Shown: positions 1-64,000 of the stretch, piece by piece
How positions within the stretch are numbered: the first letter of the stretch is position 1
How the letters are laid out: the number at the start of each line of letters is the position of its first letter
DNA from: Vogesella margarita
Lineage (GTDB): Bacteria > Pseudomonadota > Gammaproteobacteria > Burkholderiales > Chromobacteriaceae
DNA length: 64,000 nt
Direction of reading: 5' to 3'
NCBI RefSeq assembly: GCF_028548475.1
Contig: NZ_JAQQLE010000002.1
Span: forward strand, 310,001 to 374,000
Notes under the pieces: model-generated
The model's input: only the letters and a program-made list of their open reading frames with translations
Databases searched by the model: none
What the model was told of the DNA's origin: nothing
Translations under genes and position numbers: made by a program

Positions 1-1
1 C

Positions 2-919
2 CAGCAGGAGATCGAGGCGCTGTACGACTTGCCGTTCATGGAACTGGTGTTCCGTGCCGCCGAGGTCCATCGCCAGCACTTCGACCCTAGCCGCGTGCAG
101 CTGTCGACGCTGGTGTCGATCAAGACCGGCGGCTGTCCGGAGGACTGCGGCTACTGCCCGCAGTCGGTACACCATGAAACGGCGGTGGAAAACCAGCCGA
201 TGATGACGGTGGACGAGGTGGTGGAGGCCGCGCGCCACGCCAAGGCCAACGGCGCCGGCCGCTTCTGCATGGGCGCCGCCTGGCGCGGCCCCAAGGATGC
301 CGACCTGGGAAAGACGCTGGACATGGTGCAGCAGGTGAAGGCGCTGGGCCTGCAGACCTGTGCCACCTTCGGCCTGCTGAAGGACGGCCAGGCCGAGAAG
401 CTGAAGGATGCCGGCCTCGACTTCTACAACCACAACCTAGACACCGCGCCGGACAAGTACGCCGACATCATCCAGACCCGCGAGTACGAAGACCGCCTCG
501 CCACGCTGGGCAAGGTGCGCGGCGCTGGGTTGTCGGTGTGCTGCGGTGGCATCGTCGGCCTCAACGAGACCCGTGAGCAGCGTGCCGGGCTGATCCTGCA
601 GCTGGCCAACCTCGACCCGCAGCCGGAATCGGTGCCGGTCAACAACCTGGTCAAGGTGACCGGTACGCCGCTGGACGGCGCCGAGTCGCTGGACTGGACC
701 GAGTTCGTGCGCACCATCGCCGTGGCGCGCCTGACGCTGCCGAAGAGCTATATCCGCCTGTCGGCCGGCCGTCGCGAGATGCCGGAAGCGATGCAGGCGC
801 TGTGCTTCCTCGCCGGCGCCAACTCCATCTTCTACGGCGACAAGCTGCTGACCACCGGCAACCCGGACGTCGACGCCGACCGCGCGCTGATGGAGAAGCT
901 GGGCCTGCAGCCGCTGTAA
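2..919 (+). CDS. bioB: Biotin synthase BioB (5' end outside window)
   Basis: Radical-SAM enzyme that inserts sulfur into dethiobiotin, the last step of biotin synthesis. The open frame runs in from the window edge at base 2, so the N-terminus is missing. About 305 residues are visible, against roughly 320-350 for whole BioB. The cluster-binding motif CPEDCGYC lies about 45 residues into the visible part, and the later YNHNLDT segment is also typical of BioB. The gene ends at TAA and is followed by an intrinsic terminator before bioF, so it may be transcribed separately from bioF onwards. Identification is certain; only the start is unknown. Confidence 0.97.
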
Positions 920-970
920 GCGCCTGTTCCCGATCGGCTGTGCCTCTGCGAGACGGCCGTGGCATCATCG

Positions 971-1004
971 AAAAGCACCTTGCCGCTGGCGGGTGCTTTT
1001 TTTT
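971..1004 (+). terminator. Rho-independent terminator after bioB
   Basis: A 9-bp perfect stem (AAAAGCACC at 971-979 with GGTGCTTTT at 992-1000) is followed by four more T residues. It lies between bioB and bioF, so bioF probably depends on readthrough or on its own promoter. Confidence 0.8.
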
Positions 1005-1021
1005 CATGAATCAAACAAGGA

Positions 1022-1033
1022 AAGGTTGGCCGC
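1022..1033 (+). repeat. Dispersed 12-mer, copy 1
   Basis: Exact AAGGTTGGCCGC ending at the base before the bioF ATG; its AAGG is placed as the Shine-Dalgarno. Confidence 0.95.
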
Positions 1034-2185
1034 ATGCGTCCCGATCAACTCGCCGGTGCCCTGTCGCAATTGCAAGCCGAGCACCGCCTGCGCCAGCGCG
1101 CGGTACTGGACAGCCCGCAGGGCCCGCGCGTCAGCATTGGCGGCCGCGACTACCTGGCCTTCGCCAGCAACGACTACCTGGGTCTTGCCAATCACCCGGC
1201 GCTGAAGGAGGCGATGCGCGAGGCGATCGAGGAGTGGGGTGTCGGTGGCGGCGCCTCGGCGCTGGTGGCCGGCCACTTCGCCATCCAGGAGCGGGCGGAG
1301 CGGGCACTGGCCGAGTTTGTCGGCTGCGAGGCGGCGCTGCTGTTCGGTTCCGGCTATGCGGCCAACCTTGGCGTGGTCGGCAGCCTGGTCGGCCGCGGCG
1401 ACGCCATCTTCGCCGACAAGCTCAACCACGCCTCGCTCAACGACGCCTGCCAGCTGTCGCGCGCCGAATTCAAGCGTTTTCGCCACAACGATCTGGCGCA
1501 TCTGGCGCAGTTGTTGCAAAACACGTCAGCCGCTTCGCGACTGATCGTGGTGGACGCGGTGTACAGCATGGAGGGGGACGAAGCACCGTTGGCGGAACTG
1601 CTGCAGCTGGCGGAACGCTATGACGCATGGCTTTATATTGATGACGCGCATGGCTTTGGCATTCTTGGTGACGGCCGTGGTGCACTGGTCGAGCACGCGC
1701 TGCAGCACCCGCGCGTGGTGTACATGGCCACGCTGGGCAAGGCTGCCGGGGTGGCCGGCGCCTTTGTCGCCGGCAGCCGCCAGCTGGTGACCTGGCTGCT
1801 CAATCGCGCGCGCACCTATATTTTCACCACTGCGCATCCGCCGGCGCAGGCGGCGGCGGTGCTGGCCAGTTTGCAGCTGATCGAGCGGGAATCGTGGCGT
1901 CGCTCGTTATTGCAAGAGCATATATTGGCATTGCGTGCTGCACTGCGCGATACATCTTTCCGGTTATGCCCTTCCCGTATGCCAATTCAAGCGATTATTA
2001 TTGGCGCCAACGAGGCTGCCGTGCAGATGGCAGGAGACTTACAGGATTCGGGGATCTGGGTTCCCGCCATCAGGCCTCCCACGGTGCCGGCCGGGACCGC
2101 GCGCTTGCGCGTGTCGCTGTCGGCGGCGCATTCCGGGCAGGATATTTCACAACTGGCACAGGCGCTGGTCAGGCTGTTGCGCTGA
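1034..2185 (+). CDS. bioF: 8-amino-7-oxononanoate synthase BioF
   Basis: PLP enzyme joining pimeloyl-ACP (or -CoA) and alanine to give 8-amino-7-oxononanoate, the first step of biotin ring assembly. The protein has 383 aa, the normal family length. The N-terminal FASNDYLGL segment is present, and the PLP lysine in TLGKAAG is residue 236, the same number as in E. coli BioF. The ATG at 1034 is preceded by AAGGAAAGG at 1017-1025, partly supplied by a copy of the dispersed 12-mer that abuts the start codon. Codons in roughly 1900-2050 are AT-richer than the surroundings. Cytoplasmic. Confidence 0.97.
   Translation: MRPDQLAGALSQLQAEHRLRQRAVLDSPQGPRVSIGGRDYLAFASNDYLGLANHPALKEAMREAIEEWGVGGGASALVAGHFAIQERAERALAEFVGCEAALLFGSGYAANLGVVGSLVGRGDAIFADKLNHASLNDACQLSRAEFKRFRHNDLAHLAQLLQNTSAASRLIVVDAVYSMEGDEAPLAELLQLAERYDAWLYIDDAHGFGILGDGRGALVEHALQHPRVVYMATLGKAAGVAGAFVAGSRQLVTWLLNRARTYIFTTAHPPAQAAAVLASLQLIERESWRRSLLQEHILALRAALRDTSFRLCPSRMPIQAIIIGANEAAVQMAGDLQDSGIWVPAIRPPTVPAGTARLRVSLSAAHSGQDISQLAQALVRLLR
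1358..1369 (-). repeat. Dispersed 12-mer, copy 2
   Basis: Exact copy on the minus strand, inside bioF, read as AANL. Confidence 0.95.
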
Positions 2186-2277
2186 CCCGGCCGCTGCCGT
2201 TGCCCTGCCAGGTTTGCCCTATAACAAAAAATCGCGGTGCCGCTGCGTGGCCGCGAAGTGGGCTCAACCAAAATCGT

Positions 2278-5154
2278 ATGAATAGCACGGCTGATATTCT
2301 GTTTTCGCCCGAAGAAGCCGCCGAAGCCGCCCTGGATTTCCTGTTCTGCTGGCAGACGCCACGCGGAGCGAGTGTCTGGGGCCGGCTGGGTGCCACATGG
2401 CGTTGTCTGGCGCAGCGGGGGGATGTGTCCGCCCTGCCGGCGCCGGTCGCGGAGGCTCCGCTGCCGCCACTGGATGCTGCCGTCTGCTGCCAGGTACTGG
2501 GCAGCCACGAGCAGCCGCTCGGCTTCCTGTTCTGGCATGGCTGCCCCGCCAGCGAGCGCACCGCGCAGCTGGCGCTGCTGCTGACCGGCCACCTGACCAG
2601 TGCCTGCCTCAGCAATGACCTGAGCGCGGCACGCGTCACTCACCATACCCTGCTCGACATCAACCGCCTCGCCAACGAGTCGCAGACCGTCGGGCATTTC
2701 CTGCAGCGTTTGCACCGCGCGGTCAGCCGCCTGATGCCGGCCGACAACTTCTATATCGCGCTGCTGGACGAGGATGGCGATACGCTGCGCTTCCCCTATT
2801 TTTCCGACGCGATGGCGCCGCATCCGCCGCGGTCGGACGAGGCGTTCCCCCGCGATGGGTCGACGCGGTCGCTGACCGCCTGGCTGTGCCGCCAGCAAGC
2901 CTTCATGCTGTTGTCCGGAGCGGAGATCGAGCAGCTGTGCCGTCAGCACGACGTGGCGATGCCGGGGCCGATGCCGTCGTGGTGGATGGGCGTGCCGCTG
3001 CTGGACGTCGCCGGCAAGGTGATCGGCGCGGTGGTGGTGCAGAGCTACGATGCGCAGCCGCGCTTCGACGACGCGGCGCAGAATGCCTTCCTGTTCATCG
3101 CCCACCACATCGCCAGCGCGCTGGAGCGGCTGGCGCACCGTGCCGAGCTGGAGCAGAAGGTGTGGCTGCGTACCGCCGAGCTGGAAGGCATCAATATCCG
3201 CCTGCACGCCGAGGTGGCCGAGCGAAAGCGCACCGAGCAGCTGCAGAGCGTGCTGTTCCGCATCGGCGACATCTCCAATACCAGCCTGTCGATGGAGGCT
3301 TTCTTCGTCGGCCTGCACCGGTTGCTGTCCGAGTTCATCGACGCCAGTAACTGCGTGGTGTGCCTGCACGACAGCGAGCGCAACGAGCTGAGTTTTCCCT
3401 ATTGTTCCGACCTGTACCTGACCGATCCGCTCTGGCCGCGCCCGGGGCGCGCACTGCTGGAGCAGGTGCTGCACAGCGGCCGGCCGCTGCTGCTGGCCGA
3501 CGCCGGCAGCCAGGAGCCGCCTGCGGGCGACGACCCCGACCTGATGCAGCCGCGCAGCTGGCTGGGCGTGCCGCTGTACAGCGGCAACGAACTGCGCGGC
3601 GTGCTGGCGGTGCAGAGCTACGAGCCCGGTGTGAGCTACTCCTACCGCGATCAGGAGCTGCTGGAATTCGTCGCCAACCATATCGGCAGCGCACTGGCGC
3701 GGGTACAGGCGCTGGACGAGCTGCAGCGCGCCTATGCCGATCTGGAACAGCGCGTGCTGGAGCGCACCAACGAGCTGGACGCCGTCAACGCCCAGCTGCA
3801 GCACGACAGCCTGCACGATCCGCTGACCAAGCTGCCCAACCGCAGCTACTTCTCGCGCGTGCTGAAGCGCAACTGGGACCAGTTCCAGCTCGACCCGACG
3901 CAGCGTTTCGCGGTGGTGTTCATCGACCTCGACCGTTTCAAGCTGGTCAACGACACCCTCGGCCATCTCGCCGGCGACCACCTGCTCGCCGAAGCCGGCC
4001 AGCGCATCCGCAGCTGCCTCGCCTATACCGACTTCCTCGCCCGTCTGGGCGGCGACGAGTTCGCGGTGCTGCTTGGCAGCGTCGATTCGCTGGAAGAGTG
4101 CGAGCGGCTGGCGCACAAGCTGGTCGGCGAGTTCGAGCGCCCGATCATGCTGTCCGGCCGCGAACTGTTCATCACCGTCAGCATCGGCCTGGTGCTGGCT
4201 GACAAGGAACACTACTCGCGCGCCGAAGACCTGCTGCGCGACGCCGATCACGCGATGTACTGCACCAAGCAGCGCGGCCGTCACGGCTATACCCTGTTCA
4301 ACCACGAGCTGCGCCGCAACCAGGCCGACCAGCTGGCGCTGGAGGCCGAGCTGCGCCACGCGCTGGAAAACCGCCACGAGCTGGTGCCCTACTACCAGGC
4401 GATCGTGGACAGCCACAGCGGCAAGCTGGCCGGCTTCGAGACGCTGGTGCGCTGGCACCACCCGCAACGCGGCCTGATCGCGCCGAGCGTGTTCCTGCCG
4501 ATGGCGGAGGAGAGCGGGCTGATCCTGAAGCTGGACCGCTACATGATCGAGCACGCCTGCGCGCAGCTGGCGCAGTGGTACGGCAGCGGCCGTATCGACC
4601 ACGCGGTGTGCCTGCACATCAACCTGTCCTCGGCACACTTCCACGATCCGGGACTGGTCGGCTGGCTGCAGGAGCTGATGCAGCAGCACGCGCTGCCGGT
4701 CGGCACCCTGCACCTGGAAATCACCGAAAGCGCGCTGATCGACGTGCCGGACGTGGCGATCGAGGTGATGCGGCAGCTGAAGGAGCGCGGCATCTGCCTC
4801 GCGCTGGACGATTTCGGCACCGGCTACTCGGCGCTGTCCTATCTGCACCGCTACCACTTCGACGTGCTCAAGATCGACCAGGCCTTCGTGCGCGACATCC
4901 ACTGCCACGAGGAGTCCTCCGCCATCGTGCGCGCCATCCTGGCGCTGGCGGCGGCGCTGGGGCTGGAGGTGGTGGCGGAAGGTGTGGAAACCATGCTGCA
5001 GGTGCAGACCCTGCGCCAGCTCGGCTGCCCGCGGCTGCAGGGCTACTACTTTGCGCGGCCGGCGCCGGCGGCAGAGCTGGACTGGCCGCGGCTGGCCGGC
5101 ATGCAGCAGGAACTGGGGCGCGCCGGCAACGGTTTGCTGCCCTCGCTGGCATGA
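2278..5154 (+). CDS. GAF-GAF-GGDEF-EAL cyclic-di-GMP protein
   Basis: Predicted cytoplasmic cyclic-di-GMP turnover protein of 958 aa. Order: N-terminal segment, GAF 1 (about 125-290), a coiled coil, GAF 2 (about 325-480), a second coiled coil, GGDEF (about 520-685) and EAL (about 700-945). GGDEF is intact at residues 591-595. The I-site position reads AYTD instead of RxxD, so canonical product inhibition is unlikely. The EAL signature reads ETL (721-723), a variant known in active phosphodiesterases, and the later motifs DDFGTGYS, KIDQAF and VAEGVET are kept. No transmembrane segment is seen. The open frame extends upstream to 1894 inside bioF, but ATG 2278, after the bioF stop, is the likely start. 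It interrupts the biotin genes. The balance of cyclase and phosphodiesterase activity cannot be told from sequence. Confidence 0.88.
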   Translation: MNSTADILFSPEEAAEAALDFLFCWQTPRGASVWGRLGATWRCLAQRGDVSALPAPVAEAPLPPLDAAVCCQVLGSHEQPLGFLFWHGCPASERTAQLALLLTGHLTSACLSNDLSAARVTHHTLLDINRLANESQTVGHFLQRLHRAVSRLMPADNFYIALLDEDGDTLRFPYFSDAMAPHPPRSDEAFPRDGSTRSLTAWLCRQQAFMLLSGAEIEQLCRQHDVAMPGPMPSWWMGVPLLDVAGKVIGAVVVQSYDAQPRFDDAAQNAFLFIAHHIASALERLAHRAELEQKVWLRTAELEGINIRLHAEVAERKRTEQLQSVLFRIGDISNTSLSMEAFFVGLHRLLSEFIDASNCVVCLHDSERNELSFPYCSDLYLTDPLWPRPGRALLEQVLHSGRPLLLADAGSQEPPAGDDPDLMQPRSWLGVPLYSGNELRGVLAVQSYEPGVSYSYRDQELLEFVANHIGSALARVQALDELQRAYADLEQRVLERTNELDAVNAQLQHDSLHDPLTKLPNRSYFSRVLKRNWDQFQLDPTQRFAVVFIDLDRFKLVNDTLGHLAGDHLLAEAGQRIRSCLAYTDFLARLGGDEFAVLLGSVDSLEECERLAHKLVGEFERPIMLSGRELFITVSIGLVLADKEHYSRAEDLLRDADHAMYCTKQRGRHGYTLFNHELRRNQADQLALEAELRHALENRHELVPYYQAIVDSHSGKLAGFETLVRWHHPQRGLIAPSVFLPMAEESGLILKLDRYMIEHACAQLAQWYGSGRIDHAVCLHINLSSAHFHDPGLVGWLQELMQQHALPVGTLHLEITESALIDVPDVAIEVMRQLKERGICLALDDFGTGYSALSYLHRYHFDVLKIDQAFVRDIHCHEESSAIVRAILALAAALGLEVVAEGVETMLQVQTLRQLGCPRLQGYYFARPAPAAELDWPRLAGMQQELGRAGNGLLPSLA

Positions 5155-5221
5155 GCGCAGCGGGCTTTCTTTCTCGGCGCGCTATTGCGAAAATCGGGTT
5201 TTGCCCCATTTGCACTAGTCG

Positions 5222-5986
5222 ATGACCCTGTTTATAGAATCCCGCGGCCGTGGCCCGGACCTGGTGCTGCTGCACGGCTGGGGGCTGCACGGCGGCGTGT
5301 TCGAGCGCGTTGCGGCCAACCTTGAAGCCGACTTCTGCCTGCACCTGGTCGATCTGCCCGGTCACGGCGCCAGCGCCGCAGCCGCGCACTTTGATGCGGC
5401 GGCGATTGCCGACGCGCTCGCCGGCCACTTTCCGCTGCCGGTGCACCTGCTCGGCTGGTCGCTCGGCGGCCTGATCGCGCAGCACTGGGCGGCGCAGCAT
5501 CCGCAGCAGGTACGCAGCCTGGCGCTGGTGGCCACCAGTCCGCGCTTCGTGCGCGACGAAGCGTGGCCGCACGCGCAGGCGCGCGCGGCAATCGAGGGCG
5601 TCGGCGCCAATCTCGACACCGCGTTCGAGCTGACGCTGGAGCGCTTCCTCGCGCTGCAGATGATGGGCGCGCCGGCGGCACGCGACACGCTGAAGGCGCT
5701 GAAGGCGCAGCTGTTTGCCCACGGCCGGCCGCAGGGCCTGCTGCCGGCGCTGCACTGCCTGCTGCACGCCGACGCGCGCGCACTGGCACCGGCCATCGCC
5801 TGCCCGGTTGGCCTGTTCTACGGCGCGCGCGACGCGATCACTCCGATCGGCGCCGGGCGCTGGCTGGCCGAGCAGCTTGCCGACGCCACTTTTTACGACT
5901 TTCCCCAGGCTTCGCACGCACCGTTTCTGTCGCATGAAACGGACTTTGTCGAAGCCCTGCGACTACACCTGGAACAGCACGCATGA
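5222..5986 (+). CDS. bioH: Pimeloyl-ACP methyl ester esterase BioH
   Basis: Alpha/beta hydrolase that removes the methyl group from pimeloyl-ACP methyl ester, releasing pimeloyl-ACP for BioF. The 254-aa protein has the oxyanion segment LLHGWG, nucleophile Ser80 in GWSLGG, Asp204 in GARD and His232 in SHAPF. The Asp-His spacing of 28 equals that of E. coli BioH. The gene overlaps bioC by 4 bp (ATGA), which suggests translational coupling of the enzymes that close and open the methyl-ester disguise. It lies 67 nt after the GGDEF-EAL gene with no terminator between them. Confidence 0.95.
   Translation: MTLFIESRGRGPDLVLLHGWGLHGGVFERVAANLEADFCLHLVDLPGHGASAAAAHFDAAAIADALAGHFPLPVHLLGWSLGGLIAQHWAAQHPQQVRSLALVATSPRFVRDEAWPHAQARAAIEGVGANLDTAFELTLERFLALQMMGAPAARDTLKALKAQLFAHGRPQGLLPALHCLLHADARALAPAIACPVGLFYGARDAITPIGAGRWLAEQLADATFYDFPQASHAPFLSHETDFVEALRLHLEQHA
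5312..5323 (-). repeat. Dispersed 12-mer, copy 3
   Basis: Exact copy inside bioH, read as AANL. Confidence 0.95.
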
Positions 5987-6888
5987 GCGAAGCGTTTTAC
6001 ACCGACAAAGACCGCGTTCGCGCCTCGTTCGAGCGGGCGGCCACCAGTTACGATTCCGCCGCGGTACTGCAGCGCGAGGTGTCCGACCGCATGGCCGAGC
6101 GCCTAGACTACATCAAGCTGCAACCGGCGGTGATCCTCGACGCCGGCAGCGGCACCGGCTATGGCGCGGCGATGCTGCGCCAGCGTTATCCGCAGGCGCG
6201 GGTGCTGGAGCTGGACCTGGCGCACGGCATGCTGTGCGCGTCGCGCGAGAAGCAGCGCGACAGCCAGGGCATGCTCGGCCGCCTGTTCCGCCGGCAGGCA
6301 CCGTGGCAGCTGTGCGCCGACGTCGAGCGCCTGCCGCTGGCCGACAACAGCGTCGACATGATCTGGTCCAATCTGGCGATCCAGTGGGTCAACGTGCCGG
6401 ACAGCGTGTTCGCCGAATTCCAGCGCGTGCTGAAACCGGAGGGCATGGTGATGTTCTCGACGCTGGGCCCGGACACGCTGACCGAGCTGCGCGCCGCCTT
6501 CGGTGCGGTGGACGGCGCCACCCACGTCAACCAGTTTATCGACATGCACGACCTGGGTGATGCCTTGATGCACTGCGGCTTCTCCGAGCCGGTGATGGAC
6601 ATGGAAAAGATCGTGATGACCTACGACAGCGTGCGCGAGGTGATGCACGACCTGAAGGCAATCGGTGCCCACAATGCAACTGCCGGCCGCAATCGTGGTC
6701 TGATGGGCAAGCACACTTGGCAGCGGATCTGCGACGCCTACGAAACGCGGCGTCGTGACGGCCAGCTGCCGGCGACCTACGAAGTGCTGTACGGCCACGC
6801 CTGGAAGGCACAGCCGAAGAAAAAACCGACCATCCTGGCGGATGGTAGCCAGGTGATCGAGTTCACCCGTTCCCCACCCAAGCAGTGA
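5983..6888 (+). CDS. bioC: Malonyl-ACP O-methyltransferase BioC
   Basis: SAM-dependent methyltransferase that methylates the free carboxyl of malonyl-ACP, letting fatty-acid synthase build pimelate. The 301-aa protein is slightly longer than E. coli BioC. Motif I reads VILDAGSGTGYG at about residues 49-60, and the IWSNLAIQWV segment is typical of BioC. It starts at the ATGA overlap with bioH. The following lipoprotein gene begins 11 nt after its stop, and an intrinsic-terminator-like hairpin lies just inside that gene. Cytoplasmic. Confidence 0.95.
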   Translation: MSEAFYTDKDRVRASFERAATSYDSAAVLQREVSDRMAERLDYIKLQPAVILDAGSGTGYGAAMLRQRYPQARVLELDLAHGMLCASREKQRDSQGMLGRLFRRQAPWQLCADVERLPLADNSVDMIWSNLAIQWVNVPDSVFAEFQRVLKPEGMVMFSTLGPDTLTELRAAFGAVDGATHVNQFIDMHDLGDALMHCGFSEPVMDMEKIVMTYDSVREVMHDLKAIGAHNATAGRNRGLMGKHTWQRICDAYETRRRDGQLPATYEVLYGHAWKAQPKKKPTILADGSQVIEFTRSPPKQ

Positions 6889-6899
6889 GAGCCTTGCCC

Positions 6900-7790
6900 A
6901 TGTGGTCTGTATCCAGAATTGCAGCCAGTGCTGCAATTTTTTTATTGGCGGCGTGCACCACGCCGACCCCGCCAGTGGTGGCACCGAAACCGGTACTGAA
7001 ACCGAAAATCGCGCTGGCGCTGGGCGGCGGCGCGGCCAAGGGCTTCGCCCACGTCGGCGTGATCCGCGTGCTGGAGCAGAACGGCATCGTGCCCGACATC
7101 GTCACCGGCACCAGTGCCGGCAGCATCGTCGGCGCCATCTATGCCTCCGGCGTCGACGGCGAGGCGCTGCGCTACCGCGCGCTGCGCATCAACGAGAGCG
7201 ACCTGCGCGACTTCACCTTCTCCACTTCCGGCTTCCTGAAGGGCGAGAAGCTGGCGGCGCTGGTCAACCAGCAGGTGGACGGCAAGAAGATCGAGCAGCT
7301 GTCGCGCCGCTTCGGCGCGGTGGTCACCGATCTGGACAGCGGCGCGCGGGTGGTGCTCAAGAGCGGCGACACCGGCACCGCGGTGCGTGCCTCGGCGGCG
7401 ATCCCCAACGTGTTCCAGCCGGTGACCATCAACGGCCGCCGCTATGTCGACGGCGGGCTGACCAGCCCGGTGCCGGTGATCGCCGCCCGCGAGATGGGTG
7501 CCGACATCGTGATCGCGGTCGACATCTCGGCCAAGCCCACCGGCAAGAGCGCGCTCGGCTTCCTCAGCCTGCTCGACCAGAGCCTCAACATCATGAGCCA
7601 GGCGGCGCTGGCGCAGGAGCTGAAGCAGGCCAACGTCACGCTGCGGCCGCGGGTATTGCACATCGGTTCCGCCGATTTTGACGAGCGCGGCGCGGCGATG
7701 CTGGAAGGCGAGAAGGTGGCGCGCGAAGGACTGCCGGTGATCCGCCAGGCCATCGAGCGCTGGTCGGCGGCGCGCAGCGCGGCCAAGTGA
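6900..7790 (+). CDS. Patatin-like phospholipase lipoprotein (RssA-like)
   Basis: Predicted lipid-anchored serine hydrolase of the bacterial patatin family. From ATG 6900 it has 296 aa. A short signal peptide ends in the lipobox LLAAC (Cys about residue 19), then a Pro-rich linker, then the patatin core: the glycine-rich ALGGGAAKGFAH oxyanion loop, nucleophile serine in GTSAGS, and the catalytic aspartate in DGGLTSP. A GTG at 6885 in frame would add five residues and overlap bioC. ATG 6900 gives a better signal peptide and has GAGAG 8-9 nt upstream. Substrate unknown. The codons for the signal peptide contain a terminator-like hairpin (6917-6943). Confidence 0.88.
   Translation: MWSVSRIAASAAIFLLAACTTPTPPVVAPKPVLKPKIALALGGGAAKGFAHVGVIRVLEQNGIVPDIVTGTSAGSIVGAIYASGVDGEALRYRALRINESDLRDFTFSTSGFLKGEKLAALVNQQVDGKKIEQLSRRFGAVVTDLDSGARVVLKSGDTGTAVRASAAIPNVFQPVTINGRRYVDGGLTSPVPVIAAREMGADIVIAVDISAKPTGKSALGFLSLLDQSLNIMSQAALAQELKQANVTLRPRVLHIGSADFDERGAAMLEGEKVAREGLPVIRQAIERWSAARSAAK
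6917..6943 (+). terminator. Terminator-like hairpin inside the lipoprotein signal-peptide codons
   Basis: AATTGCAG (6917-6924) and CTGCAATT (6931-6938) form a perfect 8-bp stem around a 6-nt loop, followed directly by five more T residues. By position it would end the bio transcript or attenuate the lipoprotein gene, although it is inside that gene's reading frame. Confidence 0.65.
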
Positions 7791-7832
7791 TGCCATAATG
7801 CGCCATCCGCACGCACCCCTAGGAGTTTCCGC

Positions 7833-8480
7833 ATGATCATCCTGTACGGTTCCACGCTGTCGCCCTGGTACAACAAGGTCAAGGTGGCCTTGCTCGAAAA
7901 GGGCGTCAATTTCGAGGAACGGCTGCAGCGCCCGTCGCAGGATGAGGCGGTGCTGGCGGCCAGCCCGATGGGCAAGATTCCCTACGTCGACATCAACGGC
8001 TTCAAACTGGCCGAATCCGGCGCCATCGTGGAGTGGCTGGAGGATGCCTACCCGACGCTGTCGCTGCTGCCGCCGTCGACCAACGGCCGCGCGCGCGCGC
8101 GTGAACTGGCGCTGCTGATCGAGCAGTACCTGATTGCCCCCAGCGCGCCGCTGGTGCGTCATGTGCTGTTCGGCGCCCCGCTGACGGAGCAGGACAAGGC
8201 CGAGGTGGCGGCCAGCCTGGCGCGCGGTGCCGCGGCGCTGGCGCGGCGCATGATGGCGGAAGGCAGCTGGCTGTGTGGCGACGATTTCAGCGTTGCCGAC
8301 ATTGCGCTGGCGGTGGCGCTGCCGCATCTGGGCTACCTCGGCAGCACGCTGCTGGGCCACGATCCGCTGGCCAGCCTGCCGCTGCCGCCGCAGTACCGCG
8401 AGCGGCTGGCACAGCGCGCCAGCGTGGCGCGCATGTGGCACGACCGCGAACAGGCGCTGCGCAAGTTCCTGCCGCACTGA
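7833..8480 (+). CDS. Glutathione S-transferase family protein
   Basis: Soluble 215-aa protein with a thioredoxin-like N-terminal domain (ILYGSTLSPWYNKVKVAL, then the cis-proline segment GKIPYVD and the ESGAI glutathione-binding motif, residues about 1-80) and an all-helical C-terminal domain with the N-capping motif DFSVADIAL. It belongs to the GST superfamily, near the stringent-starvation/omega-like groups; the substrate cannot be told. The start ATG follows a good ribosome-binding site (TAGGAG at about 7820). A strong terminator lies 20 nt after the stop, so the gene is probably a single unit. Confidence 0.88.
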   Translation: MIILYGSTLSPWYNKVKVALLEKGVNFEERLQRPSQDEAVLAASPMGKIPYVDINGFKLAESGAIVEWLEDAYPTLSLLPPSTNGRARARELALLIEQYLIAPSAPLVRHVLFGAPLTEQDKAEVAASLARGAAALARRMMAEGSWLCGDDFSVADIALAVALPHLGYLGSTLLGHDPLASLPLPPQYRERLAQRASVARMWHDREQALRKFLPH

Positions 8481-8499
8481 GCGACCGCGGTGTCCCCGG

Positions 8500-8532
8500 C
8501 AGCCATCCAGCCTCGCGGCGGATGGCTGTTTT
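8500..8532 (+). terminator. Terminator after the GST gene
   Basis: CAGCCATCC (8500-8508) pairs with GGATGGCTG (8520-8528), followed by TTTT. It separates the GST gene from the convergent dinB. Confidence 0.8.
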
Positions 8533-8537
8533 GCCGT

Positions 8538-9608
8538 CTACGGCAGCCCTTCTTCGAACAGCGGCAGCTGCTGTGCCGTCGGGCTGTCCTCACGCAGGCG
8601 CACGCCGACGCCGAGCAGGCGCACCGGCTTGTTGCCGCGGGCGAAGCCGGTGTGCAGCAGCTGGCGGAAGACCGCTGCGGCCAACGTTTTCCCTGCCAGC
8701 TCGACCGTGGTCTGGCTGAAGTCGGCAAACTTGATCTTGACGTTGAGGCCGCGAAACGCCGGCGTGCCGATGCGCTGCAGCCGCTGCGCCAGCCGCGTCA
8801 GCAGCGGTTCCAACTCGGCCTCGCAGCTGGTGAGGTCGGGCAGGTCGCGGGGATAGGTCTCCTCCACGCTCACCGATTTGCGCTCGCGGGCAGGCTCTAC
8901 CGCGCGGTGGTCGATGCCGCGCGACAGGTCGTACAGGGTTTTGCCGAACTTGCCGAAGCGCTGCAGCATGTCCAGCAGCGGCAGCCGCTGCAGGTCGCCG
9001 CAGCTGTGCAGGCCCTGAGCCTTCAGTCTGGCGGCTGTGACGGCGCCGACGCCCCAGATCTTTTCCACTGGCAGGGTTTCGACAAAGGCGGCGACATCCT
9101 GCGGCCGCACCAGCCATTGCCCGTCCGGCTTGTTCCAGTCACTGGCGATCTTGGCGAGAAACTTGTTGGGGGCGATGCCGGCGGAGGCGGTGATGCCGAC
9201 CTCGTCGCGGATGGCGGCGCGGATCTCTTCTGCCATCAGGCTGGCGCTGCCGTGACAGTGCGGCTGGCCGCTGACGTCGAGATAGGCCTCGTCCAGCGAC
9301 AGCGGCTCGATCAGCTCGCTGTATCGATGGTAGATGGCCTGCACCGCGAGGCTGGCCTGCTTGTAGCGGGTAAAGTCCGGCGGCACGATCAAGAGCGCCG
9401 GGCAGCGGCGCAGCGCCAGCGACGACGGCATCGCCGAATGCACGCCGTAGCGGCGCGCCTCGTAGTTGCAGGTGGCGATCACGCCGCGTTGCCCCGGCTG
9501 GCCGCCGACGGCGAGCGGAATGTCGCGCCACGCCGGGTTGTCGCGCATCTCCACCGCCGCGAAGAAGCAGTCGCAATCGATGTGGATGATCTTGCGCTGG
9601 ATGCTCAC
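8538..9608 (-). CDS. dinB: DNA polymerase IV (Y family)
   Basis: Error-prone translesion polymerase of 356 aa, normal for DinB. The palm carries the metal ligands Asp11 (HIDCDCFF) and Asp106-Glu107 (PLSLDEAYLD). The helix-hairpin-helix segment (WGVGAVTAARL) and the little-finger domain follow. The start is GTG: the first codons read GTG AGC ATC CAG, just downstream of a 12-mer copy, and the AAGG immediately before the GTG is poorly spaced. It lies 18 nt after the SelW-like gene on the same strand, so the two are likely cotranscribed. No LexA box was recognised upstream. Confidence 0.95.
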   Translation of the reverse strand: MSIQRKIIHIDCDCFFAAVEMRDNPAWRDIPLAVGGQPGQRGVIATCNYEARRYGVHSAMPSSLALRRCPALLIVPPDFTRYKQASLAVQAIYHRYSELIEPLSLDEAYLDVSGQPHCHGSASLMAEEIRAAIRDEVGITASAGIAPNKFLAKIASDWNKPDGQWLVRPQDVAAFVETLPVEKIWGVGAVTAARLKAQGLHSCGDLQRLPLLDMLQRFGKFGKTLYDLSRGIDHRAVEPARERKSVSVEETYPRDLPDLTSCEAELEPLLTRLAQRLQRIGTPAFRGLNVKIKFADFSQTTVELAGKTLAAAVFRQLLHTGFARGNKPVRLLGVGVRLREDSPTAQQLPLFEEGLP

Positions 9609-9611
9609 CTT

Positions 9612-9623
9612 GCGGCCAACCTT
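9612..9623 (-). repeat. Dispersed 12-mer, copy 4
   Basis: Exact copy filling most of the 18-nt gap between the SelW-like gene and dinB. Confidence 0.95.
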
Positions 9624-9626
9624 GCG

Positions 9627-9926
9627 TCAGCCGCCGCGCTCGCTGTGGCCGAGACCCTTGTCCGGCGCGATGCGGTCGCGCAGCAGCTGCTTCAGCTGCT
9701 TGATGTCGGGAAAGCCGCCGTCGCGTGCGCGGTCCCACAGCAGTTCGCCGTCGATGCGGATCTGGAACACGCCGCCGCTGCCGGGTTGCAGCGCGACTTC
9801 GCCGAGTTCCTTTTCGAAGGTGGTCAGCAGTTCTTGCGCCATCCAGGCGGCACGCAACAGCCAGCGGCAGCCGGTGCAATAGCGGATGGCGACAACGGGC
9901 AACAGCGGGGAAGTGTCAGGGTTCAT
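9627..9926 (-). CDS. SelT/SelW/SelH (Rdx-type) thioredoxin-fold protein
   Basis: Small predicted redox protein of 99 aa from ATG 9926. It has the CxxC motif (YCTGC) early in the chain, followed by the family's FEKELGEVALQPGSGGVFQI-like strand and a C-terminal helix. The position often filled by selenocysteine is cysteine here. In-frame TTG codons upstream run through a 12-mer copy and are less likely starts. It is the first gene of a short minus-strand unit with dinB. Family is clear; biological role is not. Confidence 0.82.
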   Translation of the reverse strand: MNPDTSPLLPVVAIRYCTGCRWLLRAAWMAQELLTTFEKELGEVALQPGSGGVFQIRIDGELLWDRARDGGFPDIKQLKQLLRDRIAPDKGLGHSERGG

Positions 9927-10251
9927 GAAGGTTGGCCGCAAGGAAAAAGGCCATGGTAATGCCGAATACGGGAGGGGGAAACCGGGGGAGGGCGCTGCAC
10001 CGCTGCCTTGCTTCGCAAATCTCTGTGTTGTTGTGTCGTGGCTCTTTGAAGAGCTGTATTTTCTCCTCCATCACCCGGCTATCTGTGTAAACCTGGCGCT
10101 GTGCGTGGAGGCAGCGGTGCAAACGCAGAGCCAGTGTGCATCAAGCCGGTGCATTGGGGAAGCGCGCGGCACGATTGTCTGACAATGTTGCTTTGCACCA
10201 TGTTACATCTTTGCAACGTTTGCTTACATTTATCGATAGTGCCGCCTGTAG
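9927..10251. other. Noncoding stretch between the SelW-like gene and the EAL gene
   Basis: About 325 bp with no supportable gene. It holds one exact 12-mer copy (9928-9939) next to the SelW-like start and an AT-rich tract (about 10180-10245) just beyond the EAL gene's stop. I could not pick a convincing promoter or terminator. Confidence 0.6.
9928..9939 (+). repeat. Dispersed 12-mer, copy 5
   Basis: Exact copy just upstream of the SelW-like start codon. Confidence 0.95.
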
Positions 10252-12987
10252 TTACAGCGCCAGCGTCGGATTGTCGATCAGGAAACGCTCCATGTCGCCC
10301 GCCGGCAGCGGTCTGCTGATCAGGTAGCCCTGCGCGTAATCGCCGCCATGCTCGGCCAGGAAGCGCGCCTGGCGGATGTTCTCGATGCCCTCGCCGGTGA
10401 CCGAGGCACCAAGGGTGTGTCCCATTGCCACGATCATGCGCACCAGATTGCTGCCGCCGGTGCTGTCCGGCACCTGGTCGAGGAACTGCTTGTCGATCTT
10501 CAGCTTCTCGGCGGGGAAGCGGCGCAGGTAGCTGAACGAGGCGTAGCCGGTACCGAAGTCGTCGATGGCGATGGCGATGCCCAGTGCGCGCAGCTTGTGC
10601 AGGTTGCTGTCTATGGTCGGCGTGTTGCGCAGCGCCAGGCCCTCGGTCACTTCCAGCTCCAGCGCGTCGCCGGGCAGATGGTGGGTGGCCAGCAGGCTGG
10701 CGACCACCGCGGCAAAGCGCGCGTCTTCCAGCTGTACCAGCGACACGTTGACCGAGATCACGAACTGGCTGAGGTAGCGCGCGCGCCACTGCACCGCCTG
10801 CCGGATGGCTTCGCCCAGCACCCACTCGCCGATGGGCTTGATCAGCCCGGTTTCTTCCGCCAGCGGGATGAAGTCGGTCGGCGGGACGCGGCCGAGGCTG
10901 GGGTGTTCCCAGCGCACCAGCGCCTCGGCGCCGGCGACGCGGCCGTTCTTCAGCGACACGTAGGGCTGGTAGTGCAGGCACAGCTCGCCGCGCGCCACCG
11001 CCTGGCGCAGGTCGTTCTGGATATGGTGACGGCGGCGCCAGTTGTCGTTCATTTCCGGGCGGAAGCGAACCCAGTTGCCGGCCGGGTCGTTGCGCGAGAG
11101 CTGCAGCGCGAGCTCGGCGTGCTCCAGCAGCGCGTCGGCATGGATGGTGTCGTGAGGGTAGATGCTGAGACCGGTGCTCAGGCGCAGGAAAAGCTGCTGC
11201 TCCTGCAGCAGCAGCGGCTGTCGCAGCTGGTCGCACAGCTCGTCGGTGCGGCGGCTGACACCGAGCTCGTCCTCGTCCAGCAGCAGCATGGCAAAGCGGT
11301 TGTCGGCGTGGCGCGCCACCATCTCGCCGTTGCGCGCCAGTTTTTCCAGCCGTTCGCCGAGCAGGCGTATCAGCTGGTCGCCGCTGTCGCGGCCGTACAG
11401 CTCGTTGATGTTGGCGAGGCCTTCCAGCGACAGCATCATGCAGCCGATCGGACGCTTGTCGCGCGCTTGGCTGTTTTCGCGCTGCTGGATCAGCTCGCCC
11501 AGCTGCATCTGCAGCCGCGAACGGTTGGGCAGGCCGGTGAAGCGGTCGTAGTAGAACTGGCGGTACAGCTCGCCCTCGGCCTGCAGGCGGGCGGAAGACT
11601 CCATCACCAGCGCGATGATGTCGGCGGCGGAGCAGATGAAGTTGACGTCCTCCTGACGCCAGACGCGGCGCGGGGAGCGGCTCTCGGCGCAGATGATGCC
11701 GTGTTGCAGGCCGCCGACCATGATGCTGGCGTCGAGCATGGCCTTGATGTCGCGCTCTGCCAGATAGGGGCGCAGTGTCAGCAGGCGCGCGTCCTGCAAG
11801 GGCTGCACGGTATTGAGGAAGCGCTGTTCGTGCAGCGCGCCGAAATAGTCGGGGTGCTGATCCAGCTGCAGCACGTCGCCGCTGAAGCGCAGGCTGTCGC
11901 CGGTATCGACGCCGGCGAGGCAGTGCAGGCTTTGCTGGTCGGCGCTGAACTGCCACACGCTGATGCGGCTGACGCCGAGGGTCTGCGCCAGCAGCGGCAG
12001 GATCTCGTCGATGTACTCCTGCAGCACCTGGGTTTCGCTTTGTCGTGCCGCCACCAGCTGCTGCAGCGCGCGTCCCTGCTGCTCCAGTCGCAGCGAGCGG
12101 CGCACGTTGGCCTGCTGTTGCTGGTAGCCGGCGCGCACGATCAGCCCGGACAGTAGCAGCAGGCAGGCCAGCAGCAGCAGGCTCTGCGGCAGCAGCCGTT
12201 GTAGCACCGCGTCGCCGGGGCGCTCGTTGTCCCATTCCAGCAGGGCCAGGGTCTGGCCCAGGCTGTTTTCCAGCGGCAAGGCCGCGCTGTGTTGCGGGGT
12301 GGCGGAGAAGTTCAGCGACAGCCGGCGCAGCGAGTTGCTGGCTGCCATCTCCTGCAGCAGGCGCTGGTCCAGCGCGCGCGCGAACAGCAGGTAGCGCGCC
12401 CGGCCGTCGGTCGAGCTGCCGGACTCCAGCGCGATGCGCTGGATCGCCACCAGATAGATGGTGGTCTGCGGCTGGCCGGTCAGGCTGTTGCCGTGCTGCT
12501 GGCGCAGCAGCAGGCTGGGGCCGGTACTGGCCTGTTGCGGGTCGTAGCGGTCGGCCTGGCGCAGCAGGTTTTGCCACTGCCGTGGTTCCAGCTGCAGCAG
12601 CCGTTGCGGCTGCGGGCTGATCATGCCGCGATCCAGCGCATACAGCACGCCGGCGGCGGGGTCGATCAGCAGGGCGATGTCGACGTCCTGGTTCTGGTAC
12701 AGCGAGCCGGTCAGGTTGGTCGCAAGCCAGGTGCCGTCCATTTGCGGTGCCTGGCTCTGGCGGTACATCTCGTCCCACACCGCGTAGTCGTTGAGCGCCT
12801 TGCCCAGCGTCTTGCGCTGGCGCAGCAGCTCCTGTTCCAGGGACTTGCGGGTGAGGGCGGCAACTTCCTCGTCGACCTTGTCGGCGGCGTTATTGGCCAG
12901 CTGCCACAGCCCGGCCAGGCCAACCAGCAGGATCACGCCCAGCAGCAGGCCGGGGCGCAGGCGGAATGTCATCGGAAATGGACGCAT
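10252..12987 (-). CDS. Membrane CHASE4-type sensor with degenerate GGDEF and intact EAL
   Basis: Predicted inner-membrane cyclic-di-GMP phosphodiesterase of 911 aa. A first membrane helix (about 11-32) is followed by a periplasmic region resembling CHASE4 (YAVWDEMY, about 40-260), a second helix (about 265-285), a coiled coil, a GAF-like domain (about 310-460), a GGDEF-fold domain and a C-terminal EAL domain (about 655-905). The GGDEF signature is replaced by ADNRF, so cyclase activity is not expected. EAL is intact (GAEALVRW), as are VNVSLVQL, DDFGTGYAS and GEGIEN. The likely role is breaking down cyclic-di-GMP in response to an extracytoplasmic signal. A second ATG five codons in is possible. 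It is transcribed away from glpQ. Confidence 0.88.
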   Translation of the reverse strand: MRPFPMTFRLRPGLLLGVILLVGLAGLWQLANNAADKVDEEVAALTRKSLEQELLRQRKTLGKALNDYAVWDEMYRQSQAPQMDGTWLATNLTGSLYQNQDVDIALLIDPAAGVLYALDRGMISPQPQRLLQLEPRQWQNLLRQADRYDPQQASTGPSLLLRQQHGNSLTGQPQTTIYLVAIQRIALESGSSTDGRARYLLFARALDQRLLQEMAASNSLRRLSLNFSATPQHSAALPLENSLGQTLALLEWDNERPGDAVLQRLLPQSLLLLACLLLLSGLIVRAGYQQQQANVRRSLRLEQQGRALQQLVAARQSETQVLQEYIDEILPLLAQTLGVSRISVWQFSADQQSLHCLAGVDTGDSLRFSGDVLQLDQHPDYFGALHEQRFLNTVQPLQDARLLTLRPYLAERDIKAMLDASIMVGGLQHGIICAESRSPRRVWRQEDVNFICSAADIIALVMESSARLQAEGELYRQFYYDRFTGLPNRSRLQMQLGELIQQRENSQARDKRPIGCMMLSLEGLANINELYGRDSGDQLIRLLGERLEKLARNGEMVARHADNRFAMLLLDEDELGVSRRTDELCDQLRQPLLLQEQQLFLRLSTGLSIYPHDTIHADALLEHAELALQLSRNDPAGNWVRFRPEMNDNWRRRHHIQNDLRQAVARGELCLHYQPYVSLKNGRVAGAEALVRWEHPSLGRVPPTDFIPLAEETGLIKPIGEWVLGEAIRQAVQWRARYLSQFVISVNVSLVQLEDARFAAVVASLLATHHLPGDALELEVTEGLALRNTPTIDSNLHKLRALGIAIAIDDFGTGYASFSYLRRFPAEKLKIDKQFLDQVPDSTGGSNLVRMIVAMGHTLGASVTGEGIENIRQARFLAEHGGDYAQGYLISRPLPAGDMERFLIDNPTLAL

Positions 12988-13030
12988 GTCTCGGTGGTAT
13001 CGGTCGCGGCGCGGGCAGGGCGGGGTGCCG

Positions 13031-13082
13031 TGTCATCGCCGCTTCATGTTGCGGTCAATAAAGTGTCATGTTGTTCTGTCAC
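13031..13082 (+). promoter_or_regulatory. Three TGTCA[T/C] direct repeats upstream of glpQ
   Basis: TGTCAT at 13031 and 13064 and TGTCAC at 13077 resemble Pho-box half sites. The spacings (33 and 13 bp) do not fit the usual 11-bp unit exactly. Phosphate control of glpQ would make sense but is only a suggestion. Confidence 0.25.
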
Positions 13083-13127
13083 GCTGGACAGCGATTTCAC
13101 ATTGACGTTGTTCAGGGAGTGTATCCA

Positions 13128-14282
13128 ATGAAAAGCATGCCTTTGCCCCTGCTGGCCATCCTGCTGGCGGGGCCGGTCTTCGCCGCCGGCCCATCCCCGT
13201 TTCCGACTCTGGACGGCAAGCCGCCGCTGGTGGTGGCGCACCGCGGCGCGTCCGGCTACCTGCCGGACCATACCCTGGAAGGATACGCGAAGGCGATCGA
13301 GCTGGGCGCCGATTATATCGAACCGGATCTGGTCAGCACCAAGGACGGCGTGCTGATCGCGCGTCACGAGCCTAACCTGAAGGACACCACCGACGTCGCC
13401 CGCCATCCGGAATTTGCCGAACGCAAGCGCACGCTGAAGGTGGACGGCGCGGAGGAAGAGGGCTGGTTTGCCAGCGATTTCACCCTCGCCGAGATCAAGA
13501 CCCTGCGCGCGGTGCAGCCGCGTGCCGACCGCAGCAAGGCGTTTGACGGCCAGTTCTCGATCCCGACCTTCGACGAGGTGCTGGCGTTGCGCGCACAGAA
13601 ATCGCAGGAGACCGGCCGCGAGATCGGCGTCTATCCGGAAACCAAGCACCCGACCTGGCACCAGCAGCAGGGCCTGGCGCTGGAAAAACCGCTGGTGGCG
13701 TTGCTGACCAAGTACCGTCTGAACCGCAAGGCGGCGCCGGTGTTCATCCAGTCGTTCGAGGCGGCCAACCTCAAGACCTTGCGCAAGCTGACCCCGAACA
13801 AGCTGGTGTACCTGCTGGACGCCAACGACGTGCGCCCGGACGGCAGCATCGACACGATCCGCCCCTATGACCACGTGGTGACCGGCGACGCGCGCACCTA
13901 CGCCGACATGCTGACCCCGGCCGGGCTGAAGGAAGTCCGCACCTTCGCCGACGGCATCGGCCCGTGGAAGCCGTACCTGATCAGCTGGCAGGCGATGACC
14001 GACAAGGCCGGCAAGGCGATGGACGTCAACGGCGACAAGGTGATCGACCAGCGCGACATGACGCTGCTGGAGCCGAACAGCGTGATCCGCGACGCGCACA
14101 AGCTGGGGCTGCTGGTGCATCCCTACACCTTCCGCAACGAGGCCAAGCACCTTGCGGCCAACTTCACGGACAATCCGTCGGAAGAGTACCGCCTGTTCTT
14201 TGCCGCCGGCGTCGACGGTGTGTTCACCGACTACACCGACACCGCGCTGGCTACCCGCCGCCTGATGCAGCAAGGCCAGTAA
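13128..14282 (+). CDS. glpQ: Periplasmic glycerophosphodiester phosphodiesterase
   Basis: Hydrolyses deacylated phospholipids (glycerophosphodiesters) to glycerol-3-phosphate and an alcohol in the periplasm. From ATG 13128 it has 384 aa, with a signal peptide ending near VFAAG. The GDPD core has catalytic [12 protein letters not shown], the metal-binding YIEPDLV and the second histidine in ARHEPNL. An EF-hand-like [12 protein letters not shown] calcium loop lies about residues 300-311. The frame is open upstream, but 13128 has AGGGAG about 8 nt before it and gives a clean signal peptide. A strong bidirectional terminator follows. Confidence 0.95.
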
Positions 14283-14299
14283 GTACCGCACCGGCAACA

Positions 14300-14329
14300 A
14301 AAAGGGCCGCCCGAAGGGGCGGCCCTTTT
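14300..14329. terminator. Bidirectional terminator between glpQ and the chemoreceptor
   Basis: Perfect 13-bp stem (14300-14312 with 14317-14329) around a GAAG loop. A-rich on one side and T-rich on the other, it can serve both convergent genes. Confidence 0.9.
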
Positions 14330-14346
14330 CATTCCGGGGTGCCGCT

Positions 14347-15957
14347 TCAGACGCGGTACACCGACACTTCCTTTTCCATGCCCAGCGACAGCTGTTGCAG
14401 GCGGTTGGCCAGCTCGGTGACGTGGCCGGCGGCGGCGGAGTTCTCCTCCGCCATCTGGGCCACGGTTTCCACCTGCTGCGAGATACTGTTGGCGGCGCTG
14501 CCCTGTTCGCGGATGGCGCTGCTGATCTCGCCGACCAGATGCCGGCTCTGGCCGGCGACATCGGAAATCGACTGCATGGTGGTGCGCGCCTTGGCCGCCT
14601 CGTCGACGCCGTTCTCCACATTGTGCACCGCGCCCTGCATGCGCTCGGCGGCGCTGCCGGACACGGTCTGGATTGCGTTGATGATCTGTGCGATTTCCTG
14701 TGTCGACAGCGAGGTACGTTCGGCCAGCTTGCGCACCTCGTCGGCAACCACGGCAAAGCCGCGACCCATCTCGCCGGCACGGGCAGCCTCGATCGCCGCG
14801 TTCAGCGCCAGCAGGTTGGTCTGGTCGGCGACATCCTTGATCACGCTGACCACGGTGGCGATTTCACGGGTGCGGTCAACCAGCTGCTCCATCTCGGTCG
14901 AGGCACTGCCGACGGCGCCGGCGATGCTCTCGATCGACTGCGTGGTATCGCCGATCACCTGTTCGCCCTGCTGTGCACGCTCGCCGGTATCCTGCGCCAG
15001 GCTATTGGCCTCGTGCGCACGGTCGGCGACATGGTTGATGCTGACGGTGATTTGCTCCAGTGCCGCGGCCATGGTGGCGGCGGATTCGCTCTGCGCGGTG
15101 GAGCCGGCGGCGACCTGTTTGGCGGAGCCGGCCAGCTCGGTGGCCGATTGCGAAACGTCGCGCGCGGCGGTGATCATGGTGCGCAGGCTGCTCTGCAGCT
15201 TGGCGATCAGCTGGTTGAAGGCGCCCAGCATCTGAGCGATCTCGTCCTTGCCCTGCACCTCGCAGCGGGTGCTGAAATCCAGCGTTTCGGCCAGATGCTG
15301 GATGCTTTGCTGTGCACGGCTGACACTGCCTACTACCTGGCGGTAGGTGCGCCAGCCGCTGAGACAGAGCAGCAGGATGGCGACTGCGGCCACCGTGGCG
15401 GTGATCAGCCTGGCTTGCTGGTTGACTTCGATGGCCTGTTGCTCGGCGCTGTCGGACAGCTGCTGGTTGAACTGGGTGTGTTGCTTGGAGATGCCGTTGA
15501 TGCGCATGAAGATCACCCGCGCGCTATTGGCCATCTGTTGCGCTTCTTCTTTGCGGTTCTCGCGCGAGGCGGCCAGGATCGGCGCGTAGACGCGGTCCAG
15601 CTCGGCCAGACCCTCCTTCAGCTTGCTGTGGTAGTCGCGGTCCTGCTCGTTGACGATCATCGGCGCGTACTTTTCCAGCGCGGCGGCGGCGTGCTGGCTG
15701 TGTTCGACGAAGGAGCGTTCGATCTCGCTCATCTTGCCATCGTCATTGCTGAGGATGTGCGCCAGCAGGGCGTTGCGCTGCTCCAGCAGTGCGCTGTCGA
15801 AGGTGGCCAGCGTCTTGATGCTGGGGAGGACATTGTCGCTGATGTTTTCCAGCTCGCCATAGACGCGGTTGAGCTGCAGAAAGGTGGTCAGCACCAGGAT
15901 CAGCAGACCGCCGATAGCCAGGCCGATCAGCATGAGGAGTCGTTGCGATATTTTCAT
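14347..15957 (-). CDS. Methyl-accepting chemotaxis protein
   Basis: Transmembrane chemoreceptor of 536 aa. Membrane helix 1 (about 8-30), a periplasmic four-helix-bundle ligand domain of the 4HB_MCP type (about 31-185), membrane helix 2 (about 187-208), a HAMP domain (about 210-262), and a long cytoplasmic coiled coil. The conserved signalling tip includes [20 protein letters not shown] and [18 protein letters not shown], the site that binds CheA and CheW. The C-terminus lacks the NWETF pentapeptide that recruits CheR in enteric receptors. Ligand unknown. Upstream is an AT-rich patch (15961-16025) that may hold its promoter, though no clear sigma-28 site was found. Confidence 0.93.
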
Positions 15958-16149
15958 GAATTATTTCCGCAGGGTAGAGTTATTGCTCAAGTCTAACGGA
16001 AAGATAATATCAAAAAAAATTATGTCATCGGCAAACTACATGCCAGAACTGCGGGACCGGCAAGGGAGCAGGTGTGCGGCCAGGGTTGGCCGCAGCGGGG
16101 GAGCAGGGGCAGGCTGCCCGGCGTGGCACCGGGCGGAGAAACGGGCGGC

Positions 16150-16620
16150 TCAGTGGCCGGCGGGATGAACGGGGGCCATGCCGCTTTCCACCTTCACCTC
16201 CACGGTGACCTTGCCGGCCTTTTCAAACTGCAGCTGCAGCGGGAAATGTTCGCCGCTGGCGGCCTGTTTCGGTACTTCCAGCAGCATGATATGCAGGCCG
16301 CCGGGCGCCAGCGTGACGGTGCCGCCGGCCGGCAGCGCGATGCCGCCGACGACTTCGCGCATGCGCATCACGCCATTGTCGTTGAGGTGCTGGTGCAGCT
16401 CGGCGCGCGCCGCCTGAGGCGTGCTGGCTGCCAGCAGGCGGTCGGCGCCGCCGCTGTTGCTGATGCTCATGAACACCGCCGCGGTCGGGCTGGCCGCCGG
16501 CATCGCGCGGCTGTAGGGATGGCCGATCTTCAACGCGCCGACGCTGTAGTCGTGGGCAAAGGCAGGCAGGCTCAACAAGGCGGCAAAGGCGGCAATGGCG
16601 GCAATGGCAAGTTTTTTCAT
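16150..16620 (-). CDS. PCuAC-family periplasmic copper chaperone
   Basis: Predicted periplasmic Cu(I) carrier of 156 aa that delivers copper towards the CuA site of cytochrome oxidase. It has a signal peptide (cleavage near AFAHDY), a cupredoxin-like PCuAC domain (about 24-145) and the methionine/histidine copper ligands arranged as in the family: His and Met in HQHLNDNGVMRM and the HxM pair in GGLHIML. The His at the mature N-terminus and the C-terminal HPAGH may also bind copper. A 28-bp palindromic element lies between it and the divergent marC. Downstream (16083-16095) is a degenerate 12-mer. Confidence 0.9.
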   Translation of the reverse strand: MKKLAIAAIAAFAALLSLPAFAHDYSVGALKIGHPYSRAMPAASPTAAVFMSISNSGGADRLLAASTPQAARAELHQHLNDNGVMRMREVVGGIALPAGGTVTLAPGGLHIMLLEVPKQAASGEHFPLQLQFEKAGKVTVEVKVESGMAPVHPAGH

Positions 16621-16658
16621 GATTTTCGCGGTAAGTTTTCAGTGACGACGAGCATAGC

Positions 16659-16686
16659 ATGCCGCCCTGGCCGGCCACTGCGGCAT
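16659..16686. promoter_or_regulatory. Nested palindrome between PCuAC and marC
   Basis: ATGCCGC (16659-16665) and GCGGCAT (16680-16686) flank the perfect palindrome TGGCCGGCCA (16668-16677), with 2-nt asymmetric steps. It lies 38 bp upstream of the PCuAC start, where its promoter should be, so it is a candidate operator. Confidence 0.4.
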
Positions 16687-16737
16687 AATGTCGCAGCCGC
16701 GAGGGCCTGCGGTGGCCTGGCCAATGTCATGCTGCGG

Positions 16738-16766
16738 TTTCACCCGTCCCGGTGGCTGGCTACAAT
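16738..16766 (+). promoter_or_regulatory. Candidate sigma-70 promoter of marC
   Basis: TTTCAC (16738-16743) and TACAAT (16761-16766) are separated by 17 bp. This predicts a leader of about 65 nt before the marC start. Confidence 0.45.
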
Positions 16767-16839
16767 GCCTGTCCGTGCTATCGCCCGTCGTGGCGGCAGC
16801 GGCATGTGGCCTTATTTCCAGATACCAGATAGAAGAGCG

Positions 16840-17484
16840 ATGTTCAAGACCCTGTATTTGCAGTTCCTGTTTGGCGGGCTGGTGAGCCTGCTGGTGATCA
16901 CCAACCCCCTGTCCAAGATTCCGCTGTTCGTGTCGCTGACCCAGGGCATGAGCGAGTTGCGTCGCGCGCACCAGGCGCGCATGGCCTGCGTCTACGCCGC
17001 TGCGATCATGCTGGTGTGCCTGCTGGCCGGCAACCTGATCCTGGCCGCGTTCGGCATTTCCTTCGGCGCGCTGCGTATCGCCGGCGGCTTCGTGGTGGCG
17101 GTGCTGGGCTACCGCATGCTGTTCCTGTCACAGGATCCGGGCATGGCGCCGAAGACCAACCGCCGCGAGGACTATTCCTTCTTCCCGCTGGCGATGCCGG
17201 GCATCAGTGGCCCCGGTACCATCGCGGTGGTGATCGGCATCGCCACCGAGATTGCCGAACTGCACAGCCGCACCGAGAAGCTGCTCGCCTTCGGCATGAC
17301 CATGCTCGCCATCGTCGGCACCGCGCTGGTGGTCTGGCTGGTGCTGCGCTCGTCGACGCTGATCGCGGCACGCATGGGCCGTGCCGGCACCGAGGTGCTG
17401 GGCCGGCTGATGGGCTTTCTGCTGATCTGCGTCGGGGTGCAGTTCATCGGCTCCGGCATCCGCACCTTCATGGCCGGCTCGTAA
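16840..17484 (+). CDS. MarC-family integral membrane protein
   Basis: Predicted inner-membrane protein of 214 aa with six hydrophobic segments, the usual size and topology of the MarC/YchE/YhgN family. It has the family's NPLSKIPLF near the N-terminus and FFPLAMPGISGPGTI in the middle. The physiological role of the family is not settled; the original link to multiple antibiotic resistance was not borne out. The open frame extends upstream, but ATG 16840 directly follows AGAAGAG and begins the homologous region. Confidence 0.9.
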   Translation: MFKTLYLQFLFGGLVSLLVITNPLSKIPLFVSLTQGMSELRRAHQARMACVYAAAIMLVCLLAGNLILAAFGISFGALRIAGGFVVAVLGYRMLFLSQDPGMAPKTNRREDYSFFPLAMPGISGPGTIAVVIGIATEIAELHSRTEKLLAFGMTMLAIVGTALVVWLVLRSSTLIAARMGRAGTEVLGRLMGFLLICVGVQFIGSGIRTFMAGS

Positions 17485-17496
17485 GCGGCCGGCGGC

Positions 17497-17508
17497 AAGG
17501 TTGGCCGC
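17497..17508 (+). repeat. Dispersed 12-mer, copy 6
   Basis: Exact copy between marC and the AraC gene; its end overlaps the candidate operator. Confidence 0.95.
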
Positions 17509-17521
17509 AAGATCGTTCAAG
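17507..17521 (+). promoter_or_regulatory. AraC-type operator copy 1 (upstream of the regulator gene)
   Basis: GCAAGATCGTTCAAG, followed by CCCC, ends exactly 54 nt before the regulator's start codon. The identical 15-mer stands at the same distance before azlC. Its first two bases overlap the tail of a 12-mer copy. Likely autoregulation. Confidence 0.6.
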
Positions 17522-17575
17522 CCCCCGCCGTGGCGACTGTGCCAGAATGGAGCCGTCCCCTGCCGAGTCGCCACC

Positions 17576-18400
17576 ATGTCCGCCGTTCCTGCCGAATACG
17601 CCCGCTACTTCCGCGCCGACGACATCGCGCCGCTGGAGTGTCTGGACGCGTTCTATACCCGGAAGGTGTTCACCCCGCACTTCCACGAGGAGTACGTGGT
17701 CAACGCGCTGACGCAGGGCGCGCAGTCCTATCGCTACCACGGCAGCTCGCACGTCGCCGGCGTCGGCGCGCTGGTGCTGATCAATCCCGGCGAGGTGCAT
17801 ACCGGCGAATCGGCCGACGCCGCCGGCTGGGGCTATCGTGGCTTCTATCCGTCGGCGACGCTGATCCGCGGCCTCGCCAGCCAGCTGGCCGGACGTCCGG
17901 TGGAGCCGTTCTTCCGCCAGACGGTGATCTACGATGTCGATCTGGCGCGGCGGCTGGCGCTGCTGCAGCCTTTGCTGGCGCAGTGCCACGACCGGCTGCA
18001 GCGCGAGAGCGCGCTGTACGCGGTGTTTGCCGACGTGCTACAGCGGCACATGGGGGTGCGCGAACAGCTGGCGGCGCGCGACCAGTCGCGGCTGCAGCAG
18101 GTGCGCGCGCTGCTGGCCGACCGCCTCGCCGACAACCTGTCGCTGCAGCCGCTGGCTGACAGCGTCGGGCTGTCGCCGTGGCATCTCAACCGCAGCTTCC
18201 GCGCCGAATTCGGCCTGCCACCGGTGGCGTGGCGTAACCAGCTGCGCGTGGCGCGTGCGCGCCAGCTGCTGGCGCAGGGCGTGGTGCCCGGCCAGGTGGC
18301 GGCGCAGCTGGGCTTTGCCGACCAGCCGCACCTGACGCGGGCCTTCCGCGCCGCGCTGGGGGTGACGCCGGCGGCCTACCAGCGCGCGGTACGCCGCTAG
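17576..18400 (+). CDS. AraC-family transcriptional regulator
   Basis: Predicted DNA-binding regulator of 274 aa. The N-terminal cupin-like effector domain (about 1-150) contains TPHFHEEYVV and the LINPGEVHTGES segment. The C-terminal pair of helix-turn-helix motifs (about 170-270) includes LSLQPLADSVGLSPWHLNR and the GFADQPHLTRAFR signature. The in-frame start at 17501 lies within the 12-mer and is unlikely. The gene is directly upstream of azlC-azlD, a common pairing, and both promoters carry the same 15-bp element, so it probably senses an amino acid or analogue and controls the exporter. Confidence 0.88.
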   Translation: MSAVPAEYARYFRADDIAPLECLDAFYTRKVFTPHFHEEYVVNALTQGAQSYRYHGSSHVAGVGALVLINPGEVHTGESADAAGWGYRGFYPSATLIRGLASQLAGRPVEPFFRQTVIYDVDLARRLALLQPLLAQCHDRLQRESALYAVFADVLQRHMGVREQLAARDQSRLQQVRALLADRLADNLSLQPLADSVGLSPWHLNRSFRAEFGLPPVAWRNQLRVARARQLLAQGVVPGQVAAQLGFADQPHLTRAFRAALGVTPAAYQRAVRR

Positions 18401-18405
18401 CCGGC

Positions 18406-18420
18406 GCAAGATCGTTCAAG
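18406..18420 (+). promoter_or_regulatory. AraC-type operator copy 2 (upstream of azlC)
   Basis: GCAAGATCGTTCAAG, identical to 17507-17521, followed by ACCC and ending 54 nt before the azlC start codon. Confidence 0.6.
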
Positions 18421-18446
18421 ACCCGAGGCCGGCGGCAATCTATGCT

Positions 18447-18458
18447 GCGGCCAACCTT
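18447..18458 (-). repeat. Dispersed 12-mer, copy 7
   Basis: Exact copy in the azlC leader, just upstream of the ribosome-binding site. Confidence 0.95.
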
Positions 18459-18474
18459 TTACTGTGGAGCAAGC

Positions 18475-19197
18475 ATGTCACCACGATTTACCCCGCTTTG
18501 GGCCGGTGCCCGCGATTCGCTGCCGATGCTGGTCGGCGCCGCGCCGTTCGGCGTCATCTTCGGCACGCTGGCGATCGCCACCGGTATTCCGGCATGGGCG
18601 ACGCTGGCGCTGTCGGCGCTGGTGTTCGCCGGTTCGTCGCAGTTCGTCGCCGTCAGCCTGATCGGCAGCGGCGCGGCGCTGCCGGTGATCTGGCTGACCA
18701 CCTTTGTCGTCAACCTGCGCCACGCGCTGTACAGCGCCACCCTGCTGCCCTACGCCCGCCACCTGCCGGCGCGCTGGCGCTGGTCGCTGGCGTTCTGGCT
18801 CACCGACGAGACCTTCGCCGTGGTCGAGCACCGGCTGCGACAGCAGCACGACGAGTCCGACGGCGCCTGGTACTGGCTGGGCTCGTCGCTGGCGATGTAC
18901 GGCAACTGGCAGCTGTGGACTGTTATCGGCGTGCTGCTGGGGCAGAGCGTGCCGGGCCTGGCCGATCTGGGGCTGGATTTTGCGATGGTGGCCACCTTCG
19001 CCGCCATCGTCGCGCCGCAGCTGAAAAAGCGGCCGGTGCTGGTGGCGGCACTGCTGGCCGGCGTGGTGGCGCTGCTGGCGCGTGACCTGCCGTTCAAGCT
19101 GGGGCTGATGCTGGCAGCGTTGGCCGGGGTGGCCGGCGGCGTGCTGGCCGAGCGGCTGGCGACGAGCGGCAAGCCTGAAATGAAGGAGACAACATGA
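18475..19197 (+). CDS. azlC: AzlC-family amino-acid exporter, large subunit
   Basis: Large subunit of the two-part branched-chain amino-acid exporter (AzlCD, called YgaZH in E. coli). It has 240 aa with several hydrophobic helices and the conserved segments GAAPFGVIFGTLA, FAGSSQF and NLRHALYSA. ATG 18475 has GGAG 6 nt upstream. An earlier in-frame codon at 18442 would translate the 12-mer and is unlikely. It overlaps azlD by 4 bp (ATGA). Inner membrane; substrate is inferred from the family. Confidence 0.9.
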   Translation: MSPRFTPLWAGARDSLPMLVGAAPFGVIFGTLAIATGIPAWATLALSALVFAGSSQFVAVSLIGSGAALPVIWLTTFVVNLRHALYSATLLPYARHLPARWRWSLAFWLTDETFAVVEHRLRQQHDESDGAWYWLGSSLAMYGNWQLWTVIGVLLGQSVPGLADLGLDFAMVATFAAIVAPQLKKRPVLVAALLAGVVALLARDLPFKLGLMLAALAGVAGGVLAERLATSGKPEMKETT

Positions 19198-19514
19198 ACC
19201 TGCACCTGCTGCTGACCATTGCCGGCATGGTTGTGGTCACCTACGGCATCCGGCTGAGTTTTCTGGTGTTCGGCCACCGGCTGAGCTTCCCTGCCTGGCT
19301 GTCGCGCGCACTGCACTACGTGCCGGCGGCGGTGCTGACCGCGCTGATCGTGCCGATGGCGCTGGCGCCGCAGGGCGCCATTGACCTGTCGCCGGGCAAT
19401 GCCTACCTGCCCGGCACCCTCGCCGCGGCGGCGGTGGCGTTTTTCAGCCGCCACACGCTGGCGGCGATCGTCAGCGGTTTCGTGGTGTACGGTCTGTGGC
19501 GCTGGCTGCTGTGA
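19194..19514 (+). CDS. azlD: AzlD-family amino-acid exporter, small subunit
   Basis: Small 106-aa membrane protein with three or four helices, the partner of AzlC. It shows the family's TYGIRLSFL near the N-terminus and LHYVPAAVLTALI in the middle. It begins in the ATGA overlap with azlC, so the two are translationally coupled. Its last 44 bp overlap the 3' end of the convergent DGC-domain gene. Confidence 0.88.
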   Translation: MNLHLLLTIAGMVVVTYGIRLSFLVFGHRLSFPAWLSRALHYVPAAVLTALIVPMALAPQGAIDLSPGNAYLPGTLAAAAVAFFSRHTLAAIVSGFVVYGLWRWLL

Positions 19515-19917
19515 GGGGGGCGGCCTGCGGGTCGTGAGGCTCGCACGGCGGTTGCAGCGACTGCGCCGCCGCCACCAGCTGCGGCCACAGCCGCTCGGCG
19601 TCGGCGTTGTTAAAGTCGGCGTGCTTGCGTTTGATCACGCCGTGGTCGGACAGCTCGATGCTCAGATCGGCCTGCACCCCGGCCTGCTTCAGGCAGCCCT
19701 GCACGCAGCGCAGCGGACAGCCGTCCAGCGCCAGGATGCGGCGGCCGCTGCGCGCCAGCCGCAGCAGCGTCGGCACCTGACCGCCGACGCCGGCGATGCA
19801 GGACATCTCGGCATGGCCGGCGCGGGTAAGGCGCAGCGCGAAGTGGTTGGCCAGTTGTGCGGCGCTGGAGCAGCCGGAACAGGCGTAGACCAGGGGCAGC
19901 GTGGGATCGGGTTTCAT
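19471..19917 (-). CDS. DGC-domain putative zinc-binding protein
   Basis: Soluble 148-aa protein. An N-terminal YACSGCS motif and a central DGCPLRCVQGC motif give the cysteine pattern of the DGC domain, predicted to bind zinc. The last 35 residues look disordered. It is 88 nt downstream of rodA on the same strand and may be the tail of the mre-mrd operon. Its 3' end overlaps azlD by 44 bp, with no terminator visible between the convergent genes. Function unknown. Confidence 0.75.
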   Translation of the reverse strand: MKPDPTLPLVYACSGCSSAAQLANHFALRLTRAGHAEMSCIAGVGGQVPTLLRLARSGRRILALDGCPLRCVQGCLKQAGVQADLSIELSDHGVIKRKHADFNNADAERLWPQLVAAAQSLQPPCEPHDPQAAPLTAASATDRTPRNR

Positions 19918-19986
19918 GGCGTCCAGCCTAGCGCGCCGGCGACGCGCGCGCCATCGGCCGCATGGTCTAGGCCGCTTGGCCGGCTT

Positions 19987-19998
19987 GCGGCCAACCTT
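19987..19998 (-). repeat. Dispersed 12-mer, copy 8
   Basis: Exact copy between rodA and the DGC-domain gene. Confidence 0.95.
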
Positions 19999-20005
19999 GT
20001 GCCGC

Positions 20006-21103
20006 TTAGCGGCGCTGCAGCTTGCCGATACCCATCAGCATGCCCAGACCGATGGCCAGCGACACGGTGGCGGTGCCGCCGTAGGACATGAAGGGCAGCG
20101 GCACGCCGACCACCGGCAGGATGCCGGCGACCATGCCCATGTTGACGAACACGTAGACGAAGAACGACAGCGTGATGGCGCCGGCCAGCAGGCGGCCGTA
20201 CAGCGTCGGCGCGCGCGCGGTGATCAGCAGGCAGCGGCTGATGATGCCGAGGTATAGCGCCAGCAGCAGCAGGTTGCCGACGAGACCGAACTCCTCGGAG
20301 TACACCGCGAAGATGAAGTCGGTGGTGCGCTCCGGGATGTAGTCGAGGTGGGTCTGGCTACCCGCCAGCCAGCCCTTGCCCCACACCCCGCCGGAGCCGA
20401 TGGCGATCATCGACTGGATGATGTGGTAGCCATCGCCCAGCGGGTCCTGCATCGGGTCGATCAGGGTCAGCACGCGCTTGCGCTGGTAGTCGTGCATCAG
20501 GTTCCACACCACCGGCAGGCTGGCAAGAAAGGCGACGGCGCCACCGATGATGATCTTCCACGGCAGCCCGGCAAAGAACAGCGCAAAGAAACCGGCTCCC
20601 ATCACCAGCGTGGCGGTACCGAGGTCGGGCTGTTTCAGGATCAGCAGGCCGGGAATCACGATCAGGATCGCCGCCACCACGTAGTGGCGCCAGTTGAGGG
20701 TGGTTTCGTATTTCTGGAAGTACCACGCCAGCATCATCGGCACCGCGATCTTCATGATTTCCGATGGCTGGATGCGGCCGATGCCGACGTTCAGCCAGCG
20801 GGTAGAGCCGTTGACGGTGATGCCGGCCACTTCGACGCCGACCAGCAGCAACACGCCGGCGACATACAGCGGCAGCGCCATGTGCATCACCGTCTGCGGG
20901 CTCAGCCGTGCCAGCAGCCACATGACGAGCAGCGACAGCGCGGTGTAGACCAGCTTGTTGTCGATCTTGGCCCAGCTCTGGTTGGAGGCGGAAAACAGCG
21001 CGATCATGCTCAGCACGAACACGCCGGCGAGCAGCGCCAGCAGCCAGCCGTCCAGCGGGTCCATGATGGCGTGGGCGATGCGCTTAGCGAGCGACACTTG
21101 CAT
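20006..21103 (-). CDS. rodA: Rod-shape SEDS glycosyltransferase RodA
   Basis: SEDS-family peptidoglycan polymerase of the elongation complex, working with PBP2. It has 365 aa and about ten membrane helices. Diagnostic segments: GSTRWLNVGIGRIQPSEIMKI, KQPDLGTA, and the C-terminal GMVAGILPVVGVPLPFMSYGG. The start overlaps the end of mrdA by 20 bp, which implies coupling. Inner membrane, in the mreBCD-mrdA-rodA order typical of Gram-negative rods. Confidence 0.96.
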   Translation of the reverse strand: MQVSLAKRIAHAIMDPLDGWLLALLAGVFVLSMIALFSASNQSWAKIDNKLVYTALSLLVMWLLARLSPQTVMHMALPLYVAGVLLLVGVEVAGITVNGSTRWLNVGIGRIQPSEIMKIAVPMMLAWYFQKYETTLNWRHYVVAAILIVIPGLLILKQPDLGTATLVMGAGFFALFFAGLPWKIIIGGAVAFLASLPVVWNLMHDYQRKRVLTLIDPMQDPLGDGYHIIQSMIAIGSGGVWGKGWLAGSQTHLDYIPERTTDFIFAVYSEEFGLVGNLLLLALYLGIISRCLLITARAPTLYGRLLAGAITLSFFVYVFVNMGMVAGILPVVGVPLPFMSYGGTATVSLAIGLGMLMGIGKLQRR

Positions 21104-23036
21104 CTTGCTTTCCTGTTGCCGAAGGCGGGAAGGTTTCCAGCTGACCGCGGATGTCGTCGGACAGCTTGCCGGTCAGGTAGTAGTCGAACAGCGCGCGCGC
21201 GATCGGCGCGGCGGCGGTGGCGCCGAAGCCGGCGTTTTCCACGATCACGGCCACCGCGATCTTCGGCTGCTCCACCGGGGCGAAGGCGATGAACCAGGAG
21301 TGGTCGCGGTGCTGTTCGGCCAGCGCGCCGGCGTTGTACTTGGCGCCCTGCTTGATCTGCACCACCTGCGCGGTGCCGGTCTTGCCGGCCATCGAGTACT
21401 GCAGGCCCTGGCCCAGCCGCCAGCCGGTGCCGCCCGGCTGCATCACCGCCTGCATGCCCTTCTTGATGTAGTCGTAGTGCTGCTGCTTGAACGGAAGCTG
21501 CTTGTACGGCGCCGCCTCGATCAGGCGCGTCTTGCCGTTGAGCGCGTCGGTGACCTTCTGCACCAAGTGCGGATGGAAGGCACGGCCGTCATTGGCCAGG
21601 ATCGCGGTGGCATTGGCCATCTGCAGCGGAGTGTAGGTGTTGAAGCCCTGGCCGATGCCGATGCTGACTACGTCGGCCGGCAGCCAGCGGCGGTGTTCGT
21701 CGCGGAAGCGCTTGCCGGCAAAGCGGCGTGCCTTCCACTCCTTGGTCGGCAGCACGCCGATCGCCTCGCCGTCGAGGTCGATGCCGGTCTTGCTGCCGAG
21801 GCCGAACTGCGCCAGCAGCGGGTGGATGCGGTCGATGCCCATGTCCCAGGCCAGCTTGTAGAAGAAGGTGTCGCTGGAGACCGCGATGGCGCGGGCCAGG
21901 TTGGCGGAGCCGTTGCCGCGCGGGTTGGAATCGCGGAACTGGTGGCTGGAGCCGGGCAGGGTGAAGTAGCCCGGGGCAGGGCGGACCTCGTTCGGGCCGA
22001 TGGCGCCGGATTCCAGCGCCGCCATGCCCATGAAGGGTTTGAAGGTGGAGCCGGGCGGGTACATGCCGCGGATGGCGCGGTTGATCAGCGGCCGTTGCCA
22101 GTCGTCGTTCAGGCTCTGCCAGCTCTGGCTGTCGATGCCGTCGATGAACAGGTTGGGGTCGAAGCTGGGTTTGGACAGCAGCGCCAGCACGCCGCCGCTG
22201 CGCGGGTCGATGGCGACCAGCGCGCCGCGGCGATTGCCGAACAGCTTGTCGGCGACATCCTGCAGGTGGATGTCCAGCGCCAGCTGCAGCGTGTTGCCGT
22301 GTACCGGGGCGGTACGGCGCAGCGAACGCACCGCGCGGCCGGCGGAGTCGGTCTCGATCTCCTCAAAGCCGTTCTGGCCGTGCAGCTCGTTCTCGTACAC
22401 CGCTTCCAGCCCCAGCTTGCCGATATGGGTGGCGCCGCGGTAGTTGGCGGCTTTTTCCTCGGCGACGAGGCGGTCCTTGTCGCGCGGGCCGATGCGGCCG
22501 ATGTAGCCGAGCACGTGGCTGGTCAGCTCCTTGTACGGGTAGTCGCGGTACAACCGCGCCTTGACCTCGACGCCGGGGAAGCGCCACAGGTTGGCCGCAA
22601 CCTTGGCGGCCTCGGTATCGTCCATCTTCAGCCGCAGCGGCACCGGTTCGAAGTCCTTCGATTCCGACAGGAATTTCTGGAAGCGTTTCAGGTCGCGCGG
22701 CGTGATCGGCACCACCTCGCCCAGCGCCTTGATGGTGGCGTCGAGGTTGTCGATCTTGTCCGGTGTCAGTTCCAGGGTGTAGGACGCGTAGTTGCGCGCC
22801 AGCTCGATGCCATTGCGGTCGACGATCAGGCCGCGGTTGGGCTGCACAGGCACCAGCGAGATGCTGTTGTTCTGGGCGAGGGTGGTGAAGTGCTCGTACT
22901 GGAACACCTGCAGCCAGACAAAGCGGGCCACCAGCAGCAACAGCATCAGCACCATGAACAGGTAGGCGGCCAGCAGCCGCCAGTACAGTTGGCGCTCTTC
23001 GGTGTGCGGGTCTTTCAGGCGTGCGGCTTGCTTCAT
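21084..23036 (-). CDS. mrdA: Penicillin-binding protein 2 (elongasome transpeptidase)
   Basis: Monofunctional class B transpeptidase that crosslinks lateral-wall peptidoglycan. It has 650 aa: a membrane anchor (about 20-42), a pedestal domain, and a penicillin-binding domain with nucleophile Ser330 in GSTFKPF (the same number as in E. coli PBP2), the SSD motif and GKTGTAQV. One degenerate 12-mer (22588-22600) falls within it. It sits between mreD (5-nt gap) and rodA (20-bp overlap). Confidence 0.96.
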   Translation of the reverse strand: MKQAARLKDPHTEERQLYWRLLAAYLFMVLMLLLLVARFVWLQVFQYEHFTTLAQNNSISLVPVQPNRGLIVDRNGIELARNYASYTLELTPDKIDNLDATIKALGEVVPITPRDLKRFQKFLSESKDFEPVPLRLKMDDTEAAKVAANLWRFPGVEVKARLYRDYPYKELTSHVLGYIGRIGPRDKDRLVAEEKAANYRGATHIGKLGLEAVYENELHGQNGFEEIETDSAGRAVRSLRRTAPVHGNTLQLALDIHLQDVADKLFGNRRGALVAIDPRSGGVLALLSKPSFDPNLFIDGIDSQSWQSLNDDWQRPLINRAIRGMYPPGSTFKPFMGMAALESGAIGPNEVRPAPGYFTLPGSSHQFRDSNPRGNGSANLARAIAVSSDTFFYKLAWDMGIDRIHPLLAQFGLGSKTGIDLDGEAIGVLPTKEWKARRFAGKRFRDEHRRWLPADVVSIGIGQGFNTYTPLQMANATAILANDGRAFHPHLVQKVTDALNGKTRLIEAAPYKQLPFKQQHYDYIKKGMQAVMQPGGTGWRLGQGLQYSMAGKTGTAQVVQIKQGAKYNAGALAEQHRDHSWFIAFAPVEQPKIAVAVIVENAGFGATAAAPIARALFDYYLTGKLSDDIRGQLETFPPSATGKQDASVAR

Positions 23037-23041
23037 GGCGC

Positions 23042-23545
23042 TCAGTGCCGCTCTCTACGGTAGGGCAGCAGCATCAGTTTGGTCAGCAGCGGCCACAGCA
23101 GCGCACCGATCAGCGCCGGCAGGAAGTAGCCGAGACCTGGCAGGGTGGCGCCTAGGCTCCAGCGCGCGATGGCCATCAGCAGCTGCATCAGCAGCATCAG
23201 CACCAGGATCACCAGCGCCTGCTGGCCGAGGTTGAACATCACCAGCTGCTGCTGGCGCAACAGGATCAGGTAGGCGCCGACGGAGTAGGCCAGCGCATGC
23301 TGGCCGAACATGCTGGTCGACACCACGTCGGCCAGGAGGCCGATGCCGAAGGCCATGCCGATGCCGATGCGCCGCGGCTGGTTCAGGCTCCAGTACAGGA
23401 TCAGCAGCGCGACGAAGTCGGGCAGCCAGCGGTTGGAGCCTTGCGGCAAGGGCAGTAGCTCCAGCATCAGGGCGATAACAAAGGTCAGCGTGATGAAGCG
23501 GCGCTTGACCGGCTTGAGCAATTCTTGCGGGCGGTCGTAGTTCAT
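23042..23545 (-). CDS. mreD: Rod-shape-determining protein MreD
   Basis: Small polytopic inner-membrane protein (167 aa, five or six helices) of the Mre complex. Typical features are LPDFVALLILYWSLNQP and GLLADVVSTSMFGQHALAYS. ATG 23545 (MNYDRPQE) is chosen; an in-frame TTG at 23566 would add seven residues. No clear ribosome-binding site is visible for either. It is between mreC and mrdA on the minus strand. Confidence 0.9.
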   Translation of the reverse strand: MNYDRPQELLKPVKRRFITLTFVIALMLELLPLPQGSNRWLPDFVALLILYWSLNQPRRIGIGMAFGIGLLADVVSTSMFGQHALAYSVGAYLILLRQQQLVMFNLGQQALVILVLMLLMQLLMAIARWSLGATLPGLGYFLPALIGALLWPLLTKLMLLPYRRERH

Positions 23546-23612
23546 GACGGTCGGGACTGACGGCAATGGCGCAGCTGGGCACGGCCGCTGCCGGGGTGGG
23601 GGGCATCACGCA

Positions 23613-24506
23613 TCATGGCGATTTCTTGTCGGACTTGCTGGCGGCGGCCGGTGGGGCCGGGATGGCGGCCAGCGGCGGGTGCCGGTTGGGCATGATCACC
23701 ACGAAGCGGCTGGACTGCACGCCGGCGATCGCCTCGCTGCGCACGCGGGCAAAGGCGGCACCGCCAAGACGGTCGATCTGTTTGACCCGTGCCACCGGAA
23801 TGCCCTGTAGGTAGACGCCGTCGATGCCGGAGGTGACCAGCAGGTCATTCTCGCGGATGTCGGTGCTGATCGGCAGGTAGCGCACTTCCACGCCGCCGCC
23901 AAAACCGTACAGCAGTGCGCGATGGCCGGTGCGCTCGATCATCACCGGTACGGTGAAGTTGCGGTTGATCACCTGGGTGACCTCGGCGCTCAGCGGCTGC
24001 ACGCGGGTCACCTGGCCGATGAGGCCGTTCTCGTCGATCACCGCCTGACCGCTGGCGATACCGCTGTCGCTGCCCTTGTCGATGATCAGGCGATAGGAAA
24101 ACGGATCGCGGCCGGTGTACAGCACCTCGGCCACCACGCCGGCATACGAGGGCTGGGCCGCCAGCGCATTGACCCGGCGCAGCTGCTGCAGCTCCTTCTC
24201 CAGCGCCGACATGCGCATCAGGTGCGAGGACTGGACCAGGTCGCGTTCGCGCAGCGCGTCGTTCTCGTGCTTCAGCGCCGCTTGCGCGGTGAAGTAGTCG
24301 CCGGCCTGCATGGCGAGGTTGAGCGGCACGTTGGCCGCACGCTGTAGCGGATACAGCACCACGGAAACGGCGTCGCGCGCCTTTTCCATCAGGCCGTACT
24401 GACTGTCGCCGACCAGCAGCGCCAGCGAGGCGAGCACGCACAGGAGCAGGCGGCTGCCGGGCTGCAGGCCCTGGTTGGCAAAGCTGGGGGTGTTGGCAAA
24501 GTTCAT
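23613..24506 (-). CDS. mreC: Rod-shape-determining protein MreC
   Basis: Bitopic elongasome scaffold of 297 aa from ATG 24506. A short cytoplasmic tail, a membrane helix (about 19-38), a periplasmic coiled coil (KHENDALRERDL to LEKELQQL) and the beta-barrel MreC domain, with GQVIDENGLIGQV-like and LLVTSGIDGVYLQGIPVA segments. The C-terminal tail is Ala/Pro- and Lys-rich. An in-frame GTG at 24521 would lie within the mreB-mreC inverted repeat. It links MreB filaments to PBP2 and RodA. Confidence 0.93.
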   Translation of the reverse strand: MNFANTPSFANQGLQPGSRLLLCVLASLALLVGDSQYGLMEKARDAVSVVLYPLQRAANVPLNLAMQAGDYFTAQAALKHENDALRERDLVQSSHLMRMSALEKELQQLRRVNALAAQPSYAGVVAEVLYTGRDPFSYRLIIDKGSDSGIASGQAVIDENGLIGQVTRVQPLSAEVTQVINRNFTVPVMIERTGHRALLYGFGGGVEVRYLPISTDIRENDLLVTSGIDGVYLQGIPVARVKQIDRLGGAAFARVRSEAIAGVQSSRFVVIMPNRHPPLAAIPAPPAAASKSDKKSP

Positions 24507-24514
24507 GCAGCACC

Positions 24515-24538
24515 ACGTCACCTCTTGCGAGGTGACGT
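24515..24538. repeat. Intercistronic inverted repeat between mreB and mreC
   Basis: ACGTCACCTC (24515-24524) and GAGGTGACGT (24529-24538) form a perfect 10-bp stem with a TTGC loop. There is no T-run on either strand, so it is more likely an mRNA-stability or translation element than a terminator. Confidence 0.6.
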
Positions 24539-24550
24539 CTGGTCAGGAAA

Positions 24551-25690
<1,140 letters not shown>

Positions 25691-25737
25691 TCACTGCCCG
25701 TAGCGGTCTCGTTTGCCAAGCAGGTCTGGCCCCTTGG

Positions 25738-25765
25738 TTCTTGGGCTAATGTAACCAATTATGAT
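25738..25765 (+). promoter_or_regulatory. Candidate promoter of gatCAB
   Basis: TTCTTG (25738-25743), a 16-bp spacer and TATGAT (25760-25765), about 43 nt before the gatC start. The -10 is good and the -35 weak. Confidence 0.45.
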
Positions 25766-25808
25766 ACCCTACAACGCTTGAAATATTAAAGATTTTGACG
25801 AGGACGCC

Positions 25809-26096
25809 ATGTCGTTGAGCCATCAGGATGTTGCACGTATTGCGCGCCTGTCCCGCATCGCGGTAACAGACGCCGAAATCGACGCGGTAAACCGCCAGTT
25901 GAACAGTATTCTCGGCCTGATCGAGCAGATGCAGGCGGTCGATACCGACGGCATCGAGCCGATGGCGCACCCGCAGGATGTCAGCCTGCGCCTGCGCGAA
26001 GACGTCGTCACCGAGCCGAACCGGCGCGAGGCATGCCAGGCGGTGGCGCCGCAGGTGGAAAAAGGCCTGTTCCTGGTGCCGAAAGTCATCGAATAA
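25809..26096 (+). CDS. gatC: Asp/Glu-tRNA amidotransferase subunit C
   Basis: Small 95-aa subunit that wraps around GatA and GatB and stabilises the complex. It has the family's [15 protein letters not shown] start and the central [28 protein letters not shown]-type segment. The ATG follows GACGAGGAC, a good ribosome-binding site. It is first of gatC-gatA-gatB. Confidence 0.95.
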
Positions 26097-26102
26097 GCCG
26101 CT

Positions 26103-26114
26103 GCGGCCAACCTT
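26103..26114 (-). repeat. Dispersed 12-mer, copy 9
   Basis: Exact copy between gatC and gatA. Confidence 0.95.
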
Positions 26115-26169
26115 TGCCGTATCTGCCCTGCCGCCGAGGCGGGCCTTCTCTACGGAAGCTCTCTACACG

Positions 26170-27621
26170 ATGATTCACGCTACGCTAAAACAATTGTCGC
26201 AACAGCTGGCCGACAAGCAGGTTTCTGCCGTCGAGCTGGCTACCGAGTACCTGCAGCGCATCGACGCGCTCAACCCGCAACTGAACGCCTTCATCACCGT
26301 CGACCGCGACAAGACCCTGCTCGAAGCCGCCGCCGCCGATGCGCGCCGCGCCGCCGGCCAGGCCGGGCTGTTGACCGGTGCGCCGATCGCGCACAAGGAC
26401 ATCTTCTGCCAGCAGGGCTGGAAGACCAGCTGCGGCTCGAAGATGCTGGACAACTTCATCTCGCCGTACAACGCACACGTGATCGAGCAGTGCCAGGCCG
26501 CCGGCCTGGTGACGCTGGGCCGCGCCAATATGGACGAGTTCGCGATGGGCTCGTCCAACGAGAACAGTTTCTACGGCGCGGTGAAGAACCCGTGGGACCT
26601 GAACGCCATCCCGGGCGGCTCCTCCGGCGGTTCCGCTGCTGCCGTGGCCGCGCGCCTGGCGCCGGTGGCCACCGCCACCGATACCGGCGGCTCCATCCGC
26701 CAGCCGGCCAGCCACTGCGGCGTGACCGGCATCAAGCCGACCTACGGCGTGGTGTCTCGCTTCGGTATGGTCGCCTACGCCAGCTCGCTGGATCAGGGCG
26801 GGGTGATGGCGCAGACCGCCGAAGACTGCGCACTGATGCTGAACGTGATCGCCGGCTTCGACGAGCGCGATTCCACCAGCCTGGAGCGCGCCAAGGAAGA
26901 CTACAGTCGCGACTTGGCGCAGCCGCTGGCCGGCCTGCGTGTCGGCCTGCCGCGCGAATACTTTGCCGAGGGTCTGGCCGCCGACGTTGGCCGCATCATC
27001 GACAACGCCGTGAGCGAGCTGAAGAAGCTGGGCGCCGAGGTGGTGGAAGTGAGTCTGCCCAACACCCAGCTGTCGATCCCGGCCTACTACGTGATCGCGC
27101 CGGCCGAAGCCTCCGCCAACCTGTCGCGCTTCGACGGCGTGCGCTACGGCCACCGCGCCAGCGAGTACAAGGACCTGGTGGACATGTACGAGAAGTCGCG
27201 CGCCGAAGGCTTCGGCAGCGAGGTGAAGCGCCGCATCATGGTCGGCACTTATGTGCTGAGTCACGGCTACTACGACGCCTACTACATCAAGGCGCAGAAG
27301 ATCCGCCGCCTGATCGCCGACGACTTCAAGGCCGCGTTCGCCGGCTGCGACGTGATCCTGGGGCCGGTGGCGCCGACCGCCGCCTTCAACCTGGGCGAGA
27401 AGTCCGGCGACCCGGTGCAGATGTACCTGTCGGACATCTACACGCTGTCGGTGAACCTCGCCGGCCTGCCGGCGATGAGCGTGCCGGCCGGCTTCAGCGA
27501 CAACGGCCGCCCGGTGGGGCTGCAGATCATCGGCAACTATTTTGCCGAGGCCAAGATGCTGAACGTGGCACACCAGTTCCAGCAGGTCACCGACTGGCAC
27601 AGCAAGGCTCCGGCACTGTAA
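26170..27621 (+). CDS. gatA: Asp/Glu-tRNA amidotransferase subunit A
   Basis: Amidase subunit that releases ammonia from glutamine for transamidation of misacylated tRNA. It has 483 aa from ATG 26170. The Ser-cisSer-Lys triad is complete: Lys76 (AHKDIF), Ser151 (GGSSGGS) and Ser175 (TGGSIR), with the same spacings (75 and 24) as S. aureus GatA. An intergenic 12-mer copy precedes it. The frame is open into gatC, but 26170 matches family starts. Having gatCAB suggests that Gln-tRNA and/or Asn-tRNA is made indirectly in this organism. Confidence 0.96.
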
Positions 27622-27634
27622 TTACGCGATCAAC

Positions 27635-27665
27635 AAAGGTTGGCCGCACTCTGCGGCCAAGCTTT
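27635..27665. repeat. Hairpin from an inverted pair of the 12-mer, gatA-gatB gap
   Basis: The arms 27635-27648 and 27652-27665 pair with one mismatch in 14 bp around a CTC loop. The left arm contains an exact AAGGTTGGCCGC; the right arm is a one-base variant. No T-run follows, and the gatB ribosome-binding site starts about 8 nt later. Confidence 0.75.
27636..27647 (+). repeat. Dispersed 12-mer, copy 10
   Basis: Exact copy forming the left arm of the gatA-gatB hairpin. Confidence 0.95.
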
Positions 27666-27688
27666 AAAACAAGAAGGATTTTCCAAAC

Positions 27689-29116
<1,428 letters not shown>

Positions 29117-29127
29117 GGTCGCCGTTG

Positions 29128-29169
29128 CGGCGGCTGTCCTGTGATTTTCGCAGGGCGGCCGCCGTTTTT
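29128..29169 (+). terminator. Terminator after gatB
   Basis: CGGCGGC (29128-29134) pairs with GCCGCCG (29158-29164), and inner CCTG with CAGG; TTTTT follows at 29165-29169. Confidence 0.8.
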
Positions 29170-29313
29170 CGTTTTGTGGTACGCCATTGTCAATGGCATG
29201 ACTTGACACTCCGCCTGCAGATGATGCTGTAAGCCGCTGATTTCTCTTGTTTTCCCTCCGCTTTGTCCTGCCCTAAGTCTTTGTCGCGAAAGGCGAAATG
29301 CCGCAAATCGATA

Positions 29314-29342
29314 TTGACCGGCCGATGTCGTTTCCCTATAGT
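29314..29342 (+). promoter_or_regulatory. Promoter of the dcw (mra) cluster
   Basis: TTGACC (29314-29319), a 17-bp spacer and TATAGT (29337-29342). This is the best-matching sigma-70 promoter in the window, placed just ahead of mraZ and touching the first MraZ box. Confidence 0.75.
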
Positions 29343-29380
29343 GGCGGAAAGTGGGGTAATGTGGGTAATTGTGGAGAATC
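29341..29380 (+). promoter_or_regulatory. MraZ operator: four GTGG boxes at 10-bp spacing
   Basis: GTGG begins at 29341, 29351, 29361 and 29371, one helical turn apart; the two central boxes read GTGGG. In E. coli MraZ represses its own promoter by binding TGGG repeats with the same 10-bp period. Here the array overlaps the -10 and the transcription start. Confidence 0.8.
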
Positions 29381-29412
29381 GGCGCAATAATTTCAGGTGA
29401 TGTGACAAAAAA

Positions 29413-29859
29413 ATGATCGGCGGCGTAAGTCTTGTCTCTCTCGACAGCAAGGGGCGTCTGGCCATTCCGGCCAAGCACCGGGAGACACTGTTGTCCGCGT
29501 TCGGTCATCGCCTGGTCATCACGCTGGAGTCGTCCGAGCACCTGCTGTTGTACCCCGAAGCCAACTGGAAGCCGGTGGAAGAGCGCTTGCTGAAGCTGCC
29601 GGCCTCCAATCCTGCCCTGAAGCGCTACCAGCGCCTGATGCTTGGCCACGCCGACCTGCTGGAAATGGATGCCGCCGGCCGCATCCTGCTGCCGGCTCGC
29701 CTGCGCGAGCTGGTCAAGCTGGACAAGGACGTGGCGCTGGTGGGCATGGGTAACCGATTTGAATTGTGGGATGCCGCCCAGTGGGACGCGCAGACCGATG
29801 CTGCGCTGGCGCTTGATCCGGCCGAACTGGCGCAGCACCTTGGAGATTTCACACTTTGA
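29413..29859 (+). CDS. mraZ: Transcriptional regulator MraZ
   Basis: AbrB-fold DNA-binding protein of 148 aa, normal length, with two tandem SpoVT/AbrB-like motifs ([15 protein letters not shown] and [15 protein letters not shown]). It forms ring-shaped oligomers and represses the dcw cluster. The four-box operator lies 33 nt upstream of its start. Its stop overlaps the TTG start of rsmH by 4 bp. Confidence 0.96.
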
Positions 29860-30815
29860 CCGACGCAGTTTTTGTTCACCGCACGGTGCTGCTCGACGAA
29901 GCCGTAGAGGCGCTCGCCATCCGCAAGGATGGCGTTTACGTTGATTGCACCTTCGGGCGCGGCGGCCACAGTCGCTTGATTTTGTCGCAGCTGGGCCCGA
30001 ACGGCCGGCTGATCGCCTTCGACAAGGACCCGGAGGCGATTGCGGTCGCCACCGCCCTTGCGGCCAGCGATGCCCGCTTTACCATCGTGCACAACGGCTT
30101 TGCCGCCTTTGCCGCCGAGCTGGACGCGCTGGGCGTGGGCCAGGTCGACGGCGTGCTGATGGACCTGGGGATTTCGTCCCCGCAAATTGACGACGGACGC
30201 CGCGGTTTCAGCTTCCGTTTTGACGCGCCGCTGGACATGCGCATGGACACCACCCGCGGCCAGACAGCCGCACAGTGGCTGGCCACGGCAGACGAGGCGG
30301 ATATTGCAGAGGTTATCAAGACTTATGGTGAAGAGCGGTTTGCTCGCAAGATCGCAGCAGCCATTGTTGCGCACAGGGCTGAACGGCCCCTCGAAACGAC
30401 GCGTGAGCTCGCTGTGCTCGTTGGGAAAAACGTCCGTACTCGCGAACAGGGTCAGGACCCCGCGACGCGTACCTTCCAGGCGATCCGGATCTACATCAAC
30501 CGCGAGCTGGACGAACTGAAGGAAATCCTGCCGCAGACGGTGGCAAGGTTGGCCGCGGGCGGACGCCTGGCGGTGATCAGCTTCCATTCGCTGGAAGACC
30601 GCATCGTGAAGAATTTCATCCGCGATGCCAGCACCACCGACAAGCTGCCGTCGTGGGTGCCGGTGCGCGCCTGCGATATTCCCGAGGCGGCGATCAAGCC
30701 GGTGGGCAAGGCCATCCGCTGCAGCGAGGCGGAAGTGACCGCCAACCCGCGTGCGCGTAGCGCGATCATGCGCGTGGCCGAGCGCATCGGCGGGCAGTGG
30801 CAGGGTACAGCGTGA
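29856..30815 (+). CDS. rsmH: 16S rRNA m4C1402 methyltransferase RsmH
   Basis: SAM-dependent methyltransferase acting on cytidine 1402 of 16S rRNA. It has 319 aa. The start is TTG: it lies in a TTGA overlap with the mraZ stop, has TGGAG about 10 nt upstream, and is needed because the conserved N-terminal [14 protein letters not shown] begins right after it. Motif I is [10 protein letters not shown] and the [13 protein letters not shown] signature is present. Bases 30281-30360 are AT-richer than their surroundings with shifted codon choice, and an exact 12-mer copy follows at 30545. Confidence 0.96.
30545..30556 (+). repeat. Dispersed 12-mer, copy 11
   Basis: Exact copy inside rsmH, read as ARLAA. 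Confidence 0.95.
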
Positions 30816-31090
30816 GCCTTAACAAGCTGAATGCAGTTTTGCTGCTGATGTTGATCCTGTGTGCGATGTCGGTAGTGAGCTCCACCCACGTGGCGCGCAA
30901 GCTGTACTACGAGCTGGAAAAAGAACAAAAGCTGGCACGCCAGCTGGATGTGGAGTACGGGCAGTTGACGCTGGAACAGAGCACCTGGGGCGCGCATGCG
31001 CTGATCGAGAAGACCGCCGCCGCGCGCTTGCAGATGCTGACGCCGAGCCAGCGCCAGGTGCACGTGATCACGCCTGAGGGTGTGCGATGA
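30812..31090 (+). CDS. ftsL: Cell division protein FtsL
   Basis: Small bitopic divisome protein of 92 aa: a short cytoplasmic N-terminus, one membrane helix (about 6-26) and a periplasmic coiled coil with leucine heptads that joins FtsB and FtsQ. GTG 30812 is chosen because it gives the GTGA overlap with rsmH seen throughout this cluster and has AGGG 7 nt upstream. An earlier GTG at 30797 is possible. Family assignment rests on size, topology and place between rsmH and ftsI. Confidence 0.9.
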
Positions 31091-32841
31091 GCCGTGTGTA
31101 CACGCCACGTTACCAGCAGAACCTGAAGCCGGCGATGCGACTGGCACCGGGACGGGTCGCCGTGGTGCTGTCCTTGCTGGGGGCGCTGCTGCTGGCCTTG
31201 CTGGCGCGGGCGATCTATCTGCAGGTGGTGCAGCAGGATTTCCTGCAGAACCAGGGCGATGCGCGCTTCCGCCGCTCGCTGCTGCTGGAGGCCAACCGCG
31301 GCGAGATTACCGACCGCAACGGCGAGCCGCTAGCGATCAGCACCCCGGTGCAGTCGATCTGGGCCAGCCCGGTGGACATGGATCTGCGCACGGTGCCGGC
31401 CGCCAAGCTGCAGCAGCTGGCACGGCTGCTGGAGATGCCGCTGGACGAAGTGATGCACAAGCTGTCGGACAACAAGCGCGAGTTTGTCTATCTCAAGCGC
31501 CAGATCAGTCCGGCGCTGGCGCAGCAGGTGATGGCGCTGGAGATTCCGGGGATCGCGAAGCAGCAGGAATTCCGCCGCTACTATCCGGCCGGCGAGATGC
31601 TGGCGCACGTGGTCGGTTTTACCGGCGTGGACGGCAAGGGGCAGGAAGGTTTCGAGCTGACGCGCGAGAAGATGCTCGCCGGCAGGCACGGCAGCCGCAC
31701 GGTGCTGAAAGACCGCCGCGGCCACATCGTGGAAGACTTGGCGGTGATCGAGCCGCCGCGTGACGGCCAGACGCTGCAGCTGTCGATCGACAAGCGCATT
31801 CAGTACCTCGCCTACCGCGAGCTGAAGGCGGCGATGGACGTGAACAAGGCAAAAGCCGGCGGCGTGGTGGTGCTGGATGCCCGTACCGGCGAGGTGCTGG
31901 CACTGGCCAACACCCCGTCGTACAACCCGAACAACCGTGCGGTGCTGGAGCCGGAAATGCGGCGCAACCGCGCGGTGGTGGACATGTTCGAGCCCGGCTC
32001 GACCATGAAGCCGTTCCCGATCGCGATGGCGCTAGATGCCGGCAAGGTGACGCCGGACACGGTGTTCGACACCCAGACCTACCGTATCGGTCCGGCCACG
32101 GTGCGCGACACGCACCCGAAGCCAGCGATGACGGTGACGCAGATCATCCAGAAATCGTCGAACGTGGGTGCCTCGAAGATGGCGGCGATGTTCTCGCCGG
32201 AGGATATGTGGACGTTTTACCGGCAGGCCGGCTTCGGGCAAAGCCCGCAGACGGGCTTCCCGGGTGAAAGCGCCGGCCGCCTGCGCGACTGGCAGAACTG
32301 GCGCCCGATCGAGCAGGCCACCATGTCGTTCGGTTATGGCGTCTCGGTCAGCCTGTTGCAGCTGGCGCGTGCGTACACGGTGTTTACCAACGGGGGCGCG
32401 CTGCTGCCGGTGTCGTTTACCCGTCTCGCCTCGCCGCTGCCAGGCAAGGGCCTGATCAAGCCTGAATCTGCGAAAAAAATGCGGGACATGATGGTGTCGG
32501 TGACGGAAGAAGGCGGTACCGCGGTGCGTGCCCAAGTGCTGGGCTACCGCGTCGGCGGCAAGTCCGGGACCGCGCGCAAGCTGGTCGGTGGCGCCTATGC
32601 GGCCAACAAGCATATTGGTTTATTTGTCGGTTTTGCGCCGGCGACTGCGCCACGTTTGATCGTGGCCATCATGATCGATGAGCCGGGCGCCGGTTCCTAC
32701 TACGGTGGTGCGGTGGCCGGGCCGGCGTTCTCCAACATCATGGCCGGCAGTTTGCGGATTATGGGGGTCGAGCCGGATGCTCCCTCCAACAATACATTGA
32801 TTCCGGAACACCAGATTTCGGAAGTGCGGGAAGAAACATGA
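31087..32841 (+). CDS. ftsI: Penicillin-binding protein 3 (septal transpeptidase)
   Basis: Class B transpeptidase that crosslinks septal peptidoglycan with FtsW. It has 584 aa: a membrane anchor (about 22-42), a pedestal domain beginning [19 protein letters not shown], and the penicillin-binding domain with nucleophile Ser305 (PGSTMKPF), KSSN and KSGTARK. It overlaps ftsL and murE by 4 bp each (ATGA). Confidence 0.96.
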
Positions 32842-34328
32842 AAACAAGCCTGATCGACTTGCCTGACTGGGACCCTGCCGTGTTGCAGGGTTTGGGCGTC
32901 GCGATTTCCCGCGTCGAGGCGGACAGCCGCCGCGTGTTCCCCGGCGACGTATTTCTCGCCTGCCGCGGCGAGTACAGCGACGGCCGCGACTTCATCGCTG
33001 CCGCGCTGGAAAAGGGCGCCGCCGCAGTGCTGTGGGACGACGCCGACGGTTTCCAGTGGAATCCGGCGTGGCAGGTACCCAATCTGGCGGTGCCGCATCT
33101 GCGCGAGCGTGCCGGCATCGTCGCCGCCCACGTCTACGGCTACCCCAGCCGCGACATGGCGGTGATCGGCATCACCGGTACCAACGGCAAGACCTCGATC
33201 TCGCACTGGCTGGCGCAGGCCTACGCGCTCTTGGGCGAGAAGGCGGCGCTGATCGGCACCGTCGGCAACGGCTTTTACGGCGAACTGACCGAAACCACCC
33301 ACACCACCCCCGATCCGATCACCGTGCAGCAGAAGCTGGCGGAATACCGCCGCCAGGGCGCCAGCGTGGTGAGCATGGAGGTGTCCAGCCACGGCCTCGA
33401 CCAGTTCCGCGTCAACGGCGTGGCCTTCCGCAGCGCGGTGTTCACCAACCTGACCCGCGACCACCTGGACTACCACGGCAGCATGGCCGAGTACGGCGCG
33501 TCCAAGGCCAAGCTGTTCCACTGGGAAGGCCTGCAGCACGCGGTGATCAATGCCGACGATGACTTCGGCCGCACCCTGGCTGCCGGCATCGACGCCAGCA
33601 AGACCCGCGTGATCACCTACGGCCTGGAGCAGGGCGACGTGCGCCCGCTGAGCCTTGCGGCCAACCTTGACGGTCTGCAGCTGACCGTGACCACGCCGTG
33701 GGGCGAGGCAGAGATCAAGAGTCCGCTGCTGGGCCGTTTCAATGCGGCCAACATGCTGGCCTGCCTCGCGGTGCTGTGCGCCAACGGCGTGGCGCTGGAC
33801 GACGCTGCGCGCGTGCTGGGCAAGATCCAGCCGGCCCGCGGCCGCATGCAGCGCATCGGCAGCAGCCTGGAGCCGCTGGTGGTGGTCGACTACGCGCACA
33901 CCCCGGACGCGCTGGACAAGGCACTGGCGACCCTGGCCGAGATCCGCCCCGCCGGCGGCAAGCTGTTCTGCGTGTTCGGTTGTGGCGGCAATCGCGACAA
34001 GGGCAAGCGTCCAATCATGGGCGGGATCGCCGAGCGCATCGCCGACGTGGCGGTAGTGACCAGCGACAACCCGCGCAACGAAGAGCCACAGGCCATCATC
34101 GACGACATCCTGGCCGGCATGCAGGCGCCGGGTCATGTCGAAGTCGATCGTGCCGCCGCCATTCACTGGGCGGTGTTGCAGGCGCGCGTCGGCGACGTGG
34201 TGCTGATCGCCGGCAAGGGTCACGAGGAGTACCAGGACATCGCCGGCGTGAAGCAGCCGTTCTCCGACTTCCGCGTTGCCGAAGACGCGCTGACCGCCTG
34301 GGGAGCCAAACATGCTGCAGCTGAGTGA
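32838..34328 (+). CDS. murE: UDP-MurNAc-tripeptide synthetase MurE
   Basis: ATP-dependent ligase adding the third residue to UDP-MurNAc-dipeptide. It has 496 aa with the P-loop GTNGKTS and the DNPRNEEP motif that marks enzymes adding meso-diaminopimelate rather than lysine. The protein contains an exact 12-mer (33657-33668) translated as AANL. It overlaps ftsI by 4 bp and murF by 17 bp. Cytoplasmic. Confidence 0.96.
33657..33668 (-). repeat. Dispersed 12-mer, copy 12
   Basis: Exact copy inside murE, read as AANL. Confidence 0.95.
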
Positions 34329-35682
34329 AGCCGCCCGCATCCTGTCCGGCGAGCTGGCCGGCAGCGATGCCGTGTTCAAGCGCGTGGTCACCGACAGCCG
34401 CGCGGTGCAGGACGGCGACCTGTTCGTGGCGCTGAAGGGCGACAACTTCGACGCGCACGACTTCGTAGCCGACGTGCTGGCCAAGGGTGCCTTCGCGCTG
34501 GTGCGTCGTGATTTCGCGGCGGCTGGCGGCAGCGTGATCCGCGTCGACGACCCGCGCCTGGCGCTGGGCACCCTGGCCGCCGCCTGGTGCGCGCGTCTGG
34601 ACGTGAAGCGCGTCGGCATCACCGGCTCCAACGGCAAGACCACGGTCAAGGAAATGGTGGCTGCCATCCTGCGTGCCCATGCTGGCGACGACGCCGTGCA
34701 CGCCACCGCCGGCAACTTCAACAACGACATCGGTCTGCCGCTGACGCTGCTGGCGCTGGCCGCCGCACACCGCTACGCGGTGATCGAGATGGGCATGAAC
34801 CATTTCGGCGAGATCCGCTACCTGACCGGCCTCGCGCGGCCGCAGGTGGCATTGGTCAATAACGCCATGCGCGCGCATCTGGGCGGCGGCTTCGACAGCA
34901 CCGCCGACATCGCCCGCGCCAAGAGCGAGATCTTCGAAGGCCTTACCCCTGAAGGCGTGGCCATCATCAACGCCGACGACGCGCAGCAGCCGGTCTTCGC
35001 CGCTGCCGCCGGAGCGCATCGCCAGCTGAGCTTTGGCCTGAATGCTGCGGCCAACGTCAGCGCCCGCGACATCGCCGCCAGCGCTAGCGGTAGCCGCTTT
35101 GTGCTGGTCTGCCCGCAGGGCGAGCAGGCGATCGAGCTGCCGGCCGCCGGCGAACACAATGTGCGCAACGCGCTGGCCGCCGCCGCGGTGGCGCTGGCGC
35201 TGGATGTGCCGCTGGCCGCCATCGCCGCCGGCCTCGCCGCCTTTGCCGGCGTGAAGGGCCGTCTGCAGCTGAAGCAGGCCGCCTGCGGCGCCTGCGTGAT
35301 CGACGACACCTACAACGCCAATCCGGACTCGATGAAGGCCGGTATCGACGTGTTGGCCGCCTATCCGGCGCCACGCGTGTTCGTGATGGGGCAGATCGGC
35401 GAGCTGGGTGACACCGCGCCGGCACTGCACGCCGAGGTCGGCGCCCACGCCCGCGCGAGCGGCATCGAGGCGCTGCTGTGCCTGGGCGAACTGGCGCGCA
35501 ATGCCGCCACCGCCTATGGCACCGGTGCCGAGTATTTCGACGGCATCGACGCGCTGCTGGCGCGGCTGGATGTCGTGCTCACCCCGGCCAGCACGGTGCT
35601 GGTCAAGGGGTCGCGCTTCATGCGCATGGAACGGGTCGTTGCGCACCTGCAAACATCACAACAAGAAAACGGGAAGGGCTGA
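34312..35682 (+). CDS. murF: D-Ala-D-Ala-adding enzyme MurF
   Basis: ATP-dependent ligase attaching D-Ala-D-Ala to UDP-MurNAc-tripeptide. It has 456 aa with the P-loop [11 protein letters not shown], the [11 protein letters not shown] segment, [10 protein letters not shown] and the C-terminal [10 protein letters not shown] motif, all characteristic of MurF. The start lies 17 bp inside murE. mraY begins 2 nt after its stop. Confidence 0.96.
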
Positions 35683-35684
35683 AC

Positions 35685-36770
35685 GTGCTGCTGTTACTGG
35701 CTGAATTGCTGAAGGACCACATCCGGGCTTTCAACGTCCTCAATTACGTCACGCTGCGTGCGGTGATGGCGGCGCTGACCTCGCTGGGGATCTCGCTGTG
35801 GCTGGGACCGTGGGTGATCGCCAAGCTGACCGAGCTCAAGGTTGGCCAGGCGGTGCGCAGCGACGGCCCGCAGACCCATCTGGTGAAGACCGGCACCCCG
35901 ACCATGGGCGGTACGCTGATCCTGCTGGCGATGAGCGTCACCACGCTGCTGTGGGCCGACCTGTCCAACCAGTACGTGTGGCTGCTGCTGGCGGTGACGC
36001 TGGGCACCGGCGCGCTGGGTTTCTACGACGACTGGCGCAAGGTGGTGTACAAGGACCCGAACGGGGTGTCCGCCCGCTTCAAGATGGCGTGGCAATCGAC
36101 CATCGCCATCGCGGCCGGCGTGTTCCTGATTACCACCGCCAAGCTGCCGGCTTCCACCGAATTCATCATCCCGTTCTTCAAGAACATCATCTATCCGCTG
36201 GGCGGCATCGGTTTCTGCGTGCTGACCTATTTCGTGATTGTCGGTACCTCCAACTCGGTCAACCTCACCGACGGCCTGGACGGCCTCGCCGCGCTGCCGG
36301 TAGTGATGGTGGCCGCCGGCCTGTCCATCTTCGCCTACGTCGCCGGCCACGCGGTGTTCTCCAAATACCTGGGCATGCCTTTCGTGCCCGGTGCGCACGA
36401 GGTGGTGGTGTTCTGCGCCGCCATCTGCGGCGCCTGCCTCGGCTTCTTGTGGTTCAACGCCTACCCGGCGCAGGTATTCATGGGTGACGTCGGCGCGCTG
36501 GCGCTGGGCGCCGCGCTGGGCACCGTGGCGGTGATCGTGCGCCAGGAAATCGTGCTCTTGATCATGGGCGGCCTGTTCGTGGTCGAGGCGCTGTCGGTGA
36601 TGATCCAGGTGGCGTCGTTCAAGCTCACCGGCAAGCGCGTGTTCCGCATGGCGCCGCTGCATCACCACTACGAACTCAAAGGCTGGAAGGAGACCCAGGT
36701 CGTGGTCCGCTTCTGGATCATCACCATGATGCTGGTGCTGGCAGGTCTTGCCACGCTGAAACTGCGTTAA
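35685..36770 (+). CDS. mraY: Phospho-MurNAc-pentapeptide translocase MraY
   Basis: Integral membrane enzyme that moves phospho-MurNAc-pentapeptide to undecaprenyl phosphate, making lipid I. It has 361 aa and about ten helices. Catalytic and signature segments: [33 protein letters not shown] and [10 protein letters not shown]. The start is GTG 35685, two nt after the murF stop, with AAGGG about 6 nt upstream; this gives a length almost equal to the E. coli enzyme (360 aa). Confidence 0.95.
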
Positions 36771-36781
36771 GGAAAGCGACC

Positions 36782-38146
36782 ATGGATCTGGCTAAGCGTC
36801 ACGTCATCGTTATCGGCCTGGGCGACACCGGCGTTTCCGCCGCGCGCTGGCTGCTGGCGCACGGTGCGCACGTCACCATCGCCGATAGTCGCGATCAGCC
36901 GGCCAATGCGGCCAACGTTGCGGCCGAGCTGGGCGTGTCGCTGCGCCTGGGGGCCTTCGCCGATGCCACCTTCGCCGACGCCGACATGCTGATGGTCAGC
37001 CCCGGCGTGAGCTGCCGCAGCCCGGCCATCGCCGACTTCGCCCGTCGTGGCGGCGAGGTGGTGGGTGACGTGGAATTGTGGGCGCGCGCCATTGCCGGCA
37101 GCGGCGCCAAGGTCATCGCCATTACCGGTTCCAACGGCAAGAGCACCGTCACCAGCCTGGTCGGTCACCTGTGCGAGGCCGCCGGACTGGATACGGTTGT
37201 CTGCGGCAATATTGGCTTGCCGGTGCTGACCGCGCTGGCCGAGCGCGAAGCCGCCGGCAAGCATCCTGACGTGTGGGTGGTCGAGCTGTCCAGCTTCCAG
37301 CTGGAAACCACCACCAGTCTGTGCGCTGATGCCGCCACGGTGCTGAACATTTCCGAAGACCATCTCGACCGTTACCACGACCTGCTCGATTACGCGCACA
37401 GCAAGACCGCCATCTTCAACGGCGACGGCGTGCAGGTGTTGAACCGCGACGACGTTTTCTGCCGCGCGATGGCGCGCGCCGGGCGTCGCATCGCGTGGTT
37501 CTCGCTGCGCGAGCAGGCCGATTACGCGCTGCAGCAGACGGATGGCTGTTATCGGCTGGCCATCGCCGGACAGCCGGTGTTCGACTGCGCCGACATGCCG
37601 CTGCAGGGCCTGCACAACGCGGCTAACGCGCTGGCGGCGCTGGCGCTGTGCGAGGCGATCGGCCTTGCGCGCGAACAGCTGCTGCCGGCACTGAAAACCT
37701 TCCGTGGCCTCGCGCACCGCGTCGAGTTCGTCGCCGAATTCGGCGGCGTGATGTACATCGACGACTCCAAGGGTACCAACGTCGGCGCCACCGAGGCGGC
37801 GCTGAACGGCATGACCCGCAAGGTGGTGCTGATCGCCGGCGGCGACGGCAAGGGCCAGGATTTCGCGCCGCTGGCGCCGGCCTGTGCCCGCATCGCCCGC
37901 GCGGTGGTGCTGATCGGTCGCGACGCACCGGCCATCCGCGCCGCACTGGCCGGCAGCGGCGTGCCGCTCACCGATTGCGCCACGCTGGAGGAGGCGACCC
38001 GCGTCGCCGCCGCACAGGCGCAAAGCGGCGACGTGGTGCTGCTGTCGCCGGCCTGCGCCAGCCTGGACATGTTCAAGAATTACGCGCATCGCGCCCAGGT
38101 GTTCATCGACAGCGTCGCGCAACTGCAAGCGGAGCAACCGTCGTGA
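36782..38146 (+). CDS. murD: UDP-MurNAc-L-alanine:D-glutamate ligase MurD
   Basis: ATP-dependent ligase adding D-glutamate to UDP-MurNAc-L-alanine. It has 454 aa: an N-terminal UDP-binding Rossmann domain ([13 protein letters not shown]), the central P-loop domain with [16 protein letters not shown] and the [10 protein letters not shown] segment, and the C-terminal domain with DDSKGTN. It begins 11 nt after mraY and ends in an overlap with ftsW. Confidence 0.96.
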
Positions 38147-39309
38147 TGAACGCCGCACGCAGCCACTATTCCCACGGCAGCGCCATCACCGTCATGGACG
38201 AGGCGCTGATGTGGGCGATTGCGCTGTTGCTGTCGATCAGCCTGGTGATGGTGTTCTCGGCATCGATTGCCTATGCCGAGGCCGATCCGGCCACCAACAG
38301 CCGCTACTTCTACCTGTTCCGCCACATGATCTTCATGACCATTGGCCTGGTTGGCGCCTACATCACCTTCCAGATACCGACCAGCATGTGGCAGCAGTAC
38401 GCGGGCAAGTTCTTCCTGCTGGCCGGCTTCCTGCTGATCCTGGTGCTGATCCCGGGCATCGGCAAGGTGGTGAACGGCTCGCGGCGCTGGATCAACCTGC
38501 TGGTGCTGAACCTGCAGCCGTCGGAAGTGATGAAGCTGGCGGCGGTGATCTACGCCGCCGACTACACCGTGCGCAAGGCGGCCAAGCTGCACAGTTTCAG
38601 CCAGGGCTTCCTGCCCATCCTGATGGCGATCGTGGTGGTGGCCTTCCTGCTGCTGGCGGAGCCGGACTTCGGCGCGCTGATGGTGGTGATGAGCATCACC
38701 ATGGGCATCGTGTTTCTGGGCGGCATCAACCTGCGCATCTTTGCCGGTCTGGCCGCGATGGCGGTGGTGGCGATCGTGCTGCTGATCGTGACCTCGCCGT
38801 ACCGCGTGAAGCGGGTGCTGGGTTTCCTCGATCCGTGGGAAGACCCGTACGGCAAGGGCTACCAGCTGTCGCACTCGCTGATCGCCATCGGCCGTGGTGA
38901 GTGGCTGGGGGTCGGCCTCGGCGGCAGCATCGAGAAGCTGTTCTACCTGCCGGAGGCGCACACCGACTTCATCATGGCGGTGATCTCGGAGGAATTCGGC
39001 TTCATCGGCATCTGCGTGGTGCTGGGGCTGTACGCGTGGATCGTGCGCCGAGCCTTCCATATCGGTACCGAGGCGAAGAAGCTGGAACGCTACTATCCGT
39101 CGCTGGTGGCGCAGGGCATCGGCATCTGGCTGGGCATCCAGACCTTCTTCAATGTCGGCGTGAACATGGGGCTATTACCGACCAAGGGCCTGACCCTGCC
39201 GCTGATGTCCTTCGGCGGCTCGGCCATGCTGTGCAACCTCGCGTCGCTGGCGGTGCTGCTGCGAGTGGATTATGAAAACCGACGCCTCATGCGCGGCTTC
39301 AAGGTTTAA
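38146..39309 (+). CDS. ftsW: Septal SEDS glycosyltransferase FtsW
   Basis: SEDS-family peptidoglycan polymerase of the divisome, partner of FtsI. It has 387 aa from ATG 38146 and about ten membrane helices, with [22 protein letters not shown]-type, AEPDFGALM and [13 protein letters not shown] segments. GTG 38143 is a serious alternative: it gives the GTGA overlap with murD and better spacing to GGAG at 38131. The final 29 bp are repeated 118 bp downstream (39399-39427). Confidence 0.95.
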
Positions 39310-39427
39310 GGTCGCGCATCAGGCTGCCGCAAGGCAGCAAGCCGCGCAGCGGCGTAGCCGGCGGGTTGTCCGAGGCGCGTAGCGGCGAAGGAAAAATTGA
39401 CGCCTCATGCGAGGTTTCAAGATTTAA
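39281..39427 (+). repeat. Direct repeat: the ftsW 3' end duplicated around an 89-bp insert
   Basis: Bases 39281-39309 (the last codons and stop of ftsW) recur at 39399-39427 with about four differences, and similarity extends a few bases upstream. The 89 bp between (39310-39398) contain the partial repeats CGCGCAGCGGCG and CGCGTAGCGGCG. The arrangement looks like a small intergenic element that carries or duplicated the gene end. Confidence 0.6.
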
Positions 39428-39434
39428 AGAATCA

Positions 39435-39460
39435 CGTTGCGGCCAACGTTGGCCGCAACG
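39435..39460. repeat. Perfect 26-bp palindrome of fused 12-mer arms
   Basis: Every base from 39435 to 39460 is symmetric about 39447/39448. It contains TTGCGGCCAAC and GTTGGCCGCAA head to head, i.e. two truncated copies of the dispersed motif. It lies between ftsW and murG, with no T-run next to it. Confidence 0.85.
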
Positions 39461-39502
39461 GCAATGAATAACCGGCAGGGCCGGAGCAAGAGAAAGCAAG
39501 AG

Positions 39503-40594
39503 ATGACAAAACGCACGGTGATGGTAATGGCGGCAGGCACGGGTGGACACATCGTCCCCGGCATCGCCGTTGCCCGCGAGCTGCAACGGCGCGGCTGGCA
39601 AGTGCTGTGGATCGGCACCGAGCGTGGCATGGAAAACAAGCTGGTGCCGCCGACCGGCATCCCGCTGATCCGGCTGGCGTTCCACGGCGTGCGCGGCAAG
39701 GGTTTGTTCGGTTCGTTCAAGGGTGTGCTGCAGCTGGGCGCCGCCTTCGTGCGCAGCCTGAAGCTGATGTTCGAACACCGCCCGGACGTGATCCTGGGCA
39801 TGGGCGGCTACGTGTGCCTGCCGACCGGTCTCGCCGGCGCGCTGCTGTGGAAGCCGCTGGTGATGGTCAACGCCGACGCCGGCCTGCTGCTGAGCAACAA
39901 GGCGCTGCTGCCGTTTGCCGACCATCTGGCCTGCGGCTTCGACGGCGAGGCCGCGCGCCTGAACAAGGCGGTGGTTACCGGCAACCCGGTGCGCGCCGAG
40001 ATCGAGCAGATGACACCGCCGGCCGAGCGTTTTGCCGGTCGTACTGGCCCGCTGCGCGTGCTGGTGGTGGGCGGCAGCCTGGGCGCCAAGGTGCTGAACG
40101 ATACCCTGCCGCAGGCGCTGGCGCTGCTGCCGGCCGAGGCACGGCCGCTGCTCACGCACCAGACCGGCGACAAGAACTTCGACGCGGTGCAGCAGGCGTA
40201 CGCCGCCGCCGGCCTCAAGGTTGGCCGCGACGTGACGCTGCTGCCCTTCATCGACAATATGGCCGCTCTGCTGGCCGACTGCGACGTGATCCTGTGCCGT
40301 GCCGGCGCGATCACCGTCAGCGAACTGTGCGCCGCCGGTGTGCCCAGCATCCTGGTGCCGCTGGTGGTGTCTACCACCTCGCACCAGCGCGACAACGCGG
40401 CGTGGATGGCGGCCCATGGCGCGGCCATCCACCTGCCGCAACAAGACATGAATCCGCAGCAACTGGCTGAGCTGTTGGGCGGTCTCACCCGTCCGCAGCT
40501 GCTGCAGATGGCCGAGCAGGCGCGAACGCTGGCCAAGCCGGCCGCGGCAGCCCGGGTGGCCGACCTGTGCCAGGCGCTGGCGGATAACGAATAG
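39503..40594 (+). CDS. murG: Lipid II synthase MurG
   Basis: Peripheral membrane GT28 glycosyltransferase that adds GlcNAc to lipid I. It has 363 aa with the N-terminal glycine-rich [11 protein letters not shown] loop, the GMGGYVCLP segment and, in the C-terminal domain, VVGGSLGAK and [20 protein letters not shown]-type motifs. ATG 39503 fits the family start; the frame is open upstream into the palindrome. It carries an exact 12-mer at 40217-40228 read as KVGR. It shares the leader GAGCAAGAGAA with murC. Confidence 0.96.
40217..40228 (+). repeat. Dispersed 12-mer, copy 13
   Basis: Exact copy inside murG, read as KVGR. Confidence 0.95.
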
Positions 40595-40632
40595 AACAGG
40601 GGCCCGACGGGACCCGAGCAAGAGAAGACACC

Positions 40633-42027
40633 ATGAAACATCGCGTCAAACACATACACTTTGTCGGCATCGGCGGCGTCGGCATGTGCGGCATCGCCGA
40701 GGTGCTGCTGAACCTGGGCTATACCGTGTCCGGTTCCGACATGGCCGACAACGCCGCGACCAAGCGCCTGACCGAGCAGGGCGCGCGCATCTTCTTTGGT
40801 CACGACGCCACCTACATCAAGGGCGCCGACGTGGTGGTGACCTCTACCGCGGTGAAGGCCGACAACCCGGAAGTGCAGGAAGCACAGGCCAATCACGTGC
40901 CGGTGATTCCGCGCGCGATGATGCTGGCCGAGCTGATGCGCTTCAAGCAGGGCATCGCCATCGCCGGCACCCACGGCAAGACCACCACCACCAGCCTGAC
41001 CGCGTCGGTGCTGGGTGCGGCCAACCTTGACCCGACCTTCGTGATCGGCGGCAAGCTGACCGCGGCCGGCACCAATGCCCGCCTGGGCAGTGGCGAGTAC
41101 CTGGTGGCCGAGGCCGACGAGTCGGACGCCTCCTTCCTGTATCTGCAGCCGGTGATGTCGGTGGTGACCAATATCGACGCCGACCACATGGACACCTACG
41201 ACCACAGCTTCGACAAGCTGAAGCAGGCCTTCGTCGACTTCATCCACCACCTGCCGTTCTACGGCCGCGCGGTGCTGTGCGTCGACGACGAGCACGTACG
41301 CAGTATCGTGCCGCAACTGAAAAAACCGGTGACCACCTACGGCCTGGACGACAGCGCCGATGTCTACGCCGAGAACGTGGTTGCCGACGCCGGTCGCATG
41401 CACTTCGACGTGGTGGTCAAGGCCGAGGGTCTGCGCTTCCCGGTGACGCTGAACATGCCGGGCCGCCACAACGTGTTGAACGCGCTGGCGGCCACCGCCA
41501 TCGGCCTGGAGTGCGGCGCCGAGGTGGAGGCGATCCAGCGCGGTCTCGCCGAGTTTGCCGGTGTCGGCCGCCGCTTCCAGCGCTACGGCGAGCTGCCGGC
41601 CAGGGATGGCGGCAGCTACACCCTGATCGACGACTACGGCCACCATCCGGTGGAAATGGCGGCGACGCTGGCTGCGGTGCGCGGCGCCTTCCCGGACAAG
41701 CGGCTGGTGCTGGCCTTCCAGCCGCACCGCTACAGCCGTACCCGCGACCTGTTCGAGGACTTCGTCAAGGTATTGAACGGCGTCGACTGCCTGCTGCTGG
41801 CCGAGGTGTACGCCGCCGGCGAGGCGCCGATCGTGGCCGCCGACGGCCGCGCGCTGGCCCGTGCCGTGCGTGTGGGCGGCAAGGTGGAGCCGGTATTCGT
41901 CGAGCAGATCGCCGACATGCAGCAGACCATCAGCGACATGGTGCGCGACGGCGACGTGGTGATCACCATGGGCGCCGGTTCCATCGGCGGCATCCCGGCC
42001 AAGCTGGTCGCGGCGAGCAAGGCATAA
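40633..42027 (+). CDS. murC: UDP-MurNAc:L-alanine ligase MurC
   Basis: First of the Mur ligases, adding L-alanine to UDP-MurNAc. It has 464 aa. N-terminal [18 protein letters not shown]-loop [20 protein letters not shown] and the C-terminal DDYGHHPVE motif are all present. It contains an exact 12-mer at 41017-41028 read as AANL, immediately after the P-loop helix. Cytoplasmic. Confidence 0.96.
41017..41028 (-). repeat. Dispersed 12-mer, copy 14
   Basis: Exact copy inside murC, read as AANL. Confidence 0.95.
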
Positions 42028-42035
42028 CCCAGGAC

Positions 42036-42047
42036 AAGGTTGGCCGC
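42036..42047 (+). repeat. Dispersed 12-mer, copy 15
   Basis: Exact copy between murC and ddlB. Confidence 0.95.
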
Positions 42048-42077
42048 GTGCGGCTCACGCGGCAGCAAGGAAACATG

Positions 42078-42989
42078 ATGAAGCAATTTGGCAAGGTGGC
42101 AGTGGTGATGGGCGGCAGCTCCGCCGAACGCGAAGTGTCGCTGATGAGCGGCAACGGCGTGCTGGCCGCGCTGCAGAGCAAGGGCGTGGACGCGCACAAG
42201 TTCGACCCGTCAGAGAAGCCGTTGTCGGCGCTGCAGACGGAAGGTTTTGCCCGCGTGTTCAACATCCTGCACGGCCCGTTCGGCGAGGACGGCACGCTGC
42301 AGGGCGCGCTGGAGAGCATGGCCATTCCCTATACCGGCTGCGGCGTGATGGCGTCGGCGATCTGCATGGACAAGTGGCGCACCAAGCTGCTGTGGAAGGG
42401 CGCCGGCCTGCCGATCCCGGACTTCGAGCTGCTGAACGATGACAGCGACTTCGACGCCATCGAGGCCCGCCTCGGCCTGCCGATCTTCGTCAAGCCGTCC
42501 ACCGAGGGCTCCAGCATCGGCGTGACCAAGGTGAAGGAACACGGTGGCCTGAAGGCGGCGTACGAAGAGGCGCGTCAGTACGACGAGATCGTGATTGCCG
42601 AGCAGTTCATCGGCGGCGGCGAGTACACCTGCGCGGTGATCGACGGCAAGGCCTATCCGACCATCAAGATCGAGCCGGCCACCGAGTACTACGACTACCA
42701 GGCCAAGTATTTCCGCGACGACACCGTGTATCGCTGCCCGTCCGGCCTTGCGGCCAACGTCGAGCAGCGTGCGCGCGAGCTGGCGCTGCAGGCTTTCCGC
42801 GTGCTGGGTTGCCGCGGCTGGGCGCGCATCGACTTCCTGATGGACGAACAAGGTGGCATTTATTTGCTTGAGGCCAATACCAACCCGGGCATGACCAGTC
42901 ATAGTCTGGTGCCGATGGCGGCGCGGGCCGAGGGCTTGTCCTACGAGGATCTGTGCGTACAGGTGCTGGCGGCAGCTCATGTGGGATAA
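42078..42989 (+). CDS. ddlB: D-alanine:D-alanine ligase
   Basis: ATP-grasp ligase making D-Ala-D-Ala for MurF. It has 303 aa from the second of two adjacent ATGs (42075 and 42078); the second has better spacing from AAGGAA. Signature segments are [41 protein letters not shown] and [15 protein letters not shown]. Inclusion in the dcw cluster supports DdlB. It overlaps ftsQ by 11 bp. A 12-mer copy precedes it. Confidence 0.95.
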
Positions 42990-43710
42990 CCATGCGGTAT
43001 TGCGCGCGCTGGCGAACATGTTGTTGCTGGCCGCGCTGCTGATGTTGCTGTACAGCGCCGGGGTGTGGCTGACGCATTCGCCGCTGTTTCCGGTCAAGCG
43101 TATCGCGATCGGCGGCCAGTTCGTGAAGGTGACACCGGTGCAGTTGAAGTACATCGCGAAGCACGAGCTGTCCGGCACCTTCTTCACGCTGGACATCAGC
43201 AAGACGCGTGCGGCGTTCGAGAAGCTGCCGTGGGTGCGCGAGGCGCAGGTGAGACGGACGTGGCCGGACAGCCTGCAGATCACCATCGCGGAACACGTCG
43301 CGGTGGCGCGCTGGGGAGAAAACGGGCTGATCAGCAAGGAAGGCCGCTGGTTCGATGCGGCCAGCGACCAGCCGTTGCCGGTGCTGTTCGGGCCGGCGGG
43401 CAGTGAGAAGGAAATGGTACAGGCCCTGCACACGTTCGGGTCGGTACTGGGGCAGGCCAGGCTGAAAGTGCGGCAATTGTGGTTGAGCGAGCGCCGCGCC
43501 TGGAAGATGGAACTGGATAACGGGGTAATGCTGGAGCTGGGACGTGGCCCGGTGAAGGAACGCCTGGCGCGCTTTGTCGAATACTGGCCGCGCAGCCTGG
43601 CCAACATGCCGTATCGCATCGAGTACATCGACCTGCGTTACCCCAATGGATTTGCCGTGAAGATGCCGGATTACAAGGCGGCAAGCACGGCAACAGCAAA
43701 CAAGCTTTGA
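42979..43710 (+). CDS. ftsQ: Cell division protein FtsQ
   Basis: Bitopic divisome protein of 243 aa: a membrane helix (about 9-31), a POTRA domain (about 37-110, starting [12 protein letters not shown]) and the beta domain that contacts FtsB and FtsL, with the [19 protein letters not shown] segment. It overlaps the ddlB end and is followed 15 nt later by the ftsA start. Confidence 0.94.
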
Positions 43711-43725
43711 GTGTTGGAGCGACAG

Positions 43726-44964
43726 GTGAGCAAACCTAAAGAAAGCAAGAACATGCTGGTCGGCCTGGATATCGGGACCTCGAAGATCGTCGCGATCGTC
43801 GCCGAGGTGCTGGAAGAAGGCCAGATCAACATCATCGGCATGGGCCAGGTGCCGTCGCGCGGCTTGAAGCGCGGCATGGTGGTCAACATCGAGTCCACGG
43901 TGCAGGCGATCCAGCGCGCGCTGGAGGAGGCCGAGCTGATGGCCGACTGCAAGATACACCAGGTGTTTACCGGCATCGCCGGCAGCCACATCAAGAGCGT
44001 CAACTCGCACGGCATGGTGGCGATCAAGGACCGCGAGGTGACCGCGATGGACATCGAGCGCGTGATCGAAACCGCGCGCGCGGTGACCATTCCGCCGGAT
44101 CACCAGGTGCTGCACATCCTGACCCAGGAGTACAGCATCGACGGCCAGGAGGGCGTGCGCGAGCCGCTGGGCATGAGCGGCGTGCGGCTGGAGGCCAAGG
44201 TGCACATCGTCACCGGCGCGGTATCCGCGGCGCAGAACGTGGCCAAGTGCGTGCGCCGCTGCGGGCTGGAAGTGTCCGACCTGGTGCTGCAGCCGATGGC
44301 GTCGGCGATGGCGGTGCTGTCCGAGGACGAGAAGGAACTGGGTGTCTGCCTGATCGACATCGGCGGTGGCACCACCGACATCGCGGTGTACACCAACGGC
44401 GCGATCCGCCATACCGCGGTGATCCCGATTGCCGGTGACCAGATCACCAACGACATCGCGATGGCACTGCGCACCCCGACCAAGGAAGCGGAAGACATCA
44501 AGATCCAGCACGGCGTGGCGCTGGTGTCGCTGGCCGACGCCTCGCAGATGATCGAGGTGCCGGGCGTGGGCGAGCGCGGCCCGCGCCAGATGTCGCGCGC
44601 CACGCTGGCCGAAGTGATCGAGCCGCGGGTGGAAGAACTGTTCCAGCTGGTGCAGCAGGAGCTGCGCCGCAGCGGTTTCGAGGAAGTATTGTCGTCCGGC
44701 ATGGTCATTACCGGCGGCGCCAGCCTGATGCCGGGCATGGTCGAGCTGGCCGAGGAAGTGTTCCACATGCCGGTGCGTATCGGCGTGCCGAAGTACGTCG
44801 GCGGTCTGTCGGAAGTGGTGAAGAATCCACGCTTCTCGACCGGCGTCGGCCTGTTGCAGTACGGCAAGGATCAGATGAATCCGCGCGTGCACCACAAGGT
44901 GGACGATGGCGGCGTAGGACAGATGTTTCAAAAAATGAAAGCCTGGTTTGCCGGAAATTTCTGA
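43726..44964 (+). CDS. ftsA: Cell division actin homologue FtsA
   Basis: Actin-like protein that tethers FtsZ to the membrane. It has 412 aa: LVGLDIGTSKIVAIV and CLIDIGGGTTDIAVY are the phosphate-binding loops, the SHI/1C region lies between them, and the C-terminal amphipathic helix MFQKMKAWFAGNF is the membrane anchor. The start is GTG 43726, with GGAG exactly 6 nt upstream; earlier GTG 43711 and TTG 43714 lack a site. Confidence 0.95.
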   Translation: MSKPKESKNMLVGLDIGTSKIVAIVAEVLEEGQINIIGMGQVPSRGLKRGMVVNIESTVQAIQRALEEAELMADCKIHQVFTGIAGSHIKSVNSHGMVAIKDREVTAMDIERVIETARAVTIPPDHQVLHILTQEYSIDGQEGVREPLGMSGVRLEAKVHIVTGAVSAAQNVAKCVRRCGLEVSDLVLQPMASAMAVLSEDEKELGVCLIDIGGGTTDIAVYTNGAIRHTAVIPIAGDQITNDIAMALRTPTKEAEDIKIQHGVALVSLADASQMIEVPGVGERGPRQMSRATLAEVIEPRVEELFQLVQQELRRSGFEEVLSSGMVITGGASLMPGMVELAEEVFHMPVRIGVPKYVGGLSEVVKNPRFSTGVGLLQYGKDQMNPRVHHKVDDGGVGQMFQKMKAWFAGNF

Positions 44965-45012
44965 GCATGACCAGGGTCTCGGGTTCGCTCATCTTTTAAC
45001 AGGAGAGAAAAA

Positions 45013-46185
45013 ATGAGCATGGTATTCGAAGTAATGCAGGAAACCGCCTCCGAGGCGGTGATCAAGGTGATCGGTGTCGGCGGTGGCGGCTGCAACGCCA
45101 TCGACAACATGATCGACAATCTGGTGAACGGCGTGGAATTCATCTGCGCCAACACCGACGCCCAGGCGCTGAAGCGCAACAAGGCCGCGCAGAAGCTGCA
45201 GCTGGGTAACAACCTGACCCGCGGTCTGGGTGCCGGTGCGAATCCGGAGGTTGGCCGCAGCGCCGCGCTGGAAGACCGCGAACGCATCGCCGAGATGCTG
45301 CGCGGTGCCAACATGGTGTTCGTGACCGCCGGCATGGGCGGCGGTACCGGTACCGGCGCCGCGCCGGTGGTGGCGGAAGTGGCCAAGGAAATGGGCATCC
45401 TCACCGTCGGTGTGGTGACGCGCCCGTTCGATCACGAAGGCAAGCGCATGCGCGTCGCCAACGACGGCATCGAGCTGCTGAAGAAGCACGTCGACTCGCT
45501 GATCGTGATCCCGAACGAGAAGCTGATGGACGTGCTGGGTGACGACGTGTCGATGCGCGACGCCTTCCGTGCCGCTGACGACGTGCTCAAGGGTGCGGTT
45601 GCCGGGATCTCGGAAGTGATTACCTGCCCGGGCCTGATCAACGTCGACTTTGCCGACGTGCGTGCGGTAATGGGCGAGATGGGTCTGGCGATGATGGGGT
45701 CGGCGTTTGCCTCCGGCATCGACCGCGCCCGCGTCGCCGCCGAACAGGCCGTGGCCAGCCCGCTGCTGGACAACATCACGCTGGAAGGCGCGCGTGGCGT
45801 ACTGGTGAACATTTCCACCGCGCCGGGTTGCCTGAAGATGAGCGAATACCGCGAAATCATGTCCATCATCCGCCAGTACGCCGACGACGATGCGCAAGTG
45901 AAGTTCGGTACCGCCGAGGTGGAAGACATGCCGGAAGACACCATCCGCGTGACCCTAATCGCCACCGGCCTCGGCCAGAAGCCGCAGACCAGCCGCGACG
46001 AGCGTCCGGAATACATCAAGATCGTGAAGACCGGCACCGACAATCTCGCGATGGATGTGGACTACGACATTCCGCCGGTGATCCGCAATAACCGTCGTCG
46101 TGCCACGGGCCCGGCCGACTTCTCCGATCCGTCGGTGAGCGAGTCGTTCGACATCCCGGCCTTCCTGCGCAAGCAGGCGGACTGA
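45013..46185 (+). CDS. ftsZ: Cell division tubulin homologue FtsZ
   Basis: GTPase that polymerises into the division ring. It has 390 aa with [10 protein letters not shown] at the N-terminus, the tubulin signature [11 protein letters not shown] (about 105-115), the T7-loop [11 protein letters not shown] with catalytic aspartate, a short variable linker and the conserved C-terminal peptide DIPAFLRKQ that binds FtsA. The ATG follows AGGAGAG. A degenerate 12-mer (GAGGTTGGCCGCA at 45247) encodes EVGR. Confidence 0.98.
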
Positions 46186-46280
46186 TAGCGCAGACCTATA
46201 GTCGGCATCCGGTCAATCAATAAAGCACTAGCGCGAGCTGTGCTAGAATCGGTGTTACTGTAACGGCCTGAAAGCACGTG

Positions 46281-47195
46281 ATGATTTTGCAGCGCACCTT
46301 GAAAAAAGCGATCAGCGCGACCGGCGTTGGCCTGCATTCGGGGGAAAGGGTGAAACTGACCCTGAACCCGGCGGCACCCGATACCGGCATCGTGTTTCGC
46401 CGTACCGACCTGCCCGAGCCGGTCAGTGTCAAAGTGCATCCTTCGCTGGTGAACGATACGCGCCTCTCCTCGACGCTGGTCTCCGAGACCGGCGTGCGTA
46501 TCGGCACCATCGAACACCTGATGTCCGCCTTTGCCGGGCTAGGCATCGATAACCTGCTGATCGACGTCACCGCGGCGGAGATGCCCATCATGGATGGCTC
46601 CGCCGCGCCGTTCATTTTCCTGCTGCAAAGCGCCGGCATCGTCGACCAGGACAAGCCCAAGCGCTTCATCCGCGTCAAGCGGGTGGTCGAGGTGGTGGAA
46701 GGCGACAAGTGGGTGCGGCTGGCGCCGCACGACGGCTTCAGTGTCGAGCTGTCGATCGAGTTCAACCATCCGGCGTTCAACCGCGCGCCGCAGACGGTGC
46801 ACATCGATTTCGCCAACCGTTCCTACATCGACGAGATCAGCCGCGCGCGCACCTTCGGCTTCATGCACGAGGTCGAGTACATGCGCAGCCACGGCCTCGG
46901 TCGCGGTGGCAACCTGAACAACGCCATCGTGATCGACGACGAGTACGTACTCAACCCGGAGGGGCTGCGCTTCCCGGACGAGTTCGTGCGCCACAAGATT
47001 CTGGATGCCATCGGCGACCTGTACATCGTCGGTCATCCGCTGATTGCCGCCTTCAGCGGCCACAAGTCTGGCCACGCGCTCAACAACAAGCTGCTGCGCG
47101 TGCTGCTGGAGACGCCGGACGCGTGGGAGTTCGTCAGCTTCGGCGACGAGCACGACGTGCCGTCCAGCTTCCACCGCCTGCCCGACGTGGCCTGA
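46281..47195 (+). CDS. lpxC: UDP-3-O-acyl-GlcNAc deacetylase LpxC
   Basis: Zinc enzyme of the first committed step of lipid A synthesis. It has 304 aa from ATG 46281, beginning [11 protein letters not shown], in register with E. coli LpxC (GTG 46278 is adjacent). The zinc ligands are at the E. coli numbers: His79 (TIEHL), His238 and Asp242 (HKILD). It is the last gene of the dcw cluster. The upstream gap holds a possible -10 (TAGAAT, 46244-46249) and the palindrome GTTACTGTAAC (46254-46264). An exact 12-mer begins in its last codons. Confidence 0.97.
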
Positions 47196-47206
47196 AGGTT
47201 GGCCGC
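47195..47206 (+). repeat. Dispersed 12-mer, copy 16
   Basis: Exact copy starting at the last base of lpxC, just before the bidirectional terminator. Confidence 0.95.
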
Positions 47207-47211
47207 ATGAA

Positions 47212-47245
47212 AAAACCGCGCTGCGAGTGATCGCCGCGCGGTTTT
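47212..47245. terminator. Bidirectional terminator between lpxC and psd
   Basis: AAAACCGCGC (47212-47221) pairs perfectly with GCGCGGTTTT (47236-47245). A-rich and T-rich flanks allow use from both sides by the convergent genes. Confidence 0.85.
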
Positions 47246-47264
47246 GCGTTGGAGTGTGTCCGTC

Positions 47265-48110
47265 CTAGCGCGGCGCGCTCATCGCCTCGCCGAGGCGTAC
47301 CGGTTTGGTCGGTAGCCAGGCCGGATTGAAGGTCATGCTGTGCTGCGGGAACAGCAGCACCACGGTGGAGCCGAGCAGGAAGCGGCCCATCTCCTCGCCT
47401 TTTCTCAGACGGATATTCTGGCCTTCATAAGTCCACTCGGTGACCTCGCCGCGGCGCGGCGGGTTGACCACGCCGTGCCAGGTGGTGGCCATGCTGCCGA
47501 CCACGGTGGCGCCGACCAGGGTCAGCACCATAGGGCCGAACGCGGTGTCGAACACGCACACCACGCGCTCGTTGCGCGCGAACAGGCCGGGCACGCCGCG
47601 CGCGGTGGTCGGGTTGACCGAGAACAGCGCACCAGGTACGTAGATCATGCGCCGTAGCGTGCCGTCGCACGGCATGTGGATGCGGTGGTAGTCGCGCGGG
47701 CTGAGGTAGATAGTGGCGAACTGGCCATTGGCGAACTGCGCGGCCAGCGCGGCGTCGCCACCCAGCAGCGCGGTGGTGGAGTAGTGGTGGCCCTTGGCCT
47801 GGAAGATCTGGTCGTCTTCGATGCGGCCGAACTGGCTGATGGCGCCATCCACCGGGCAGGTCAGCACCGCGTCCGCTTGCGGGCGCACACCGTCGCGCAG
47901 CGCGCGGGTGAAGAAGGCGTTGAAGGTGTCGTAGCTGGCGATGTCCGGATTGGCGGCTTCTGCCATATTGACCTGATAACGGCGCACGAACCAGCGGATC
48001 AGCCGCGTGGTGCGCTCGCCGCCACGGGCATTGGCGACCCGGCCGGCAAAGGCGGTCAGCGCCTGCTTGGGTAGCAGGTATTGCGGCAATACGGCAAGAC
48101 GATCGGACAC
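47265..48110 (-). CDS. psd: Phosphatidylserine decarboxylase proenzyme
   Basis: Pyruvoyl-dependent enzyme that turns phosphatidylserine into phosphatidylethanolamine. It has 281 aa, similar to E. coli Psd. The self-cleavage site LGST has its reactive Ser at residue 248, which yields a large beta and a small alpha chain. His in [13 protein letters not shown] and the GALFSVN segment are typical. The start is GTG, with AGGG 8 nt upstream and a promoter with a perfect TATAAT just before. Inner membrane-associated. Confidence 0.96.
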
Positions 48111-48141
48111 GATGACACCCTAATTCGAAAAACAGCGGCAG

Positions 48142-48169
48142 ATTATACCGGTGCCACCGTCGCTGTCGG
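48142..48169 (-). promoter_or_regulatory. Candidate promoter of psd
   Basis: On the minus strand, CCGACA (48169-48164), a 16-bp spacer and a perfect TATAAT (48147-48142), about 32 nt before the GTG start. Confidence 0.55.
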
Positions 48170-48195
48170 GAAAAACCGTGTCGGCTGGCCGCGTG

Positions 48196-49101
48196 TCACT
48201 CGGTCAGCGTCAGCTCCGCCGGTTTGCGTTCCCGGCTGATCACCACCACCGCCGCCAGGATCAGCGCGCCGCCGGCCAGCTGCGACAGGGTGATGGCCTC
48301 GCCCAGAAAGACCGCCGCCAGCAGCACGGTCACCACCGGTTCCACCGTCGACAGCAGCGAGGCCTGGGTGGCGTCGGTCTTTTCCAGTCCGGCGAGAAAC
48401 AGCGCGATGGCGAGAACGGTGGAAATCAGCGCGATCAGTGCGATGGCCAGTACGCCGTTGCCGCTCGCGGGCAGCTGCAGTCCCTGCAGGCTGACCACCA
48501 CGCCATTGCACACCGCCGCCGACAGCGTCACCACGCAGGCCGAGGTGAGCGGATGGCCACGCTCGCGCAGACGGCTACCGGCCAGGATGTATAGCGCGTA
48601 GATCAGCGCCGCCCCCAGCCCCAGCAGCAGGCCGTGCAGCGAGGTCGACCACTCCAGTCCGATGGTGACCGTCAGCCCGCCCAGTGCCAGCAGCAGTGCC
48701 AGCAGGCGGCGCCGGGTCAGCGGCTCGCCAAGCAGGCTGGAGAGCAGGATCACGATCACCGGGAACAGGTACAGCAGCAGCGCCACGGTGCCGGCCGACG
48801 CGTAGTGCAGCGCATTGAAATAGCAGGCCGACATGCCGGCGTAGCCGACCGCACCCATCGCGATCAGGGTCAGCAGGCTGCGACCGCGCGGCCACGGCAG
48901 CCTCTGCCATAGCACCCACGGCAGCAACAGCAACCCGGCAACCAGGAAGCGCAGGAACAGCAGGCTGCCGGTGCTGACGCCATCGGCATAGGCTTGCTTG
49001 GCAAAGATCGCCATTGCGCCGAAGGCCACTGCAGAAAGCAGGATCTGGGCGGGGCCGAGCAGCTTGTGGCCGGCTGACAGGGTGGGGGCTGAGGCGGTCA
49101 T
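48196..49101 (-). CDS. EamA/DMT-family transporter
   Basis: Inner-membrane protein of 301 aa with about ten helices formed by two repeated EamA domains (about 18-150 and 160-290), seen as AIFAKQAYADG and the later ALYILAGSRLRERG, with the closing TVEPVVTVLLAAVFLGEAI motif typical of the drug/metabolite transporter superfamily. Probably exports or imports a small metabolite; substrate unknown. It lies 7 nt after the CNP1-like gene on the minus strand. Confidence 0.88.
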   Translation of the reverse strand: MTASAPTLSAGHKLLGPAQILLSAVAFGAMAIFAKQAYADGVSTGSLLFLRFLVAGLLLLPWVLWQRLPWPRGRSLLTLIAMGAVGYAGMSACYFNALHYASAGTVALLLYLFPVIVILLSSLLGEPLTRRRLLALLLALGGLTVTIGLEWSTSLHGLLLGLGAALIYALYILAGSRLRERGHPLTSACVVTLSAAVCNGVVVSLQGLQLPASGNGVLAIALIALISTVLAIALFLAGLEKTDATQASLLSTVEPVVTVLLAAVFLGEAITLSQLAGGALILAAVVVISRERKPAELTLTE

Positions 49102-49108
49102 GGCGGTA

Positions 49109-49648
49109 TTAGTCTTTGCGGGGTTTGGCGTCCGGCTTGTTGAGGTTGGTCAGCAGCGCGTCGCTGCTGCGTGGCGCCGGACCGTCCGGGCACAGGTTTT
49201 TCAGCATGGTCTGGCGGAAAGCATCGCCAAAGCTGGCTTTCTGCCACTTGGCACGGGTCGATTCGATCCAGCGCTTGCCCGCCGCGTCGGCAAAACCGTA
49301 GCTGCGCAGGCTGCGCTGGTCGCAGTGTACGCCTTCGCGGCTGATGTTCTCTGCACCCTTGCTGCTCAGCTGGCGCAGGGTGAAGCGGGTGACGCCGTCG
49401 CTGCCGATCTGGATCGAGCCGGCGTCGATGAACACGCGCTGTTTGACCTCGCCGGGCATCTCGATCTCGCGCCAGTCGAAGCTGGCCGGATACTCGGGCA
49501 GCGGCACGCTGGCTTCCTGCCACGGGGCTTCTTCCTCGTACCAGTTCTGCTTGTTGTGGACCGGGCGGTCTTTACCCAGGGCGCCGGCCAGTGCAAGGTT
49601 GGCCGCAAGGGCGATGAGAAGGGCAGGGGCAAGGTATTTCACGATCAT
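49109..49648 (-). CDS. CNP1-like secreted protein
   Basis: Predicted periplasmic protein of 179 aa with a signal peptide (cleavage near NLALAGA), then a CNP1-like domain: the NWYEEEAPWQEASVPLPEYP segment, a FTLRQLSSKGAENISREGVHC core and conserved cysteines. The family is found mainly in betaproteobacteria and has no established function. An exact 12-mer (49595-49606) encodes AANL in its signal peptide. It overlaps the upstream NRDE gene by 4 bp. Confidence 0.8.
   Translation of the reverse strand: MIVKYLAPALLIALAANLALAGALGKDRPVHNKQNWYEEEAPWQEASVPLPEYPASFDWREIEMPGEVKQRVFIDAGSIQIGSDGVTRFTLRQLSSKGAENISREGVHCDQRSLRSYGFADAAGKRWIESTRAKWQKASFGDAFRQTMLKNLCPDGPAPRSSDALLTNLNKPDAKPRKD
49595..49606 (+). 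repeat. Dispersed 12-mer, copy 17
   Basis: Exact copy in the signal-peptide codons of the CNP1-like gene, read there as AANL. Confidence 0.95.
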
Positions 49649-50418
49649 GGGTTCCTGTTGGGAGTGAGGCGCATGGTCTGGCGACGGCGACCGCTTTCAC
49701 GGCCGCCCAGTCCCCAGCTGACTTCGGTAAAGCTTAACTCGCCGCGCGCATTCAGCGTCAGCACCGACGAGGCGCGGGTGCCGTAGTCGCGACCGTTGAT
49801 GAACACCGGCGACAGCATTTTTTCCATGGCCAGGCCGACGCCGGTATTGGGCAATTGTTCCACCGGTGCCGGGGTCGGGTCGCTGAGCCAGCGCAGGATG
49901 TCGTTCTCCACCGGCGGTCGCGCCTGTTGCTGCAGCTTTGTGCGCAGCTGTTCACACTTGAACCAGCGGCTGTTCATGTCGGCATTGGACAGCACGTGGA
50001 TGCCCGGCGGCACGCGGTTGAGCATGCCGCTGCGGCTGTTGAAGTGCAACAGGTTGCGGATCTCGCCGAACAGCAGGTTGAACGGCGCGAACTGGCCGTG
50101 CTCGGCCTTGAGCCAGGCGGCGAACTCCAGCGCCGACTCGTTGCCGCTGACGAAGCGCTTGACCAGCTCGCCGCGCGAGCGCGCCGCGGGGCGGGTGCGG
50201 CCTTCGCGGATGTGGGTGACGGCGGCAAAGCGACCGCGCACGTCGATCGCCAGCCAGCTGCCGCCGGCCTGCAGGTCGCGCCCGCCGAGCACGTCCGGGT
50301 GCTCCGGGCGCCAGAAATCCAGCGCCGCAGTGGGGCGGGCGTAGTACTCGTCACGGTTGGCCGCCACCAGCAGCGGCCCGCAGGCGGCGGTCTGGTAGGC
50401 GAGGGCGATCACACACAT
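49645..50418 (-). CDS. NRDE (TANGO2-like) family protein
   Basis: Cytoplasmic protein of 257 aa beginning MCVIALAYQ and carrying the diagnostic AANRDEYYARP motif at about residues 19-29, then GGRDLQAGGSWLAI. This is the bacterial TANGO2/NRDE family; eukaryotic members have been linked to heme or lipid handling, but the bacterial role is uncertain. It is first of a minus-strand unit (NRDE, CNP1-like, EamA) and divergent from the tusA-like gene across an 88-bp promoter region. Confidence 0.85.
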   Translation of the reverse strand: MCVIALAYQTAACGPLLVAANRDEYYARPTAALDFWRPEHPDVLGGRDLQAGGSWLAIDVRGRFAAVTHIREGRTRPAARSRGELVKRFVSGNESALEFAAWLKAEHGQFAPFNLLFGEIRNLLHFNSRSGMLNRVPPGIHVLSNADMNSRWFKCEQLRTKLQQQARPPVENDILRWLSDPTPAPVEQLPNTGVGLAMEKMLSPVFINGRDYGTRASSVLTLNARGELSFTEVSWGLGGRESGRRRQTMRLTPNRNP

Positions 50419-50464
50419 ATAATGGTATTGCGCACTTGGGCAATCAGCCGGCGCACCTTAAAAT
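50416..50464. promoter_or_regulatory. Divergent promoters with overlapping -35 elements
   Basis: Forward (tusA-like): TTGGGC (50436-50441), 17-bp spacer, TAAAAT (50459-50464). Reverse (NRDE): TTGCCC (50443-50438), 16-bp spacer, TATATG (50421-50416). The two -35 hexamers share four bases, so the polymerases should compete. Confidence 0.5.
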
Positions 50465-50506
50465 GGACCGCTTCATTGTAACGTGTAATGGCAGGGGATA
50501 GTTTTC

Positions 50507-50737
50507 ATGCAGCCAGATCTTCACCTCGACCTGTCCGGTCTCAATTGTCCGCTGCCGATCCTGCGCGCGAAAAAGGCGCTGGCCGGGCTGACTAGCGGGC
50601 AGGTGCTGTCCGCCATCGCCACCGACCCCGGTGCGCCCAAGGATTTCGAGGCCTTTTGTCGCCAGACCGGCAACGTATTGCTGGAGTCCTCCACCGGCGA
50701 GGATGGCCGCTTCCTGCTGGTTATCCGCCGCAAATAA
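50507..50737 (+). CDS. TusA/SirA-family sulfur carrier protein
   Basis: Small 76-aa protein with the CPxP motif (Cys14 in [14 protein letters not shown]) of the TusA family, which accepts persulfide sulfur for tRNA thiolation and cofactor synthesis. The rest of the fold ([17 protein letters not shown] and the C-terminal FLLVIRR strand) fits. Which of the several TusA-like roles applies cannot be decided. It lies upstream of pyrC. Confidence 0.85.
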
Positions 50738-50746
50738 GACACCACC

Positions 50747-50774
50747 GGCGTCGCCACGGCGGCGCCCGCTTTTT
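50747..50774 (+). terminator. Weak terminator-like hairpin between tusA-like and pyrC
   Basis: GGCGTCGCC (50747-50755) can pair with GGCGGCGCC (50758-50766) with one T-G wobble and a very tight loop, followed by CTTTTT. Plausible but not strong. Confidence 0.4.
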
Positions 50775-50793
50775 ATTCCAGAAAGGTTTTGCC

Positions 50794-51825
50794 ATGCAAC
50801 TGACTCTTACCCGCCCCGACGACTGGCACCTGCACATCCGTGATGGCGAGGCGCTGGCGGCGGTGCTGCCGGATACCTGTCGCCAGATGGGCCGCGCCAT
50901 CATCATGCCGAACCTGAAGCCGCCGGTGACCACCGTGGCGCAGGCCGCCGCCTACCGTGAGCGCATCCTGGCCGCGCGTCCGGCCGGCAGCAACTTCGAG
51001 CCGCTGATGACGCTGTACCTGACCGAAACCACCACCGCGGATGAAGTGCGCAAGGCCAGGGAAAGCGGTTTTGTGCACGGCATCAAACTGTACCCGGCCG
51101 GCGCCACCACCAACTCCGACGCCGGCGTGCGCGACGTGAACAACGCGATGGCGGCGCTGGAAGCGATGGCCGAAGTCGGCATGCCGCTACTGGTGCACGG
51201 CGAAGTGACCGACCCTGCCGTGGACGTGTTCGACCGCGAGGCAGTGTTCATCGACACCGTGTTCGAGCCGCTGATGGCGCGCTTGCCGCAACTGCGCGTG
51301 GTGTTCGAGCACATCACCACGCAACAGGCGGCGGAGTACGTCGCCGGCGCTGCGGCCAACGTTGCCGCCACCATCACCGCCCATCACCTGCTGATGAACC
51401 GCAACGCGCTGTTCACCGGCGGCATCCGTCCGCACCACTACTGCCTGCCGGTGCTCAAGCGCGAACGGCACCGCGAGGCGCTGCTCAAGGCGGCGACCAG
51501 CGGCAGCGACAAGTTCTTCCTCGGCACCGACAGCGCGCCGCACGCGCGCCACACCAAGGAAAACGCCTGCGGCTGCGCCGGCATGTACACCGCCAATGCC
51601 GCGATCGAGCTGTATGCCGAGGCGTTCGAGGCGGCCGGCGCGCTGGACAAGCTGGAGGCGTTCGCCAGCTTCAACGGCCCGGCGTTCTACGGTCTGCCGC
51701 GTAACGGCGACACCATCACCCTGGTGAAGGAAAGCTGGCAGGTGCCGGCGGAAATCGTCTACGGCAACGACACGCTGGTGCCGCTGCGCGCCGGCGAGCA
51801 TGTGCATTGGAAATGCCTGGCATGA
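50794..51825 (+). CDS. pyrC: Dihydroorotase PyrC (class II)
   Basis: Zinc amidohydrolase closing carbamoyl-aspartate to dihydroorotate in pyrimidine synthesis. It has 343 aa. The metal ligands are visible: His12 and His14 (WHLHIRDG), the carboxylated Lys98 ([10 protein letters not shown]), then His residues in LVHGE and EHITT and the Asp in [10 protein letters not shown] 50794 has AAAGG 8 nt upstream. The stop codon lies within a perfect inverted repeat (51819-51839). Confidence 0.96.
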
Positions 51826-51839
51826 GTATGACTCATGCC
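51819..51839. repeat. Inverted repeat over the pyrC stop codon
   Basis: GGCATGAGT and ACTCATGCC form a perfect 9-bp stem with an ATG loop. There is no T-run directly after; a weaker hairpin with T-run (GCGTG/CACGC, then TTTTT, 51871-51895) follows and may be the real terminator. Confidence 0.5.
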
Positions 51840-51928
51840 TTGGCATAAATTTGGTGCAATTGTTCTAGTTGCGTGAAAAAAATGCCACGCTTTTTGTTTG
51901 TCTTGGTGGCTAATTCGTGTTTTTGTGC

Positions 51929-51957
51929 TTGTGACGCACTTTATGGCTGGGCATAAT
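51929..51957 (+). promoter_or_regulatory. Candidate promoter of the opp operon
   Basis: TTGTGA (51929-51934), a 17-bp spacer and CATAAT (51952-51957), giving a leader of roughly 80 nt before oppA. Confidence 0.55.
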
Positions 51958-51992
51958 TGCCCCGCCTTTGCGTGTTGTATCCATATCGTGCG

Positions 51993-52017
51993 GAGGGCCA
52001 GCCTTGGGTTGGCCCTC
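51993..52017 (+). promoter_or_regulatory. Hairpin in the oppA leader
   Basis: GAGGGCCA (51993-52000) pairs perfectly with TGGCCCTC (52010-52017) around a 9-nt loop, 25 nt upstream of the oppA start and just before its ribosome-binding site. Possible 5' stabiliser or translation control. Confidence 0.45.
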
Positions 52018-52042
52018 GTCGTTTCAAGGAGAGCAGGAGAAT

Positions 52043-53662
52043 ATGAAAAAAACCATGACAATCAGTGTGTTGGCAGCGTCCGTTGCCCTGGGCCTGGGCG
52101 TATCCGGCGCCGCGTTTGCCGCCAAGGTACCGGCCGGCACGCCGCTGGCGGCCAAGCAGGAAATCGTGCGCAACAACGGTTCCGAGGCGGAATCGCTGGA
52201 TCCGGCCATCGCCGAATCGGTGGGTGCCAACAACCTCGTCCGCGACCTGTTCGAAGGCCTGACCGCCACCGACAACGAAGGCAAGGTCGTGCCGGGTGTG
52301 GCCGAATCCTGGAAGCAGAAAGATCCGACCACCTGGGTATTCACCCTGCGCAAGAACGCGAAGTGGTCGGATGGCAGCACCGTGACCGCCGATGATTTTG
52401 TCTATGGTATTCGTCGTTTCCTTGATCCGAAGACTGCCTCCACCTACGCCACCACCTACGGCGCTTTCCTGCTCAACGGCGTGGAAGCTGCCGAAGGCAA
52501 GAAGCCGGTCGCCGATGTCGGCGTCAAGGCGCTGGACAAGTTCACCCTCGAAATCAAGACCCCGTACCCGGTGGCCTTCCTGCCGGAAGTGGTGTCCAAC
52601 GGCCAGCTGGGCCCGGTACCGAAAGCGGCCGTCGACAAGTTTGGCAAGGACTGGGTCAAGCCGGGCAATATGGTCAGCAACGGCGCCTTCGTGCTGAAGG
52701 AGTGGCAGGTTAACAGCAAGGTGGTGCTGGCCAAGAACCCGCAGTACTGGGACAACAAGAACGTGCAGCTGACCCGCGTCACCTACCTGCCGATCGAAGA
52801 CGGTTTTGCCGACGTGAAGATGTTCCTGTCCGGCGAGAACGACTGGGTGTACCAGCTGCCGCCAGGCACCTACGAGAAGTACAAGGCCGAGCTGCCGAAA
52901 GACATCCGCAACGCGCCGATGCTGGGCCTGCGTTACTACGGCCTGAACCACAAGGACCCGGTGATGAAGGACGTGCGCGTGCGCAAGGCGCTGAGCATGG
53001 TCATCGACCGTGACATCCTCGCCACCAAGATCACCGCCGACGGCCAGGTACCGGCCTACAGCGCCATCGTGCGCGGCACCAGCGGCGCCGACGTGACCAG
53101 CTACGACTGGGCCAAGTGGCCGATGGCGCAGCGCGTGGCCGAAGCCAAGAAGCTGCTGGCCGCCGCCGGCGTGAAGCCGGGCAGCAAGATCAAGTTCAGC
53201 TACAACACCAGTGAATACCACAAGAAGATGGCGATCTTCGCGGCCTCGGAGTGGAAGAGCAAGCTGGGTCTCAATACCGAGCTGGAAAACATGGAGTTCA
53301 AGGTACTGCTGAAGAAGCGCCATGACGGCGACTACCAGATCGGCCGCAACGGCTGGGTAGCCGACTACAACGACGCCAGCACCTTCCTGACCCTGGTGCA
53401 GTGCGGCTCCGAGCAGAACGACAACTTCAACTGCAATCCGAAGGCCGAAGCGCTGATCAAGCAGGGCAACCTGGCGCAGAACCCGGCCCAGCGCAAGCAG
53501 CTGCTGACCCAGGCCACCAAGATGATCATGGACGACTACCCGATGATCCCGCTCTTGCAGTACACCGTACCGCGCCTGGTGAAATCCTACGTCGGCGGCT
53601 ACACCACCAGGAATCCGATGGACCGCTACCGCAGCAAGGACCTGTACATCATCAAGCACTAA
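52043..53662 (+). CDS. oppA: Periplasmic oligopeptide-binding protein
   Basis: Family 5 solute-binding protein of the peptide ABC importer. From ATG 52043 it has 539 aa, with a signal peptide (cleavage near AAFAAKV) and OppA/MppA-type segments: SEAESLDPAIAES, WVFTLRKNAKWSDGS, RNGWVADYNDASTFL. The start follows GCAGGAGA. It is separated from oppB by 188 bp that contain a long hairpin, a common way to keep the binding protein more abundant than the permease. Peptide range unknown. Confidence 0.94.
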   Translation: MKKTMTISVLAASVALGLGVSGAAFAAKVPAGTPLAAKQEIVRNNGSEAESLDPAIAESVGANNLVRDLFEGLTATDNEGKVVPGVAESWKQKDPTTWVFTLRKNAKWSDGSTVTADDFVYGIRRFLDPKTASTYATTYGAFLLNGVEAAEGKKPVADVGVKALDKFTLEIKTPYPVAFLPEVVSNGQLGPVPKAAVDKFGKDWVKPGNMVSNGAFVLKEWQVNSKVVLAKNPQYWDNKNVQLTRVTYLPIEDGFADVKMFLSGENDWVYQLPPGTYEKYKAELPKDIRNAPMLGLRYYGLNHKDPVMKDVRVRKALSMVIDRDILATKITADGQVPAYSAIVRGTSGADVTSYDWAKWPMAQRVAEAKKLLAAAGVKPGSKIKFSYNTSEYHKKMAIFAASEWKSKLGLNTELENMEFKVLLKKRHDGDYQIGRNGWVADYNDASTFLTLVQCGSEQNDNFNCNPKAEALIKQGNLAQNPAQRKQLLTQATKMIMDDYPMIPLLQYTVPRLVKSYVGGYTTRNPMDRYRSKDLYIIKH

Positions 53663-53705
53663 GCTGAGCTGATGGCAGTCTGACGGGGCTTGCCCCTGAT
53701 GTGCG

Positions 53706-53743
53706 CAGACCGGGTGTGCTCCGTGACGGAGCCACCCGGTCTG
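53706..53743 (+). repeat. Long oppA-oppB intercistronic hairpin
   Basis: CAGACCGGGT (53706-53715) pairs perfectly with ACCCGGTCTG (53734-53743), with an inner GCTCC/GGAGC stem. Only a short GTTTG follows, so it is probably a 3' stabiliser of oppA mRNA with partial termination. Confidence 0.65.
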
Positions 53744-53850
53744 GTTTGAAGCGATGGCGATTGCTGCACTGCCGCGATCCGCGGCGCTGCTGCCGCTTGC
53801 CCACCCGCATTGCTGCAATGCAAAGCGCTATCTGTCCCTGGAGTACTCCC

Positions 53851-54771
53851 ATGTGGTCTTACGCTTTACGACGCGTGCTGATGACGATCCCCACGTTGCT
53901 GCTCGTCATCACCGTCTGTTACCTGATGCTGCACGCCACCCCCGGTGGCCCGTTTGACACCGAACGCAAGGTTTCCGCGGCGGTGATGGCCAACCTGCAG
54001 GCCAAGTACCATCTGGACCTGCCGCTGTGGCAACAATACCTGCTCTACCTCAAGAGCCTGCTGCAAGGCGATCTCGGGGCCTCTTTCCGCTACGCCGACT
54101 GGAGCGTCAACGAGCTGGTGGGCAATGCGCTGCCGGTGTCGCTGGCCATCGGCGGCGGCTCCCTGCTAATTTCGGTGTTTATCGGTGTGGCGCTGGGCAT
54201 CGTCGCCGCGCTGCGCCAGAACAGCCTGATCGACTACTTCGTGATGCTGGTCGGCAACCTCGGCAGCGCCTTCCCCTCGTTCGTGATCGGCCCGGTGCTG
54301 ATCCTGCTGTTCGCCATCTGGCTGAGCGTGCTGCCAGCCGGCGGCTGGAACGACTTCGACCCGCGCTACATGGTGCTGCCGATCGCACTGCTGACCTTCA
54401 TCAACGTGTCCACCATCGGCCGCGTGATGCGCGGCAGCCTGATTGAGGTGCTGAACAGCAACTTCATCCGCACCGCGCGCGCCAAGGGCCTGCCTCTGCG
54501 GACCATCGTGTTCCGCCACGCGCTGAAACCGGCGCTGATGCCGGTGGTGTCGGTGCTCGGCCCGCTGGCGATCTCGTCGATCACCTCGGCGGTGGTCACC
54601 GAGTCGGTGTTTTCCCTGCCGGGGCTGGGCAAGCTGATCATCAACGGCGCCTCCAACCGCGACTACACGCTGGTGCTGGGGCTGGTGGTACTGGTGACCG
54701 TGTTCGCGGTGATTCTCAATCTGCTGGTTGACCTCGCCTACGCGTATCTCGACCCGAAAATCCGCTACTGA
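53851..54771 (+). CDS. oppB: Oligopeptide ABC transporter permease OppB
   Basis: Inner-membrane permease of 306 aa with six helices. The N-terminal MWSYALRRVLMTIPTLLLV and the EAA loop (RTARAKGLPLRTIVFRHAL) that contacts the ATPases are typical. ATG 53851 has GGAG 7 nt upstream; the frame is open upstream through the hairpin but has no family homology there. It is followed 14 nt later by oppC. Confidence 0.95.
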   Translation: MWSYALRRVLMTIPTLLLVITVCYLMLHATPGGPFDTERKVSAAVMANLQAKYHLDLPLWQQYLLYLKSLLQGDLGASFRYADWSVNELVGNALPVSLAIGGGSLLISVFIGVALGIVAALRQNSLIDYFVMLVGNLGSAFPSFVIGPVLILLFAIWLSVLPAGGWNDFDPRYMVLPIALLTFINVSTIGRVMRGSLIEVLNSNFIRTARAKGLPLRTIVFRHALKPALMPVVSVLGPLAISSITSAVVTESVFSLPGLGKLIINGASNRDYTLVLGLVVLVTVFAVILNLLVDLAYAYLDPKIRY

Positions 54772-54785
54772 GCGAGGGCTTGCAC

Positions 54786-55703
54786 ATGCTGTTCAGAAGT
54801 AAACAAAAGGCCATGGCCGAGGCCATGGCGGCCAACCTGAGCATGGCCGCGGTCGAAGGCCGCAGCCCGTGGGCCGATGCCCGCGAACGCTTCCTGCGTA
54901 ACAAGGCGGCCGTGGTCAGCCTGATCCTGCTGGTGCTGGTGGTGCTGGCCTGTGTTTTCGGGCCGATGCTGCTGCCGCACAGCTACGAGGACACCGACTG
55001 GGATGCGATGGCGATGGCGCCGACCTGGCACAACCTGCACCTGTTCGGCACCGACGACCTCGGCCGCGACCTCTTGGTGCGCACCCTGATCGGCGGCCGC
55101 ATCTCGCTGATGGTCGGCCTGTTGGCCACCATCGCCTCGGTCACCATCGGCATCGTGTGGGGCGCCACCGCCGGCTTCCTCGGCGGCAAGGTCGACACCG
55201 TGATGATGCGTATCGTCGACATGATGTACGCGGTGCCCTACCTGCTGATCGCCATCCTGATGGTGACCCTGCTCGGTCGCGAGTTCTACCTGGTGGTGCT
55301 CACCATCACCGTGTTCTCGTGGATGGACATGGCGCGCGTGGTGCGCGGCCAGACGCTGTCGGTGAAGTCGAAGGAGTTCGTCGAGGCGGCGCGCGCCATC
55401 GGCGTGTCCACCGGCAGCATCATCTTCCGCCACGTGGTACCCAACCTGCTGGGCATCGTGGTGATCTACACCACGGTGACGGTGCCGGGCGTGATCCTTA
55501 CCGAATCGGTGCTGTCCTTCCTCGGCCTTGGCGTGCAGGAGCCGATGACCAGCTGGGGCGTACTGATCGAAGACGGCACCGGGGTGATGGAAACCACACC
55601 GTGGATGCTGCTGTTCCCTGCGGCCATGCTGTCGCTCACCCTGTACTGCGCCAACTATATCGGCGACGGCATGCGTGACGCGCTGGACCCGAAAGACCGA
55701 TAA
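54786..55703 (+). CDS. oppC: Oligopeptide ABC transporter permease OppC
   Basis: Second permease subunit, 305 aa. It has the extended N-terminal cytoplasmic helix of OppC (SPWADARERFLRNKAAVVSL), six membrane helices, LFGTDDLGRDLLVR and the EAA loop EAARAIGVSTGSIIFRHV. ATG 54786 has GAGGG 7 nt upstream. A near 12-mer (GCGGCCAACCT, 54829-54839) lies in its N-terminal codons. Inner membrane. Confidence 0.95.
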   Translation: MLFRSKQKAMAEAMAANLSMAAVEGRSPWADARERFLRNKAAVVSLILLVLVVLACVFGPMLLPHSYEDTDWDAMAMAPTWHNLHLFGTDDLGRDLLVRTLIGGRISLMVGLLATIASVTIGIVWGATAGFLGGKVDTVMMRIVDMMYAVPYLLIAILMVTLLGREFYLVVLTITVFSWMDMARVVRGQTLSVKSKEFVEAARAIGVSTGSIIFRHVVPNLLGIVVIYTTVTVPGVILTESVLSFLGLGVQEPMTSWGVLIEDGTGVMETTPWMLLFPAAMLSLTLYCANYIGDGMRDALDPKDR

Positions 55704-55715
55704 GAGGAGAACGGC

Positions 55716-56709
<994 letters not shown>

Positions 56710-56717
<8 letters not shown>

Positions 56718-57696
56718 CAAGAAACTGATTCTCTCGGTGCGCGACGTCAAGGTGCACTTCAAGGTCAAGGGCGGCAACGACTGGCCGTGGACGCCGAAGA
56801 AAACGCTGAAGGCGGTCGATGGCGTCAGCTTCGACCTGTACGAAGGCGAGACGCTGGGCGTGGTCGGCGAGTCCGGCTGCGGCAAGTCGACGCTGGCGCG
56901 CTCCATCCTCAACCTGATCCCGGCCACCGCCGGCGAGATCGTGTGGATGGGCCGTGATCTGCGGCAGGGCACGGAGAAGGACTGGCTGGCGGTGCGCCGC
57001 GACATCCAGATGATCTTCCAGGACCCGCTGGCCTCGCTCAATCCGCGCATGACCATCGCCCAGATCATCGGCGAGCCGCTGCGCGTGCACCGCCCGGAGC
57101 TGTCGTCCGACGAGGTGATGAAGCGCGTGCGCGCGATGATGGTCAAGGTCGGCCTGCGCGAGCAGATGATCAACCGCTACCCGCACGAGTTCTCCGGCGG
57201 CCAGTGCCAGCGCATCGGCATCGCCCGCGCGCTGATCCTGGAGCCGAAACTGATCATCTGCGACGAGCCGGTGTCGGCGCTGGATGTGTCCATCCAGGCG
57301 CAGATCATCAACCTGCTGAAGGAGTTGCAGCGCGAGATGGGCCTGGCGCTGATCTTCATCGCCCACGACCTGGCGGTGGTGAAGCACATCTCCGACCGCA
57401 TCCTGGTGATGTACCTCGGCCGCGAGATGGAGCTGGCGGAGAAGCACGCGCTGTACGACCTGCCATCGCACCCGTACACCCGCGCACTGCTGTCGGCGAT
57501 CCCGATTCCGGACCCGAAACTGGAGCGCAGCAAGCAGATCCAGATCCTGCAGGGCGACCTGCCCAGCCCGATCAACCCGCCGTCCGGCTGCGTGTTCCGT
57601 ACCCGCTGCCCGCTGGCGGAGGCGCAGTGCGCCGGCGAACGCCCGGCATTGCGCCGCCTGAGCGCCGACACCCAGTCGTCCTGCCTGCTGGCCTGA
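56710..57696 (+). CDS. oppF: Oligopeptide ABC transporter ATPase OppF
   Basis: Second ABC ATPase, 328 aa. Walker A GESGCGKST, signature FSGGQCQRIGIARAL, Walker B IICDEPVSALD, and the C-terminal CVFRTRCPLAEAQC extension. It is the last gene of oppABCDF. A paired 12-mer hairpin starts 2 nt after its stop, with a terminator beyond. Confidence 0.95.
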
Positions 57697-57699
57697 GGC

Positions 57700-57711
57700 A
57701 AGGTTGGCCGC
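57700..57711 (+). repeat. Dispersed 12-mer, copy 18
   Basis: Left arm of the perfect inverted pair after oppF. Confidence 0.95.
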
Positions 57712-57717
57712 AAGCCT

Positions 57718-57729
57718 GCGGCCAACCTT
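57718..57729 (-). repeat. Dispersed 12-mer, copy 19
   Basis: Right arm of the perfect inverted pair after oppF. Confidence 0.95.
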
Positions 57730-57738
57730 GTCGACACC

Positions 57739-57773
57739 GCCCTGTCACCGCGCAAACGGTGGCAGGGCTTTTT
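57739..57773 (+). terminator. Terminator of the opp operon
   Basis: GCCCTGTCACC (57739-57749) pairs with GGTGGCAGGGC (57758-57768) with one wobble, then TTTTT. Confidence 0.8.
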
Positions 57774-57843
57774 CATGGCTGACGCGCAGGCCGGGCTGCG
57801 CTGCTTACGGTGGCGGGCGGGCCTGTCCTGTGCAGCAGGCGGC

Positions 57844-57855
57844 AAGGTTGGCCGC
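57844..57855 (+). repeat. Dispersed 12-mer, copy 20
   Basis: Exact copy in the oppF-secA gap. Confidence 0.95.
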
Positions 57856-57931
57856 AAGGCCTGCCGGTGGTGCCACTATCCGGCGCGGTCGTGACCGGGC
57901 GGGCACCGCCAGCGTTATCACGCTGCGCACT

Positions 57932-57943
57932 GCGGCCAACCTT
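57932..57943 (-). repeat. Dispersed 12-mer, copy 21
   Basis: Exact copy in the oppF-secA gap, opposite in orientation to copy 20. Confidence 0.95.
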
Positions 57944-57983
57944 GCTGCGTGTGTACTGACCGCCCGCGCCGGCGCGGCACCAT

Positions 57984-58018
57984 GAAAAACGCCGCCGTGA
58001 CCGAGGTCACGGCGGCGT
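57984..58018 (-). terminator. Terminator of secA
   Basis: A perfect 13-bp stem (57989-58001 with 58006-58018) around CGAG; on the minus strand it is followed by TTTTT (57988-57984). Confidence 0.9.
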
Positions 58019-58039
58019 GGTGAGGGCGTTTGCTACGGA

Positions 58040-60748
58040 TCAGCTCAGCTGGCCATGGCACTGCTTGTAGCGCTTGCCGCTGCCGCACGGGCAGGCGTCG
58101 TTGCGGCCGACGCGCAGACCCTGCGCCGCCAGCGCGGCGGCGGAGAACGGGTTGTCGTCGCCGGAGACCGCGGACGGCAGCTCGTCGTGGTGCAGCTCCA
58201 TGCCGGACACCTGATGCGGGGCAACCGCCTCGACGTCGGCTTCGCTGCGCACCTGCACCGTCATCAGCACGCCGACCACGCTGCGCTTGATGCGGTCCAG
58301 CATACCTGCGAACAGCTCGAACGCCTCGCGCTTATACTCCTGCTTCGGGTTCTTCTGCGCGTAGCCGCGCAGGTGGATGCCCTGACGCAGGTGGTCCATG
58401 GCAGCGAGGTGTTCGCGCCAGTTGTTGTCCAGCATCTGCAGCACCAGACCGTGCTCGAACTGGCGCATCGCCTCTTCGCCGGCCTGCTCGACCTTGTCCT
58501 GGTAGGCGGCCGCAGCCAGCTCCAGGATGCGTTGCTTGATGTCCGGAATGTCCAGCGTCGGCTGTTCCTGGATCCACTGCGCCACCGGCGCGGCGAGCAG
58601 GAATTCGCTTTCCAGTGCCTTTTCCAGGCCCGGCAGGTCCCACTGTTCTTCCAGCGATTCCGGCGGCAGGTGCTGGTCGACGAGGTCGGACAGTACGTCG
58701 TCGCGCATGTTGGCGACGATGGCGGACACGTCCTGGTCTTCCAGGATTTCGTTGCGCTGCTGGTAGATCACCTTGCGCTGGTCGTTGGCGACGTCGTCGT
58801 ACTCCAGCAGTTGCTTGCGGATGTCGAAGTTGCGGCCTTCCACCTTGCGCTGTGCGTTCTCGATGGAGCGGGTCACCCAGGTGTGCTCGATCGCCTCGCC
58901 GTCCGGCATCTTCAGCTTGTCCATGATCATCGCCACGCGCTCGCCGGCGAAGATGCGCAGCAGCGGGTCTTCCAGCGACAGGTAGAAGCGGCTGGAGCCG
59001 GGGTCGCCCTGGCGGCCGGCACGGCCGCGCAGCTGGTTGTCGATACGGCGCGATTCGTGGCGTTCGGTGCCGATGATGTGCAAACCGCCGGCGGCCAGCA
59101 CCTGTTCGTGGCGCTGTTTCCAGTCGGCGCGGATGGCGTCGATGCGCGCGGCCTTGTCGGCGTCGGACAGCGACTCGTCGGCTTCCACGGCCTTGATTTC
59201 CGGTTCCGGATTGCCGCCGAGCACGATGTCGGTACCGCGGCCGGCCATGTTGGTGGCGACGGTGATCACGCCGGGGCGGCCGGCCTGCACAATGATGTCG
59301 GCTTCACGCGCGTGTTCCTTGGCGTTCAGCACGTTGTGGGTGAGGCCGGCGTCGCTAAGCAGCTTGGCAACGATTTCCGAGTTTTCGATGCTGGTGGTGC
59401 CGACCAGCACCGGCTGGCCGCGCTGCTGGCAGTCGCGGATGTCGGCGAGGATGGCCGCGTACTTTTCGCGGCTGGAGCGGTAGATCTTGTCCTGGCTGTC
59501 GATACGCACCATCGGGCGGTTGGTCGGGATCACCACCGTCTCCAGGCCGTAGATGCTCTGGAATTCGAAGGCCTCGGTGTCGGCGGTACCGGTCATGCCG
59601 GACAGCTTGCCGTACAGGCGGAAGTAGTTCTGGAAGGTGATCGAGGCCAGCGTCTGGTTCTCGCGGTTGATCTGCACGCCTTCCTTGGCTTCCACCGCCT
59701 GGTGCAGGCCGTCGGACCAGCGGCGGCCGGACATCAGGCGGCCGGTGAATTCGTCGACGATGATCACCTCGCCGTCCTGCACCACGTAGTGCTGGTCGCG
59801 CATGAACAGCGCGTGCGCCTTCAGCGCGGCGCCCAGGTGGTGCATCAGCGAGATGTTGGCCGCCGAGTACAGGCTGTCGCCCTCCTGCAGCAGGCCCATC
59901 TCGGCCATGATCTGTTCCGCGCGCTCGTGGCCTGCTTCGGACAAGAGCACGCTGTGCGCCTTCTCGTCGACCCAGTAGTCGCCGTCGCCGTCTTCGGTTT
60001 CCTGCTTCTGCAGGCGCGGCGGCACCTGGTTGATCAGCTGGTACATGGCGACGTTGTCATCGGCCGGGCCGGAGATGATCAGCGGTGTGCGCGCCTCGTC
60101 GATCAGGATGGAGTCCACCTCGTCGACCACGGCGAAGTTGAGCTTGCGCTGCACCTTCTCGCCCAGCGAGAACACCATGTTGTCGCGCAGGTAGTCGAAG
60201 CCGAATTCGTTGTTGGTGCCGTAGGTGATGTCGCTGCCGTAGGCGGCCTTCTTGGCGTCGTGCGGCATCTGGCTGAGGTTGACGCCGACCGACAGGCCGA
60301 GGAAGTTGTACAGCTTGGCCATGATGCCGGCGTCGCGGCTGGCCAGGTAGTCGTTGACGGTGATCACGTGCACGCCGTTACCGGACAGCGCATTCAGGTA
60401 CACCGGCAGGGTGCCGACCAGGGTCTTGCCCTCGCCGGTACGCATCTCGGCGATCTTGCCCTGGTGCAGCACCATGCCGCCGATCAGCTGCACGTCGAAG
60501 TGGCGCATGTTCAGCACGCGGCGCGACGCTTCGCGGCAGACGGCGAACGCCTCCGGCAGCAGCGCGTCCAGCGTTTCGCCCTTGGCATGACGCTCCCGGA
60601 ATTCGGTGGTCTTGGCCGCCAGCGCTGCGTCGGACAGCGCGGTCATGGTGCTTTCCATGGCGTTGATGCGCGCCACAACCTGTCGGTATTCCTTCAGCAG
60701 GCGTTCGTTGCGGCTGCCGAATACTTTCTTAAGGAGCGTCGAAATCAT
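58040..60748 (-). CDS. secA: Preprotein translocase ATPase SecA
   Basis: Motor that drives unfolded preproteins through SecYEG. It has 902 aa from ATG 60748. Walker A MRTGEGKT occupies residues 102-109, the same numbers as in E. coli; [15 protein letters not shown] is Walker B; the second helicase domain contains [20 protein letters not shown]. The C-terminal zinc finger (Cys886, Cys888, Cys897, His898) that binds SecB is intact. The frame is open 18 codons further upstream but those lack homology. No SecM-like gene precedes it; the upstream neighbour is the divergent dciA-like gene. Confidence 0.97.
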
Positions 60749-60873
60749 TGTCTGAACATCCAGCGGCCAGCGGGCCGAAAAAAATGGCTTAAAGTGTAGC
60801 ACACGAACAAGCGGGATAGATGGGGCCGATTCTGAGCGGAATCAAGATGCATGGCGATGAATTGCCGGCCCTT

Positions 60874-60885
60874 GCGGCCAACCTT
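60874..60885 (-). repeat. Dispersed 12-mer, copy 22
   Basis: Exact copy between the divergent secA and dciA-like genes. Confidence 0.95.
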
Positions 60886-60961
60886 GCGCCCGCTGCGGAT
60901 GACGGGGCGGGCGGGGCGGTTTGGCGCTAAACTGCGCTTATCCCTTTTGTCCGATCCGATC

Positions 60962-61390
60962 ATGAGCAGCCTGCACCTCACCGCCTTCAGCCGCCGCGAC
61001 AAGCAGCTGGCCGACCTGACCGCCGCCGCCCACGCCATCCTGGCGCTGGACCGCGCGTTCAAGCGCCTGTTGCCGGGGCAGCTCGGCCAGTTCTGCCAGG
61101 TGGCCTGCGTACGCGACGGCGAGCTGGTGGTCTACGCGCACAACAGCACCGTGGCCGCACGCCTGAAGCTGCTCGGCAACAGCCTGCTGGCGCCGCTGCA
61201 GCGCCAGGGCCACCCGCTGCGCACCCTGCGCGTCAAGGTGCTGCCGACGCCGCCCAAGCTGCGCAAGCCGAAATCCTTTTCCCTGTCCGAGGCCGGCGTC
61301 AGCGCCTTCGACGACGCCGCGCGCCAGATCCGCAACCCGGTGGTGCGCGAGGCGATGCTGGCCCTGCTGGCCCACCACAAATCACGCTGA
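60962..61390 (+). CDS. DUF721 (DciA-like) protein
   Basis: Soluble basic protein of 142 aa with the DUF721 domain in its first 100 residues (LVVYAHNSTVAARLKLL segment). DUF721 defines DciA, the DnaB helicase loader or operator of bacteria that lack DnaC. It is divergent from secA, a neighbourhood also known in other proteobacteria. The frame is open upstream across a 12-mer copy, but ATG 60962 begins the domain. Confidence 0.75.
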   Translation: MSSLHLTAFSRRDKQLADLTAAAHAILALDRAFKRLLPGQLGQFCQVACVRDGELVVYAHNSTVAARLKLLGNSLLAPLQRQGHPLRTLRVKVLPTPPKLRKPKSFSLSEAGVSAFDDAARQIRNPVVREAMLALLAHHKSR

Positions 61391-61544
61391 CGAAGCATGC
61401 CTTGTGCATGATCTGGCGGCGGGTGTGGTATTCCTGAGCGATTGCCGCCCCGCCACGGCGGGCAAGCTGGCGGAGGCCGGTGCCGCCGTTTATGCTGCGG
61501 TGCAGATGCCGACAGAGCATCGTCAACCGGACATTACCCAGATC

Positions 61545-62828
61545 ATGACAACCCTCACCAGCCACCCGTTGCGACGGGTGCTCAACGACGAAGCCCACGC
61601 TCGTCCCCCGATCGCCATTCCGTCGCCGGCGCGACTGACCACGCTGACCCTGCTGTTCGACGACGACGACACCGCGCAGCGCGCCGCCTTCGTCGACCTG
61701 TTCCGCCGCCTCGGCCTGCCGCTGCCCGACCCGCGCGGCGCACACCATACCGGCATCGCCGGCGACCTCACCGTGCGCTGGGCGCTGCATACCGAATTCG
61801 TACGCTACACCTTCGTATTGTCCGGCGACTGCGTCGACCCGTTCGAACGCACCGCGCTGGACCGGCTGCCGAAGGACTGGCTGGCCAGCCTGCCCGGCGA
61901 GCTGATGGTGGCGATCCATGCCGTGCTGCTGCCAGCGTCGCAGGAGGCGCCGGCCAGCGAGATCTCGCAACGCTGGTTCGGCGGCTACGACCTGATCGGC
62001 GCCGAGATCGGCGACGGCAACGGCGTCGCCTACACCGACCTGCGCCTGCACCCGGACGCGCGCCTGAGCGACGGCTTCAGCCGCTACGTGGTGATCGACC
62101 GCGACATGGGACCGTCGCAGTCCGGCCGCATGCTGCAGCGCCTGTTTGAGATCGAGACCTACCGTCTGCTGGCGCTGCTGGCGTTGCCGGAGGCGAAGCG
62201 GCAGGCGCCGGAGCTGAGCCGCCTCGGCACCCAGCTGCGCAGCGTCACCCAGCGAATGGCGGAGCAGAGCGACACCGACGCGCTGCTGTTGGACGAGCTG
62301 ACCGATCTGGCGGCACAGGGCGAACAGCTGATTGCCGAGAGCCAGTACCGCTTCGCCGCCGCGCGCGCCTACTACAAGCTGGTGGAGCGGCGCATCACCG
62401 AGCTGCGCGAGAGCCGGCTGTCCGGGCTGCAGCCGTTCCGCGAATTCATGGAGCGGCGGCTGGTGCCGGCGATGGAAACCTGCGACACCGCGGCCAAGCG
62501 CCAGGAGCGGCTGATGGCACGGCTGCAGCGCAGCACCGCCTTGCTGCGCACGCGGGTGGAAGTGATGCACGAGGCGCAGAACCGCGCGCTCTTGGCGAGC
62601 ATGAACAAGCGCGCCGCGCTGCAGCTGCGGCTGCAGGAGACGGTGGAAGGGCTGTCGGTCGGCGTGCTGACCTACTACGCGATCGGCCTGCTGTCCTATC
62701 TGTTCAAGGCCGGCAAGGCGCTGGGCGCGCCGATCAATGCCGAGCTGGCCACCGGGCTGTCGGTGCCGCTGGTGGCGCTGGCGGTGTGGTGGGGCATGCG
62801 GCGGCTGAAGCGCACCGTGCTGCATTGA
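61545..62828 (+). CDS. DUF3422 family membrane protein
   Basis: Predicted membrane-anchored protein of 427 aa. It starts with the family's HPLRRVLNDEAHARPP, has a soluble domain, a helical coiled-coil stretch (about 240-350) and two C-terminal hydrophobic helices (about 370-420). DUF3422 has no known function. ATG 61545 fits the family; ATG 61506 is possible. It lies 154 nt after the dciA-like gene. Confidence 0.82.
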   Translation: MTTLTSHPLRRVLNDEAHARPPIAIPSPARLTTLTLLFDDDDTAQRAAFVDLFRRLGLPLPDPRGAHHTGIAGDLTVRWALHTEFVRYTFVLSGDCVDPFERTALDRLPKDWLASLPGELMVAIHAVLLPASQEAPASEISQRWFGGYDLIGAEIGDGNGVAYTDLRLHPDARLSDGFSRYVVIDRDMGPSQSGRMLQRLFEIETYRLLALLALPEAKRQAPELSRLGTQLRSVTQRMAEQSDTDALLLDELTDLAAQGEQLIAESQYRFAAARAYYKLVERRITELRESRLSGLQPFREFMERRLVPAMETCDTAAKRQERLMARLQRSTALLRTRVEVMHEAQNRALLASMNKRAALQLRLQETVEGLSVGVLTYYAIGLLSYLFKAGKALGAPINAELATGLSVPLVALAVWWGMRRLKRTVLH

Positions 62829-62843
62829 GTCACTCCAGGCCGC

Positions 62844-62855
62844 AAGGTTGGCCGC
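62844..62855 (+). repeat. Dispersed 12-mer, copy 23
   Basis: Exact copy just before the DUF3422/YfaZ-like terminator. Confidence 0.95.
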
Positions 62856-62860
62856 AATGC

Positions 62861-62896
62861 AAACCGGCCCGACAGCGTGTGCTGTCGGGCCGGTTT
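62861..62896. terminator. Bidirectional terminator between DUF3422 and the YfaZ-like gene
   Basis: A perfect 16-bp stem (62861-62876 with 62881-62896) with a GTGT loop, bounded by AAA and TTT, between convergent genes. A 12-mer copy ends 6 nt upstream. Confidence 0.85.
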
Positions 62897-62916
62897 GTTT
62901 ATCGGGGGCGGGGCGA

Positions 62917-63465
62917 TCAGAACGCGACGCTGACCCCGGCGTAGGCACCGTCGGCGATGCTGCGGTCGCGCTGGCTGTCGTTGCGCTTGACCTCGAACAC
63001 GCGGTAGCCGGCCTCGACGCCGACCAGCTTCAGCGGGCTCCAGCGCAGGCCGACCATGCTGTCGCTCACCGATTTCACGCTGCCGCTGGCAGCCGACGAC
63101 GGCGCGTAGAAGCCCTGTGCGAACAGCTCGGTGCTGGCCGGCAGGTCGATGGTCAGGCGGCCGCCGACCATGGCGGCGCTGGCGTAGCCGTCCGACTCCA
63201 GGTAGGCGAGCTTGCCGCCCAGATCCAGGCGCATCAGCGCCGGCACCGGCAGGCCGAACATCACGCCGATGGCGCTGGCCTGTGGCTTGTCGCCCTGCGG
63301 CACGTCCTTGCGCGCCACGATGTGGTCGAGGCTGATGCCGGGGCCGAGGCCGGTCGGCATGCGGGTGAGGAAGTCGTAGTCGCTGCCGCGGGCGAGGGTG
63401 GTATCGCCGGCAACGGCGGACAGTGGCAGGCAGGCGGCCAGCGCCAGCAGGACGGGTTTCAGCAT
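62917..63465 (-). CDS. YfaZ-like outer-membrane protein
   Basis: Predicted outer-membrane beta-barrel of 182 aa. A signal peptide (cleavage near LSAVAGD) precedes alternating beta strands ending in GAYAGVSVAF, with a terminal phenylalanine as in barrel proteins. The pattern resembles the YfaZ family. Start ATG 63465 has GGAG 7 nt upstream. Function unknown. Confidence 0.65.
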   Translation of the reverse strand: MLKPVLLALAACLPLSAVAGDTTLARGSDYDFLTRMPTGLGPGISLDHIVARKDVPQGDKPQASAIGVMFGLPVPALMRLDLGGKLAYLESDGYASAAMVGGRLTIDLPASTELFAQGFYAPSSAASGSVKSVSDSMVGLRWSPLKLVGVEAGYRVFEVKRNDSQRDRSIADGAYAGVSVAF

Positions 63466-63493
63466 GATGTTCTCCGGAAAAAGGGGAGCGATG

Positions 63494-64000
63494 TTACGCC
63501 TGTCCGGCGCCACCTTCCAGCTCGGTGACGCGTTGCAGCAGGCTGGCGACGGTCTGCTCCAGCGCGCTGACGCGCTCGGCGAGGCTGTCGTCGCCGCTGG
63601 CGGGCGCGGTGGTGGCGGCGGGCTGTGTCATCGGATGCAGGGTATGCACCCAGCGCGCCTCGCGCTCGCCCGGCTGGCGTGCCAGCTTCAGCACCAGCGG
63701 CGGGTACTTGTCGGCCAGCGCATTCAGCGCGGTCTCCACCTCCTCGACACTGCCAAAGCTGTACAGGCGGCCGGCGCGGGTGCGCAGCTCGGCGGCAGTC
63801 TGCGCGCCGCGCAGCATCAGCAGCGCCAGTGCGGCCAACCTTGCACCGTCGATGTTCCACGCGTAGTTGAGGCGGTGCTCGTACTTGGCGACGCGGCTGC
63901 CGGCCGGCAGGCGCTCGTTGATCAGCTTGGCGGCAAGCAGGCTGTCCAGCGTGGCACTGAGATCGGCCTCGCTCAGCTGCATCACCGGCTCGCGGCTGGT
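63494..64000 (-). CDS. yceH: YceH/DUF480 family protein (5' end outside window)
   Basis: C-terminal part of a YceH-like protein, probable tandem winged-helix fold. The frame continues to the window edge as TSREPVMQLSEADL, a conserved YceH segment, so codons 63980-63985 are not the start. A C-terminal coiled coil (LAERVSALEQTVASLLQRVTELE) follows the folded part. It carries an exact 12-mer at 63831-63842, read as ARLAA. Function not established. Confidence 0.85.
   Translation of the reverse strand, partial: TSREPVMQLSEADLSATLDSLLAAKLINERLPAGSRVAKYEHRLNYAWNIDGARLAALALLMLRGAQTAAELRTRAGRLYSFGSVEEVETALNALADKYPPLVLKLARQPGEREARWVHTLHPMTQPAATTAPASGDDSLAERVSALEQTVASLLQRVTELEGGAGQA
63831..63842 (-). 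repeat. Dispersed 12-mer, copy 24
   Basis: Exact copy inside yceH, read as ARLAA. Confidence 0.95.

Follow-up and report, generated by a model that had tools for sequence, protein, structure and literature searches.

A decayed copy of a probable miniature foldback element at the end of ftsW in Vogesella margarita, and its structural relatives

The window analyzed here is a stretch of 64,000 nucleotides from Vogesella margarita (G000:C2:310001-374000 of the 3.33 Mb genome G000). Within it, the open reading frame listing places ftsW at 38137-39309 on the plus strand, with its closest relatives aligning in protein comparison with residues 1-390 of 38137-39306, and murG starts at 39503. It was noted that the end of ftsW is repeated: 39275-39309 and 39393-39427 form an ungapped direct repeat of 35 nt, 86% identical, with a period of 118. 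The original prediction had described the last 29 bp of ftsW, stop codon included, as recurring 118 bp downstream, and this was confirmed, the 29-nt core being the best-scoring part of the 35-nt match. The spacer measures 89 nt from the core, as had been counted earlier, and 83 nt between the 35-nt copies. The CGCG[C/T]AGCGGCG repeats reported inside the spacer were also recovered (18 nt, 83%) and correspond to the arms of two adjacent hairpins. When the window was scanned for direct repeats 35-499 bases apart, two were found above the threshold, with the ftsW-end repeat scoring highest, and three codon shuffles run through the same scan gave 0 repeats at that threshold. At its start, the spacer repeats the ftsW end in inverted orientation (19-nt arms at 39284-39302 and 39306-39324, 79% complementary), and this inverted copy belongs to a larger fold.

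The ftsW-murG gap was compared among relatives, as had been proposed at the outset, and both filled and empty sites were found. In Vogesella G001, G005 and G012, a single ftsW end is followed directly by the murG leader, with no insert. The second copy in the window (39393-39427 on the plus strand, termed E2) and the sequence just downstream of it correspond to the one ftsW end present in two of the empty relatives, G001 and G005, so that E2 is read as the displaced original end, and the first copy (E1) plus the spacer as the insert. Units of the same length as in the window, with both ends alike, were found in Vogesella G002, G007, G008, G009 and G010, while G003 has a full unit and a decayed E2, G004 and G011 hold shortened units, and G006 an enlarged and altered one. 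A scan across the secondary matches returned ftsW direct repeats in G000, G002, G007, G008 and G010. Short direct repeats at four other loci (L055, L064, L069 and L104) were seen in the same scan.

Across the Chromobacteriaceae, the gap was parsed in 58 of 61 genomes, a nearby murG being required; those left out were G021 and G059, which gave weak ftsW-like matches only, and G036, whose likely record (L130) has no unit. Sorting by eye placed a unit in 30 of the 58 parsed gaps and none in the remaining 28, close relatives included, with Vogesella and Aquitalea each having empty as well as filled sites. Mapped on a quick murG tree, this distribution required at least 13 changes of presence or absence, 9 of them forced by starred branches, and the empty sites may be losses. 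The number of units per filled gap is one to three, and two or three tandem units were found in Aquitalea G014, G017 and G018, Crenobacter G048 and Pseudogulbenkiania G060. The type found first in G058 (P. ferrooxidans) takes second position in G060 (P. subflava), an order which suggests that newer units adjoin the gene. All 58 gaps are at most 434 nt long and contain no larger element. In two more genomes of the family, only P2 (see below) or a shortened unit follows ftsW (L270:100-241 and L269:1341-1369), perhaps as remnants.

In the window, the element unit spans 118 bp (39279-39396, plus strand), lies 3' of AAAA (39275-39278), ends in AAAA (39393-39396) and is a decayed copy. We describe a unit as E1, the replacement ftsW end, plus X, a non-coding part that base-pairs with E1, with E2 then following downstream. 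The putatively element-borne E1 (39275-39309, plus strand) contains the last ten codons and the stop from 39277 onward. The features that follow are on the same strand. The P2 hairpin (39289-39319; arms 39289-39299 and 39309-39319) includes the ftsW stop codon and was recognized both in the fold and as an inverted repeat, and the P3 hairpin (39323-39338; GCTGCC-GCAA-GGCAGC) folds. The P4 hairpin (39341-39353; GCCGC-GCA-GCGGC) takes its position from a comparison with the unit of G003, these letters being paired otherwise in the best fold of the copy in the window. The 3' arm of P1 (39360-39367), partner of the E1 start from 39276, was placed by the same comparison and by covariation in relatives, and is partly decayed. 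The right-end hairpin P5 (39369-39392; TCC-GAG...CGAA-GGA) completes the unit; its Vogesella form occurs once each in 6 of the 13 genomes of the genus, always at ftsW, with G009 placed by sequence owing to a contig break.

The gap holds a second, separate feature, a perfect 26-nt palindrome at 39435-39460 (CGTTGCGGCCAACGTTGGCCGCAACG), which is also present in empty relatives. It was found at no fewer than 39 places in the genome of the window (40 of 551 candidates scored), and whole-query matches numbered 57-74 in G000, G001 and G003-G006, 10-17 in G002, G007-G010 and G012, and 49 in G011; it is a dispersed repeat that may be REP-like or act as a terminator. An 18-nt exact direct repeat elsewhere in the window (GGCAAGGTTGGCCGCAAG; 57697-57714 and 57841-57858, 144 nt apart) resembles half of this palindrome. 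In Chromobacterium L255, L256, L257 and L260, the ftsW-murG gap has an insert of another kind, a repeat whose arms are of the GGCGGAAGCCC and GGGCTTCCGCC types, which indicates that the spot tolerates several kinds of insert. In Craterilacuibacter (L268 / L122), a run of a 7-nt tandem repeat (GGGAGTA) begins soon after the ftsW stop.

A model (R1) was built from nine Aquitalea and Chromobacterium type A units. R1 matches the window at 39274-39396 with 47.2 bits (E 1.3e-8; whole genome E 4.9e-7) and seven Chromobacterium type B units at E 1.7e-18 to 1.3e-14. At E<=1, it gave 53 matches, including minus-strand matches to P2 only, and weak matches were seen in unit-free loci (L269, E 0.0045; L266, L265, L245, L280 and L272, E 0.045-0.54). 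Over 399 genomes of the order, with 9 candidates scored per genome and strict filters that passed over G004 and G011 with their shortened units, R1 returned 9 matches in 6 genomes, all at ftsW. The P5 pattern occurs at 15 places in 10 of the 61 family genomes, at ftsW by coordinates, and neither the P5 patterns nor the R1 searches found a unit away from ftsW in the Chromobacteriaceae. A search of the window's genome with the spacer gave no other copy, the next best match (L050) lying inside a 408-aa ORF. The refuting outcome named at the outset was a spacer with no second copy in its genome and shared by every relative; the searches gave no other copy here, but several relatives were without the insert.

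We then considered the fold. Intact units fold as a cloverleaf in which P1, formed by the start of E1 and the stretch before the last hairpin, encloses P2, P3 and P4, with P5 outside the cloverleaf at the right end of the unit. Five units were folded with DNA parameters: four from other species had z scores of -8.1, -8.2, -7.8 and -5.7, and the copy in the window, which folds poorly, had -1.9, a value reached by 9 of 200 shuffles. In a sequence-only alignment of 19 units, which excludes Vogesella, 95.6% of P1/P2 cells are paired compared to 85.1% in shuffles and at most 46.6% in slid versions. Two-sided changes were counted in 45 of these P1/P2 cells against 16.3 in shuffles (0 of 500 as high), and the score was 0.310 against 0.125. 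Only a slight excess was noted for pairs with a two-sided change (7 vs 5.3; 13 of 500 shuffles) and for further pair types (20 vs 17.5; 36 of 500). Alignments fitted to the structure, and thus leaning towards it, were paired at 93.5% (31 ftsW rows) and 97.7% (42 distinct dispersed rows, taken from the best 47 of 70 matches) compared to 76.5% and 84.5% in shuffles. RNAalifold on a mixed alignment was blurred, P2 being offset by two columns in Vogesella. E1 and X show covariation.

The hairpin loops were also tallied. Loops of the form cGNAg or cGNNAg make up 113 of 183 in dispersed units and 39 of 127 in ftsW units, and no more than 3 appeared in any of the five letter shuffles made for each set, in a tally made with DNA energy parameters that possibly favor such loops. 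Loops of this type, GCGAAGC included, are described as extraordinarily stable DNA mini-hairpins (PMC4686876). Since loop types that are stable in DNA are abundant, folded single-stranded DNA appears favored as the active form. A search of Rfam gave three matches on 39000-39700, all far under their gathering scores (best E 0.49), and none at E<=0.1 on six carrier loci. The terminator scan found no site inside the unit or on the sense strand, its three sites being on the minus strand outside the unit.

The codons at the end of ftsW were compared in 12 named records, chosen by hand and including no Vogesella; two of their 66 pairs are the most striking. P. subflava and P. ferrooxidans, whose unit types differ, are 97% identical over 900 nt upstream and agree at 45% of third positions across the final 11 codons. 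C. alkanivorans and Aquitalea LB, which share a unit type, are 86% identical upstream and 100% identical in the E1 codons. In the same records, the gene ends in AAG GTT TGA in all four that are unit-free, AAA GTG TAG in all five with type A units and AAG GTT TAG in all three with type B units, with the C-terminal peptide being nearly constant despite these codon differences. An exception outside the 12 records is G016, classed as type A yet ending in AAG GTG TAG. E1 codons thus follow unit type and not species, so that E1 belongs to the element in the genera of these records; in Vogesella, the window included, E1 would be part of the element as well. In Chromobacterium, E2 and the flank beyond it are similar behind type A and type B units, a pointer to exchange through homologous recombination.

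A looser form of the P5 pattern was searched exactly in the 399 order genomes, where a control pattern gave one match. Five genomes were matched, four of them at ftsW and one (G224), from another family, at nine places. The left end AAAACAAGGTTTATTT gave 89 matches in G224 with at most 2 mismatches, compared to 12 for the reversed pattern. Such dispersed units (42 distinct, from several genomes) are 84-113 nt long, have P1 (GGTTT/AAACC), three inner hairpins and P5, and often stand in tandem; they share the architecture, boundaries and P5 motif of the ftsW units and have other hairpin sequences. Their family is probably Neisseriaceae, to which uptake-sequence-like motifs beside the units presumably point. 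The original prediction had suggested a search for further copies next to gene ends; none was found in the window's genome, and dispersed units were found only in this other family and not beside duplicated gene ends.

A second model (R2) was built from four dispersed G224 units. Of the 83 genomes searched in the second family, 8 gave 14-47 matches each, four gave a single weak match and 71 gave none. The four weak matches (L357-L360, near position 1500) lie in arrays of short repeats in which AAAAC motifs flank GTTTCTGCGAAGC-like cores, and which may be a minimal version of this element. Over 106.8 kb, R2 matched nothing but units; its matches to ftsW units spanned the whole model in 16 of 23 sources, with nine matches at E<=0.01 (best 4e-6). 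Because it was the P5 motif that led to G224, R2 had that motif in common with the ftsW units at the outset, and some of the agreement is to be expected. Among the 23 sources, R2 had no match to the decayed copy of the window, to four other Vogesella loci or to Crenobacter, and it recovered the V. fluminis ftsW unit at E 0.024 only. From these comparisons, ftsW and dispersed units appear to form one structural class, the case being good for Chromobacterium and weak for Vogesella.

The surroundings of the dispersed units were examined for signs of mobility. AAAA stands at the start of 39 of 42 distinct units and at the end of 37, in matches to a model that includes, and so favors, these letters; a 4-bp target duplication is indistinguishable within such an A run. 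CTGAAAA precedes 11 of the 42. One unit (L310) interrupts a transposase ORF after GAAAA, the frame being 260 aa with the unit and 316 aa when the flanks are joined; this ORF has an HTH_38 match, with rve just below the cut-off. A unit with other hairpins was seen in another genome at the same codons (WEK) of a similar transposase remnant (L372:1501-1610). Frames of at least 80 codons enter 3 of the 42 units at the left end and, on the other strand, 2 at the right end, so that most dispersed units lie outside long frames. Among 28 dispersed units with no further unit after them, a direct repeat across the unit was found in one, and that repeat was another unit copy. Within 12-45 nt of the right end, GTTT[CG] occurs in 31 of the 42 dispersed units and GTT[TG][CG] in 24 of 33 ftsW units; the GTTT before P5 is absent from five Vogesella units (G002, G007-G010).

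A mobilizing enzyme and mobile carriers were also sought. With the single domain model PF01797, the IS200-type transposase was absent from 9 of 12 genomes, including G000 and the high-copy G224, and present in G023, G048 and G060. No mobilizing enzyme was identified in this way, and the absence of PF01797 from G224 and others suggests that the enzyme was lost or is of another kind. No match was found on phages. Viral contigs gave two matches, by eye one coding sequence, and none for a second pattern, and in plasmid records the only match was one of 47 nt in two chromosome-sized Neisseria gonorrhoeae records, which is probably the ftsW end itself.

Among described systems, IS200/IS605 elements (IS608) and their transposase-less derivatives resemble the units in their hairpin ends, in having no terminal inverted repeats that we could see, in head-to-tail arrays and in placement 3' of a short fixed motif that recurs at the right tip. 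IS608 inserts 3' of a tetranucleotide, and its cleavage sites pair with a guide located 5' of a hairpin (PMC5934647); the units have a possible guide tetranucleotide 5' of their last hairpin. However, they carry no transposase gene, PF01797 is missing from most genomes searched, the whole unit folds as a cloverleaf and its left end at ftsW doubles as coding sequence. REP, REPIN and BIME sequences (TnpA-REP, RAYT) are likewise small structured repeats with clusters and a hairpin logic, and the nearest precedent found is a report in which the 3' end of the rayt gene is built into a BIME in four cases (PMC2817692). The present units differ from these in their length of 84-127 nt, four hairpins and AAAA boundaries. 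REP sequences bear a GTAG (or CGTC) tag next to a palindrome of 20-40 nt; in the present units, GTAG as such was found in 24 of 33 at ftsW, often within the gene end GTGTAG, and in 6 of 42 dispersed ones, and CGTC in 3 of the 42. The Neisseria repeats NEMIS/Correia and dRS3 are also abundant and small in Neisseriaceae; NEMIS are listed as MITEs with 15-30 bp terminal inverted repeats, and dRS3 as CGTC palindromes (PMC3733652). In the present units, by contrast, CGTC is rare and no terminal inverted repeat of the DDE-type MITE kind (15-30 bp) was seen, P1 joining the left end in the folds to the 5' side of P5 and not to the right tip. Some integrative elements restore the 3' end of their target: they bring their own gene end, displace the original and accrete in tandem, as the units do, and the present unit differs in being 118 bp long and gene-less, in the conserved structure of the whole unit and in the lack of an integrase in the parsed gaps. 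Integron attC sites have paired RYYYAAC and GTTRRRY core sites and an integrase.

Taken together, we consider it probable that the insert in the window represents, in decayed form and with a length of 118 bp, a family of miniature foldback elements that have no genes and are AAAA-bounded on both sides. Weighing against this reading are the lack of any unit away from ftsW in the Chromobacteriaceae searches, so that homologous exchange could by itself account for movement at this site, the lack of a mobilizing enzyme in the genomes searched, the decayed state and poor DNA fold of the copy in the window and the missing GTTT of five Vogesella units. The mobile element originally proposed, one that copies or substitutes the end of the gene it enters, thus came close to the evidence, with E1 apparently both element-borne and coding, and E2 fitting a displaced original end.

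The strongest competing account, which we rate as appreciably less likely, is an old insertion at ftsW that now passes between species through natural transformation and whose gains and losses come from slippage or recombination, involving either E1 and E2 or the AAAAC repeats, with no transposition there any longer. The confinement of units to ftsW in the Chromobacteriaceae fits this account, as does the lack of a transposase in most of the carriers examined. E1 and E2 form a direct repeat of roughly 30 nt, and the similar E2 and flank of Chromobacterium type A and B units would follow from cassette exchange. However, it leaves the dispersed relatives in another family, one of them within a transposase gene, unexplained.

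It is improbable that the unit is instead a functional structure of the ftsW-murG mRNA, acting in processing, stability or attenuation, inherited and often lost. The unit does lie between two codirectional genes, its fold is conserved with covariation, and 39300-39470, which includes the separate palindrome, folds well as RNA (z -3.2). Yet 28 of 58 gaps are without a unit, close relatives included, and the same architecture is dispersed in a second family. Further, P5 is followed by A and not T, no terminator-like site was found in the unit, no Rfam family covers it and many of its loops are of the DNA-stable type.

Still less probable is the remnant of a tyrosine-recombinase island that used the ftsW end as its attachment site, E1 and E2 being attL and attR. 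Islands at gene ends restore the reading frame and stand head-to-tail, and E1 does restore the frame, with the head-to-tail units resembling such islands. Against this reading, the parsed gaps hold no larger element or integrase, no carrier was found on phages or viral contigs (the plasmid records giving only the 47-nt Neisseria gonorrhoeae match), the structural constraint extends over the whole unit and not a core site, and dispersed relatives occupy many sites. A simple tandem-duplication relic, the second possibility originally raised, would account for two direct copies of the ftsW end and is hardly credible, contradicted as it is by empty relatives with one end and no spacer and by an 83-nt spacer that has no counterpart beside the second copy.

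Returning to the mobile element, we read the insert as a miniature element of single-stranded-DNA type that is a fossil in the window. A guided single-strand mechanism is held with less confidence than the element itself, and we put it at somewhat under even. Under this mechanism, the mobile form would be a folded DNA single strand that is cleaved on the 3' side of AAAA at each end, and the GTTT before P5, judged by its complementarity, may base-pair with the AAAAC of either boundary and so serve as a guide of the IS200/IS605 kind. The ftsW unit is placed after GAAAA, and E1 encodes the last ten codons and the stop, with the original end downstream. Since the constraint is mainly on the fold and not on the letters, the 5' arms would have been free to spell the ftsW end, and could thereby have made insertion into an essential gene harmless. 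Homologous exchange is common in naturally transformable bacteria and probably helped to swap units between species.

As a tentative broader proposal, these units may represent an undescribed class of single-stranded-DNA foldback mobile elements in Neisseria-related bacteria, in which the fold, the AAAA boundaries and P5 are fixed and the arms are nearly free in sequence. One lineage would have captured the ftsW end as its 5' arm, replacing the last ten codons unit after unit without harm, and the mobilizer would be something other than an IS200-type transposase. No published name for the element was found in Rfam or in the literature searched, which did not extend to preprints and covered subscription journals thinly. 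A gene-less element of about 120 bp that rewrites the coding end of an essential division gene, and in which the pairing partner of those codons covaries with them, would be an unusual case of coding sequence co-written by a mobile DNA fold. With filled, empty and multi-unit alleles at one locus in many close species, the ftsW-murG gap offers a simple system for studying the insertion of gene-less structured DNA and for asking which enzyme moves it. It further indicates that synonymous codon variation at the end of a gene can stem from the turnover of an element, and not from selection or drift.
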